Translations under genes and position numbers: made by a program
Origin: an uncultured Actinomycetes bacterium
GTDB lineage: Bacteria; Actinomycetota; Coriobacteriia; Coriobacteriales; Atopobiaceae
DNA: 42,184 bases
Direction of reading: 5' to 3'
Assembly (NCBI GenBank): GCA_900313905.1
Contig: OMTG01000018.1
Location: forward strand, 1 to 42,184
Notes under the pieces: model-generated
Seen by the model: the letters and a program-made list of their open reading frames with translations, nothing else
Databases searched by the model: none
Told to the model about the DNA's origin: nothing
Shown: positions 1 through 42,184 of the stretch, one piece after another
Position numbering within the stretch: the first letter of the stretch is position 1
How the letters are laid out: the number at the start of each line of letters is the position of its first letter

Positions 1-2156
1 TTGATGGCACCTACCGCGAGATCCGTCCGGACATCACGGACGACGAGGCGGGACTGCAGAAGTTCTTCCGCCAGTTCTCCTACCCTGGCGGCATCCCCTC
101 CCATTACGCGCCCGAGACCCCGGGCTCGATCCACGAGGGCGGCGAGCTCGGCTACGTGCTCTCCCATGCCTATGGCGCGGTGCTCGACAACCCGAGCATG
201 CTCGCGGTGGCAGTCGTGGGCGACGGCGAGGCCGAGACGGGACCTCTTGCCACGAGCTGGCAGACCAACAAGTTCATGGATCCTCTGACGGACGGCATCG
301 TCCTGCCGATCCTGCACCTCAATGGCTACAAGATCGCGAATCCGACGATTCTCGCTCGCATCTCCGACGGCGAGCGCGAGGAGTTCTTCCGTGGCATGGG
401 CTACCATCTCTACAGCTTCGTCGCCGGCTTCGACGATGAGGACCATGCCTCGATCCATCGCCGCTTCGCAGCGCTTCTGGAGGCCGTCTTCGACGAGATC
501 TGTGACATCAAGGAGCGTGCTGCCGCAGGCGAGGCCTCTCGTCCTGCCTACCCGATGATCATCTTCCGCACGCCGAAGGGCTGGACCTGCCCGAAGGAGA
601 TCGACGGCAAGAAGACCGAAGGTTCCTGGCGTGCGCACCAGGTGCCACTGGCCTCTGCCCGCGACACCGAGGCCCACTTCCAGGTGCTGAAGGGCTGGCT
701 CGAGTCCTATGAGCCGGCGGGCCTCTTCACGCCGGAGGGCGCCATCCGTCCTGAGGTCACCGAGTTCATGCCGGAAGGGGAGCTGAGGATCGGCGCCAAC
801 CCGAATGCCAATGGCGGCATCCTGCGCAAGCCCCTCGAGCTTCCTGATGCGGCGAAGTATGCTTTCGACGTCGACAAGGAAGGCCATGGTGCCGGCGCGA
901 CCGAGGCGACCCGTGTCCTCGGCGAGTACACGGCCGAGCTCATCAATGCCAACCGTGACCGTTTCCGCATCTTCGGGCCGGACGAGACCGCATCGAACCG
1001 CCTGCAGCCGAGCTACCAGGTGACGGACAAGCAGTGGTTCAACGGCGAGCTCAACGACGACCCGGCAAACGACGAGCACCTCGCTCCTGTCGGCAACGTT
1101 ATCGAGCAGCTCTCCGAGCACCAGTGCGAAGGCCTCCTCGAGGGCTACCTCCTCACCGGCCGCCATGGCCTGTGGTCGAGCTACGAGTCGTTCGTGCATA
1201 TCGTCGACTCGATGGTGAACCAGCATGCCAAGTGGCTCGAGGCGACCGTGCGCCACATCCCCTGGAGGCGTCCGATCTCCGGCCTCAACATGCTGCTCTC
1301 GAGCCATGTCTGGCGCCAGGACCACAACGGCTTCTCCCACCAGGATCCGGGATTCGTGGACGTGCTGCTGAACAAGACCTTCAACAACGACCATGTGGTG
1401 AACATCTACTGCCCGGCCGATGCGAACCTGCTGCTGGCTGTGGCGGAGCGCTGCTACCAGTCCACGAACTGCATCAATGGCATCTTCTCCGGCAAGCAGC
1501 CGGCTCCGACCTACGTCTCGCTCGCAGAGGCACGTGCCGAGCTTGCGGCAGGCGCTGCCGAGTGGACGTGGGCATCCTCCACGCCCAAGGGCGAGGAGCC
1601 GGACATCGTGCTCGGCTGCTGCGGCGATGTGCCGACGCAGGAGACCCTTGCTGCCGACGAGCTGCTCACGGCCCTTGGCATCAAGGTGAAGGTCGTGAAC
1701 GTCGTCGAGCTCCTGAAGATCCAGAATGCCCAGGAGAATGACCAGGCACTGACGGACGAGCAGTTCACGGAGCTCTTCACGGCAGACCGTCCGGTGCTCT
1801 TCGCCTTCCATGCCTATCCCGGCACGATCCATCGCCTGATCTGGAACCGTCCGAACCACGACGGCTTCCACGTGCATGGCTACGAGGAGCAGGGCTCCAC
1901 GACGACCCCCTACGATATGCTCCGCCTGAACCACATGGACCGCTGGGCGCTCGCAGCAGATGCCCTGAGCATCCTCGATGCGGAGAAGTGGGCAGACCAG
2001 ATCGCCGAGTGGAACGCCTTCCGCGAGGAGGCTTTCCAGTTCGCGGTCGACAACGGCTACGACCATCCTGCCTTCACGAACTGGGCCTGGCATGATGCGA
2101 AGGATGCCGGTGCCGCGCTGAGCGCCACGAAGGCTACGGGCGGCGACAACGAGTAG
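1..2156 (+). CDS. xfp: Phosphoketolase (xylulose-5-P/fructose-6-P), 5' truncated by window edge
   Basis: Thiamine-diphosphate enzyme that splits xylulose 5-phosphate (often also fructose 6-phosphate) with phosphate into acetyl phosphate and a shorter sugar phosphate; the key step of heterofermentative and bifid-type sugar breakdown. The open frame enters at base 3 and runs 717 codons to TAG at 2154-2156. It opens inside the conserved N-terminal core: [20 protein letters not shown], then the ThDP-binding stretch [11 protein letters not shown]. Family members are about 790-825 residues, so roughly 80-110 N-terminal residues lie outside the window. The C-terminal half carries the expected [10 protein letters not shown] and [13 protein letters not shown] blocks. 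It probably receives pentose and hexose phosphates released by the downstream glycan locus, although it ends at its own hairpin and is a separate transcription unit. Confidence 0.97.
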
Positions 2157-2196
2157 CCGTCTCAGAGGTACGAAATAGACAATGGCAACATCGCTG

Positions 2197-2233
2197 AGCG
2201 CTGCCATTCCATCGGTGGATGGCAGCGCTTGTC
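2197..2233 (+). terminator. Rho-independent terminator after phosphoketolase
   Basis: Arms AGCGCTGCCAT (2197-2207) and ATGGCAGCGCT (2219-2229) are perfectly complementary; pairing extends inward through TCCA/TGGA with one bulged base, leaving loop TCGG. A short TTGTCG tail follows. It lies between converging genes and may act in both directions. Confidence 0.75.
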
Positions 2234-2264
2234 GATTCCTGCGCATGCACTTTCGAAAAATGGC

Positions 2265-3260
2265 TCAGAGCGCATGCTTCTGCTCGCGCCATTCGCCGGG
2301 CGAGCAGCCGAATTCCTGCTGGAACTTCCGGTAGAAGAAGGTCACGTTGCTGTACCCGACGCGGTGGGCGACCTCAGTGACCGACGAGGTGCGCAGTGAC
2401 AGCAGGCGGGCCGCCTCCGACATGCGCTGTCGGGTGAGGAGCCGCTGGAAGCTGCTGCCCGTCTGCTTCTTCAGGAGACGGGAGAGGTAGGCAGGGCTCA
2501 CGCCCATCTCAGAGGCAATCTCATCGAGCGTGATATCGGGATAGCGTTCCTCGATGGCCTGGAGCGCAGGCAGGACCGATATCTGGCTCGAAGCTTCAAG
2601 GCTGGCAGATGATCGCCCTTCCTGGCAGAGACGGATGAGCTCCATCATGATGAGATGGAAGACGGCCGTGAGGCGGTCATCCACATAGGTCCCGTCTTCA
2701 AGGATGTCGCAGCAGAAGAGCTGCACGAGCGTCCGGAGGCGCCAGGAGTCCTCTGATTTGAAGAGGATGTAGGAGTCCTTGCGGGCGGAGTGGCTCAACG
2801 TGTTGGTGAGGAAGTCCGTCACGATGCTTGAGCCGGCGGAGAGCTGCTCGAGCAGCGATGGTATGGTCTCAGGGCCGAAGATGAGGTTCAAGAGTATCTG
2901 GTCCTCGCCGAGCTTCGGCACCTTGTGGCGGGTGTTCTGGTCGATAAGGAGGGCCTGACCTTCCTTCACCTCGAGGGGCACCTCATTGAGGTGCTGCACG
3001 CAGGAGCCGGAATACATGTACTCGAGCTCCACCCAGTCATGGACATGCTCGGGGTAGTCATTGAAGCGGCTATGCTTCTTGAAGAAGAAGCGGCGCCCCG
3101 CATCGAAGAGGGTCGTCCCCAGCGGCACGCGGACGAGTCCATCCTCGTTGGTGCCAGCGCGCTTGAGCTGTGCTTTGAGATGGCTTTCATCGTGTGCGAG
3201 ATAGCGCTCCTCGCTCTCCGTGTGATGCCTGAGCCAGGCATCGAGCTCTTGGGGATCCAT
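2265..3260 (-). CDS. AraC-family transcriptional regulator of the glycan locus
   Basis: A 331-residue AraC/XylS-type regulator. Residues about 60-150 form a cupin-like sensing region (HVHDWVELEYMYSG, then a DQNTRHKVPKLGE segment). The C-terminal ~100 residues are the double helix-turn-helix, with ITLDEIASEMGVSPAYLSRL in the first and VGYSNVTFFYRKFQQEFG in the second, the AraC signature. The frame is open further upstream, but ATG at 3258-3260 is chosen because a GGAAGGG site lies about 12 bases before it, while the farther ATG at 3314 has none. It is divergent from the PTS gene across a 137-bp gap, the usual layout of a sugar-responsive activator controlling its neighbour. The inducer cannot be read from sequence. 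Confidence 0.93.
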   Translation of the reverse strand: MDPQELDAWLRHHTESEERYLAHDESHLKAQLKRAGTNEDGLVRVPLGTTLFDAGRRFFFKKHSRFNDYPEHVHDWVELEYMYSGSCVQHLNEVPLEVKEGQALLIDQNTRHKVPKLGEDQILLNLIFGPETIPSLLEQLSAGSSIVTDFLTNTLSHSARKDSYILFKSEDSWRLRTLVQLFCCDILEDGTYVDDRLTAVFHLIMMELIRLCQEGRSSASLEASSQISVLPALQAIEERYPDITLDEIASEMGVSPAYLSRLLKKQTGSSFQRLLTRQRMSEAARLLSLRTSSVTEVAHRVGYSNVTFFYRKFQQEFGCSPGEWREQKHAL

Positions 3261-3320
3261 ACGCGGGCATGCCCTTCCAACGAGGTCAGAAATGGTCAAT
3301 AGGCAACACGCCATCTGTCA

Positions 3321-3349
3321 TTGTTGCACAGGTGGCCCGAACGTATAGT
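3321..3349 (+). promoter_or_regulatory. Putative sigma-70 type promoter of the PTS/glycoside hydrolase operon
   Basis: TTGTTG (3321-3326) and TATAGT (3344-3349) are separated by 17 bp. They lie in the gap shared with the divergent AraC gene, 49 bp before the PTS start codon. The -35 matches the consensus in four of six positions, the -10 in five of six. Confidence 0.55.
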
Positions 3350-3360
3350 TCTTTCAGCAA

Positions 3361-3381
3361 GCGCACCGATGAGCGGTGCGC
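3361..3381 (+). promoter_or_regulatory. 5'-UTR hairpin directly before the PTS ribosome binding site
   Basis: GCGCACCG (3361-3368) and CGGTGCGC (3374-3381) form a perfect 8-bp stem with a 5-base loop. It ends immediately before the AAAGGAGG site (3382-3389). It could stabilise the message or influence translation. It does not resemble a BglG/LicT antiterminator site, and there is no U-tract. Confidence 0.45.
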
Positions 3382-3397
3382 AAAGGAGGAGGAAAGA

Positions 3398-4771
3398 ATG
3401 GCAAGAAATTGGGGTGAGCTCGCCAGCAACATCGTGGAGCTGGTGGGCGGCAAGGACAACATCGCGTCCTATACGCACTGCATCACGCGTCTGCGCTTCC
3501 GTCTGAAGGACGAGGGCAAGGCAGACGACCAGAAGATCGGCCAGCTCGAGGGCGTCATCCAGGTCATGCATGCCCAGGGCCAGTATCAGGTCGTCATCGG
3601 CACGCACGTGACCGACGTCTACGACGAGGTCGTGAAGATCCTGCCGGATCTCGCAGGTGGCGAGGTCGAGCAGGACGACGAGCAGGGCGGCAACATCGTC
3701 GGCAAGCTTCTCGATATCATCACCGGCATCTTCACGCCGTTCCTGCCGGCCTTCAGCGCCGCAGGTCTTCTGAAGGCGCTTGCCGTCATGTGCAGCTCCT
3801 TCGGCTGGCTCGATACCGCAAGCTCCACCTACGTGATCCTCAACTGCATCGGCGACGGCCTCTTCCAGTTCCTGCCGATCATCCTGGGCTACACGGCCGG
3901 CAAGAAGTTCGGCTGCAACCAGTGGATCACGATGGCTGTGGCTGCCTTCCTCGTGCACCCGAACATGGTCGCCCTCGGCACGACCTTCCCGGATGGCGCC
4001 GACTTCTTCGGCATCCCGGTGACGCTCCCTGCTTCCGGCTATCTCCAGTCCGTCATCCCCATCATCCTCGCTGCCTACCTGCAGTCCTGGATCGAGAAGC
4101 CCCTCAAGAAGCTTCCTGACACGATCCGCGGCCTCTTTGGCGGCATGCTCGACCTCTTCCTCACCGGCATCATCACCCTCTTCGTGATTGGCCCTGTCTC
4201 CAACGTGATCTCCAACGCTATCGCTTCCGGCCTCATCTGGCTGCTCTCCACAGTGCCTGCCCTCGCCGGCCTCCTTATCGGCGGCCTCTGGCCCGTCCTC
4301 ATCATCTTCGGCATGCACTGGGCCTTCATCCCTGTCATCATCAACAACATCGCCACCCTTGGCTACGACATCATCCTCCCGATCACCGTCGGCACGAACT
4401 ACGCGGTGGGCGCTGTCTGCCTCGCCATCTTCCTGAAGACGAAGAATGCCACCGTCAAGGAGACCTCGCTTGAGTGCCTCGCCTCCGCCTGGCTGGGCGG
4501 CATCACCGAGCCGGCCATCTACGGCCTGCTGCTCAAGTACAAGAAGCCCTTTGCCGTCATGGCTGTCTCCTGCGGCGTCTGCGGCGCCTTCGCGGCTGGC
4601 TTCGGCATGCATCAGGCTGCCCTGATCACGACCTCTGTGATCACGCTCCCGGCTGTCTATGCCATGTGCGGCCTGCCTGAGATCATCGCCCTGCTGATCG
4701 CTGTCGTGATCTCCTTCGCAGGTACCATCACGGTCGGCTACAGCGACAAGATGCTCCTCGAGTCTGAGTAG
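3398..4771 (+). CDS. PTS beta-glucoside-type permease, EIIBC
   Basis: A 457-residue membrane permease of the glucose/beta-glucoside PTS superfamily that imports and phosphorylates a sugar. Residues 1-90 are the EIIB domain, with phosphorylated Cys28 in the THCITRLRF motif. The rest is EIIC, about ten membrane segments, containing the conserved GGITEPAIYG motif near residue 368. The EIIA domain found at the C-terminus of BglF-type proteins (about 625 residues) is absent and no EIIA gene is in the window, so an EIIA elsewhere must serve it. ATG 3398 is preceded by AAAGGAGG at 3382-3389; earlier codons in frame would run back through the promoter. First gene of the locus; the substrate is probably a beta-linked oligosaccharide, judged from the hydrolases after it. 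Confidence 0.95.
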   Translation: MARNWGELASNIVELVGGKDNIASYTHCITRLRFRLKDEGKADDQKIGQLEGVIQVMHAQGQYQVVIGTHVTDVYDEVVKILPDLAGGEVEQDDEQGGNIVGKLLDIITGIFTPFLPAFSAAGLLKALAVMCSSFGWLDTASSTYVILNCIGDGLFQFLPIILGYTAGKKFGCNQWITMAVAAFLVHPNMVALGTTFPDGADFFGIPVTLPASGYLQSVIPIILAAYLQSWIEKPLKKLPDTIRGLFGGMLDLFLTGIITLFVIGPVSNVISNAIASGLIWLLSTVPALAGLLIGGLWPVLIIFGMHWAFIPVIINNIATLGYDIILPITVGTNYAVGAVCLAIFLKTKNATVKETSLECLASAWLGGITEPAIYGLLLKYKKPFAVMAVSCGVCGAFAAGFGMHQAALITTSVITLPAVYAMCGLPEIIALLIAVVISFAGTITVGYSDKMLLESE

Positions 4772-4785
4772 GACCTTTCCTCCTT

Positions 4786-4871
4786 CAGATGGCCGGTGCC
4801 GCAAGGTGCCGGCCATCTGGCTCTGCTGCCATCGCTTGGCTGGGCACAGCTTCCCTGCGTCCAGCCAAGCG
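4786..4871 (+). promoter_or_regulatory. Two intercistronic hairpins between the PTS and GH3 genes
   Basis: The 152-bp gap holds two strong dyads. CAGATGGCCGG (4786-4796) pairs with CCGGCCATCTG (4809-4819). CGCTTGGCTGG (4833-4843) pairs with CCAGCCAAGCG (4861-4871). Neither is followed by a U-tract, so they look like processing or mRNA-stability elements, or a leaky terminator, rather than a full stop. Confidence 0.5.
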
Positions 4872-4923
4872 GTTGCGGGCAGCGGCATCTCCCGGCAATG
4901 CGCTCTTCGAGAAAGGATCTGCC

Positions 4924-7146
4924 ATGGACACAGCACCGCTTCGCCAGCTCTTGGACGAGATGACCATAGATGAGAAGATCGGGCAGCTTGTGCAGCTCTC
5001 CGGCGACTGCTTCGGCGGCGGCGACATCGCGACGGGCCCCGCCGCGAAGATCGGCGTGACGCAGGAGGACATCGACCGCTGCGGCAGCGTCCTCAATGTG
5101 CTCGGCGCCGACGAGATCCACCGCATCCAGGATGCCTATCTCGCGAAGAGCCGCCTCCACATCCCCCTCCTCTTTATGGCAGATGTGATCTACGGCTACC
5201 AGACCTGCTATCCCTCGCCGATCGGCCTGGGCTGCACCTGGGACCCCGAGATGATCGAGGGCGACTACCAGGTGGTCGCCGAGGAAGCCCATGCAGATGG
5301 CTGCATGGTCACCTTCAGTCCCGCTGTCGATGTGGTCCGCGATGCGCGCTGGGGCCGGGTCGTCGAGATGCCGGGAGGTGAGGACCCCTATCTGGGATCG
5401 CGCTTCGCCGAGGCGATGGTGAAGGGGTTCCAGCAGGGGCTCGATGAGGGGCAGGGCGTTGCCTCCTGCGTCAAGCACTTCGCCGGCTACGGCGCTGCCG
5501 AAGGTGGCCGCGAGTACAACACGGTCGATATGAGCGAGAGGCGCTTTCGCCAGGACTACCTGCCGCCGTACAAGGCTGCCATCGATGCTGACGCGAAGAT
5601 GGTGATGACAAGCTTCAACACGGTGGATGAGGTGCCGGCGACGGCAAACCGCTGGCTCATGCACGATGTGCTGCGCGAGGAGTGGGGCTTCGATGGCCCC
5701 CTCATCACCGACTATGCCGCCATCCTCGAGCTCATGAACCACGGCGTCGCTGCCGACAAGGACGAGGCATCGAAGCTCGCGCTCGATGCCACCGTCGATA
5801 TCGATATGAAGACGGACTGCTATGCCCACAGCCTGAAGCGCCTCGTGGAAAAGGGGCGGATCTCGGAGCAGCAGATCGATGAAGCCTGCTGGCGCGTCCT
5901 TTCCCTCAAGAACGAGCTCGGCCTCTTCGAGGACCCCTACCGGGGCTGCACGACCTCCGATGCTGCGCGTGCCATCATGTGCACGCCCGAGAAGCTCAGC
6001 TCTGCCCGGGCGTGCGCCGATGAGGCGATGGTGCTCTTGAGGAACGAGGGGCAGGTCCTGCCGCTTGCGAAGGAGGGCGGGCGCCTTGCGCTCGTCGGGC
6101 CCTATGCGGACAGCAAGGAGATCGTCGGCATGTGGGCGATCCATGCGGACCGGAGCCACTCCTGCACGGTGAAGGAGGCCTTCGACGCTGTGCTCGGGGA
6201 GGGCGCCTACGTCTATGCGAAGGGCTGCGATGTCCTGGGTCCCGAGGAGTATGGCACGCTCGGCGAGTTCGCACGCTTCGCGGGCGGAGGAGAGCCGGCA
6301 GAGGACCAGGAAGCCCTGATTGCTGAGGCTGTCTCTGCCTGCGCAGACGCAGATACGGTCGTGCTCTGCCTCGGCGAGCATCCCCTGCAGTCGGGCGAGG
6401 CAGGGGCACGTACGAAGCTCAGGCTTCCAGCTCAGCAGCAGGAGCTCGTGCGCCGGCTCCACGATCTGGGCAAGCGGACCATCTGCGTCCTCTTCGCGGG
6501 ACGTCCACTCGTCCTGACCGATATCCTGCCCTATGCAGATGCCCTCCTCATGGCGTGGTGGCCAGGTACCGCTGGCGGAGAGGCCGTGGCCGATATCCTC
6601 TTCGGCGATGCGAACCCTTCTGGCAGGCTCACGATGAGCTTCCCGGCAACCGAGGGGCAGCTGCCGCTCTACTACGCCCAGTTCCCGACGGGACGCCCGG
6701 CAGGCAAGAACCACACGGGCCGCTTCGTGACAGGCTATCTCGATGCCCCGAACTTCGGACTCTATCCCTTCGGCTATGGGCTCTCCTACCACACGAGCGC
6801 ACTCTCGGACCTGACGCTCGACCGTGAGGTGCTGCATCCGGGCGAGGAGCTGCATGCAAGCATTACCCTCGAGAATGAGGGACCGGTCGCAGGCACCGAT
6901 GTGGTCCAGCTCTACCTGCATGACTGCACAGGGTCTGTCACCCGTCCGATCAAGGAGCTCAAGGGCTTCGAGCGTGTCACGACTGAGTCAGGGGAGCGCC
7001 GGGAGGTCTCCTTCACGATCACGGAGGAGATGCTGCGCTTCTGGCGGCGGGACATGACGTTCGGGTCGGAGCCAGGAAGATTCGATGTCTACGTGGGGCT
7101 CGACAGCCAGCGGGTCCTGTCCGCGTCCTTCGAGCTGGAAGCATGA
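4924..7146 (+). CDS. GH3 family beta-glucosidase/beta-xylosidase
   Basis: A 740-residue glycoside hydrolase family 3 enzyme releasing terminal non-reducing beta-linked sugars. The N-terminal barrel (residues ~1-300) has the KHFAGYGAAEGGREYNT substrate-binding stretch at 184-200 and the nucleophile Asp263 in GFDGPLITDYAA. The alpha/beta sandwich follows, then a fibronectin-III-like domain near 630-705. No signal peptide is seen, so it is probably cytoplasmic. ATG 4924 has an AAAGGA site about 9 bases upstream; the frame is open back to 4789 but that part is intergenic hairpin. Its stop overlaps the next frame (ATGA at 7143-7146), indicating translational coupling to the GH43 gene. A standard GH3 does not cleave 6-phosphorylated sugars, so it may act on oligosaccharides from another importer. 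Confidence 0.95.
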   Translation: MDTAPLRQLLDEMTIDEKIGQLVQLSGDCFGGGDIATGPAAKIGVTQEDIDRCGSVLNVLGADEIHRIQDAYLAKSRLHIPLLFMADVIYGYQTCYPSPIGLGCTWDPEMIEGDYQVVAEEAHADGCMVTFSPAVDVVRDARWGRVVEMPGGEDPYLGSRFAEAMVKGFQQGLDEGQGVASCVKHFAGYGAAEGGREYNTVDMSERRFRQDYLPPYKAAIDADAKMVMTSFNTVDEVPATANRWLMHDVLREEWGFDGPLITDYAAILELMNHGVAADKDEASKLALDATVDIDMKTDCYAHSLKRLVEKGRISEQQIDEACWRVLSLKNELGLFEDPYRGCTTSDAARAIMCTPEKLSSARACADEAMVLLRNEGQVLPLAKEGGRLALVGPYADSKEIVGMWAIHADRSHSCTVKEAFDAVLGEGAYVYAKGCDVLGPEEYGTLGEFARFAGGGEPAEDQEALIAEAVSACADADTVVLCLGEHPLQSGEAGARTKLRLPAQQQELVRRLHDLGKRTICVLFAGRPLVLTDILPYADALLMAWWPGTAGGEAVADILFGDANPSGRLTMSFPATEGQLPLYYAQFPTGRPAGKNHTGRFVTGYLDAPNFGLYPFGYGLSYHTSALSDLTLDREVLHPGEELHASITLENEGPVAGTDVVQLYLHDCTGSVTRPIKELKGFERVTTESGERREVSFTITEEMLRFWRRDMTFGSEPGRFDVYVGLDSQRVLSASFELEA

Positions 7147-7160
7147 GAGAGGATCGAGCC

Positions 7161-8612
7161 ATGAGCAGACGGCAGATCGTGAACCCCTACCTCCCGAGCT
7201 GGGAACATACCCCCGATTGCGAGCCCCATGTCTTCGGGGACCGGCTCTATGTGTATGGCAGCCATGATGCAGCGGATGGGACCTCCTACTGTGTCGGCGA
7301 CTATGTGGCCTGGTCGGCACCGGTGGACGACCTCACCCACTGGAGCTTCGAGGGCATCATCTATACGCGCTGGGACGACCCCACGAACACGGAGCATGCG
7401 ACCTATGCGGCACCGGATGTGTGCCAGGGACCGGATGGCCGCTATTACCTCTACTATTTCTATGGGTTCACGGCGATCGGCGTGGCCGTCTGCGACGAGC
7501 CGGCAGGGCATTTCCGCTATCTGGGGCAGGTGCACCTTTCTGACGGCACGCTGATCACGCCCGGTGCCGGCATCGGCGCCCCCTTCGACCCTGCCATCTA
7601 TGTGGAAGGGGACCGGGTCTGGCTCTACTACGGCTTCGGCGCACGTCCCTCCGATGCCGCACGCTTCGGGGCGCCTGATGAGATGCTGGCAGGCTCCTAT
7701 GTGGCTGAGCTTGAGGGCGACATGTGCACGATCAAGGGTGAGCCGAAGCGGTTCGTGCCGGGCATGCGCGATGCTGCAGGCACCAGCTTCGAGGCGCATC
7801 CCTTCCTCGAGGCATCGAGCTTCCGGAAGATCTTCGGGCACTACTACTTCATCTATTCCTCTGCCCAGGGCCATGAGCTCTGCTGGGCGAAGACCTCGGC
7901 TCCGGATGTGCCTCCGACCTTCGGCGGCGTGATCGTCTCGAATGGCGATGTGGGCCTGCATGGGATCGAAGATGAGAAGGATGCCATCTTCTATCTCGGC
8001 AACAACCACGGCAGCCTCGTCCAGGTTGGCGCGAAGGCCTATGTCTTCTACCATCGCCACACGGAAGGCACCCAGTTCTCCCGCCAGGACTGCGCGGAGA
8101 AGGTCGAGATCGCACCGGATGGCACGATCGCCCAGGCGGAGATAACGAGCGAAGGCCTCAATGGAGGGCCGCTCGACCCTGCCCGCGAGATTCCTGCCTA
8201 TGCCTGCTGCCATCTGCGGAGCAAGGAGGGGATCCTCCACTTCTCGAGCCGCACGCCCTGGAATGAGCGGCATCCAAAGATCTGCGAAGAGGTGCTCTCT
8301 GGCGTGCCGACTTCGGCCAGGTCCTTCGTCTCGAACCTGCGCGATGGAGCAGAGGTGGGCTTCAAGTACCTTGCCTTCACGGGTTCGGAGAAGCGCCTTA
8401 TCGCTGAGGTGCGCGGGAACGCAGGAGGTGCGCTCGTTGCCCATCTCGATGCACCGCATGGTCCCGTCATAGCGAAGCTCGCAGTGAAGCCCGAAGAATG
8501 CTGGCACCAGGTCGCATCCGAGCTTCTTGCACCCGTCTCAGGCACCCATGCCCTCTACTTCGTGTATGAGGGGGAAGGGGCTGCCGACTTCGTGGCCTTC
8601 CGCTGCGAATAG
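7161..8612 (+). CDS. GH43 family glycoside hydrolase with C-terminal CBM-like domain
   Basis: A 483-residue GH43 enzyme, a family of beta-xylosidases, alpha-L-arabinofuranosidases and related enzymes. It starts with the typical NPYLPSWEHTPDCEPHVFGD block; the propeller continues through YVYGSHD and TYAAPDVCQGPDG (general-base and pKa-modulating Asp candidates). The last ~120 residues end in a jelly-roll-like pattern (GTHALYFVYEGEGAADFVAF), like CBM6-type modules. An in-frame ATG at 7143 overlaps the GH3 stop, but ATG 7161 has an AGAGGA site 7 bases upstream and puts the conserved NPYLPSW at residues 8-14. No signal peptide. Specificity cannot be assigned from sequence alone. Confidence 0.92.
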   Translation: MSRRQIVNPYLPSWEHTPDCEPHVFGDRLYVYGSHDAADGTSYCVGDYVAWSAPVDDLTHWSFEGIIYTRWDDPTNTEHATYAAPDVCQGPDGRYYLYYFYGFTAIGVAVCDEPAGHFRYLGQVHLSDGTLITPGAGIGAPFDPAIYVEGDRVWLYYGFGARPSDAARFGAPDEMLAGSYVAELEGDMCTIKGEPKRFVPGMRDAAGTSFEAHPFLEASSFRKIFGHYYFIYSSAQGHELCWAKTSAPDVPPTFGGVIVSNGDVGLHGIEDEKDAIFYLGNNHGSLVQVGAKAYVFYHRHTEGTQFSRQDCAEKVEIAPDGTIAQAEITSEGLNGGPLDPAREIPAYACCHLRSKEGILHFSSRTPWNERHPKICEEVLSGVPTSARSFVSNLRDGAEVGFKYLAFTGSEKRLIAEVRGNAGGALVAHLDAPHGPVIAKLAVKPEECWHQVASELLAPVSGTHALYFVYEGEGAADFVAFRCE

Positions 8613-8626
8613 ATGCGAGAGGATAT

Positions 8627-8678
8627 GGCAGGGAGGTACGATTCGGTCAATCCGATGGTGCCTCCCTGTCATTGTCTT
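8627..8678 (+). terminator. Terminator-like hairpin after GH43
   Basis: GGCAGGGAGGTAC (8627-8639) pairs with GTGCCTCCCTGTC (8658-8670) over 13 bp with two G-U pairs. ATTGTCTT follows. It may reduce read-through into the next hydrolase gene, which has its own ribosome binding site 118 bp downstream. Confidence 0.55.
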
Positions 8679-8730
8679 GCCTGCATACACCCCATAGAAT
8701 CATTTGTGAGATGCAGCGAAAGGATGTCAC

Positions 8731-11415
8731 ATGAGAACAATCGAACAGGTTCTTGCGGGCACGTCGGAAAACCACATCGCACCCTTCCTCTGGGTCCATG
8801 GGGAAGAGCACGAAGAATATCGGAAGACCATCGAGGCGATGCATGCGGCAGGCATCGGGGCCCTCTGCATCGAGGCGCGCCCCCATCCTGATTTCAACGG
8901 CGAAGGATGGTTCTCGGACATCGCCTTCATCCTCAAGATCTGCAAAGCTCTCGATATGAAGGTCTGGCTGCTCGATGACAGCCACTTCCCGACGGGCTAT
9001 GCGGATGGTGCCGTGATGAAGTACCATCCGGAGCGCCGCAAGCGCTACCTGAAGCTCCAGACCTTCGATGTGATGGGGCCGCTCGCAGGCTCGCAGCTCG
9101 ATCTCAAGTATGCCCTGATGGATCCTGAAGCAGAAGTGCTGGCAGTCGTGGCCGAGCGCAGGAGCGAAGATGATGTGCCGATCGTCTCTGGCGCCATCGA
9201 CCTCACCGGCTCCCTCCATGAGCGGGATGACTGGCAGACCGGAAAGCCTGAGTCAGACCCGCTTGGCAGGCCGACCGGAAGGATCGAGGGGAAGGCGAAG
9301 GTCGTCGATCTGGATCTTCCGGAAGGCGCCTGGTACATCCAGGTGCTCACGGTCAGCTACCGGGGCGGCGAGAAGGAGACCGAGGGCTTCCTGAACCCGC
9401 TCGAGAAGGAGGCCACCCAGATTCTCCTCGATACGGTCTATGAGCCGATCTTCGAGCACTTCGGCGATGAGTTCGGGAAGACCTTCCAGGGCTTCTTCTC
9501 GGATGAGCCCCGTTTCGGCAACATCCACGGGTCGGAGGATGCCTCGATCGGCAGGAATCCCCAGATGGTGCTCCCCTGGAGCGATGAGGTGGCGCCGTGG
9601 CTGGTGGAGGCCCTGCCCAAGGAGCTCGGCATCGCATCGGTACACGACCTGCTGCCCTATCTGCCCCTCCTCTTCGTCGACGATGAGGAGGGGGCGCTCT
9701 GCCATGCGCTCCGCTATGCCTATATGGATGTGGTCTCCGCGCTCTACAGCGAGAATTTCGATGGAGCGATCGCTGATTGGTGCCATGCCCACCATGTCCG
9801 CCATATCGGGCATACGATCGAGGACAACAATGCCCTGGCCCGCCTGGGCTACGGCGCTGGCCACTATTTCCGTGCCCTTGCCCATGCAGACATGGCAGGC
9901 ATCGATGTGGTGATGGAGCAGCTCATGCCGGGCTACGACAGGGGACTCTTCCGGGCATTCCACAAGCCGGGCTGGGACATGGAGTTCTTCACCTATGTCC
10001 TCGGCAAGATTGGCGGATCGCTTGCCCACATCGACCCGAAGAAGCAGGGGCTCTGCATGGCAGAGGTCTTCGGCGCCTATGGCTGGGGCGAAGGCAATCG
10101 CCTCATGAAATGGATCGCAGACTACATGCTCGTCCGTGGCGTCAATGTCTTCGTGCCGCATGCCTTCAATCCGAAGGCCTTCCCGGATGGGGACTGCCCG
10201 CCGCACTTCTATGCGCACGGGATGAACCCGCAGTATCGCGAGTGCGGCCGTCTGATGGCCTATGTGAACCGCACCGCTGCCCTCCTCTCTGGCGGCAGCT
10301 ACAACGCGCCGGTCGCGCTCTACTTCAATGCGGAGGGCGAATGGTCAGGAGACTGGCAGCTGGCGCAGAAGCCGGCAGCCGAGCTTGCCCGCCACCAGAT
10401 TGAGTATGACTTCGTCTCTGCGGACTGGCTGCTCTCCTCTGAGCTTGTGGAGACGGAGGCAGGTCTTCGCCTCGAGGTCGGGAAGGAGCGCTTCTCTGCC
10501 CTCGTCCTGCCGTGGAGCGAGGCTCTGCCGGAGGCGCTGCTCAAGAAGGTGGCAGAGATCTCGAAGGCGCTGCCGGCCTTCTTCGTGGACGGCCTGCCTG
10601 TCCGCACAAGCGAGGGGCATCCAGTGCCGGCGCTCAATCGGACGCAGGTCGTATCGCTCGAGGACCTTGCTGCCACGCTCGTGGCGGCAGGCTTGCGCGA
10701 ACTTGCGCCGTCTGCAGACGAGCCGTGGCTCCGCACCTACCACTACGTGCTGGATGGGGTGGATGAGTACTTCCTCGTGAACGAGCATCCCTCGAAGCGC
10801 ATCCAGTGCAGGCTTGAGGGGGCACAAGAAGGCTACCGCTACTGCTACGACGGATTCACGAATGAGCTTGTGGCAGATCCGGATGCCTTTGCGCTCGATC
10901 TGGCACCCTATGGCTCGAAGCTCATCCTGGTCTCGAAGGAGCCGCTCGACGCCCTGCCAGAAGCCCCTGCCTTCGAGGCTGCCTCAGAGCGGACGCTTGG
11001 CTCCTGCACGCTTGCAACCTCGTATTTCGAGGAGCAGGGGTGTGCCTGGAGCGAGCCGGAAACGCTGGCAGAGCCGGTCTTCGTGACGTCGCTGCCGGGC
11101 AAGGAGACGTTCTGTGGCATGGCACGCTACACGTTCAATGTCACCTGCTCCTCAGAGGATCTTGGCGGACGTGCCTTCCTCGAGCTTGCTGGCGTCAGCG
11201 AGTCTGCCCACGTGTACGTGAACGGGAAGGACTGCGGCTGCTGCATCGTGCCCGACTACCGTTTCGAGGTTGGAAGCGCCCTTGTGGCGGGCAGCAACAC
11301 GGTCGTGGTGGAGCTTGCAGGCACGCTCGGGCGGGCGATGGATGATTTCGTCGGCCAGTTCCTGCCGCTCGAGCCTTTCGGCATGACCGGCGCGAAGCTC
11401 ATCTTCGGCAGATAG
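8731..11415 (+). CDS. Large putative glycosyl hydrolase (GH106-like)
   Basis: An 894-residue protein resembling the large hydrolases related to GH106 alpha-L-rhamnosidases. Residues 1-100 form a barrel start (GALCIEARPHPDFNGEGW, VWLLDDSHFPTGYADG). A FFSDEPRFGN block around Glu259 is a good catalytic-acid candidate. The C-terminal ~130 residues look like a GH2-type sugar-binding jelly roll (YTFNVTCSSEDLGGRAFLEL, then VYVNGKDCG). It has no signal peptide. ATG 8731 follows AAAGGATG with suitable spacing. Family membership is inferred from the domain layout and the DEP motif; substrate is unknown. Its place between GH43 and a GH35-like gene suggests it removes a side-chain sugar, possibly rhamnose, from the same glycan or glycoside. 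Confidence 0.75.
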   Translation: MRTIEQVLAGTSENHIAPFLWVHGEEHEEYRKTIEAMHAAGIGALCIEARPHPDFNGEGWFSDIAFILKICKALDMKVWLLDDSHFPTGYADGAVMKYHPERRKRYLKLQTFDVMGPLAGSQLDLKYALMDPEAEVLAVVAERRSEDDVPIVSGAIDLTGSLHERDDWQTGKPESDPLGRPTGRIEGKAKVVDLDLPEGAWYIQVLTVSYRGGEKETEGFLNPLEKEATQILLDTVYEPIFEHFGDEFGKTFQGFFSDEPRFGNIHGSEDASIGRNPQMVLPWSDEVAPWLVEALPKELGIASVHDLLPYLPLLFVDDEEGALCHALRYAYMDVVSALYSENFDGAIADWCHAHHVRHIGHTIEDNNALARLGYGAGHYFRALAHADMAGIDVVMEQLMPGYDRGLFRAFHKPGWDMEFFTYVLGKIGGSLAHIDPKKQGLCMAEVFGAYGWGEGNRLMKWIADYMLVRGVNVFVPHAFNPKAFPDGDCPPHFYAHGMNPQYRECGRLMAYVNRTAALLSGGSYNAPVALYFNAEGEWSGDWQLAQKPAAELARHQIEYDFVSADWLLSSELVETEAGLRLEVGKERFSALVLPWSEALPEALLKKVAEISKALPAFFVDGLPVRTSEGHPVPALNRTQVVSLEDLAATLVAAGLRELAPSADEPWLRTYHYVLDGVDEYFLVNEHPSKRIQCRLEGAQEGYRYCYDGFTNELVADPDAFALDLAPYGSKLILVSKEPLDALPEAPAFEAASERTLGSCTLATSYFEEQGCAWSEPETLAEPVFVTSLPGKETFCGMARYTFNVTCSSEDLGGRAFLELAGVSESAHVYVNGKDCGCCIVPDYRFEVGSALVAGSNTVVVELAGTLGRAMDDFVGQFLPLEPFGMTGAKLIFGR

Positions 11416-11508
11416 CGAGCAATCGGTTGGATGCGAGGCCTGCAGGCTGCGCCAGCTGCGGGCTTCGTTTGTGCCTCATGAGACGGGGGACATCAGAGAG
11501 GAATGATG

Positions 11509-13098
11509 ATGGGGATGATTGAGGAAGAGCCCCTCTTTGTGGTGGATGGCAAGCCATTCGTGGCCTTGGGCGGAGAGGTGCACAACTCGTCCAGCTCGGA
11601 TGCGCCCACGATGGAGAAGGCCTTCGTGAAAGCAGAGGAGCTCGGCCTCAACACCATCGCTGCTCCCGTCACCTGGGAGCTTCTGGAGCCCGAAGAGGGC
11701 GTCTTCGATTTCGCGCAAGCAGATGATCTCCTTTCCCAGGCACGTGCCCATAGGATGCACCTCATCCTGCTCTGGTTCGGCACCTGGAAGAATGCCCAGG
11801 GCTTCTATGCCCCTGCCTGGGTGAAGAAGGATCCTGTCCGCTTCTGGCGTGCCGAGCCTATCCGGGGGAAGCGCCAGATCATGATCGAGCGCTACCACGC
11901 GGTGTATGGGACCCTGAGTGCGCTCTGCGAGGAGACGATGGAGGCAGACGCGCGTGCCTTCGCTGCCCTGATGCAGCACCTGAAGGAGACAGACGGCGCA
12001 GAGCATACCGTGATCGCCATCCAGGTAGAAAACGAGTGCGGCCTCATGGTCGCAGCGCGGGAACACTCCGAGGTGGCAGACGCGCTCTTCGCAACTGAGC
12101 AGGTGCCCCGTGAGCTCCTCTCTGCCCTGAAGGAGGCGGAGGACCTGTCCCAGGATGTGCAGGACATCGTGGCATCCTGCCGTGAGGGGAGCTGGGCTGA
12201 GGCCTTCGGCGAGAACGCTGTGGCAGACGAGCTCTTCCAGGCCTGGCATACGGCGTGCTTCGTCGAGCGGGTGGCAGCAGCAGGAAAGCAGGCCTACAAG
12301 CTTCCGATGCTCGTGAACTGCTGGCTCGACAAGGGCAAGCCAGCCGGCGCCTACCCTTCAGGTGGTCCGGTCTTCCGCATGCTCCCGGTCTGGAAGGTAG
12401 CCGCCCCTTCGATCGATATGATCTGCCCTGACATCTATGTCCGGAACTTCTGCGAGATCTGCGACATCTACCATACCGAAGCCAACCCCCTGGGCATCGT
12501 CGAGACCGCGACCCACAGCTATCTCGGGCCCCGTGCCATCTGGGCAGTCTGCCATCACCATGCCCCGGTCTTTGCGTCTTTCGGCTTCGAGGAGATGGGC
12601 GAGCCCTTCACGGCGACCCAAGGCTTCCTCTTCGGCATGGATGTGACCGACCCGGCGCTCTCCACGCCGCAGCCATGCGCAGCCTACCGCAAGACAATGG
12701 AGTGCCTCTCTGGCATGCTCGAAGCGCAGCGGATTTGTGGTGGAGGGATGCTCGACGCGGTCATCTCCGAGCAGGGGCTTGCGCAGGAGCTTCGCTTCGG
12801 CGATGCGGTCCTGAAGATACAGTTCGGAGAGAAGGTGCCCGGCGCTGTGGCAGTGCTGACACTCGGCTGGGACAAGGAGCAGAGAGTCGCCAATGCGCTG
12901 ATCCTGGCATCAGGCGCCAGCCTCTCCTTTGCATCGGCAGAGGAGGTGCGGCCCTGCATCGATGTGCTTGCCCTCGAGGAGGGGAAGGTCGAGGATGGGA
13001 GCTGGAAGCGGGGGCGGCGCCTCAACGGCGACGAGCTCCAGATCCTTTCGGTGGATGAGCCGACGCTCCTTCGCGCCTCGGTCTTCATCTATGCCTGA
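11509..13098 (+). CDS. GH35-like beta-galactosidase (DUF5597-type)
   Basis: A protein of about 529 residues with a clan GH-A barrel. Near the N-terminus is the substrate-binding turn FVALGGEVHNSSSSD. IAIQVENECG near residues 169-178 matches the QVENE acid/base motif of GH35 and related DUF5597 beta-galactosidases. The C-terminal ~150 residues form the accessory domain. Three ATG codons stack at 11503, 11506 and 11509; the last has the best spacing (6 bases) from AGAGAGGA at 11495-11502, and ATG 11515 is also possible. No export signal. Last gene of the glycan locus before a strong terminator. Exact linkage specificity is not deducible. Confidence 0.8.
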   Translation: MGMIEEEPLFVVDGKPFVALGGEVHNSSSSDAPTMEKAFVKAEELGLNTIAAPVTWELLEPEEGVFDFAQADDLLSQARAHRMHLILLWFGTWKNAQGFYAPAWVKKDPVRFWRAEPIRGKRQIMIERYHAVYGTLSALCEETMEADARAFAALMQHLKETDGAEHTVIAIQVENECGLMVAAREHSEVADALFATEQVPRELLSALKEAEDLSQDVQDIVASCREGSWAEAFGENAVADELFQAWHTACFVERVAAAGKQAYKLPMLVNCWLDKGKPAGAYPSGGPVFRMLPVWKVAAPSIDMICPDIYVRNFCEICDIYHTEANPLGIVETATHSYLGPRAIWAVCHHHAPVFASFGFEEMGEPFTATQGFLFGMDVTDPALSTPQPCAAYRKTMECLSGMLEAQRICGGGMLDAVISEQGLAQELRFGDAVLKIQFGEKVPGAVAVLTLGWDKEQRVANALILASGASLSFASAEEVRPCIDVLALEEGKVEDGSWKRGRRLNGDELQILSVDEPTLLRASVFIYA

Positions 13099-13127
13099 TC
13101 TGGGGTATAAGCAGCATGATTGATGCT

Positions 13128-13167
13128 GTGTCCTGCGCTTTCTTTCGGGAAACGCAGGACACTTTGC
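13128..13167 (+). terminator. Rho-independent terminator ending the glycan locus
   Basis: GTGTCCTGCG (13128-13137) and CGCAGGACAC (13153-13162) form a perfect 10-bp stem; the intervening CTTTC/GAAA can extend it. TTTGCC follows. Confidence 0.75.
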
Positions 13168-13240
13168 CGATGCGGTGTCCATATAACGGTGCTCCGGGGT
13201 ATCCTTTCTCGTTGGTGCCAATAGGAAAGGAGGTGTCAGA

Positions 13241-15085
13241 ATGGCAAGAAAGCTTACTGAAGAAGAGCATGCACTGATGGAGCTTGTGCGTGATGGAATC
13301 TCGCCGGTCATCCCTTCTGACAAGAGGAGCGCTGCATCAGGCATTGCGAGCGCACTGGTTCGTTTCGGGAATGGAAGGATCTCCGCATCCGATCTCGATG
13401 AGCTGTTCGGCAAATATGGCCTGGATGAGTCCGATGCCACAGATGCGATCACCAAGGCTGTCCTCGAGCAGCAGGGAGAAGGCAGCTACACGATCAACGC
13501 TTGGCTCTGCGATGAGGCGGCGAAGCGTGCAAGCGAGGCCGAGGCAGCAGAAGCCGATGAGGCAGAGGCTTCCGATGTGGAGGAGCAGGCAGACATCCAG
13601 CCTGCATCCGATGCACCTGCTGAGGAGGAAGCCTCCCCATCCGATGCGCCAGCTGAGGATGTGCCTGCCGAGGAGGCAAAGCCCAAACGCCGCCGGAGAA
13701 GGTCGCGCAAGGATACGGCTGCAAGCGAGCCTGCCCCCGAGGAGGCAGCTGCCGCCGAAGCGGAGTCCCCTGCAGAGGAGGGCGAACCTGAGGCAGATGC
13801 CGAGGCGAAGCCCAGGCGTCGCAGGAGAAGGCAGCGCAAAGATGCAGATACGAGCGAGCCTGCACCGGAGGAAGCGCCTGCTGCCGCAGAAGCGGAAGCT
13901 CCTGCCGAGGACAGCGAATCAGGCGAGGGAGATGCAGAGGCAAAGCCAAAGCGCCGTCGCCGCCATCGCGTGCGCAAGGCGAAGGCAGACCACGAAGAGG
14001 AAGCCCCCACTGAAGAGGCTCCTGAAAGCGTGAGCGAAGCCGATGCAGCAGCTCCTGCTGCAGATGCCCCTGCAGCAGAGGAAGAGCCGGAGGAGGCTGC
14101 CGCTGAGGCAGAGGATGCCCAGGCTGAAGAAGCCGAAGAGGATGAGGCCTTGGGAATCGATGGGGGAGATGAGGAAGCGGAGGCTCCGCAGGAGCCGGTC
14201 CGCAAGATTGTCCCGCCCCGGCCAGCCCATTCCCGCGATCTCCGCAAGATCCCGTATGTCCGTCGTGGCGGCGAGAACGACGCCGAGATCAGGCAGAAGA
14301 TCGTGCAGCTCGACCAGCGTTTCTGGATGAACGGATGGCTGCTTTCGCATCCGAAGGCCTATACGCTCTTCGAGCATGAGATCGTCACGATGAACGACAT
14401 CCTGCAGGACGGGATGCTTCCGGGCGACATCACCCGCCGCCAGCTCGCCTACCAGATGGGTGGCGACGAGAAGTTCTTCGAGTACGGCTCCGATGGATTC
14501 CGTCTCCTCCGTGCCCTCGGCATGGAGGACATCATCCGCCATCGCCCGCTCCCGAAGTCCGATCTGGTCTTCCATGCGCCGCGGCGCAGGAAGCACATGC
14601 GGGTGCTCGTGACCGAGAACCTCGATCCCTATCTCGACGTGCATGACCTGATGTACGAGGATGGGCGGTCGACCATCCTGGGCGAACGCATCCATGCGGT
14701 GGTCCTGGGTGGCGGCATGCCGGTCGTCGAGCATAACCGCCTGGCTGCACTGCTCGACAGCCTGGGTGCCGATACGGTCGAGGTGCTCTACTGGGGCGAT
14801 ATCGACCGCGCTGGCCTCAACATCATGCAGCGTCTCGCGGACGAGCTGAAGGACCGCTACGAGATCAAGCCGTTCGCCCCTGCCTACCGTCTCATGGTGG
14901 ACAAGGCGATGGAGCGGTTCCCGGATCCTTCCGACAACGAGAACACCAAGCAGATCAACATCGAGGACTACGACGTCGAGGTGCTCTGCTCGGTCATGAG
15001 CGACGAGGAGGCAGCCTATGCCCGCTCCGTCGTCGAAGCTTGCGAGCTCATCCCGCAGGAGATCCTGACGAAGCAGGACCTGTAA
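13241..15085 (+). CDS. Orphan JetD/DUF2220-type Toprim-like protein with charged repeat linker
   Basis: A 614-residue three-part protein. Residues 1-95 look folded and have no family I recognise. Residues ~95-320 are a low-complexity Ala/Glu-rich linker with three repeats of about 44 residues, starting at AKP 146, 189 and 234; each opens with a basic run (KPKRRRRRSRK type) followed by an acidic Pro/Ala/Glu stretch. Residues ~325-614 resemble the C-terminal Toprim-like domain of the Wadjet protein JetD: VLVTEN with Glu459, AVVLGGGMP near 486-494, YWGDIDRAGL with Asp520 and Asp522, and a final IPQEIL. In JetD this domain is the DNA-cleaving subunit of an SMC-based plasmid-defence complex. No jetA, jetB or jetC is nearby. 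The start has an ideal AAAGGAGGTG site. Function unknown; DNA or RNA cleavage is inferred from the fold only. Confidence 0.8.
   Translation: MARKLTEEEHALMELVRDGISPVIPSDKRSAASGIASALVRFGNGRISASDLDELFGKYGLDESDATDAITKAVLEQQGEGSYTINAWLCDEAAKRASEAEAAEADEAEASDVEEQADIQPASDAPAEEEASPSDAPAEDVPAEEAKPKRRRRRSRKDTAASEPAPEEAAAAEAESPAEEGEPEADAEAKPRRRRRRQRKDADTSEPAPEEAPAAAEAEAPAEDSESGEGDAEAKPKRRRRHRVRKAKADHEEEAPTEEAPESVSEADAAAPAADAPAAEEEPEEAAAEAEDAQAEEAEEDEALGIDGGDEEAEAPQEPVRKIVPPRPAHSRDLRKIPYVRRGGENDAEIRQKIVQLDQRFWMNGWLLSHPKAYTLFEHEIVTMNDILQDGMLPGDITRRQLAYQMGGDEKFFEYGSDGFRLLRALGMEDIIRHRPLPKSDLVFHAPRRRKHMRVLVTENLDPYLDVHDLMYEDGRSTILGERIHAVVLGGGMPVVEHNRLAALLDSLGADTVEVLYWGDIDRAGLNIMQRLADELKDRYEIKPFAPAYRLMVDKAMERFPDPSDNENTKQINIEDYDVEVLCSVMSDEEAAYARSVVEACELIPQEILTKQDL
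13676..13985 (+). repeat. Three in-frame ~130-bp imperfect tandem repeats in the JetD-like gene
   Basis: Repeat units begin at 13676, 13805 and 13940. Each encodes a basic cluster (AKPKRRRRR or AKPRRRRRR) followed by an acidic stretch such as SEPAPEEA. The third is shorter and more diverged. Spacings of 129 and 135 bp are multiples of three, so copy number can change without breaking the frame. Confidence 0.75.
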
Positions 15086-15104
15086 ACGGCCCTCCGTGAG
15101 GAAC

Positions 15105-15147
15105 CAGCTGGGGCGCATCTTCCTTTGGGGAGGTGCGCCTCTTCTTC
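15105..15147 (+). terminator. Terminator after the JetD-like gene (copy 1 of a repeated hairpin)
   Basis: GGGGCGCATCTTCC pairs with GGGGAGGTGCGCCTC, with G-U pairs, followed by TTCTTCT. The element closely matches the hairpin at 19584-19624 after the ATPase_2 gene, in the same orientation, including the flanking CTGGGGCGCA. Confidence 0.7.
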
Positions 15148-15222
15148 TGGAGCGGGCAGCGGCAAGCTGCCGGTAATCGGATGTGGCTGTTGCCTGCCAG
15201 GGACCCAGACGCGGGCGTCTGG

Positions 15223-15789
15223 TCAGCGGATATCGGTCTGGGCATGGCAGCCCGATGTGAGGGCCAGATACCATGAGGCGACGGTGCGGGGATCGTCTGC
15301 GCAGCCGCGGGAGAACCACCAGCCGACCACTTCCAGGAACGCCCCGGTCTGCACGCTGTAGCGCAGGTCCTTCGGCAGGTCCGAAGCTGGAGCGGGCGCA
15401 TAATCATCGAGGAGCATCCTGAGGCGCTTCCTGAAATCCTGCGTGAAATGGGGCTCGCCCTGCGCGAGGAGCTTGCCGCAGACGCCTGAGTGGGTGTCCC
15501 GGAGATGGTAGAGCAGATGCGCCAGCCTGCCTTCCGCCCCTTGGTCATCCAGATCCCGGTGCGTCTCGCAGCGTGCATCGACCCCTTCGAAGACATGGTC
15601 GAACATCTCGGTGCACATCTGGTCGAGGAGCTCGTCTTTCGTCTCGAAGTGGGCATAGAAGGTCGAGCGCCCGATATCGGCCCGCTCGATGATCTGGGAG
15701 ACGGTCACATCTTCGTAGTGCTCGGATGCCATGAGGTCCTCGAAGGCCCTGTAGATGGCCTGCCGTGTCTTGCGCTGCCTGCGGTCCAT
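15223..15789 (-). CDS. TetR/AcrR-family transcriptional repressor
   Basis: A 188-residue TetR-type regulator. The N-terminal helix-turn-helix is clear: AIYRAFEDLMASEHYEDVTV, IIERADIGRSTFYAHFETKD at residues ~33-52. The C-terminal ligand domain is of the short type with a GWWFSRG motif near residues 157-163. Start codon 15789 is preceded by AGGAAG 9 bases upstream. It is divergent from the metal ATPase with a 120-bp shared gap containing an inverted repeat and a TATAAT element, so it most likely represses itself and the ATPase. TetR members are unusual as metal sensors; the ligand could be a metal or another stress signal. Confidence 0.92.
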   Translation of the reverse strand: MDRRQRKTRQAIYRAFEDLMASEHYEDVTVSQIIERADIGRSTFYAHFETKDELLDQMCTEMFDHVFEGVDARCETHRDLDDQGAEGRLAHLLYHLRDTHSGVCGKLLAQGEPHFTQDFRKRLRMLLDDYAPAPASDLPKDLRYSVQTGAFLEVVGWWFSRGCADDPRTVASWYLALTSGCHAQTDIR

Positions 15790-15865
15790 GTCCGTACACT
15801 TCCTGCAATCTGTCCCGTAATGGCCGGATGGGAGAAGCTGCCTCTGTCATCTTCTCTGGCGGTCG

Positions 15866-15908
15866 ATTATACCGAACAATGAGTACAGTAACGAGAGATT
15901 GGTTCGGT
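15866..15908. promoter_or_regulatory. Divergent promoter/operator between tetR and the metal ATPase
   Basis: ACCGAAC (15871-15877) and GTTCGGT (15902-15908) form an inverted repeat with a 24-bp spacer; the flanks extend the match (AAT on the left, ATT on the right). On the minus strand TATAAT (15871 down to 15866) is a likely tetR -10 box touching the left half-site. The right half-site abuts the ATPase start codon at 15910. Position and symmetry fit a TetR operator controlling both genes; no binding data exist. Confidence 0.5.
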
Positions 15909-15909
15909 T

Positions 15910-17844
15910 ATGGAGAGCAGCACGACGTGGGATGGGCGCATCGAGGCATTCCTGGCATGGGGAGGGATGCGCCGGGATATCAGCTGCCTTGCCGTCTCTG
16001 CGGCAGCCCTTGTGGCAAGCATGGTGGCAGATGGGAATCTCGCAATCGATCCTGCCTGGGCAGCGATCGTGCTCTGCGGCATCCCGATCATGCTGGAGGC
16101 AGCGGTGGCCCTCGTGACGGAGCACGACATCAAGGCGGACCTTCTGGTTTCTTTGGCGCTCATCGCATCGGTCGCCATCGGGGAGTACTTCGCTGCTGGC
16201 GAGGTCGCCCTCATCATGCAGCTCGGCGGCCTCCTCGAAGAGCTCACCGTCGCCCGTGCCCAGAAGGGCCTCTCCCAGCTGGTCGAGACCGTGCCTTCGC
16301 AGGCACGGGTGATTGTGGATGGCAGGGAGCTTATGGTGCCGGCCGAGAAGGTCTCGAAGGGCGAACGGGTGCGCGTGCTTCCGGGCGAGACCATCCCGGT
16401 CGATGGGAGCATCGTCTCCGGCACCACCTCGATCGACCAGTCCGTCATGACAGGAGAGTCGGTACCGGTCGACAAGGGCGTCGGCGACGCCGTGCTCTCA
16501 GGCACGCTGAACCAGTTCGGCGCCATCGATATCGTGGCGGAAGGCGTCGGAAGCGACCGCGCCATCGAGCACATGGCACGCCTCGTGGCATCTGCCGATG
16601 CCCAGAAAGCGCCTATCGTGCGCATGGCCGACCGCTGGGCGACCTGGATCGTCATCGGTGCGCTGAGCGCAGCGGCCCTCTCCTGGCTTGCTACCGGAGA
16701 GATCATCCGTGCGGTCACCGTGCTCGTCGTCTTCTGCCCCTACTCGCTCGTGCTTGCGACGCCCACTGCCGTCATGGCGGGAATCGGCAATGCCTCCCGG
16801 CATGGCTGCCTCGTGAAGGAGGGGGATGCCCTCGAGCGCCTGGCAGGCACCGGCTGCATCTGCTTCGACAAGACCGGGACCCTGACCTTCGGCAAGCCTG
16901 AGGTCGTCTCCGTCAAGGTGGCATCCAGCTGGCAGAAGAGGCTCTCGGAGGAGAAGCTTCTGGAACTGGTGGCCTCTGCCGAGAGCCTGAGCGAGCATCC
17001 GCTGGGACGTGCAATCGCCAAGAGCGCAGAGGGCATCTCTGCTCCAGAGGAGTTCGAGATGCTGCCAGGCCGGGGCATAAAGGCACGCATGGCTGGCCAC
17101 CGGCTCCTTGCTGGCAATGAGGAGCTGCTGGCAGGCGAAGGCGTAGGGCTCGGCGAGGAAGCATACGCGCTGATGGGAAGCTCGCAGGCCTCAGGCCAGA
17201 CGGTGGTGCTCGTCGCGCTCGATGGCAGCTGGGCGGGGCTTGTCGCTCTTGCAGATGAGCTGCGGCCTGATGTGGCGGCAGGCATACGTGCCCTTGAGGA
17301 TGAAGGGATGGTGCCGGTCCTTCTGACGGGCGATGCGGAGCCTGCCGCCAGAAGCGTCGCCACCCGTCTCGGTATCGCTGAGGTGGTGGCTGGATGCCTG
17401 CCAGAGGACAAGCTTGGCTGCATTGCAGGCTTCGAGGACAAGGGCCGGCACGTCACGATGATCGGCGATGGGATCAACGATGCGCCGGCCCTCCGGCGTG
17501 CCTCTGTCGGCATCGCTATGGGGGCCGCCGGCTCCGATATCGCAGTCGAGGCGGCAGACATCGCACTGGTGCATGATGCGCTTTCGGAGCTTCCATTCTT
17601 GGTCGCGCTTTCACGCCATATGATGCGTGTCATCAAGGAGAACCTGACATTCTCGATGGTCCTGAATTTCGTGGCAGTCGCGCTTGCAATGGCTGGCGTC
17701 ATGGGTCCTGTTGTGGGTGCGCTTGTGCACAACGCTGGCTTGGTCTTCGTGATCGTCCATTCCGCTTTCCTGCTGGGCTGGAGGGGAGCAGGCTATAAGA
17801 CGGAAGGCTTCTCCTCTTTGGCGGACGTGCCGTCCGCATGCTGA
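15910..17844 (+). CDS. P1B-type heavy-metal translocating ATPase with CPY motif
   Basis: A 644-residue P1B ATPase that would export a transition metal. Features in order: membrane helices from residue ~25; the actuator TGES at 181-184; the transmembrane metal motif FCPYSLVLATPTA with Cys276-Pro277-Tyr278; phosphorylated Asp320 in DKTGTLT; SEHPLG nucleotide-binding motif near 364; hinge GDGINDAP. There is no N-terminal metal-binding domain, so the protein is short. Usual motifs are CPC, CPH, SPC or CPS; CPY is atypical, so the metal is uncertain. ATG 15910 has a weak ribosome binding site; an in-frame TAA lies at 15889. The next in-frame ATG is 15967. Likely controlled by the divergent TetR gene. 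Confidence 0.93.
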   Translation: MESSTTWDGRIEAFLAWGGMRRDISCLAVSAAALVASMVADGNLAIDPAWAAIVLCGIPIMLEAAVALVTEHDIKADLLVSLALIASVAIGEYFAAGEVALIMQLGGLLEELTVARAQKGLSQLVETVPSQARVIVDGRELMVPAEKVSKGERVRVLPGETIPVDGSIVSGTTSIDQSVMTGESVPVDKGVGDAVLSGTLNQFGAIDIVAEGVGSDRAIEHMARLVASADAQKAPIVRMADRWATWIVIGALSAAALSWLATGEIIRAVTVLVVFCPYSLVLATPTAVMAGIGNASRHGCLVKEGDALERLAGTGCICFDKTGTLTFGKPEVVSVKVASSWQKRLSEEKLLELVASAESLSEHPLGRAIAKSAEGISAPEEFEMLPGRGIKARMAGHRLLAGNEELLAGEGVGLGEEAYALMGSSQASGQTVVLVALDGSWAGLVALADELRPDVAAGIRALEDEGMVPVLLTGDAEPAARSVATRLGIAEVVAGCLPEDKLGCIAGFEDKGRHVTMIGDGINDAPALRRASVGIAMGAAGSDIAVEAADIALVHDALSELPFLVALSRHMMRVIKENLTFSMVLNFVAVALAMAGVMGPVVGALVHNAGLVFVIVHSAFLLGWRGAGYKTEGFSSLADVPSAC

Positions 17845-17911
17845 TAGCAGGATGCGGAGGTCATCCCGAAGTGAAGCCGCTTCCTGCGGAAGGGAGAAGG
17901 GGAGCGGGTTC

Positions 17912-18064
17912 ATGTGCTTGGGAGGCTGTTTCCGTCCCATGAGGTGCTTGGAACAGGGGCACAGAGACTCTTTGCGAGGATCTAGGTGCTTGGATGAGAG
18001 CGAAGGTGCCCATCTGGAAACGTTTGTAAGATACAAAGTATTAAGATACAATCGATTAAGATAA
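17912..18064 (+). CDS. Possible 50-codon Cys/Arg-rich small ORF upstream of the ATPase_2 gene
   Basis: ATG 17912 is preceded by AGGGGAG seven bases upstream and the frame runs 50 codons to TAA at 18062-18064. It contains three CL-type units (MCLGG, MRCLEQ, SRCLDE) produced by GTGCTTGG repeated at 17914, 17944 and 17986. The 3' end runs through the AT-rich iterons, where it reads RYKVLRYNRLR. No family recognised; it could be a chance frame in a regulatory gap. The other content of 17845-18118 is the iteron block; there is no convincing terminator after the ATPase. Confidence 0.25.
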   Translation: MCLGGCFRPMRCLEQGHRDSLRGSRCLDESEGAHLETFVRYKVLRYNRLR

Positions 18065-18079
18065 TAGTTTGTATCTTAA
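18026..18079 (+). repeat. AT-rich iterons before the ATPase_2 gene
   Basis: TAAGATACAA occurs at 18027-18036 and 18042-18051, and a variant TAAGATAAT at 18057-18065, so units start every 15 bp. An exact inverted copy, TTGTATCTTAA, lies at 18069-18079 and pairs with TTAAGATACAA at 18041-18051. The block is strikingly AT-rich against its surroundings and ends about 40 bp before the start codon. It looks like a protein-binding array or operator. Confidence 0.7.
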
Positions 18080-18118
18080 AATGCATTCTTTGTGGTATCG
18101 AGAGAGGAGCGAGGGACC

Positions 18119-19549
18119 GTGGGCAGATTTGTCGGCAGGACCAGGGAACTTGCAGCGCTGAGGCAGCATTATGCTACAGGCCGGTTCGAGATGGTTGTTG
18201 TCTATGGGAGGCGACGCCTGGGAAAGACCATGCTGCTTACCGAATTCTCCAAAGGAAAGCGCTGCCTCTTCTTCACAGCCACCGAGAAGTCCGACACAAT
18301 CAATCTTGCGGAGTTTTCGAGGGCGGTTGCAGAGTTCTTTGCACTGCCGGGCATCACCTTCAGCTCCTGGATGGATGCGCTCCGTTTCGTGGCTGACCAT
18401 GCCAGAGATGGATCAGAACCGCTTCTCTTCATCTTTGATGAATTCCCTTATGCAGCGAAGGCGAACCCTTCGCTTCCCTCGATGCTGCAGCAGCTTATTG
18501 ACCGCAGGCTGGCTGATGCTGATATGACGCTCATCCTCTGCGGGAGCAATCAGGGTTTCATGGAAAGCGAGGTGCTGGGGGAGTCTAGCCCGCTCTATGG
18601 GCGTCGTACGGCGCAGATCGAGCTCCATCCCTTTGACTGCTTCGATGCCCACCTCATGCTTCCCTCAGCCGATGCGGAACAGGCAGTCACCTTCTATGCG
18701 ACCTTCGGGGGTACTCCGTACTATCTGGCGCAGATTCGGCCAGACGAAAGCTACGCCGAAAATGTGGCGCGGCTCTTCTTCGATCCATCGGGCCTGCTCT
18801 ATGCAGAGCCGCAGATGCTCATGCGCCAGGAGCTCATGGAGCCTGCGCTCTATATGTCCGTGCTTGATGCGATTGCATCAGGGGCAACGAAGCCGCAGGC
18901 GATTTCCGAGCGGTCGGGCGTGGCGAGGCAGTCTGTCGGCAGATATCTCAAGACGCTGGAATCGCTCATGCTCATCGAACGCAGGGTTCCTTTTGGAGAA
19001 AGTCTGGCACATTCCAGAAAGGGCATCTACCGTATCAAGGATCCATTCTTCGCGTTCTGGTATCGCTTCGTGAGCCCATATATCGCTGCGATTGAGACAG
19101 GCTCGGGCAGGGCTGCTGCAGGACAGCTTGTCGGAAGCCAGGCATTCGACACCTATGTCGGGGATCGATTCGAAGACGTGGCAATGCAGTGGGTGCAGCG
19201 CATGGGAGCAAGAGGGGAGCTTGGCTTCGCACCGGCAGTGTACGGCAAATGGTGGGGCACCGACCCCATCGTCCATGAGCAGGCCGATATCGATATTGTC
19301 GCAGCTGACGCGGAAAAGAGGCATCTCCTGCTCGGCGAATGCAAGTGGCGTGGCAGCTTCGACGAGACCCAGGCACTGCGCACGATTGAAAGGCGCAGCA
19401 CCATCATCGCAGGAGATGCCCAGAAGCGCTATGCGCTGTTCACGAAGAGGAGCGTGAGCGCAGCTACGGCAAAGAAAGCGGAGTCCCGCATGGACCTTCT
19501 CCTCGTGGACGCGGAGCAGATGTTCGCTGGCGAGTGCCACAGCGCGTGA
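18119..19549 (+). CDS. ATPase_2/DUF234 family AAA-type ATPase
   Basis: A 476-residue protein of the archaeal/bacterial ATPase_2 family. Walker A is YGRRRLGKTML near residues 31-41; Walker B is LLFIFDEFPYA near 103-113; a CGSNQGFM sensor-like segment follows. The middle has a winged-helix-like stretch (KPQAISERSGVARQSVGRYL). The C-terminus is a DUF234-like, nuclease-fold-like region with ADIDIVAAD and LLGECKW, a pattern recalling the D-(D/E)xK motif. Role in the cell is not established for this family; defence or DNA maintenance has been suggested for relatives. GTG 18119 is chosen (AGGAG 10 bases upstream, MGRFVGRTREL matches the family N-terminus); GTG 18092 is the alternative. Codon use is less GC-biased than its neighbours, which fits horizontal acquisition. 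Confidence 0.88.
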   Translation: MGRFVGRTRELAALRQHYATGRFEMVVVYGRRRLGKTMLLTEFSKGKRCLFFTATEKSDTINLAEFSRAVAEFFALPGITFSSWMDALRFVADHARDGSEPLLFIFDEFPYAAKANPSLPSMLQQLIDRRLADADMTLILCGSNQGFMESEVLGESSPLYGRRTAQIELHPFDCFDAHLMLPSADAEQAVTFYATFGGTPYYLAQIRPDESYAENVARLFFDPSGLLYAEPQMLMRQELMEPALYMSVLDAIASGATKPQAISERSGVARQSVGRYLKTLESLMLIERRVPFGESLAHSRKGIYRIKDPFFAFWYRFVSPYIAAIETGSGRAAAGQLVGSQAFDTYVGDRFEDVAMQWVQRMGARGELGFAPAVYGKWWGTDPIVHEQADIDIVAADAEKRHLLLGECKWRGSFDETQALRTIERRSTIIAGDAQKRYALFTKRSVSAATAKKAESRMDLLLVDAEQMFAGECHSA

Positions 19550-19583
19550 CAGCAAGAGGGCATCAGGTTTCTGGCGCGGCATC

Positions 19584-19624
19584 GGCTGGGGCGCACTTCC
19601 CTCTGGGGAGGTGCGCCTCTTTTC
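19584..19624 (+). terminator. Terminator after the ATPase_2 gene (copy 2 of a repeated hairpin)
   Basis: GGGGCGCACTTCCC pairs with GGGGAGGTGCGCCTC over about 14 bp with two G-U pairs, followed by TTTTC. Near-duplicate of the element at 15105-15147. Confidence 0.8.
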
Positions 19625-19675
19625 ATAGGGATAGATCCGGAGAGACGGATGCTCTGTTTAGACTAAATAAAAATA

Positions 19676-19726
19676 ATTCTCAATAGATATTGACTAACGA
19701 GAATAGTTATTGATAATGAATATCAG
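19676..19726 (+). promoter_or_regulatory. ahpC promoter with Fur/PerR-like AT-rich dyads
   Basis: TTGACT (19690-19695) and GATAAT (19712-19717) are 16 bp apart, a strong sigma-70 type promoter. They overlap AT-rich dyads: ATTCTC (19676-19681 region) against GAGAAT (19700-19704 region), and TATTGATAATGAATATCA around the -10. The latter resembles Fur-superfamily (Fur/PerR) boxes, which fits peroxide or iron control of ahpC. The regulator itself is not in the window. Confidence 0.6.
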
Positions 19727-19774
19727 TTCGAAACGAAAGACGCAGCGCAGCTGCACAACGAAAGGAGATGGGGC

Positions 19775-20338
19775 ATGTCTCTCATCAACAAGGAAATCTC
19801 CGACTTCAGCGTCCAGGCGTATCAGGCAGGGGAGTTCAAGACCGTCACCAAGCAGGACGTTCTTGGCAAGTGGGCCCTGTTCTTCTTCTATCCGGCAGAC
19901 TTCACCTTCGTCTGCCCGACCGAGCTCGAGGAGCTCGCAGAGAACTATGCAGACTTCCAGAAGGAAGGGTGCGAGGTCTACTCCGTGTCCTGCGACACCC
20001 ACTTCGTCCACAAGGCATGGCACGACGAGTCCGAGCGCATCAGCAAGGTCACCTACCCGATGCTCGCAGATCCCGCCCATGTGCTTGCCCGCGACTTCGA
20101 GGTCCTGATCGAGGGCGACGGCCTCGCCGAGCGTGGCGCCTTCATCGTGGATCCGGATGGCAAGATCCAGGTCTACGAGGTGACGGCTGGCGGCATCGGC
20201 CGCAATGCGAAGGAGCTCCTGCGCCTTGTGCAGGCAGCGAAGTTCGTCCGCGAGCACGGCGACCAGGTCTGCCCTGCGAAATGGCAGCCAGGCGCCGAGA
20301 CCCTGAAGCCGTCCCTCGATCTGGTGGGCCAGCTGTAG
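19775..20338 (+). CDS. ahpC: Alkyl hydroperoxide reductase subunit C (typical 2-Cys peroxiredoxin)
   Basis: A 187-residue cytoplasmic peroxiredoxin that reduces hydrogen peroxide and organic or peroxynitrite peroxides. The peroxidatic Cys47 lies in FYPADFTFVCPTELEE and the resolving Cys166 in GDQVCPAKW, both at the usual places; the length is standard for AhpC. ATG 19775 follows AAAGGAG at 19761-19767. It is first in a two-gene unit with the AhpF-like reductase, which would re-reduce its disulfide with NAD(P)H; the two are separated by a terminator-like hairpin that should give more AhpC than AhpF. Confidence 0.98.
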   Translation: MSLINKEISDFSVQAYQAGEFKTVTKQDVLGKWALFFFYPADFTFVCPTELEELAENYADFQKEGCEVYSVSCDTHFVHKAWHDESERISKVTYPMLADPAHVLARDFEVLIEGDGLAERGAFIVDPDGKIQVYEVTAGGIGRNAKELLRLVQAAKFVREHGDQVCPAKWQPGAETLKPSLDLVGQL

Positions 20339-20353
20339 GAGAGAACGATCCGG

Positions 20354-20382
20354 AAGGGCCAGCAGTCGCTGGCCCTTCTTTG
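20354..20382 (+). terminator. Attenuating terminator between ahpC and the AhpF-like gene
   Basis: AAGGGCCAGC (20354-20363) and GCTGGCCCTT (20368-20377) form a perfect 10-bp stem with loop AGTC, followed by CTTTG. It likely ends most ahpC transcripts. Confidence 0.75.
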
Positions 20383-20415
20383 AGGCACGAAATATGGATG
20401 CGAAGGAGGCATGCC

Positions 20416-22062
20416 ATGGGAACAGAGGAGATCTATGATGCGGTGATCGTCGGTGGCGGCCCTGCAGGATTGACGGCAGCGCTCTATCTGGCACGCGCCC
20501 GCTATAGGGTGCTGGTCGTCGAGCGCGAGCACTTCGGAGGGCAGATCACGATCACATCCGAAGTGGTGAACTATCCGGGCGTGCTCTCGGCATCCGGCAC
20601 GAGCCTGACCGATACGATGCGCCGGCAGGCAGAGACCTTCGGAGCAGAGATGCTGCTCGCTGAAGTGCTCGATATCGACCTCTCCGGCGACGTGAAGAAG
20701 GTCCGCACGAGCAAGGGCACGATATCGGCTCTGGCTGTGCTCCTGGCGACGGGTGCCGCACCACGCCGTGCCGGCTTTGCGGGCGAAGAGGAGTTCCGAG
20801 GCCACGGTGTCGCCTACTGCGTGACCTGCGACGGCGAGTTCTTCTCGGGACGCGAGGTCTATGTGGTCGGTGGCGGATTCGCAGCGGCAGAGGAGGCGGT
20901 CTTCCTCACCCGCTATGCCTCGCATGTCACCGTGCTGGTTCGTGGGGATGACTTCAGCTGCGCGAAGGCGACAGCGGATGCCACGCGTGCCGATCCCAGC
21001 ATCACCGTTATCACCGGATCGGAGCTCGTCTCGGTCGAAGGCGATTCCGTCGTGCGTGGCCTCACCTGGAAGGAGCGGGCGACCGATGAGATCCACAAGG
21101 TCGCATCTCAAGACGGCGGACCCATCGGCGTCTTCGTGTTCGTCGGCTACGCTCCGGCGACAGGGTTGGTGCAGGACCTCTGCGAGCTCGATTCCCAGGG
21201 CTATGTGATCACGGATGAGCACCAGATGACAACAGCTGATGGCCTCTTTGCAGCAGGCGATGTCTGCCAGAAGCGCCTGCGCCAGGTCGCGACGGCGGTG
21301 GGGGAGGGTGCTGCCACGGCGACCGAGATGGAGCGCTATCTCAAGGCAGCCCAGGAACGCACGGGAATCCATCCCATGCAGCCAGCAAGCCGGGTGAAGA
21401 CACCTGCTGCCAGCCAGAAGCCGGAAGCTGCTGCCCCACAGCCGCAAGGGCCCTTCGACGATGCGATGCGCGCACAGCTCCAGACGGTCTTCTCCCGCAT
21501 GGCTTCCCCGCTCGTCCTCGAGCTCCATCTCGATGGGGGAGACGTCTCGCAGGAGCTCCGTGGCTATATGGAAGCCCTGGCTGCAGAGACCGACAAGCTC
21601 ACGGTCGAGATTTCAGATACGTCGGCAGACGATCCGGCCATGCTTCCGTACGTCTCAGTCGTTAAGGACGGCAAGCCCTGCGGCATCGCCTTCCACGGCG
21701 TGCCGGGCGGCCATGAGTTCACCTCATTCGTCCTCGGGCTCTACAATGCCGCGGGCCCAGGTCAGCCCATCGCAGAGAGCGACAGGGAGGCCATCGGGAA
21801 GATCGGGCGTCCCGTCAGCCTCAAGGTCCTGGTCGGCCTCTCCTGCACGATGTGCCCGGAGGTCGTCGTGGCCACGCAGCGCATCGCTGCCGGCAACAAG
21901 CAGGTCACGGCCGATGTCTTCAATGTGAACCGCTTCCCGGAGCTCAGGCAGGCCTACGACGTTATGTCCGTCCCCTGCCTTGTAATCGACGACGGAGGCA
22001 AGGAGCAGGTCACCTTCGGCAAGAAGGACCTCTCGCATATCCTTGAGCTCATCGGAGCATGA
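20416..22062 (+). CDS. AhpF-like disulfide reductase with permuted domains (TrxR core, then AhpF N-terminal-type domain)
   Basis: A 548-residue flavoprotein that probably passes electrons from NAD(P)H to AhpC. Residues 1-315 are a thioredoxin-reductase core: FAD motif GGGPAGLTAAL (13-23), redox pair Cys135/Cys138 in YCVTCDG, NAD(P) motif VGGGFAAAEEA (151-161), FAD motif AAGDVC (279-284). A Pro/Ala/Gln-rich linker (318-348) leads to a tandem thioredoxin-fold region (350-548) with CTMCPEVV (Cys477/Cys480) and VPCLVIDD. In E. coli AhpF this redox domain is at the N-terminus, so the order here is swapped. ATG 20416 has GAAGGAGG six bases upstream; the in-frame ATG 20398 contains that site and is unlikely. 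Confidence 0.93.
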   Translation: MGTEEIYDAVIVGGGPAGLTAALYLARARYRVLVVEREHFGGQITITSEVVNYPGVLSASGTSLTDTMRRQAETFGAEMLLAEVLDIDLSGDVKKVRTSKGTISALAVLLATGAAPRRAGFAGEEEFRGHGVAYCVTCDGEFFSGREVYVVGGGFAAAEEAVFLTRYASHVTVLVRGDDFSCAKATADATRADPSITVITGSELVSVEGDSVVRGLTWKERATDEIHKVASQDGGPIGVFVFVGYAPATGLVQDLCELDSQGYVITDEHQMTTADGLFAAGDVCQKRLRQVATAVGEGAATATEMERYLKAAQERTGIHPMQPASRVKTPAASQKPEAAAPQPQGPFDDAMRAQLQTVFSRMASPLVLELHLDGGDVSQELRGYMEALAAETDKLTVEISDTSADDPAMLPYVSVVKDGKPCGIAFHGVPGGHEFTSFVLGLYNAAGPGQPIAESDREAIGKIGRPVSLKVLVGLSCTMCPEVVVATQRIAAGNKQVTADVFNVNRFPELRQAYDVMSVPCLVIDDGGKEQVTFGKKDLSHILELIGA

Positions 22063-22088
22063 GGACAGAAGAGCATAGAGTTGCAGCT

Positions 22089-22118
22089 GAGGGAGGGCGT
22101 AAGCCCTCCCTCTCTTTG
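22089..22118 (+). terminator. Terminator of the ahpC-ahpF unit
   Basis: GAGGGAGGGC (22089-22098) and GCCCTCCCTC (22103-22112) form a perfect 10-bp stem with loop GTAA, followed by TCTTTG. Confidence 0.85.
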
Positions 22119-22202
22119 CGTCAGGCTTTCAGAGACAATGAAAATGCCGCGGTCTCTGCATGAGCCCGGGGCTTCAAAAAAGCTCTTGCTATGACAGGCA
22201 CA

Positions 22203-22529
22203 TCAGAAGGTGCAGCCGCCACCGATGGTGCAGTGGGCGCCTTCGGGCATCTCAGGGGCGCTGTCTTCGGCAGGCTCTGCAGCCTCGCCTTCCACGACAT
22301 GCTCCTTCAGGTAATCAATGATGTCGCCGGACTCGTAGAGGGCTTTGCCGTCAATGAAGAGGCAGGGGACCTGACGCTTGCCGCCGACCTCGATCAGGTG
22401 CTCACGGTCCTCATCGGACTCGTCGATGTTGTGGAGCGGCAGGGTGATATCGTTCTCCTCCATGAAGGAGAGGACCTTGTGGCAGAAGGGGCAGGAGTTC
22501 TTGATGTAAAGCTCGAGATTCTGGGACAT
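22203..22529 (-). CDS. Glutaredoxin-family protein
   Basis: A 108-residue small thiol oxidoreductase. A thioredoxin fold begins at once: LELYIKNSCPFCHKVLSFME, with the dithiol active site Cys13-Pro-Phe-Cys16; the cis-Pro loop is RQVPCLFIDG; ESGDIIDYL is the glutathione-type C-terminal helix signature. Residues ~80-108 form an acidic tail ending in CTIGGGCTF, with two extra cysteines. It converges on the ahpC/ahpF unit and diverges from the flavodoxin gene. As actinobacteria of this type generally lack glutathione, the thiol partner is uncertain. An ATG at 22529 with GAGG eight bases upstream supports the start. Confidence 0.92.
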   Translation of the reverse strand: MSQNLELYIKNSCPFCHKVLSFMEENDITLPLHNIDESDEDREHLIEVGGKRQVPCLFIDGKALYESGDIIDYLKEHVVEGEAAEPAEDSAPEMPEGAHCTIGGGCTF

Positions 22530-22682
22530 GGGTCAAACCTCGTTTCCTTGTTGTGGTCACTGTTCTCTCTATTCCCGTCTGCAGCAAATGCTACACAGCT
22601 GGTTCCATATTTCCAGCAGTTGTGGAGAAAATACATTGTGTGCAATATAAAACCGGGATTCCGGCATCGCCCATAACGGAGG

Positions 22683-22699
22683 GGGGTACGGTATACCCC
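22683..22699. promoter_or_regulatory. GGGGTA-N5-TACCCC dyad before the flavodoxin gene
   Basis: GGGGTA (22683-22688) and TACCCC (22694-22699) are perfect inverted arms around CGGTA, inside a longer G-tract. The shape is like CsoR/RcnR-family operators (G/C tracts joined by TA steps), although no such regulator is in the window. It lies about 36 bp before the flavodoxin start, in the gap shared with glutaredoxin. Confidence 0.35.
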
Positions 22700-22734
22700 G
22701 TCAAAGAGATGTCCATCCGTTAGGAGCTTTCCTC

Positions 22735-23130
22735 ATGAAGAGCGCAGTGCGTTATTACTCCCGTTCCGGCAATACCCGCCTGGTCGCCGATGCTATCGCA
22801 GAGGAGCTCGGCGTCCCTGCCGTCTCGGTCGATGCGGCAGATGCAGGCCTCGAGGAGGATGTCGATGTGCTCTTTGCCGGCGGTGCCCTCTATGCCTATG
22901 GCCTCGACAAGCATCTGAGCTCCTGGTTCCGCAGCCTCGATGCCTCGAAGGTGAAGAAGGCCGTGCTTTTCTCGACGACCTGGCTCTCGAAGCACTCCTT
23001 CGACCTGATGCGAAAGGAGCTCGAGGCGAAGGGCATTCCGGTGGCCGCAGAGACCTTCTATGTGAAGAACAAGGCGGATGCCGCACAGCTCGCAGAGGCG
23101 AAATCCTTTGCTGCAAAGATGATGCAATAG
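22735..23130 (+). CDS. Flavodoxin-like FMN protein
   Basis: A 131-residue flavodoxin-fold protein, probably an electron carrier or small NAD(P)H-quinone-type flavoprotein. The phosphate-binding loop YYSRSGNTRLVADAIAEEL is at residues 7-25; the second loop FAGGALYAYGLDKHLSSW follows near 47-64. The start has a GGAG site about 9 bases upstream (TTAGGAGC). It has no signal peptide or membrane segment. The next gene is separated by a strong terminator. Confidence 0.9.
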   Translation: MKSAVRYYSRSGNTRLVADAIAEELGVPAVSVDAADAGLEEDVDVLFAGGALYAYGLDKHLSSWFRSLDASKVKKAVLFSTTWLSKHSFDLMRKELEAKGIPVAAETFYVKNKADAAQLAEAKSFAAKMMQ

Positions 23131-23177
23131 AGGGGCAACATACAAGCGCTACCATTGCGGCACACCAGCAGATGATG

Positions 23178-23208
23178 CAGGAGGCAGCAGGCGCTGCCTC
23201 CTGTTTTG
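23178..23208 (+). terminator. Terminator after the flavodoxin gene
   Basis: CAGGAGGCAGC (23178-23188) and GCTGCCTCCTG (23193-23203) form a perfect 11-bp stem with loop AGGC, followed by TTTTG. Confidence 0.88.
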
Positions 23209-23227
23209 CGTGTCAGGAGGCCCGCCT

Positions 23228-23731
23228 ATGGGAACCATTCGTCCTGCGACCATGGAAGATCTCGACCGTGCGATGGAGGTCTATGCTCTCGCCCAGCAGT
23301 TCATGGTGAAGACAGGGAATCCGAACCAGTGGCAGCCAGGCTTTCCGTACCGGAGCATGATCGAGCATGATATCGAGGAAGGCCATATGATGCTCTGGGT
23401 CGACGGAGAGGACGTGGCACAGGGCTGCTTCGCTTTCCTGCCGGGACCGGAGCATGACTACGACGAGATCTTCGAAGGGGCCTGGCCCGACGATGAACCC
23501 TACGATGTGGTGCATCGCGTTGCGACAGCCCAGCAGCACCGAGGCATTGGCGGCGCGATGATGGACTGGGCGCTTGCCCGGGCTGCTGCGGAGGGAAAGC
23601 CGCTCCGCATCGATACGCATCGCGACAACAAGCCGATGCAGAGCCTGATATTGAGCCGGGGCTTCAGCTACTGCGGCATCGTCCATATTCACCGCAATGG
23701 GGAGGAGCGTCTGGCCTACGCCCACGCCTGA
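23228..23731 (+). CDS. GNAT-family N-acetyltransferase
   Basis: A 167-residue GCN5-related acetyltransferase. The acetyl-CoA motif is VVHRVATAQQHRGIGGAMMDWAL, near residues 95-117, with the Q/R-x-x-G-x-G/A loop QHRGIGG; the C-terminal part includes SLILSRGFSYCGIVHI. ATG 23228 has AGGAGG eight bases upstream at 23215-23220; the farther GTG at 23210 would include that site. Substrate is unknown. The gene begins directly after the flavodoxin terminator and may rely on read-through or a promoter overlapping it. Confidence 0.93.
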   Translation: MGTIRPATMEDLDRAMEVYALAQQFMVKTGNPNQWQPGFPYRSMIEHDIEEGHMMLWVDGEDVAQGCFAFLPGPEHDYDEIFEGAWPDDEPYDVVHRVATAQQHRGIGGAMMDWALARAAAEGKPLRIDTHRDNKPMQSLILSRGFSYCGIVHIHRNGEERLAYAHA

Positions 23732-23976
23732 GAGGGTGCTTCCTGAAGTCTCTTCACAGCTCGTGCACAGGTGTGTGCGCGATGTTGTGGAAGCGTGTCC
23801 CAAGCGTGGAGATGGACCCAACATGCAGGGGTCCGAGCTGGGATGGCGTCTACAGGGGGTATAGATGAAGCAGATGCAGAGCATGCATCAAAGCGGTATC
23901 TCCATAAGGCCTCTCAGCCCCCCTCTGAGAACAGCCTTGCCCCGGCGTCTTCCTCCTTTCTCTCGCCGGGGCATTT
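23732..23976 (+). other. Gene-free 245-bp gap between the converging GNAT and AlkD genes
   Basis: No convincing open frame. Near the right end TGCCCCGGCG (23938-23947) and CGCCGGGGCA (23964-23973) form a perfect 10-bp inverted repeat with a 16-base loop, followed on the + strand by TTTTCAT. It ends 3 bp from the alkD stop and probably terminates + strand transcripts; on the minus strand it lacks a U-tract. Confidence 0.6.
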
Positions 23977-24684
23977 TCATGCCGAGGGAGCGTGCGGACG
24001 CTTCCTGAGCGCACGGAGCCGCTCCTTCATCTCATCAGAGATCCTGAAGCTCTCGATGGCCTTCTGTATCGCGATTTTCCTGACCTGGGGCGAAAGCGGG
24101 CCTTCTGCAATGAAGGGGAAGACGGACTCCTCCTGCGTCACCAGGGCCTCCGCCAGATACCAGCCAACCATCATCTGCACGTAGTAGCGCCCATCATCGG
24201 CCGCAGCAGCCCATGAGAGCTGCTCGGGCGCGAAATGCTCGGGCAGGAGGTCCCGCATCAGGATCGAGATGCCATAGCGCCGCGTGTATTCATGGTCTGA
24301 TGCCATATAGCGCTGCGCAAGCGCGGAGAGCATGCCCGGATCTGCGCCCTTCAATGCCTTGGGCACGAGCGCATCGCAGACGCACCAGTTGTCCACATAG
24401 GGCAGGAGGCGGTCGAGCTCCTCGACGACGTGGGCAACGTCCTTCTCCTCGTTCAGCACGAAGGCATGGAGCAGGTATTCCTCATAGAAGCGGTGGGGGA
24501 GCTCGTTCAGGAAGGCAGCGCTGTCAGGGGACTTCAGGATCTCCTTTGCAAGCTTCCGGAGCTTCGGCACCCGCACGCCAAGCACGGTCGCAGGATCGGC
24601 CGTGGCCACGATGCAGGTGTTGAAGATGCGATACTTGTCATCCTTGTCGGCAAGCTCATGCAGCCGTGCCTCGATCCAGTCCAT
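23977..24684 (-). CDS. DNA alkylation repair protein, AlkD-like HEAT-repeat glycosylase
   Basis: A 235-residue all-helical protein of the AlkD family, which removes bulky or positively charged alkylated bases from DNA. The characteristic segments are VRVPKLRKLAKEI, HRFYEEYLLHAFVL, and PYVDNWCVCDAL, the last being the family's conserved Trp-Asp region near residues 94-105. The start ATG at 24684 has a GGGAG site nearby. It is monocistronic, convergent with GNAT and divergent from amiE. The assignment rests on family motifs; activity on a particular lesion is not shown. Confidence 0.88.
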   Translation of the reverse strand: MDWIEARLHELADKDDKYRIFNTCIVATADPATVLGVRVPKLRKLAKEILKSPDSAAFLNELPHRFYEEYLLHAFVLNEEKDVAHVVEELDRLLPYVDNWCVCDALVPKALKGADPGMLSALAQRYMASDHEYTRRYGISILMRDLLPEHFAPEQLSWAAAADDGRYYVQMMVGWYLAEALVTQEESVFPFIAEGPLSPQVRKIAIQKAIESFRISDEMKERLRALRKRPHAPSA

Positions 24685-24910
24685 AGGGCGCTCCCATCCT
24701 GAGCTGCGTCAGTGCTGCAGCCTATGCTAGCCCGATGACAGAGGCAAAGAAAGATGGAGCCTGGGTCCGAGATGAATAAGTGACGAAACAAATAAAGTGC
24801 CAGGTTGCAACATTGATTACATGATTGTGCATCAAGCTTCTAACGGCCTCCTCCGAGAATGGGCGCATGCCAGCAGATGAGGCTGGAGGTCCAACGGAAA
24901 GAGGCATGCG

Positions 24911-25936
24911 ATGAACCACGGAGATATCTCTTCAAGCGCGGATTGCGTCGGCGTTGCAGTCGTGAACTGGAAGATGCCACGGCTCCATGATCAGAAGGGC
25001 ATCCTCGAGAACTGCGAGCATATCGCTTCCTACATCAAGGGCCTGAAGACCGGCCTTCCGGGCCTCGACCTCGTGGTCTTCCCTGAGTACTCCACTCACG
25101 GCATCATGTATGACTTCGACGAGATGATGGCGAACGCGACGACGGTCGATGGTCCCGAGGTTGCCATCTTCAAGAAGGCCTGCATCGAGAACCATGTCTG
25201 GGGCGTCTTCTCGCTCACGGGCGAGCGCCACGAGGAGCATCCGAAGAAGGTCCCCTACAACACCTTGATCCTCATCAACGACAAAGGCGAGATCGTCCAG
25301 AAGTACCGCAAGATCATCCCCTGGACGCCCATCGAGGGCTGGTATCCAGGAGACCGCACCTACGTGAGCGAAGGTCCCAAGGGCCTCAAGATTTCTCTCA
25401 TCATCTGCGACGATGGCAACTATCCGGAGATCTGGCGCGACTGCGCGATGCGCGGAGCCGAGCTTGTGATCCGATGCCAGGGCTACATGTATCCGGCGAA
25501 CCAGGAGGAGGTCAACGTCGTTCCTGTCATGGCATGGTGCAACAACGTCTATGCTGCCGTCGCCAATGCGTCGGGCTTCGATGGGGTCTACTCCTACTTC
25601 GGCCACAGCTCGATCTGCGGCTTCGATGGCCACATCCTTGGGATCACTGGCACCGAGGATTACAGCTACCAGTATGCACAGCTCTCCGTCTCTGCCATCC
25701 GCGATGCCCGTGCGAACTGGCAGTCCCAGAACCATCTCTACAAGCTCCTGCATCGTGGCTATACCGGCACGATCAATTCGGGGGAGGAGCGCTTTGGCGC
25801 GCCGGAGTGCCCGTTCGAGTTCTATCGCAGCTGGGTCGAGGATCCGGAAGGCACCCAGAAGAAGGTCGAGGGGATGACAAGAAGCCTGCCGGGCGTCAAA
25901 TGGGCGCCGATCGAGGGCATCCCACACGAGGAATAG
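24911..25936 (+). CDS. amiE: Aliphatic amidase
   Basis: A 341-residue nitrilase-superfamily enzyme hydrolysing short-chain aliphatic amides to carboxylic acids and ammonia. It matches the Pseudomonas AmiE pattern almost word for word at the start ([19 protein letters not shown]) and through the core. The triad is visible: Glu59 in VVFPEYST, Lys134 in KYRKIIPW, Cys166 in [10 protein letters not shown]. The C-terminal [17 protein letters not shown] block is also conserved. ATG 24911 has GAAAGAGG close upstream; the 226-bp gap from alkD includes an AT-rich segment around 24780-24840 where a promoter probably lies. A source of ammonia and acyl acids; no partner gene is adjacent. Formamidase is a close alternative. 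Confidence 0.96.
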
Positions 25937-26019
25937 CCTCGTCTTGAGGGCGGATCTCTGCATCCTGCCTTCGCTCCAGCAGCCAGGCTAAAGAGGCAAA
26001 GGTCTTTATATCAGACAAA

Positions 26020-26051
26020 CAGGGGCTCCGGCAGTGCTGTCGGAGACCCTG
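26020..26051 (+). terminator. Hairpin downstream of amiE
   Basis: CAGGGGCTCCGGCA (26020-26033) pairs with TGTCGGAGACCCTG (26038-26051) over 14 bp with two G-U pairs, loop GTGC. No U-tract follows. It shares GGGGCTCCGGCA with the hairpin at 28048-28083. Confidence 0.55.
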
Positions 26052-26214
26052 CCATGTGCATGGTGTTCGTCTAGGGGCGAGCAGGAATCTTCACTGTCAC
26101 GATGTTTTCTGGTAGCGGCGATGCTTATCGTAGAGGAGAAAATCCAAGAGGCTGCTATCTGCGAAAGGGAAGCATGGCACGCTCTCGTGCCGTACAGAAT
26201 GAGGGCCGTCGATC

Positions 26215-26296
26215 ATAGCCGATGAAAATCCGGATCCGTATCGTTCATATCCGATAAACAACCGGATTCTTATCGGATATAGCCGATAACCAAAGG
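26215..26296. repeat. Three copies of an ATANCCGATRA motif at exact 32-bp spacing
   Basis: ATAGCCGATGAAAATCCGGA begins at 26215, ATATCCGATAAACAACCGGA at 26247 and ATAGCCGATAACCAAAGG at 26279; each start is 32 bp after the last, about three helix turns. In addition ATATCCGATAA (26247-26257) and TTATCGGATAT (26270-26280) are perfect inverted arms. It looks like a multi-site binding region, but no gene start lies close downstream on either strand. Confidence 0.6.
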
Positions 26297-26422
26297 CATG
26301 CCTTGTGAATGCTTGGAATAATGCGCATCCGCGTGGGGCTGAAACTGATGCCAAAGACCATGCGATAAAGTGGAGGGCGCTGTGCAGAGCATGGCAACGT
26401 TCCTGGCATAGGCATGGGTGTG

Positions 26423-27354
26423 CTACGGCTCCAGGAATGGCAGATTGAGCACAGTGCCTTCGTCTCCAGCAGCAAAGCCGCTTCCGAGGATGGCATCTCC
26501 ATCCTCTTCTTCGCCTTCAGGCCAGCTGCGCATCCGCCGGTCTGCCGCCTCCAAGCTGAAAGGTGCATACCCCTGGCTCTTTCCCCATCTCTTCATCGCA
26601 GCATGGTTGGGGTCCTCTGGGTTGGAGAGGGCGGCGAGGAAATGCTGGAAGCCGGCAGGGCCTCCCACATCCTCGGGAGGGGCATCGCCCACACCCTCGA
26701 TGCAGCAGGGAAGATCGCCTTCCCAGCTCTCGTCGGTGCCGAGAAGCTCGATTGTGTGCTTCCATCCGTCGTACTCGTAGATGATAGGGCCTGCTGCGAA
26801 GCACTCCTCATCGAGCTCGAAGGTGGAGGCATCCTCGATTGTGCCGTCAGAGGCATCGGTGCCTGGCTCCTCTGCAACGGTGATGCTCTCTCCATTCCGC
26901 ACGAGATGGAAGCTGAAGGCATGGTAGTCCCACCAGACGAAGGCCGCCTGCATCGCCTCGTGGAGCTCTTCGAATGTGATGCCTTGGGCGACGGCGATGG
27001 TGCGGGAGCAGGAGGATCCTCCAAGGTCGAGATCCACTTTCAGACAGAAGGCTGGCGTCTCTGCAATGGTCTGGGGCGTCTGGATCGGGGCATGCGGGAT
27101 GCTTGTGCCGAGCATCGCATAGAGCTCAGATAGCGCCGCTGCCGAATGCGTCCCTTCTGGAGTGAGAAGGATGGTGCCGTGGTCCGTGCCGCTGTCTTGG
27201 ATGAGGCCTTCGGCGGCAAGTGATGCGAGCATCTCATTGTCGAAGGACGGATCGGCTTCGAGCGTTCCCTCGTTGGGGCTAGGTGCGCCCTTTTCAGGTA
27301 GAGCCCGATCAGTGTGACATCATGCAGCAGCATCTGGCGTGCGTTGTCATTCAT
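26423..27354 (-). pseudogene. Frameshifted plasmid pRiA4b ORF-3-like protein gene
   Basis: Reading begins at ATG 27354 (GGGAGG eight bases upstream) with MNDNARQMLLHDVTLIGLYL, then leaves frame near 27291-27294. The continuing frame encodes residues such as PSPNEGTLEADPSFDNEML and runs to 26423. The downstream part has pRiA4b ORF-3-like features: FCLKVDLDLGGSSCSRTIAV, FEELHEAMQAAFVW, HAFSFHL and YEYDGWKHTIEL. Adding one A to the AAAA run of the coding strand restores a single reading frame of about 311 residues. Either a real one-base deletion or a sequencing error; no canonical slippery heptamer is seen. The fold family has no settled function. Confidence 0.8.
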
Positions 27355-27567
27355 GGAAGAGCCTCCCTCAGCCCGTTTGCGCCTTATGGTATCGCCACAG
27401 CCAATCTTGCTCCATGCCTCCTGCAGTTCGGATCCTTTGCCATGTTCTGCAATGGCCGGAACGGCCGTTTTCAGAAAAGCTTTCTGACAGAAAGGGCTTC
27501 TTTCCTGAAAGTAATAATGGGTTAACATGCTCTGGTCTGTACCAGTGTATGTGAAAAGAGGTCATCA

Positions 27568-28026
27568 GTGGAAAGCCGGAAACGCAGGCTGAAGATTGCT
27601 GTCGATGCAGCCCTCGCGATCCTCCTTATTGCCAGCTTCATGACGGGACATGCCGATGTGCATCTCCATGCCGCCCTCGGACTGCTCTTCCTTGTCTGCA
27701 TCATTGTCTACGCAATCATCAGCCATCAGAAGATCGTGCAGACCACCAAGCGGGTGGCCTCGAGCTCGATGAGGAAGGTGGCACGCATCGACTGCTGCCT
27801 GGGCCTTGCGATGGTCGTGCTCCTTGTCACCATCTTCTGGAGCGGTGCCTCCCTCATGCATGCCCGCATGGCAGAAGGCCTGGATTTCGATGCGGTGGCA
27901 GGAACCCCTTCCTTCATCGTGCATGTGTGCGGCTCGGCACTCTTCATCCTCTGTGCGCTGGCCCATGCCTGGATCAACCGCGAGAGGCTCGAGAAGCTCC
28001 TGCATCCAGAGAAGGGAGCTGCATAA
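27568..28026 (+). CDS. Small four-helix membrane protein (DUF4405-like)
   Basis: A 152-residue integral membrane protein with four predicted helices near residues 10-26, 34-52, 77-95 and 117-135. Helices two and four share a His-containing pattern (HLHAALGLLFLV with ISHQK; FIVHVCGSALFI with LAHAWINRER), which recalls cytochrome-b-like DUF4405 proteins in which His residues may bind heme (His34, His53, His119, His133). The start is GTG 27568 with AGAGGT about 7 bases upstream. Family name is tentative; heme binding is inference. Confidence 0.75.
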   Translation: MESRKRRLKIAVDAALAILLIASFMTGHADVHLHAALGLLFLVCIIVYAIISHQKIVQTTKRVASSSMRKVARIDCCLGLAMVVLLVTIFWSGASLMHARMAEGLDFDAVAGTPSFIVHVCGSALFILCALAHAWINRERLEKLLHPEKGAA

Positions 28027-28047
28027 GAGAGGCGGCACATCCTGAAG

Positions 28048-28088
28048 AGCGGGGCTCCGGCAAAAGCCTGCTGGAGTCCCGCTTGTCT
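28048..28088 (+). terminator. Terminator after the four-helix membrane protein
   Basis: AGCGGGGCTCCGGCA (28048-28062) pairs with TGCTGGAGTCCCGCT (28069-28083) over 15 bp with two G-U pairs, followed by TGTCTT. Closely related to the hairpin at 26020-26051. Confidence 0.75.
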
Positions 28089-28139
28089 TATGGGTGGATG
28101 CCAGCCGTCGAGTGCAGGACATCGCTTCTGCTGAAGGCC

Positions 28140-28529
28140 TCAGTCTTCAGGCACGGGCAGGATCTGTGCGATCCTGTCTTCGAGCGCGGCTATGAGATCG
28201 CGGGTCGTGGCGAGGACATGCTCGATATCGTCTGTGCTGGCAGCCTCCACATGGAAGCCGCAGGAGGCTGCGACTGGCACGCGGAACTTCGTGGCCAAGG
28301 CGGCAGCGATATCGTGGGCGGGCACCTCATCGCGATGGCAGGGGACTGCCAGGATGCTCACAGTCGCCGTCCGGTCATGCTCGGGCCGGGGGATTGCCTG
28401 CGCCGTGGCACCGAGATGGGCATAGGCTGGGGTATAGGCCGTGACCGTGATGCCGCGGGGCATTGCGACGGCGACTGCCTCGAGTGCAAAGGCCCCTTCG
28501 CCTGCCTGCACCTTGATGGTCTCGACCAT
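28140..28529 (-). CDS. LpdD-like protein (prenylated-flavin chaperone family)
   Basis: A 129-residue single-domain protein resembling LpdD, the small partner of the UbiD-type gallate decarboxylase in Lactobacillus, thought to handle prenylated FMN. Recognisable family blocks: AYAHLGATAQAIPRP near residues 34-48, SILAVPCHRDEVPAHDIAAAL, and GFHVEAASTDDIEHVL near 98-113. No UbiD, UbiX or other decarboxylase is in the window. ATG 28529 has GAGGAG six bases upstream; farther ATGs at 28565 and 28670 lack one. It diverges from the M20 amidohydrolase. Family assignment is by pattern, so moderate. Confidence 0.65.
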   Translation of the reverse strand: MVETIKVQAGEGAFALEAVAVAMPRGITVTAYTPAYAHLGATAQAIPRPEHDRTATVSILAVPCHRDEVPAHDIAAALATKFRVPVAASCGFHVEAASTDDIEHVLATTRDLIAALEDRIAQILPVPED

Positions 28530-28684
28530 GTTCCGCTCCTCTTCCGCATTGCCGTTCTCATCCATTGTATGGGCAGAGGGGCAGCTTTGCATACGCCCAT
28601 TCCTACAGGCAGGTTTCCAGCTGCGCCACAGACGGGCTCCGTCGTGATAATGGAGGTCGACGGCAAGCATGAAGGAGCGATGCG

Positions 28685-29818
28685 ATGGATGCAGCGGGAT
28701 GGGAGCGGATCATCGGGCTCAGGCATTGGCTGCATGCGCATCCTGAGCTCTCGGGCCGGGAGACGAAGACCAAGGAGACGCTCGAGCAGCTGATCGCATC
28801 CGAGACAGGGTTGGACGTGATTGACCAGGGAGGCTGGTTTGCCTGCCGCTATGAGCCAGAGCAGGGAAGCGGGGAGCCACCGATTGCCTTCCGTGCGGAT
28901 ATGGATGCCCTGCCCATCCCAGAGACCATCGATCTTCCCTATGGCTCCAAGCATCCAGGTGTGGCGCACAAGTGCGGCCATGATGGGCACACAGCAGCGC
29001 TGGCGGCAGTTGCCCTGGATCTCGAGCAGGACAAGAAGATCTGCCGTCCGGTCTGTCTCGTCTTCCAGTCAGCGGAGGAGACAGGCAAAGGAGGCAGGGC
29101 CTGCGCCGAGTTCCTGGCAGATGGGGGCGTCTCTGAGGTCTATGCCTTCCACAACCTGAGCGGACATCCGGAAGGCTCCATCCTCGTGAGGGATGGCCTC
29201 ACGCAGCCTGCATCGGTCGGGCTTGCTGTCTGGTTCTGCGGCCTCGAGGCCCATGCCGGGACGCCAGAGAATGGCAGGAATCCTGCCGGTGCCCTGGCCC
29301 GGATGGCGCTTGCTGCGGAAGAGATGGGGCATGCGGCAGGTTCCTCCCGCCTCATGCTCTCCACGATCGTCTCGATCAAGGAGGGGCAAAGGGATTTCGG
29401 CATCTCTCCGGGCACAGGCGAGATCTGCTTCACGCTGCGTGCAGGGGATGAGGAAGACCTTGCCTGGATGGAGCAGACCCTCAAGGACAAAGCCCAGGAA
29501 CTTGGTCAGGAAGGCGGCTTTGCGGTCTCATTCAGCGAGGAGGATCCGTTCCCTGCAACGGTGAATGATGTCCGCTGCTCCGGACGGGTGCGCGCTGCTG
29601 CCCAGGCTCTCGGCATCCCGCTTGCGCCGCTGCCTTCCCCGTGGCGGCCATCTGAGGATTTTGGCTGGTATGCGAAGGCGATGCCCGGAGCGCTCTTCTA
29701 TATCGGGAATGGGGAGGCATGGCCCGCCCCGCATCAGCCGGACTATGACTTCAATGACCGGATCCTGCCGGTGGCGCAGTCCATCTTCTTGAAGCTCGCA
29801 GAAGGGAAGGCCCTCTAG
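28685..29818 (+). CDS. M20-family amidohydrolase (zinc peptidase/deacylase)
   Basis: A 377-residue M20D-type metallohydrolase that cleaves N-acyl or peptide bonds of small substrates such as N-acyl amino acids or IAA-type conjugates. Metal-site motifs are in order: LRHWLHAHPELSGRE at residues 12-26, FRADMDALPIPE near 68-79, HKCGHDGHTAAL near 94-105, and SAEETGKGG near 129-137. A dimerisation (lid) domain occupies the middle, with AHAGTPENGRNPAGAL. ATG 28685 follows GAAGGAG seven bases upstream. Its stop codon overlaps by three bases the stop of the convergent HsmA-family gene. Substrate unknown. Confidence 0.93.
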   Translation: MDAAGWERIIGLRHWLHAHPELSGRETKTKETLEQLIASETGLDVIDQGGWFACRYEPEQGSGEPPIAFRADMDALPIPETIDLPYGSKHPGVAHKCGHDGHTAALAAVALDLEQDKKICRPVCLVFQSAEETGKGGRACAEFLADGGVSEVYAFHNLSGHPEGSILVRDGLTQPASVGLAVWFCGLEAHAGTPENGRNPAGALARMALAAEEMGHAAGSSRLMLSTIVSIKEGQRDFGISPGTGEICFTLRAGDEEDLAWMEQTLKDKAQELGQEGGFAVSFSEEDPFPATVNDVRCSGRVRAAAQALGIPLAPLPSPWRPSEDFGWYAKAMPGALFYIGNGEAWPAPHQPDYDFNDRILPVAQSIFLKLAEGKAL

Positions 29819-30306
29819 GCGTTCTGCTCCTGGTCGTGGAGATGCGTGGGATGGAGCAGCACGGCCAGGACGAGCACGAGCATGGTGCTCAGGGCAAATG
29901 AGGGTATGCCTTCCAGATGCATGCCGGGCAGATCCATGAAGGCGCCAGCCAGATAGGGGATCAGCCAGATCAGCCAGATGAGGATGCTCAGCTGATGGAG
30001 CATGCTCTGGGAATCCTTGCGCCGGAATGCCAGGGCAGCGGTTGCCCAGATGGCATGGAAGGCTGATACGGCAATCGTGATGACCGAGATCAGCACATGC
30101 ATCGGCGAGGGGCCTTCCTGCCCCATGTCGCAGGCAGCCTGGATCAGGAGGAAGACGCCGGCGATGTTGGAGAGCAGGCTGCCCCAGAAGAGCAGGGCAT
30201 GGCGCCACCTGAGCCTGCCTGTGCGCCTTTCAGAGAATACGCCCAGGTCATAGAGGACAAGGGCAAGCACGATTGCGATGCTTGCCGTAAAAGGCAGAGA
30301 TCCCAT
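29815..30306 (-). CDS. HsmA-family (TIGR03987) membrane protein
   Basis: A 163-residue membrane protein with about five helices. It follows the TIGR03987/HsmA pattern: LYDLGVFSERRTGRLRWRH near residues 18-36, FHAIWATAALAFRRKD, and ILIWLIWLIPYLAGAF near 121-136. The family is widespread in anaerobes and has no firm role; the name refers to suggested heme or stress links. ATG 30306 has GGAAGGA about 7 bases upstream; the farther ATG at 30339 lacks a site. Monocistronic; separated from the ECF operon by that operon's terminator. Confidence 0.8.
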   Translation of the reverse strand: MGSLPFTASIAIVLALVLYDLGVFSERRTGRLRWRHALLFWGSLLSNIAGVFLLIQAACDMGQEGPSPMHVLISVITIAVSAFHAIWATAALAFRRKDSQSMLHQLSILIWLIWLIPYLAGAFMDLPGMHLEGIPSFALSTMLVLVLAVLLHPTHLHDQEQNA

Positions 30307-30361
30307 CGGAGGTCCTTCCGCTCGCAGCCAGGGTGCCAAGACACTCCACGCTCCAGGTGAC

Positions 30362-30395
30362 AGAAAAATCCCATGCAGAAACCTGCATGGGATTT
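30362..30395 (-). terminator. Terminator of the ECF transporter operon
   Basis: AAATCCCATGCAG (30366-30378) and CTGCATGGGATTT (30383-30395) form a perfect 13-bp stem with a 4-base loop. Read on the minus strand the stem is followed by TTTTTCTG, so it ends transcripts coming from ecfT. Confidence 0.88.
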
Positions 30396-30486
30396 ACACT
30401 ATATACCTTTTCTTCAAAGCTTAAACTACTTCCCCATCAATATGGCAGCAATTGAAAGAAAGGTAGGCAAGCGCGGACGGAAGCCA

Positions 30487-31233
30487 TCAGAAGAGGACGC
30501 CGAGGACGATGAGGGCGAGGCAGAGGACAAGGACCATCCGGTCTGCGCCTTCCATCGGATAGCGCTTGTAGCTGCTCTCGCGGGTCCTCAGATAGAAGCC
30601 ACGCTGCTCTGCTGCAAGGGCGGTCGCATCGGTCTTGCCGACCGAGCTCACGAGCAGGGGAACGCAGAGCGGAAGCATCAGCTGGAGCTTGCGGATGGGA
30701 TTCTTCGTATCGTATTCCACGCCGCGGGCGCACTGGGCCTCCATGATGGAGTTCATCTCCTGGCTGAAGACCGGCACGAAGCGCAGGGCTGTCGTGAAGG
30801 TGAAGGCATAGCGGTAGGGGATATGGAGCACCTCGACGCAGGCATTGGCAAGATCGTTCAGCTTCGTGACCGAGAGCATCAAGATCAAGGGCAAAGCCAC
30901 GCCGAGCAGGCGCAGGCAGGCCTTGGAGCCAGTGATGAGGCCCGTGTCCGTCATCCACCAGAGCACGACCGTCCCTTCGCGCACGAAGGCAGTCTGCAGG
31001 AGCAGCATCACGATCGCGATGGGGACGAGGAGCTTCAGGAGGGAGAGGAGCTTTCCTGCCGAATGGGCATAGAAGCCCAGGCAGAAGGTCAGGGCAAGCA
31101 GGCAGAAGAGCATCACATAGGTGCCGGACAGGAAGGTCGCCACGATGATGGCAGCAGCGATAGCGAGCTTCGTGACGGGGTTGAGCTTGTGGAGGAGGGT
31201 GTCTCCTGGCACGTAATCGATCACATTAACCAC
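30487..31233 (-). CDS. ecfT: ECF transporter transmembrane protein EcfT
   Basis: A 248-residue integral membrane coupling subunit of an energy-coupling factor transporter. It links the substrate-binding S component to the ATPases. About five to six helices; the two coupling motifs are present in the C-terminal half as CARGVEYD (near residues 168-175) and the second as AAEQRGF (near 208-214), where the usual ARG is EQRG-like. The start overlaps the end of the ATPase gene by 8 bp, showing translational coupling. Last gene of the operon, 92 bp before its terminator. Confidence 0.93.
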   Translation of the reverse strand: MVNVIDYVPGDTLLHKLNPVTKLAIAAAIIVATFLSGTYVMLFCLLALTFCLGFYAHSAGKLLSLLKLLVPIAIVMLLLQTAFVREGTVVLWWMTDTGLITGSKACLRLLGVALPLILMLSVTKLNDLANACVEVLHIPYRYAFTFTTALRFVPVFSQEMNSIMEAQCARGVEYDTKNPIRKLQLMLPLCVPLLVSSVGKTDATALAAEQRGFYLRTRESSYKRYPMEGADRMVLVLCLALIVLGVLF

Positions 31234-33034
31234 GACGGACCATCTCCTCGGTGAGGTCGACGATGCCCGAGACCTGGCTTATGCCATGGAAATCGGGGCT
31301 CACGGTCTGGGCAAGGGTCTGGGAGAGCTGCACGATCTGCGGCGCCTCGATGAAGGCGCGCTTCATGAGGGGAGCATCCAGGAACATGTCCAAGGTGGGG
31401 CCACGGTCGAGGATGTGTCCATTGGCCATCACCACGAGGCGCTCGGCGAAGTCGGAGACGACCTCCATATCATGGCAGACCATAATGACGGCACAGCCTC
31501 TGTTCGCCATCTCGCTGACCGTGTCCATCACGGTCATGCATTCACGGTAGTCGAGGCCTGAGGTCGGCTCATCGAGGAGCACCACATCAGGCTCCATCAC
31601 CACGACGGAGGCAAGAGCGACAATCTGGCGCTGGCCTCGGGAGAGGGAGAAGGGCGCCTCATCCTCAGGAAGGCCGAAGCGCTCGATCACCCGCGCGGCA
31701 CGGCGCCGTGCCTCCTCGCTATCGACCCCCTGGAGCTCGAGGCCAAAGGCGACCTCGTCGAGCACGGTGTCCTTGCAGAGCTGGTAGTCGGGGTTCTGGA
31801 AGAGGGTGGCGCAGTGCGCGGCGATGCGGCTGGTCGGCACCTCCTTCGTGCTGAGGCCGGAGATGCGCACCTCGCCTGAGGCAGGCTTCAGAAGGCCGTT
31901 CAGAAGCTTCGTGAGCGTCGTCTTGCCGGCACCGTTCTGGCCGACGATAGCGACCATCTCGCCGGGATAGACCTGCATCTCGAGGCCTTCGACGGCAGCT
32001 CCGCCATTCGGATACCGGAAGCTCACATCGCGCAGGCTCACGACGGGCTCGGAGCCTTCTGCATGGGGACGGGGAGCGACCTTGTGCTTCGATCCCTGGC
32101 GGAAGCTCTGGGCGCTCTCGGGTGAGAGGGGCTCTGCAGCAGAGCGGCCGATGAGGCGTTCCTCGATCGCTGCAGCCTCTTCGACTGTGAGACAGGGCTT
32201 GCCGGAAGGAAGATACCCATCATGGGCGAGGCTGTTGTAGACGCGGGCGACACGGGGAGAGTCGACGCCGATGGCGCGGAGCTCGCCTGCGTGGGCAAAG
32301 ACCTCCCGCGGCGTACCATCGAGCAGGAGCTCGCCTTCATTCATCACCAGGATGCGGTCGCAGCAGCGGGAGAGCAGCGCCACCTTCTGTTCGATCACGA
32401 CGACTGTGACGCCCTGGCGGCGGACCTCCTCGAGGGTGTCGAAGACGAGGTTCGAAGAGGCAGGGTCGAGGGCGGCGGTTGGCTCGTCGAGGACGAGCAC
32501 CCGGGGCTTCAGGGCGAGGATGGCCGCAATTGCGACCTTCTGCTTCTGGCCGCCCGAGAGCGTCGCAATCTCACGGAAGCGCAGATCGGCGATGCCGACC
32601 GTCTCGAGGGCATCCTCCAGCCGTCCTTCGATCTCTGTGTGGGGGACGCCGAAGTTCTCGAGGCCGAAAAGCATCTCATCCTCGACGACGGAGGCGACCA
32701 TCTGGGTGTCGATGTCCTGGAGGACCGACCCGACGATCTGGGAGATGTCGGTCAGGGTCACGTCGCAGGTATCCTTCCCATCGACGAGCGTCGCCCCATA
32801 GAGCGTGCCCTTGTAGTGATGGGGGATGGCTCCTGACATCACGGCAGCAAGCGTGGACTTGCCTGCGCCGGAAGGCCCGATGATGCCGACGAACTCGCCG
32901 GTGCCGATCTGGACCGTGATATGGGAGAGCGCCGGCTTGGGGGCTGGCGCCCCTTCCTCTGCGCTTCCTGTGTCATAGGTGAAGGAGACGTCCTGGATAT
33001 CGATGATGGGCTGAGATGTTGTCGTGGGAGCCAT
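31226..33034 (-). CDS. Fused double ATPase of the ECF transporter (EcfA-EcfA')
   Basis: A 602-residue protein holding two ABC ATPase domains in one chain. Domain one: Walker A GPSGAGKST, signature LSGGQKQ, Walker B VLVLDEPTAALD. Domain two: Walker A GQNGAGKTT, signature LSRGQRQ, Walker B VVLLDEPTSGLD. Most ECF systems encode EcfA1 and EcfA2 separately; fused forms are known, notably in actinobacteria and archaea. ATG 33034 has AAGGAAGGG six bases upstream, whereas the extended frame to 33130 is intergenic. It should power both S components encoded upstream. Confidence 0.95.
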   Translation of the reverse strand: MAPTTTSQPIIDIQDVSFTYDTGSAEEGAPAPKPALSHITVQIGTGEFVGIIGPSGAGKSTLAAVMSGAIPHHYKGTLYGATLVDGKDTCDVTLTDISQIVGSVLQDIDTQMVASVVEDEMLFGLENFGVPHTEIEGRLEDALETVGIADLRFREIATLSGGQKQKVAIAAILALKPRVLVLDEPTAALDPASSNLVFDTLEEVRRQGVTVVVIEQKVALLSRCCDRILVMNEGELLLDGTPREVFAHAGELRAIGVDSPRVARVYNSLAHDGYLPSGKPCLTVEEAAAIEERLIGRSAAEPLSPESAQSFRQGSKHKVAPRPHAEGSEPVVSLRDVSFRYPNGGAAVEGLEMQVYPGEMVAIVGQNGAGKTTLTKLLNGLLKPASGEVRISGLSTKEVPTSRIAAHCATLFQNPDYQLCKDTVLDEVAFGLELQGVDSEEARRRAARVIERFGLPEDEAPFSLSRGQRQIVALASVVVMEPDVVLLDEPTSGLDYRECMTVMDTVSEMANRGCAVIMVCHDMEVVSDFAERLVVMANGHILDRGPTLDMFLDAPLMKRAFIEAPQIVQLSQTLAQTVSPDFHGISQVSGIVDLTEEMVRRG

Positions 33035-33071
33035 GCTGCCCTTCCTTGTGAAGCCTACATATATATAAGAT

Positions 33072-33132
33072 GCAGCGCTGGGCGCTGCCTGACGTGCAGG
33101 ATGGGCCGCCGGCATCTGCCAGCGGCCCATCC
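33072..33132 (-). promoter_or_regulatory. Intercistronic hairpins between the S-component and ATPase genes
   Basis: GGATGGGCCGC (33099-33109) and GCGGCCCATCC (33122-33132) are perfect 11-bp arms, and GGCA/TGCC inside extends the stem. A second dyad, GCAGCGC/GCGCTGC, lies at 33072-33088. No U-tract follows on the minus strand, so they probably stabilise the upstream message or trim read-through and set the ratio of S components to core transporter. Confidence 0.5.
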
Positions 33133-33149
33133 AAGGCTTGCTGTGCGTC

Positions 33150-33701
33150 TTAGCGCTTCAGGGCCTTCTTCAGGGGGAAGTAGAGCGCCTGGACGACGAT
33201 TGCGTTGAAGGCAGCGGTGCCGAGCACGAGCGGGATCTTCACGACCACGGTCGCGATGGCAGCGCCCATGATCACGTTGCCGGCAACAGCAAAGAGAAGG
33301 CCGGAGACGAGCGTCGTCACGAAGGTGGCGACGAGCGGGGTCACGTTCCTGCCGGCGACCTTCATGTCCGCACGGATGAGGGCGGCCATCACCAAGGCAG
33401 CGACAAGCTCAGTTGCGAAGTTGAGGCCCGGGATGGAGGTCGTGAACTGGATGACGGCAGCGGAGATCAGGCCGTAGATGGCTGCTTGGCCGAAGCTGGC
33501 ACGGGTGAGGAGGATGGCAAGGGCATAGGAGGCGATGATGAACTGGGGCTTGATGCCGACCATTGCAAGCGAGTTGCCGACGGTGAGGTTCAGGATGAAG
33601 CCTGCGGCCAGAAGGACGGCCAGAAGGATGAGGGAGGTGACATCGGCGCCGGTGCGGCCGGATGCGGTGACGGTACGTGCCTGGGAGTTGGATTCTGCCA
33701 T
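33150..33701 (-). CDS. ECF transporter S component, copy 2
   Basis: A 183-residue substrate-binding membrane subunit. A short polar N-terminus (MAESNSQARTV) precedes six helices that start with TSLILLAVLLAAGFILNLTVG. It is clearly paralogous to the next gene upstream (33769-34338): both contain LLAVLLAAGFILN.TVG, GLISAAVIQ.TT and TFVTT.VSG, and both end with a VQALY(F/Y)P segment. Start chosen at ATG 33701 to match that of the paralogue; its ribosome binding site is weak (AGAAAGAG), which suggests coupling. The substrate is probably the same or close to that of copy 1; see the Trp attenuator. Confidence 0.88.
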   Translation of the reverse strand: MAESNSQARTVTASGRTGADVTSLILLAVLLAAGFILNLTVGNSLAMVGIKPQFIIASYALAILLTRASFGQAAIYGLISAAVIQFTTSIPGLNFATELVAALVMAALIRADMKVAGRNVTPLVATFVTTLVSGLLFAVAGNVIMGAAIATVVVKIPLVLGTAAFNAIVVQALYFPLKKALKR

Positions 33702-33768
33702 GATGAGCTCTTTCTCTTGATGGTTCCTGTGCTTGTCTTGCGGGACGGACGGTTCTGGATTTCTGCGC

Positions 33769-34338
33769 TTAGGCGGCAACCTTCAGCGCCTTGCAGATCG
33801 GGTAGTAGAGGGCCTGGACGAGGATCGCGTTGAAGACGGCGGTCGCGAAGACGACGGGGAGCATGGCGGCGGCGAGCTGGGCGGCGGCACCGACCATCGC
33901 GATGCGGATGAGCATGAAGATGACGCCAGAGACGACGGTCGTGACGAAGGTGCCGACAGCCGGCGTCGCCTTCCGGATGCTGCCCTTCATGCCGGCGGCG
34001 ACGATGAGGGACATGAGCATTGCAGAGATGCCCTCAGCGGCGAAGTCGACGAAGGGGGCGGTCGTCGTGATCTGGATGACGGCAGCGGAGATGAGGCCGA
34101 TGATCAGGGCCTGGCCGACGTTCGGACGGACGACGAGGATCGTGAGGCAGAAGGCGGAGATGATGAACTCCGGGGAGATCATGCCGCCGGAGACGGAGGA
34201 GATTGCCTTGCCGACCGTGAAGTTCAGGATGAAGCCCGCTGCAAGGAGGACGGCCAGAAGGACGAGGGCGCGGATATCGAGCTTGCCATGATCTTCGGAG
34301 GTGATGGTACGTGCCTGCTGCTGGGTTGCTGCTGCCAT
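33769..34338 (-). CDS. ECF transporter S component, copy 1
   Basis: A 189-residue six-helix S component, the first structural gene of the operon. The N-terminus MAAATQQQARTITSEDHGK is soluble; helix one is LVLLAVLLAAGFILNFTVG. The conserved Ala-rich surface for EcfT docking (LLAVLLAAGF) is present. ATG 34338 has AAAGGAAG about 9 bases upstream. A tandem pair of S components sharing one ATPase/EcfT core is uncommon. The gene lies 56 bp behind a transcription attenuator whose leader peptide has three consecutive tryptophans, so a Trp-related substrate is inferred. I could not place it in a named S-family from sequence. Confidence 0.88.
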   Translation of the reverse strand: MAAATQQQARTITSEDHGKLDIRALVLLAVLLAAGFILNFTVGKAISSVSGGMISPEFIISAFCLTILVVRPNVGQALIIGLISAAVIQITTTAPFVDFAAEGISAMLMSLIVAAGMKGSIRKATPAVGTFVTTVVSGVIFMLIRIAMVGAAAQLAAAMLPVVFATAVFNAILVQALYYPICKALKVAA

Positions 34339-34393
34339 GATGGATCTTCCTTTCGGGTTGCTGGTGCAAGATGGGATGTCTGGAGACTGGACT

Positions 34394-34434
34394 GAAAACA
34401 AGAAGAGGGCCCCGGTCTGACCGGAGCCCTCTTC
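34394..34434 (-). terminator. Attenuator terminator of the ECF operon
   Basis: Read on the minus strand, GAAGAGGGCTCCGGTC (34434-34419) pairs with GACCGGGGCCCTCTTC (34417-34402), 16 bp with one G-U pair, followed by TTGTTTTC. It lies between the Trp leader peptide and the first S-component gene, the place of a transcription attenuator. CGGTCT in the last codons of the leader is complementary to AGACCG at the loop, a candidate for part of the alternative fold. Confidence 0.85.
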
Positions 34435-34468
34435 AGTGTGTGCGCATATGCAATGGAGCGCGAGAGAC

Positions 34469-34549
34469 TCACGATAGACCGATCGTATTCACATCGCGCC
34501 ACCACCAGTTCATGCTCATGTTGTTTGCGGTATGGGCGATGCGAGTCAT
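34469..34549 (-). CDS. Tryptophan-rich leader peptide (attenuator) of the ECF operon
   Basis: A 26-codon frame on the minus strand from ATG 34549 to TGA at 34471-34469. A strong ribosome binding site, GAAAGGAG, is 9 bases upstream (34566-34559). The peptide starts MTRIAHTANN and contains NWWWRDV: codons 15-17 are three consecutive TGG (34507-34499). Ahead of an attenuator terminator this is the layout of TrpL in trp operons: ribosome stalling at low charged tRNA-Trp would favour antitermination and switch the transporter on. Not predicted by length-based gene finders. Confidence 0.88.
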   Translation of the reverse strand: MTRIAHTANNMSMNWWWRDVNTIGLS

Positions 34550-34610
34550 CTCTGGGCGCTCCTTTCGAAATCACGTGTGCCCACCTCGTGGGCTGCTGCT
34601 TGATGCGCCC

Positions 34611-34640
34611 ACTATAAGCCCGACCCCCAGAAAGATGCAA
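34611..34640 (-). promoter_or_regulatory. Promoter of the ECF operon
   Basis: On the minus strand TTGCAT (34640-34635) and TATAGT (34616-34611) are 18 bp apart. A start of transcription near 34604 would give about 55 nt before the leader peptide ATG. Confidence 0.6.
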
Positions 34641-34782
34641 GCAGGGTTTTGTAAACGTTTTGTTGCGGCGCAGGCGAGCCGCCAGCGGGAAAAGGGAGGC
34701 TTTTGATGGTGGCGAGGCTGCATCCGTGCAGGATAGCGGGTATATCGCTCAAGAAGGAGCATGCAGATCGGGGAGGGCTGCG

Positions 34783-35139
34783 ATGGAAGAGAAAATTGCG
34801 AGGCTTCTGGGCATGGTCCTTGCCCTCTACATCGGCGTCGATATCCTCTTCCAGATATGCGAGCAGCTGGGGACGCCAGAGCGCGCCGTGGCCTGCACGA
34901 TCGGCATCGTCCTTATGGCTGCCCTGCCCTTCCTTGCCCAGCGCATCATGTTCGGGCCAGGCAGATGGATGGATGCAGGCGGTTGGACAACGCTCTGCTT
35001 CCTGCTCGTCTGCTTCGGCATCCCGCTTGCCCTCTTCGGGATGCAGGGAACGCTCGATGGGAACCAGGCGGCGGCCCTGGTGCTCCTGCCGGGCTGCGCC
35101 GTCTTCTTCATAGGGATGCGCGGCACATCCGCTCGTTAG
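34783..35139 (+). CDS. Small integral membrane protein, unknown function
   Basis: A 118-residue hydrophobic protein with four predicted helices: MVLALYIGVDILFQI near residues 10-25, CTIGIVLMAALPFLAQRI, TLCFLLVCFGIPLALFGM and ALVLLPGCAVFFIGM. ATG 34783 has GGGAGG six bases upstream; the frame is open earlier but unsupported. It diverges from the ECF operon and converges on the NRMT-like gene. No family recognised. Confidence 0.7.
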   Translation: MEEKIARLLGMVLALYIGVDILFQICEQLGTPERAVACTIGIVLMAALPFLAQRIMFGPGRWMDAGGWTTLCFLLVCFGIPLALFGMQGTLDGNQAAALVLLPGCAVFFIGMRGTSAR

Positions 35140-35184
35140 GGACATGCCGCGCATCTGGGGACAGGGCGTGCTGTCTGGAACTTC

Positions 35185-36579
35185 TCAGTAGCCCATGAGC
35201 TGCAGGACGAACATGATCACGGTGAGGATCGTCACGACGATCACGATGAACCAGGTGAGGATGTTCCAGAGCTTCGAGTTCGCATGCTTTCCCATCACGT
35301 AGCGGTTCGAGGCGATGAGCACCATGCAGACCAGGAGGATCGGCAGGATCACGCCGTTGATGACCTGGGCGACCATCATGATGCCAAAGAGGTCCACATC
35401 CGGAATGCAGCAGATGGCTGCGGAGAGAATGGTGATGACGGTGATGATGCCGCGGTAGACGGGCGCCTCATGCCAGGTGCGGTCGCTTCCGCGCTCCCAG
35501 CCGAAGGCCTCGCAGACGGCGCTTGCCGTGATGCCCGGAAGCACGCAGGCAGCCAGGAAGGATGCACCGACGAGGCCGACTGCGAAGAGGGCGGATGCGT
35601 ACTCCCCTGCGAGCGGCACGAGGGCCTGGGCGGCGGCCGCTGCCGTATCGACCTTGATGCCCGCTGGATAGAGGACAGCTCCTGTGGTCATGATGATGAA
35701 CCAGGTGACGAGCTCTGCTGCGACAGCGCCTGAGACGTTGTCGGCACGCTGGGCGGGGATGTCTGTGGCATCGAGGTTCTTCTCCACGACATTGCTCGAG
35801 ACCATGAAGATCATATAGGGCGAGATCGTGGTGCCGATGTTCGCGACGAGGAGCGAGACATAGGCGGGATCGCTCGAGATCTGAGGGATGACCGTGGCCG
35901 TAAGGGCTGCTCCCCAGTCAGGCTTTGCGAGGACGCCCGATACGATGTAGGTCAAAAACACGGCGGAGAGGGCGAGCAGGATCTTCTCGATCCTGCGGTA
36001 CGATCCGCTCATGGTGAGCATCCAGCAGGCAAGCGCTGCGACGGGCACGCTGGCCAGGATCGGGACGCCGAAGAGCTGCATGCCCGAGGCGATGCCGGCG
36101 AACTCGGAGAGCGTGACCGCGAAGTTCGAGATGATGAGGGCGACCATCGCGAGAGCCGAGATGCGGACGCCGAACTGCTCGCGGATGAGGGAGGCGAAGC
36201 CCTTGCCGGTCGCGCATCCCATGCGGGCGGCGGTCTCCTGCACGACGATCAGGAGGATGCACATCAGGGGTACGGTCCAGAGCATGCCGAAGCCATAGCT
36301 CGCGCCGGTCGTCGAATAGGTGGCGATGCCGCCGGCGTCGTTGCCGGCGAAGGCGGTAAGGAGCCCGGGACCCATGGCAGAGAGGATCGCAAGCGCCCCT
36401 GCCTTCTTCGCCACATCGTGGCTCTTCCTGTCTTGCGGGGCAGAGGCCGTGCTGCCAGCCTTTGCCTGCGAAGAGGCGCTGGCCTGCGGTACTGCTGCAG
36501 GCTTCGGGGACTCTGGCCCCCGGTGACGGGGCGCCTCAGCTGGAGCTGAGGCGCCAAGAAGATGCTTGATCTCAGTCAT
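35185..36579 (-). CDS. Nramp-related (SLC11) divalent metal transporter, probably NRMT-type Mg2+ importer
   Basis: A 464-residue Nramp-fold transporter. The first ~55 residues are a Pro/Ala/Ser-rich cytosolic tail. Helix one carries GNDAGGIATYS where classical Nramps have DPGN: the Asp is kept (Asp81) and the Asn is replaced by Gly84. Helix six has TTISPYMIF, lacking the metal-binding Met of the usual MPH motif. Both changes match the magnesium-transporting NRMT branch, characterised in a coriobacterial protein. The downstream position from an MgtE-like gene (10 bp apart, same strand) supports Mg2+ as substrate. ATG 36579 has GAGGAGGGG upstream; the frame is open to 36633 but that overlaps MgtE. 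Manganese transport is the alternative. Confidence 0.87.
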   Translation of the reverse strand: MTEIKHLLGASAPAEAPRHRGPESPKPAAVPQASASSQAKAGSTASAPQDRKSHDVAKKAGALAILSAMGPGLLTAFAGNDAGGIATYSTTGASYGFGMLWTVPLMCILLIVVQETAARMGCATGKGFASLIREQFGVRISALAMVALIISNFAVTLSEFAGIASGMQLFGVPILASVPVAALACWMLTMSGSYRRIEKILLALSAVFLTYIVSGVLAKPDWGAALTATVIPQISSDPAYVSLLVANIGTTISPYMIFMVSSNVVEKNLDATDIPAQRADNVSGAVAAELVTWFIIMTTGAVLYPAGIKVDTAAAAAQALVPLAGEYASALFAVGLVGASFLAACVLPGITASAVCEAFGWERGSDRTWHEAPVYRGIITVITILSAAICCIPDVDLFGIMMVAQVINGVILPILLVCMVLIASNRYVMGKHANSKLWNILTWFIVIVVTILTVIMFVLQLMGY

Positions 36580-36589
36580 TGTCCCCTCC

Positions 36590-38416
36590 TCAGAGCCCGA
36601 GGGTGCAGATGGTGATCGCCAGGAACAGGGCAAGCGCTATGAGCATATAGACCACGGCCAAGGTGGTGCCGGAGGTCTCGAGGTTCTTGGCATCGCGCCT
36701 GCGCACGATCTTGAGGGCGATGGGCGTCGTGGCAAAGCAGACGAGGGCGCTCAGGGCAGCAGCGCCGACACCCTGCAGGGTGACCTGCGCCGGAGCGTCG
36801 AGGACGCTCGTCAGGATGGAGCTTGAGAGCAGCGCCACGAAGACGGCGATGACAAAGCCGAGGCCTACGCCTTTGAGGACCATGCCGAAGGTGGAGGGGG
36901 CATCATCGTCGTCAGGATCGTACTCGAGGAAGTACTTCGCCACGAAGGCCGCTGCATCGTTTCCGGCAATCACGGCAACAGGCATGCAGAAGGCAGCGAT
37001 CGCGATGTCGTACCAGGTGAGGGTGTTATGGAAGACGATGACCATGATCACGACGCCGAGCATCCAGACGAAGAACCAGGCCTCGTTGCGCATGAGCCAG
37101 GCGAGGTCTCCCGTCGTACGGCCTTCGGTCGAGGTGTCGTTGTGGCCGGCGCCTGCGATCTGGAGGTCCTCCTCGTGCTCCTCGTTCAGGACATCGAGGG
37201 CATCATCGACCGTGACATTGCCGAGCAGGTGTCCTTGGTCATCGACGACGGGCATCGCGAGCAGGTTGTACTTCGCGATATCCTCTGCGACATCCTCCTG
37301 GTCGTCGTCCGGACTTGCGCACTTGATGTCCTCGGTGGTCGCGATCTCCTTCAGGTGGTCGTCCTTGTCAGCGAGGACGAGCGCGTTCAGGGAGACGACG
37401 CCGGAGAGGCGGCCGTCAGCATCCTTGATGTAGATGTAGTGGACGGTCTCGAAGTCCTCATCGAGGCTGGAGAGTGCATCGACCGCATCGGCGACCGTGG
37501 CATTCTCGAAGAGCTCAACGACCTCTGATGTCATGATTCGGCCGGCCGTGTCCTCCTTGTAGCCCAGGAGCTGGCGGACAGCACGCTGCTCCTTCACGCC
37601 CATGAGGCGCAGGAGCTTCTCGGCCTTGTCGTAATCGAGCTCGCCGACGAGCTCTGCTGCATCGTCCGGGTCCATCTCGGAGAGCATCTGGGAGGCGTCG
37701 GTCTCGTTCATCGTGGACATGATGTCGGCGGCGATCGTGTCGTCGTCGAACTCTGCCATGGTGCCGGCCTTTTGTTCGGCATCGAGCTGGGCGAAGACCT
37801 GGCCACGCAGGCGCGGATCGAGGCGCTCGATGATGTCGGCGATGTCGGCAGGGTGCATATCGTCGAGGGTCTTGTGGCTGACCGAGAGCTTCACGTCGGA
37901 GAGGTCGCGGTCCAGGAGGTCCATATAGTTCCAGGCGATGATCTTCTCGGGGATCGTCTTGCCCATGGACTTGGCGACCTTGAGGACGAAGCGCTCGAGG
38001 CGCGGTGAGAGGGCGCGCAGCAGCCCGCGGATGCCGACCTCTGCGCCCAGAAGGCGCAGCTGTGTCGAGTTGGTGTCGGAGAGCTTGAGGTCATTGACGC
38101 GCACGACGCGGACGCCACGCGTATCGACGATCTGCTTGTTCAGGAGGTCGCGTGCGATCAGCACCTCATCAGGCTGGAGGTAGCTGAAGCGGATGTCGGT
38201 CTTCACGACCTTCAGGCGCACTTCGTTCTCGTTATACGTGTCGACATACTTGCGCCACGAGAGCATGAACGGAGTGCGGCTGGGGCCTTCGATTGCGAGC
38301 GAGGTGACGCGGGGGAACACTTCGCCCGTGGCAATGCCGAGGTCATTCACGCGGCCGATGTTCTCGCCTGTTGCGTCAAAGACCGGATTGCCCAGGAGTT
38401 GGGTGAGATAGATCAT
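36590..38416 (-). CDS. PRC-barrel/MgtE-like Mg2+ transporter or sensor with CBS pair
   Basis: A 608-residue protein. Residues 1-120 form one or two PRC-barrel-like domains (LLGNPVFDATGENIGRVNDL; VDTRGVRVVRVNDLKLSD). Residues ~180-310 are the MgtE N domain of helical repeats (HPADIADIIERLDP, MDPDDAAELVGELD, LLGYKEDTAGRIMT). Two CBS domains follow to ~440. The C-terminal ~150 residues have about five helices. In MgtE the membrane core carries a conserved AGN-G-Q patch; here it reads VIAGNDAAAFVAKY. The core is therefore divergent, so it may be a transporter with altered selectivity or a regulatory partner of the following NRMT-like gene. Start ATG 38416 follows AAGGAG seven bases upstream. Confidence 0.88.
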   Translation of the reverse strand: MIYLTQLLGNPVFDATGENIGRVNDLGIATGEVFPRVTSLAIEGPSRTPFMLSWRKYVDTYNENEVRLKVVKTDIRFSYLQPDEVLIARDLLNKQIVDTRGVRVVRVNDLKLSDTNSTQLRLLGAEVGIRGLLRALSPRLERFVLKVAKSMGKTIPEKIIAWNYMDLLDRDLSDVKLSVSHKTLDDMHPADIADIIERLDPRLRGQVFAQLDAEQKAGTMAEFDDDTIAADIMSTMNETDASQMLSEMDPDDAAELVGELDYDKAEKLLRLMGVKEQRAVRQLLGYKEDTAGRIMTSEVVELFENATVADAVDALSSLDEDFETVHYIYIKDADGRLSGVVSLNALVLADKDDHLKEIATTEDIKCASPDDDQEDVAEDIAKYNLLAMPVVDDQGHLLGNVTVDDALDVLNEEHEEDLQIAGAGHNDTSTEGRTTGDLAWLMRNEAWFFVWMLGVVIMVIVFHNTLTWYDIAIAAFCMPVAVIAGNDAAAFVAKYFLEYDPDDDDAPSTFGMVLKGVGLGFVIAVFVALLSSSILTSVLDAPAQVTLQGVGAAALSALVCFATTPIALKIVRRRDAKNLETSGTTLAVVYMLIALALFLAITICTLGL

Positions 38417-38483
38417 AGGGGCTCCTTGGATCTAGAAGGTTGTTCGGGGGTACCCCACGGCACCGCCATCCAGGAGCGCCGAG

Positions 38484-38522
38484 GGGTCATCGACTGTGAG
38501 GTCGAGGTTTCATCAATGACCC
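38484..38522 (-). promoter_or_regulatory. Stem-loop in the mgtE-like 5' leader
   Basis: On the minus strand GGGTCATTGAT (38522-38512) pairs with GTCGATGACCC (38494-38484), 11 bp with G-U pairs. Downstream GGGGTACCCC (38447-38456) is a second dyad. The leader does not match the M-box Mg2+ riboswitch consensus as I know it. A role in Mg2+-dependent control is possible but unproven. Confidence 0.4.
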
Positions 38523-39046
38523 TTCCTATGAGATGAGTGTTTGACTTTGTTTCAGCTGGCAAGCGCCAGTTACATCCGCATTCTACTCGACGCAGGACCC
38601 CATTCGTGTCACAGTTCTTCAAAGTTGGTGTAAGAAACATCGTTTGCACGCATGAAAGACGAAACGATGTGGATGGGACCGGCTGGCCTTGCTCTGGCTT
38701 CAGGAGTTCCTCTATCGAGCATTCCAAGATCTTTGCCGGGGCGAGGAGGCTTCGCTTCTGGCCTGCGCGCGACCGATGCCCTTCCTGCGATGCCCATGCT
38801 GCTGGATCGAGCGCGGGGAGATGCACTTCAGCCTGGCAGAGGCCCTGCTGGGAGAATCTGCGCTGCCCGAGGTGCGATGCCGCCGCACATTGAAAATGCC
38901 TCCACCCTTCATGTTGCGCATTCGAAGCCGGTCGGCATTTCAGCAGCGCTGCCTGCTCCGAAATGGCGCTTTTCGGCTCTTTGGGCATGGAAAGGTTGAG
39001 ATTCCCCTTACACTGGCGCTGTCGTTTCCGTTCCGAGGAGGTCCCC
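38523..39046. other. Gene-free region upstream of mgtE, with a possible zinc-ribbon remnant
   Basis: No open frame here has a ribosome binding site. On the + strand one frame contains RCPSCDAHAAGS followed about 25 residues later by LRCPRCDAAAH and a stop, a CxxC...CxxC zinc-ribbon-like pair at about 38775-38891, with no start codon that I can support. It may be a decayed small gene or chance. Confidence 0.35.
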
Positions 39047-39136
39047 ATGAAGCTCCATCGCTATTTTGCTTGCCTTACCGTCATCTGCATGGTGGCGACC
39101 ATCATCACCGGCATGAACATGGGGAACGAGCGCTGA
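39047..39136 (+). CDS. 29-codon putative small membrane peptide
   Basis: ATG 39047 is preceded by GAGGAGG at about 39036-39042, an excellent ribosome binding site. The peptide starts MKLHRYFACLTVICMVATII and ends with NMGNER before TGA at 39134-39136; it is one hydrophobic helix with basic N-terminus and polar C-terminus, topology of small regulatory membrane peptides. No family known. Position is between the mgtE leader and the ABC-F gene. Confidence 0.5.
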   Translation: MKLHRYFACLTVICMVATIITGMNMGNER

Positions 39137-39233
39137 GGCTTGCCAGAGGCGGCAGATGGCCGTATGCTGTGAAGCCGTGAGGCCTGGTTGTGGGGCCTGA
39201 AAGAAAGGATTGAGCCTTGCGCATCTAGACACT

Positions 39234-39248
39234 GCTCAGATTCTGAGC
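39234..39248 (+). promoter_or_regulatory. Small dyad upstream of the ABC-F gene
   Basis: GCTCAG (39234-39239) and CTGAGC (39243-39248) are perfect arms around ATT. It lies 60 bp before the chosen start of the ABC-F gene. Could be an operator or a 5'-UTR hairpin. Confidence 0.35.
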
Positions 39249-39307
39249 ATATGGGAAGCATCCAGGAGCACCTCTGTGCTCACGTCCCTGTGTCTGCGAG
39301 GTCCAAT

Positions 39308-40801
39308 ATGCAGCTTGCCCTTTCCCGGCTGAGCTTCAGCTATCCTTCGAGCGCGCACGCGCTCTTCGATCACATCGATATCACGTTCTCGCAAGGCTGG
39401 ACAGGCCTTGTGGGAGATAACGGCTGCGGCAAGACGACGCTTGCCCGTCTCATTGCAGGCGAGCTTGAGCCCGCCTGTGGCTCGATTGCGCCGAGGCTTG
39501 TCGTGGCGCTCTGCCCGCAGGATGCAAGCGCCGAGCCGGAGGGCCTTGCAGACTTCGCGATGGACTGGAGCCCTGATGCCTTGGATGCCCGCCGCATGCT
39601 CGCAATCGACGAGGATTGGCTCTGGCGCTACGATACGCTCTCCTCGGGACAGCAGAAGCGGGTGCAGATTGCCTGCGCCTTGGCCAGACGTCCGGATGTC
39701 CTGATCCTCGATGAGCCGACGAACCATCTCGATGCCTCCTCGAGGGAGATCCTCGAGGAAGGGCTTTCCTCCTTCAGGGGGATAGGCCTCCTCATATCCC
39801 ATGACCGGGCGCTGCTTGATGTCCTGGCCACGTCCTGTCTCTGCTTCGAGGCGGATGGGCTCCATATGCGGCCTGGCGGCTATGCGGCAGCGAAAGGGCA
39901 GCAGGAGCTCGAGGCGAAGTCTGCCCTGCGGGTCCGCGAAGAGGCCCGCGGGGAGCTCAGGCGGCTCTCACGGGAGCGGCAGGCACGCAAGGAAGAGGCG
40001 GCGCACCAGGAATGGCTTGGGAGCGGGAAACGCCTCGATGTGCATGACCACGATGGCAGGGAGAAGCTCATGCGCGCCCGGGTCTCCGGCAAGGATGGGA
40101 TTGCTTCCCGGAAGATCTCCCAGCTCGACCAGCGCATCGGACGCCTCGAGCAGGATGCCACGTCCTCTCTTCCCCGAAGCTATGGGGGAGGCCTTCCCCA
40201 AGGAGGTGCCCGCTCGCGCAGGAACCTGGTCGCGCATCTGGCAGGGCAGACGCTTCCCTTCGGCGGGAGCGGCGAAGGGCTGCAGGTGCCCGAGCTCTTC
40301 GTCGGGCCGGATGACCATATCGCGGTGACAGGCCCGAATGGAAGCGGCAAGTCGACGTTGGTGCGGGCGCTTCTCGGGGGCGTTCCTGACGGCGTGAAGA
40401 GCGCCTATCTGCCGCAGGAGATATCCTCTTCTGGCAGGGAGCATCTGCTCGCCAAGATCCGGGGGCTCGACCGCGCTGAGCAGGGGAGACTCCTTTCTGC
40501 CGTCGCCCAGCTCGATGGCAGGCCCAAGGGCTTCCGGGAGGGCGACGATCCCTCACCCGGGGAGCTCAGAAAGCTTGCCCTGGCTGAGATGGCGCTCAGC
40601 CAGCCAGAACTCCTGATCCTCGATGAGCCGACGAACCATCTCGATATCCACGCAATCGAAGCCCTGGAGCAGTGGCTCTGCGCTTTCCCGGGTGCCTTCA
40701 TCCTTGTCTCCCATGACCGGGAGCTTGTCCAGGCCTGCGCCACCACATGCTGGCGGACTGAGCCCCTTCCCTCAGGTGGAGCGCAGCTACGCCTGGCATG
40801 A
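39308..40801 (+). CDS. ABC-F family ATP-binding cassette protein
   Basis: A 497-residue protein with two ABC ATPase domains and no membrane segments, typical of ABC-F factors that act on the ribosome (translation factors or ribosome-protection antibiotic resistance). Domain one: Walker A GDNGCGKTTL near residues 36-45, signature LSSGQQKRV, Walker B LILDEPTNHLD. The charged interdomain linker includes RVREEARGELRRLSRERQ and RVSGKDGIASRKI. Domain two: Walker A GPNGSGKSTL, signature variant PSPGELRKLAL, Walker B LILDEPTNHLD. Start at ATG 39308, giving MQLALSRLSFSY; an upstream ATG at 39251 is possible. Which ABC-F subfamily cannot be told. Confidence 0.9.
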   Translation: MQLALSRLSFSYPSSAHALFDHIDITFSQGWTGLVGDNGCGKTTLARLIAGELEPACGSIAPRLVVALCPQDASAEPEGLADFAMDWSPDALDARRMLAIDEDWLWRYDTLSSGQQKRVQIACALARRPDVLILDEPTNHLDASSREILEEGLSSFRGIGLLISHDRALLDVLATSCLCFEADGLHMRPGGYAAAKGQQELEAKSALRVREEARGELRRLSRERQARKEEAAHQEWLGSGKRLDVHDHDGREKLMRARVSGKDGIASRKISQLDQRIGRLEQDATSSLPRSYGGGLPQGGARSRRNLVAHLAGQTLPFGGSGEGLQVPELFVGPDDHIAVTGPNGSGKSTLVRALLGGVPDGVKSAYLPQEISSSGREHLLAKIRGLDRAEQGRLLSAVAQLDGRPKGFREGDDPSPGELRKLALAEMALSQPELLILDEPTNHLDIHAIEALEQWLCAFPGAFILVSHDRELVQACATTCWRTEPLPSGGAQLRLA

Positions 40802-40906
40802 GCATGCGACGCTCAGGGATGCGGCGATTCGGAAGCAGGGACATGGGGTAGAAGGGGCCTTAGTTCGGCATAAGGCCAGTTTCGTGCTGGCCAGTGAGGA
40901 GTAGCT

Positions 40907-42067
40907 ATGTACAATTTCACCTTCCATGTACCGACGACAATCCATTTCGGCAAGGGCCAGATCTCCCATCTCTCCGAGCTTGCCGGATATGGCAAGAAGG
41001 TGCTGCTCTGCTACGGCGGAGGATCGATCAAGCGCAATGGCATCTACGATGAGGCGACGAAGATCCTGAAGGATGCCGGCATCGAGATCTTCGAGCTTGC
41101 AGGCGTCGAGCCGAATCCCCGCATCCAGACCGTGCGCCGCGGCGTCGAGCTCTGCCGCGAGAATGCAATCGATATGGTCCTCGCAATCGGCGGTGGCTCC
41201 ACGATCGACTGCGCGAAGGTCGTCGCGGCTGGCGCGAAGTACGACGGGGATGCCTGGGATCTCGTGATCCATCCTGAGAAGATCCAGGCTGCGCTGCCGA
41301 TCTTCTCGGTCCTGACGCTTTCTGCCACGGGCTCCGAGATGGATGCCTTCGCCGTGATTTCGGACATGACCAAGAACGAGAAGTGGGGCACCGCTGCAGA
41401 GTGCCTGAAGCCGACCATGTCCGTGATGGATCCGACCTACACCTTCACGGTCTCTGCCCGCCAGACGGCAGCTGGCACGGCCGACATGATGAGCCATACG
41501 TTCGAGAACTATTTCTCGATGGATGATGGGGCCTACGTGCAGAAGCGCATGGCTGAGGCCCTTCTCAAGACCATGATCCACTACGGCCCGATTGCCCTTG
41601 CAGAGCCGGACAACTACGATGCCCGTGCCAACCTGATGTGGGCGGCAAGCCATGCAATCAATGGCCTCGTCGGCGAGGGCTGCGCTCCTGCCTGGTGCGT
41701 GCACCCGATGGAGCATGAGCTCTCTGCCTTCTACGATATCACCCACGGCGAGGGCCTTGCGATCCTGACGCCTGCCTGGATGGAGCATGTGCTCTCCGAC
41801 AAGACCGAGAAGCAGTTCGCGACCTACGGCCGCAATGTCTGGGGCCTCACCGGCACCGATGATGCGCCGGTCGCCCGCGAGGCCATTGCCCGCACCCGCG
41901 CCTTCTTCACCGAGACCATGCATATGCCGGCGACGCTCTCCGCTGTCGGCATCACCGACGAGGAGCATTTCGACGTAATGGCCCAGAAGGCATCAGATGG
42001 CTGCAAGGGCTCCTATGTGCCGCTCTCGAAGGACGACATTGTCGAGATCTACCGCGCTGCCAAGTAG
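40907..42067 (+). CDS. Iron-containing alcohol dehydrogenase (butanol dehydrogenase/YqhD-like)
   Basis: A 386-residue group III alcohol dehydrogenase that reduces aldehydes to alcohols with NAD(P)H. The cofactor motif GGGSTIDCAK is at residues 95-104; metal-site segments are TADMMSHTFENYF near 197-209 and HPMEHELSAFYDITHGEGLAIL near 265-286. The start has a GAGGAG site (GTGAGGAGT) about 7 bases upstream. It would dispose of reducing equivalents in fermentation, fitting the phosphoketolase pathway. Separate from the ABC-F gene by 105 bp. Confidence 0.95.
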   Translation: MYNFTFHVPTTIHFGKGQISHLSELAGYGKKVLLCYGGGSIKRNGIYDEATKILKDAGIEIFELAGVEPNPRIQTVRRGVELCRENAIDMVLAIGGGSTIDCAKVVAAGAKYDGDAWDLVIHPEKIQAALPIFSVLTLSATGSEMDAFAVISDMTKNEKWGTAAECLKPTMSVMDPTYTFTVSARQTAAGTADMMSHTFENYFSMDDGAYVQKRMAEALLKTMIHYGPIALAEPDNYDARANLMWAASHAINGLVGEGCAPAWCVHPMEHELSAFYDITHGEGLAILTPAWMEHVLSDKTEKQFATYGRNVWGLTGTDDAPVAREAIARTRAFFTETMHMPATLSAVGITDEEHFDVMAQKASDGCKGSYVPLSKDDIVEIYRAAK

Positions 42068-42090
42068 GGACGCATCAAGAGCCAGATGGC

Positions 42091-42132
42091 AAGGATGGCC
42101 TGCAGCCGGCGCTGCAGGCCATCCTTCTTTTC
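42091..42132 (+). terminator. Strong terminator after the alcohol dehydrogenase
   Basis: AAGGATGGCCTGCAGC (42091-42106) and GCTGCAGGCCATCCTT (42111-42126) are perfect 16-bp arms around CGGC, followed by CTTTTC. A second dyad, TGCCATGC/GCATGGCA, follows near 42147-42165 inside outer arms GGCTTT/AAAGCC. Confidence 0.92.
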
Positions 42133-42184
42133 ATGGCTTTAGCCTGTGCCATGCGCAGCATGGCATAAAAAGCCACCCGCTCAG

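What the first reader, a model, noticed from the sequence alone, without database searches (positions are those of the whole stretch)
13241..15085. Orphan JetD-like Toprim domain on a charged repeat arm
The C-terminal third matches JetD/DUF2220 motifs (VTEN, GGGMP, YWGDID, IPQEIL), yet no Wadjet jetA-C is nearby. It is joined to three tandem repeats of alternating KRRRRR and Glu/Pro-rich segments, as in nucleic-acid-binding proteins. A stand-alone nuclease or topoisomerase-like protein of unknown role.
Basis: partly seen in the sequence, partly recalled or inferred. Interest (0 to 1): 0.72.

Follow-up and report, generated by a model that had tools for sequence, protein, structure and literature searches.

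The report
Stand-alone JetD nuclease without Wadjet
A gene family in gut bacteria (Olsenella, Thermophilibacter and Collinsella) encodes the DNA-cutting part of the Wadjet anti-plasmid machine on its own, with its catalytic residues intact but without the motor subunits thought to be needed to control it, so it has probably been turned into a separate chromosomal nuclease whose job is still unknown.

Summary
ORF 13241-15085 (+) encodes 614 aa. Residues 347-614 match the type III Wadjet nuclease profile JetD3 along nearly its whole core (E=5e-35) and pass the Pfam JetD_C cut-off. Glu459, Asp520, Asp522 and Glu607 are invariant in homologues. Three KRRRRR blocks lie in a low-complexity linker. 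No JetA, JetB or JetC was found nearby or in the genome.

New here: this is not an isolated orphan. It is a single-copy chromosomal gene in 46 of 140 Atopobiaceae genomes and, as a diverged relative, in 31 of 43 Collinsella genomes. It is under purifying selection, has no conserved operon partner, and some Atopobiaceae and Collinsella copies share the same chromosomal neighbourhood. Other Atopobiaceae carry a separate stand-alone JetD1-type protein fused to an actinobacterial IHF domain, with similar KPRRRRRSRK blocks.

Best explanation: a JetD-family Toprim endonuclease that works without the Wadjet SMC motor, tethered to DNA by its own N-terminal domain and arm. Nuclease activity and biological role are inferred. 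A topoisomerase reading is weakly supported. New variant of a known kind.

The parts
13241..15085 (+). Stand-alone JetD-family gene, 614 aa
   Evidence: start codon matches the conserved MARKLT start of homologues
13226..13234 (+). Ribosome-binding site AAAGGAGGT, 6 nt before the ATG
   Evidence: read from the sequence
13128..13162 (+). Perfect 10-bp inverted repeat (GTGTCCTGCG/CGCAGGACAC) then TTT, after the upstream glycosidase gene; possible weak terminator
   Evidence: read from the sequence; not reported by the terminator scan
13241..13516 (+). Conserved N-terminal domain, residues 1-92; folded-side composition, possibly winged-helix-like
   Evidence: hhalign to the Collinsella N-domain 75% probability, E 2.6e-5, 84 columns; to the JetD3 N-terminal region E 7e-4, 26%; dN/dS 0.05-0.43
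13517..14230 (+). Charged low-complexity linker, residues 93-330 (74 acidic, 33 basic, 38% Ala+Pro), predicted disordered
   Evidence: charge-hydropathy calculation; lengths in homologues
13673..13956 (+). 129-bp (43-residue) tandem repeat, 2.2 copies, carrying the KRRRRR blocks
14279..15082 (+). JetD3-like core, residues 347-614 (middle/CAP region and Toprim domain)
   Evidence: hhalign to Wadjet III JetD core 99.85%, E 1.3e-30 over 235 columns
14438..14473 (+). RRQLAYQMGGDEK motif with Arg400, Tyr404, Glu410, Lys411
   Evidence: invariant in 37 Atopobiaceae/Coriobacteriaceae rows
14615..14617 (+). Glu459, first Toprim acidic residue
14798..14806 (+). Asp520-x-Asp522, Toprim DxD
15053..15061 (+). 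Pro605-Gln606-Glu607; Glu607 at the place of the last conserved JetD Glu
   Evidence: compared with EQE of type I JetD
15110..15141 (+). Terminator-like hairpin (14 pairs) after the stop codon
   Evidence: 1 found against 1.3 expected by chance, so weak as a count, but placed 25 nt after the stop

Best explanation
It is a domesticated, stand-alone JetD: a Toprim-domain DNA endonuclease of the Wadjet type III JetD lineage that is inherited chromosomally and acts without the JetABC SMC motor. Proposed mechanism: two cores dimerise through the Toprim domains and cut double-stranded DNA with a divalent metal held by Glu459, Asp520, Asp522 and Glu607 (known for MksG/JetD; inferred here from residue conservation). 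The N-terminal domain binds DNA or a partner, and the flexible charged linker lets that domain hold the nuclease near DNA while the two parts move independently (inferred). Without JetABC the trigger must be something else, such as strongly bent or crossed DNA, or the housekeeping Smc complex (inferred). The most likely role is maintenance of the host's own DNA rather than a mobile defence system. Shown: homology, conservation, lack of JetABC, vertical inheritance within the order, purifying selection. Inferred: DNA cleavage, dimerisation, trigger, role.
For: JetD3 homology over the core. Catalytic acids invariant from Olsenella to Collinsella at about 25% identity; the equivalent residues E236 and D279 are needed for MksG cleavage, and MksG cuts plasmid DNA without MksBEF (PMC10123090). 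One copy per genome in 46 of 140 family genomes; only 1 of those 46 has DUF4194 (JetB-I) and none has a JetC3. 31 of 43 Collinsella genomes. Copies lie on complete single-contig chromosomes. No conserved partner gene, but an Atopobiaceae copy (L043) and C. aerofaciens-group copies share the upstream alr-like, uracil-DNA glycosylase and tsaE genes. Core dN/dS 0.01-0.24. In g30 genomes and G006 a solo gene coexists with a separate complete-looking Wadjet JetD, so it is not just the Wadjet subunit. Independent parallel: JetD1-type solo protein fused to an IHF domain, a nucleoid DNA-binding protein.
Against: Absent from many Atopobiaceae genera and 12 of 43 Collinsella, so not essential for the order. 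JetD alone cuts DNA only at artificially high concentration in one report (PMC10586767). Single origin of the stand-alone forms is neither shown nor rejected (AU p=0.25). The N-domain to JetD winged-helix link is weak.
Confidence: 0.62

Rival explanations
1. A stand-alone anti-plasmid or anti-phage effector: the same nuclease, but used as defence, with the N-terminal domain and arm replacing JetABC as sensor.
For: All characterised relatives (JetD, MksG) act in plasmid defence (PMC10586767, PMC10123090). Patchy presence across genera is compatible with defence.
Against: Vertical, single-copy, low dN/dS; no defence island in the window; neighbours are metabolic genes. No copy in 50,697 phage records; the one viral-contig hit is 100% identical to an Olsenella sp. 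An270 host stretch.
Confidence: 0.22
2. A Wadjet JetD that works in trans with JetABC encoded elsewhere in the genome.
For: The genome is draft (181 contigs); JetA/B/C diverge fast.
Against: Only Smc-, RecF- and RecN-like SMC hits over cut-off besides ABC ATPases in the own genome; no DUF4194 and no JetC3 match; the same in 45 of 46 carriers, several of them complete genomes. Caveat: the PADLOC JetB3 and JetC3 profiles found nothing even where Wadjet III exists, so they are not informative.
Confidence: 0.06
3. A Topo VI-A/Spo11-like tyrosine transesterase: Tyr404, four residues after invariant Arg400, would be the catalytic tyrosine, with Glu607 the clasp partner of Arg400.
For: Topo VI uses R102, Y106, E202/D254/D256/E342 (PMC13040014). 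The protein has R400, Y404, E459, D520/D522, E607 in the same order and R-x3-Y spacing, invariant in 37 rows; the best hhalign segment is TRRQLAY on TIRDLYY.
Against: That segment is not significant (7 columns, E 0.14). Phe replaces Tyr in 3 of 9 Collinsella copies and in most g30 solo copies. Streptomyces Wadjet III JetDs with a full operon also have Tyr there. TP6A_N does not match in this genome; no Topo VI-B partner was sought.
Confidence: 0.05
4. A decaying relic of a lost Wadjet system.
For: No partner genes.
Against: Open frames in all copies with low dN/dS and invariant active site across two families.
Confidence: 0.02

Closest known systems
JetD3, nuclease subunit of Wadjet type III (PADLOC PDLC00592; Pontibacillus WP_207531162.1)
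   Same: Core homology over residues 347-614; Toprim E, DxD and xQE motifs; some N-terminal similarity
   Different: No JetABC operon; 614 aa against about 330-380; long charged linker between N-domain and core; chromosomal and vertically inherited
MksG / JetD of Wadjet type I (C. glutamicum MksG, PDB 8B7F)
   Same: Toprim nuclease region (hhalign 95%, E 3e-8); catalytic Glu and Asp
   Different: N-terminal half not alignable; PQE instead of EQE near the C-terminus; no MksBEF
Topoisomerase VI subunit A / Spo11
   Same: Order R-x3-Y, E, DxD, E; winged-helix-plus-Toprim layout expected from JetD structures
   Different: No TP6A_N match; Tyr not conserved in Collinsella; no sequence significance
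JetD1-type solo protein with actinobacterial IHF domain (L208, L209; described here)
   Same: Stand-alone JetD core in the same bacterial family, charged arm with RRRRRSRK blocks, extra DNA-binding domain
   Different: JetD1-type rather than JetD3-type core; arm and DNA-binding domain are at the C-terminus

Membership tests
JetD family (Pfam JetD_C / PADLOC JetD3) | Significant match to the curated C-terminal profile | tested here: met
   31.5 bits against 22; PDLC00592 E=4.9e-35
JetD family (Pfam JetD_C / PADLOC JetD3) | Toprim acidic residues (E, DxD) conserved | tested here: met
   E459, D520, D522 invariant in all alignments
JetD family (Pfam JetD_C / PADLOC JetD3) | N-terminal winged-helix region of JetD | tested here: inconclusive
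   hhalign E 7e-4, 26% probability, 45 columns
JetD family (Pfam JetD_C / PADLOC JetD3) | CAP-Toprim fold and Toprim dimer | not testable with these tools
JetD family (Pfam JetD_C / PADLOC JetD3) | Metal-dependent DNA cleavage | not testable with these tools
   Needs purified protein
Wadjet defence system | JetA, JetB and JetC encoded with JetD | tested here: not met
   None in the neighbourhoods; DUF4194 and JetC3 searches negative in the own genome
Wadjet defence system | Restricts plasmid transformation | not testable with these tools
   Needs a transformation assay
Topo VI-A / Spo11 | TP6A_N domain match | tested here: not met
   No match in the genome, archaeal controls positive
Topo VI-A / Spo11 | Conserved catalytic Tyr at Arg+4 | tested here: inconclusive
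   Tyr404 invariant in 37 rows, Phe in some Collinsella and g30 copies, also Tyr in some Wadjet JetDs
Topo VI-A / Spo11 | Partner ATPase subunit (Topo VI-B) | not tested
   Not searched

The most novel reading that the evidence does not exclude
Coriobacteriales have repeatedly turned JetD nucleases (a JetD3 type here, a JetD1 type fused to an IHF domain in sister genera) into nucleoid-bound enzymes that cut or remodel the host's own chromosome, a housekeeping job for a Wadjet-type nuclease without an SMC motor, possibly with a Topo VI/Spo11-like tyrosine mechanism in the Olsenella group.
Probability: 0.25. Interest if true: 0.85.

Novelty: new variant of a known kind. Interest (0 to 1): 0.6.

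Why it matters
Current models hold that JetD is kept inactive until the JetABC motor has reeled in a small circle. A conserved JetD-type nuclease that lives for long evolutionary times in the chromosome without JetABC, in common gut genera, must be controlled in another way. It offers a test of what triggers JetD cleavage (DNA bending alone or the motor), and links plasmid-defence nucleases to chromosome biology, as Topo VI and Spo11 do in archaea and eukaryotes. The named representative in Collinsella aerofaciens (WP_195568736.1) is still annotated as a hypothetical protein.

Tried and rejected
Solved-structure searches by sequence found no significant JetD or MksG chain (MksG 8b7f at E 0.8 only). 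A suspected Wadjet-like operon near L036/L040/L044 turned out to be a 2-hydroxyacyl-CoA dehydratase activator-like protein and a TetR regulator. A suspected UvrD/Gabija-like pairing in L052 is the housekeeping helicase gene pcrA with uppP, glycerate kinase and mscS neighbours. PADLOC JetB3 and JetC3 profiles gave no hits even where Wadjet III exists: uninformative. A topoisomerase mechanism based on Tyr404 was considered and down-weighted after Tyr was found in operonic Streptomyces Wadjet JetDs. Degenerate relic rejected on dN/dS. Viral origin rejected. TIGR02679 and RNase E profile matches are weak and were set aside. The N-domain match to lactate dehydrogenase (E 0.16) is chance.

Full report
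What is there. The gene at 13241-15085 (+) encodes 614 aa. It has a strong ribosome-binding site (AAAGGAGGT), lies 142 bp after a same-strand glycosidase gene with a small inverted repeat in between, and is followed by a hairpin at 15110-15141 and a convergent TetR gene. It looks monocistronic. Composition splits it into a folded-type N-terminus (1-92), a linker with 4% large hydrophobic residues and 74 acidic plus 33 basic residues (93-330), and a folded core (331-614).

Homology. The core matches PADLOC JetD3 (E=4.9e-35, residues 347-614 on profile 78-338 of 346) and Pfam JetD_C above its cut-off. Profile comparison with genuine Wadjet III JetDs gives 99.85% probability and E 1.3e-30 over 235 columns; with type I JetD 95% and E 3e-8, Toprim region only.

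Active site. Across stand-alone and Wadjet copies, E459, N460, D520, D522, R523, E410-K411 and P/x605-Q606-E607 are conserved; E459, D520, D522, K411 and E607 are invariant in the 21-row mixed alignment, in 37 stand-alone rows and in a 16-row alignment that includes Collinsella at 23-27% identity to the window protein. In MksG, mutation of the equivalent Glu and Asp abolishes most cleavage, and MksG cuts plasmid DNA without its SMC partners (PMC10123090). JetD alone cuts only at high concentration (PMC10586767).

Distribution. Within the GTDB family, 46 of 140 genomes have a strong single-copy orthologue (41-84% identity over the core) and 9 more a diverged JetD. Named carriers include Olsenella, Parafannyhessea, Tractidigestivibacter, Thermophilibacter, Collinsella massiliensis and Candidatus Coprousia, so the window's family is Atopobiaceae (inferred from those names). 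A class-wide search of 296 genomes hits only two families; Collinsella has a 525-820 aa relative in 31 of 43 genomes, in C. aerofaciens annotated as hypothetical protein WP_195568736.1. In a sample of 396 Actinomycetota the JetD3 profile rings in 18; outside the order the examples I looked at are compact (about 330-360 aa), three of them next to a JetC-sized gene, while one family (f59) has solo copies with an altered Toprim motif. Six of six Wadjet III JetDs examined with annotation or clear gene order on plasmids and in Streptomyces-type genomes sit in A-B-C-D or D-A-B-C operons.

Orphan status. No neighbour is conserved across genera. The own genome has one JetD_C hit, no DUF4194 (20 of 140 family genomes have it, among strong carriers only G006), no JetC3 match (only 3 genomes of one genus have it) and, over the SMC_N cut-off, only Smc, RecF and RecN-like proteins besides transporter-type ATPases. 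In G006 and in g30 genomes a solo copy coexists with a separate high-scoring type I JetD. Two PADLOC profile searches for JetB3 and JetC3 were uninformative because they found nothing even in genomes with Wadjet III.

Inheritance and selection. An Atopobiaceae copy (L043) and the C. aerofaciens-group copies lie downstream, in the same orientation, of the same three genes (alanine racemase-like, uracil-DNA glycosylase-like, TsaE-like), pointing to one ancestral locus. Core dN/dS in 14 informative species pairs is 0.01-0.24, N-domain 0.05-0.43. The tree groups the Olsenella/Thermophilibacter/other Coriobacteriaceae copies (100/99), the g30 solo copies (100/99) and Collinsella (96/87); whether all stand-alone forms share one origin is open (AU p=0.25).

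The arm. Linker length varies from 29 to 316 residues in Atopobiaceae and is longer still in some Collinsella; KRRRR blocks occur in only part of the lineages. The arm is therefore an accessory to a conserved N-domain and core. In the window it has grown by a 129-bp tandem repeat. The N-domain is shared with Collinsella and shows a weak link to the JetD3 winged-helix region, suggesting that the protein is a whole JetD with a linker inserted between its DNA-binding head and nuclease core. That is inference.

A parallel case. The order-wide JetD_C search exposed 717- and 800-aa proteins in genera g16 and g11 (L208, L209). Their cores match JetD1 (PDLC00526, E about 1e-56) with E, DxD and EQE retained. 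They carry charged arms (RRRRRSRK blocks in L209, nearly identical to the window's) and end in an actinobacterial IHF domain (NF041260, 66.6 bits over the cut-off of 60 in L209, 47.4 under it in L208; Pfam H2TH_5 over cut-off in both). No JetABC match was found among the nine neighbours scanned. Two JetD subfamilies in one bacterial family thus stand alone with charged arms and extra putative DNA-binding domains, which favours a nucleoid-tethered nuclease.

Topoisomerase idea. Topo VI uses R102, Y106 and E202/D254/D256/E342 (PMC13040014). R400, Y404, E459, D520/D522, E607 mimic this order, and Y404 is invariant in 37 rows. But Tyr becomes Phe in 3 of 9 Collinsella copies examined and in most g30 copies, and Streptomyces Wadjet JetDs also have Tyr there. 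The profile match is not significant and TP6A_N is absent. I keep it as a low-probability reading.

Verdict. A real, conserved, stand-alone member of the JetD nuclease family, not part of a Wadjet system by any test I could run. The likely mechanism is Toprim-dimer DNA cleavage tethered by its own N-domain and arm; the trigger and biological role remain to be tested. No literature on stand-alone JetD was found in the held library.

Noticed in passing
L208:8468-10621 (-), L209:8217-10619 (-): Stand-alone JetD1-type Toprim proteins fused through charged arms to an actinobacterial IHF (H2TH) domain; no JetABC match among the neighbours scanned.
   Followed up: partly
L052, L053, L057 (9-10 kb region): In genus g30, compact solo JetD3-type genes sit next to housekeeping pcrA/uvrD and mscS-like genes.
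   Followed up: partly
L186, L187, L189: Another actinobacterial family (f59) has solo JetD-like genes whose Toprim motif is altered (VSGHE in place of VEN.D), possibly inactive.
   Followed up: no
window 18092-19549 (+): ATPase_2 plus DUF234 protein that matches the PADLOC candidate defence family PDC-S27 (E=1.8e-56).
   Followed up: no
window 3269-13098: Carbohydrate locus upstream: PTS EIIBC, GH3, GH43, GH106-like and GH35/GH42-like proteins in one orientation.
   Followed up: no
L188:9316-10455 (+): A Collinsella genome (G719) with a short-linker, 379-aa relative of the long Collinsella protein; possibly close to the ancestral form.
   Followed up: partly
L211 (IMG/VR contig 2788500460): A contig in the viral collection carries the gene but the stretch is 100% identical to the Olsenella sp. 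An270 genome record, so it is probably host sequence in a provirus call.
   Followed up: yes

Follow-up and report, generated by a model that had tools for sequence, protein, structure and literature searches.

The window, that is the whole 42,184-nucleotide stretch of DNA that was analysed, carries on its reverse strand an ECF transporter operon in the order S1, S2, fused A-A' and T, which lies 3' of a leader ORF and an intrinsic terminator (Table 1). This bears out the gene order of the original prediction, in which ecfS1-ecfS2-ecfAA'-ecfT directly followed the leader. At this locus, as in relatives, the terminator sits between the leader and the first gene. Further upstream of the operon on the same strand (positions 35185-38416), a gene for an Nramp-type transporter adjoins one for an MgtE_N/CBS/PRC-barrel protein, possibly forming a Mn/Mg transport pair.

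Table 1. Positions of features in the window (upper rows) and of related elements in other genomes (last two rows)
Feature	Position	Strand	Basis
-35-like element TTGCAT	34635..34640	-	Sequence; TTGC.. at consistent distance in most relatives
-10-like element TATAGT, spacer 18	34611..34616	-	Sequence and relatives; missed by stricter consensus scan
Shine-Dalgarno AAAGGAG of leader ORF, 9 nt 5' of ATG	34559..34565	-	Sequence, relatives
Leader peptide MTRIAHTANNMSMNWWWRDVNTIGLS, 26 codons, ATG start	34469..34549	-	ORF call; counterparts in relatives
Putative sensor, three tandem Trp codons TGG TGG TGG	34499..34507	-	Near invariant among relatives
Region 2, predicted antiterminator 5' strand straddling the leader stop codon, CGGUCUAUCGUGAGUCUC	34464..34481	-	Pairing test
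Region 3, predicted antiterminator 3' strand; shared with the 5' arm, loop and first part of the 3' arm of the terminator	34413..34430	-	Pairing test
Intrinsic terminator hairpin, then tail TTGTTTTC	34402..34434	-	Folding and terminator scan
ecfS1, TrpP-type S component, 189 aa	33769..34338	-	PF17099, AlphaFold model
ecfS2, second TrpP-type S component, 183 aa	33150..33701	-	PF17099 above cut-off
ecfA-A', fused ATPases, probable start MAPTTTS; ORF open to 33130	31226..33034	-	TIGR04520 and TIGR04521 above cut-off
ecfT	30487..31233	-	TIGR02454 below cut-off; position; conserved in relatives
T-boxes before trpP in two relatives (G073, G067)	L071 531-789; L072 301-558	+; -	UGG specifier
WWW leaders before symporter genes	L151 6151-6255; L157 (G304:C1:426882-426992)

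The leader had been described as a 26-codon ORF with three consecutive TGG codons and a strong ribosome binding site, and all of these elements were found. A terminator hairpin of 16 bp with a U-tract had also been proposed; the hairpin is present, but the terminator scan gave 15 pairs around a loop of 3, and the U-tract is interrupted (TTGTTTTC). It was the sole terminator found by the scan, shuffled sequences giving 0.3, and the 211-nt leader RNA as a whole folds far better than shuffled sequence (z = -4.48). Comparison of the window with Rfam at gathering score returned no match, including none to the T-box family RF00230. By consensus, the promoter is the weakest element and falls short of what had been claimed for it, as the TTGCAT-18-TATAGT arrangement matches at 3/6 and 5/6 positions and was missed by a consensus promoter scan. 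Most of 63 relatives nevertheless have an element of this kind, TTGC..-17/18-TAT(A/C)(G/T)T, at much the same distance; a loose search matched 48 of them.

Both S components match one Pfam family only, TrpP (PF17099): S1 with an E-value of 9e-6 and 26.0 bits, just below the cut-off of 27.2, and S2 with 29.7 bits, above it. Of 24 aligned members, 21 matched the same family at E <= 0.01. An AlphaFold model of S1 (pLDDT 84.5) consists of six helices, and its nearest solved folds are S components of the RibU/ThiT type (probability 0.87-1.00, TM about 0.55), suggesting an S-component fold, albeit at modest E-values of 0.1-0.8; a sequence search of the PDB with S1 gave no match. The fused A-A' protein matches TIGR04520 and TIGR04521 above cut-off, and the T component was assigned both by position and by a match below cut-off (E 8.5e-15) to TIGR02454, the CbiQ-type T component. 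The S components stand in tandem (33150-34338), S2 being 51% identical to S1, whereas most of the Collinsella-type relatives examined have one S component only.

The distribution of the leader was determined in the GTDB-family set of 140 genomes, of which 69 contain S homologues and 71 contain none. A covariance model of the leader, which matches the window at 34397-34513, gave hits at E<1e-10 at 64 places, distributed over 63 of the 69 TrpP genomes; the 71 others had none at this threshold. Reading upstream of the S genes showed that, in nearly all TrpP genomes, a terminator comes after a WWW leader. Six TrpP genomes had no model match at this threshold. In G017 a WWW leader is present but its terminator has diverged, G039 and G040 have lost the Trp codons and retain the terminator only (both have trpC and trpA), and G008 has no leader, RNase P RNA lying just upstream. 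In the remaining two, G067 and G073, the place of the WWW leader upstream of trpP is taken by a T-box, with a UGG specifier read from the alignment and by eye from the sequence. In a class-wide set of 298 genomes, 113 had a match to the model at E<1e-6, some of them from other families of the order, and a leader was present in 77 of 80 relatives with named records (Olsenella, Collinsella, Atopobium, Slackia, Enorma, Thermophilibacter and others); phage records contained no sequence similar to it. Leader conservation is far beyond chance, and the TGG triplet, the terminator and the alternative fold, whose presence in relatives the original prediction had made its test, are kept in dozens of species. 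Of 57 distinct leaders, 53 share a spacing of 12 codons between first W and stop, although the segment in between occurs in 39 versions; a spacing kept despite varied residues would be expected if the position of the ribosome is the signal.

Region 2 is the segment CGGUCGAUCGUGAGUC, which lies across the leader stop codon in 56 leaders; its pairing partner, region 3, takes in the 5' arm and loop of the terminator together with the first bases of the 3' arm. This pairing comprises two helices (11 pairs) and is canonical in 95.3% of cells over the 56 leaders, a share that drops to 28-52% once the partner is displaced by 1-3 bases. Cognate duplexes also beat permuted ones (P = 0.00025), in a control that ignores the phylogenetic relatedness of the sequences. 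As much of the pairing is invariant and two-sided compensatory cells number seven, with similar or higher numbers in the slid controls, the case for the antiterminator rests on the percentage paired, the energies and the conservation. Of the 56 leaders, 54 use GGU for the Gly codon within region 2. The last sense codon of the leader varies (TCG, TGG or CTC); where region 2 contains ACUC, as it does in seven leaders, the loop is always of the GGGUU, GGGGUUU or GAGUU type. Folding of the RNA from the Trp-codon stall to the end of region 3 gave the region 2:3 structure in the printed examples, and once the 3' arm was present, the terminator was usually the more stable of the two; the window's own leader was part of the pairing test and lay outside the stall-folding run. 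The predicted antiterminator is exclusive with the terminator and conserved in relatives, with limited two-sided covariation. Region 2 starts 17 nt beyond the last of the Trp codons and includes the leader stop; from this geometry, a ribosome at the stop codon would mask the antiterminator strand, and a ribosome at the Trp codons would not. A possible 1:2 helix between the WWWR codons and a UCGCGCC motif after the stop fits many of the sequences by eye. The Shine-Dalgarno region of the leader was also considered as the antiterminator strand and was dropped, as the alignment places region 2 at the stop codon.

Neither trpC (PF00218) nor trpD (PF00591) was found in the host genome, which is rated 100% complete. 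The host, a gut bacterium, is therefore a predicted tryptophan auxotroph, for which uptake would be a step worth regulating. Across the family, trpC occurs in 12 of the 69 TrpP genomes versus 34 of the 71 others (Fisher P = 1.4e-4, not corrected for phylogeny), so that TrpP and trpC tend toward mutual exclusion. A scar of the trp operon was located elsewhere in the host genome (L085, G000:C19, 6938-8534, forward strand), where a match to the N-terminal end of TrpE runs into the C-terminal 125 residues of TrpB (82% identity to the sister genome G052), with an intact trpA behind them; the trpE'-'trpB junction may be an assembly join. A T-box precedes the scar (E 5.6e-15, specifier UGG by eye); its score, too, is under the Rfam gathering cut-off. 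G052, of the same genus, has a whole trp operon behind a T-box, and T-boxes were detected near the trp biosynthesis operons of all eight relatives inspected (G052 and seven more; L120-L127), with scores of 54-83 bits that all lie below the Rfam gathering score of 93 for RF00230. No convincing W-rich leader was seen near the trp biosynthesis operons of these eight.

W-rich leaders were found before other genes as well. The second full-length model match in the host (L128, G000:C176:12090-12193) is immediately upstream of a gene of the TrpB2 type (matches to NF009057 and TIGR01415, both above cut-off), which has its own W-rich leader, MFQHADIASSELQLCCGEWWRAWTLSIPV, and terminator. Leaders of the ...WWWTRTTPLSD type, or similar, precede trpB2 in about fourteen relatives, and the pairing of stop codon to terminator is present in most, not all, of them. 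In G298 (L153, G298:C13), one WWW leader is followed by trpB2, trpP and ecfA in a row, which probably links salvage and import in one operon. In another family of the order (G203 and G304), WWW leaders stand before SNF-family (LeuT-type) symporters, which are possible Trp symporters. It is likely that in the Coriobacteriales two different RNA sensors, both reading the charging of tRNA-Trp, divide the regulation of tryptophan supply: a Trp T-box would govern de novo synthesis, and one family of similar ribosome attenuators would govern acquisition through TrpP-ECF import, indole salvage by TrpB2 and, in some lineages, LeuT-type symporters. In some genera trpP would have switched from one sensor to the other.

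The TrpL-type architecture that the original prediction placed in control of an ECF transporter was upheld, leader, terminator and alternative pairing all being conserved in relatives. The locus very probably encodes an ECF importer of tryptophan whose transcription is set by an attenuator of the classical, ribosome-mediated kind, with charged tRNA-Trp as the sensed signal. In a shortage of Trp-tRNA, the ribosome would stall on the three UGG codons, leaving region 2 free to pair with the emerging region 3; the terminator would be blocked and the S1-S2-AA'-T operon transcribed. When Trp-tRNA is plentiful, the ribosome would reach the stop codon and cover region 2, upon which the terminator would form and transcription would end. 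The second Trp-rich leader would control trpB2, and with it the conversion of indole to tryptophan.

As to the substrate, the original prediction had left a choice between tryptophan and a related compound, outside the best-known ECF vitamins. Tryptophan is the best-supported candidate from the Pfam TrpP assignment, the predicted auxotrophy of a host without trpC and trpD, and the UGG T-box replacing the leader in two relatives; indole, anthranilate or kynurenine is less likely. Tryptophan is not new as an ECF substrate, B. subtilis TrpP being counted as an ECF S protein (PMC11487621). An unlikely alternative accepts the attenuator as described and has the operon import an indolic or aromatic compound (indole, anthranilate, kynurenine or an indole acid) instead of or besides tryptophan, with the substrates split between the two S components. 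Two paralogues only 51% identical behind one leader, and the marginal Pfam scores of both, would fit such a split, but the same type of leader also stands before single-S operons, and the family concerned is named for a tryptophan transporter that is counted as an ECF S protein in B. subtilis. The TrpB2 of the same regulon could use imported indole, although indole passes membranes unaided. The absence of trpC from most TrpP genomes also argues against a related compound, since these genomes would need tryptophan itself or indole.

Far less probable is direct sensing of free tryptophan, as by TRAP or an aptamer, in which case the conserved element would be a riboswitch or a protein-binding terminator and the leader ORF incidental to it. 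The RNA around the leader stop codon is indeed strongly conserved, but the region 2:3 pairing explains this conservation, and the fixed distance from the W codons to the stop and the Shine-Dalgarno sequence before the leader ORF also count against direct sensing; inspection by eye showed no (G/U)AG repeats of the TRAP type, and Rfam gave no match at gathering score. Least probable of all is a mere terminator or spacer left over from another leader and without present regulation, as might be read from G039 and G040, for these two genomes have trpC and trpA, and the full switch is kept across genera and families where uptake is needed.

Both the attenuation mechanism and the TrpP transporter family are already known. 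The combination of attenuator and TrpP, its spread in the Coriobacteriales, the design of the antiterminator, the regulon and the division of labour with T-boxes appear undescribed: literature searches, with a scope outside subscription journals, returned no paper on a Coriobacteriales WWW leader, and Coriobacteriia are not among the genera named in the accessible part of a survey of actinobacterial attenuators (PMC1262725). If the ribosome-mediated attenuator described here operates as proposed, the leader would be independent evidence that a large group of dedicated ECF transporters carries tryptophan. It would also provide a handle, based on tRNA charging, on the competition of gut and oral actinobacteria (Collinsella, Olsenella, Atopobium) for a host-relevant amino acid, and would indicate that trp attenuation can persist for acquisition genes after the loss of biosynthesis.

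As far as the accessible part of the survey describes them, the trpL leaders of enterobacteria and of Corynebacterium and Streptomyces share with the present element a short leader with double or triple UGG, a GC-rich terminator, an alternative antiterminator and the ribosome as sensor (PMC1262725). The actinobacterial attenuators covered there precede trp biosynthesis operons or trpS, whereas the leader described here precedes a transporter operon, with similar copies before trpB2 and SNF-family symporters. Again unlike trpL, the de novo trp operon of relatives carries a T-box. B. subtilis TrpP (YhaG, PF17099), whose family S1 and S2 match, is regulated by TRAP, in contrast to the ribosome attenuation proposed here. 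It also uses a shared ECF module (PMC11487621), whereas the present operon includes a dedicated one. The C. glutamicum protein called TrpP (cg3357), an SdpI-family protein of unknown role (PMC11995493), shares only its name with the PF17099 family. Finally, the WWW leader would respond to the same signal as the Trp T-box (RF00230, UGG specifier), uncharged tRNA-Trp, but while the T-box reads the tRNA directly, the sensor in the WWW leader would be the translating ribosome.
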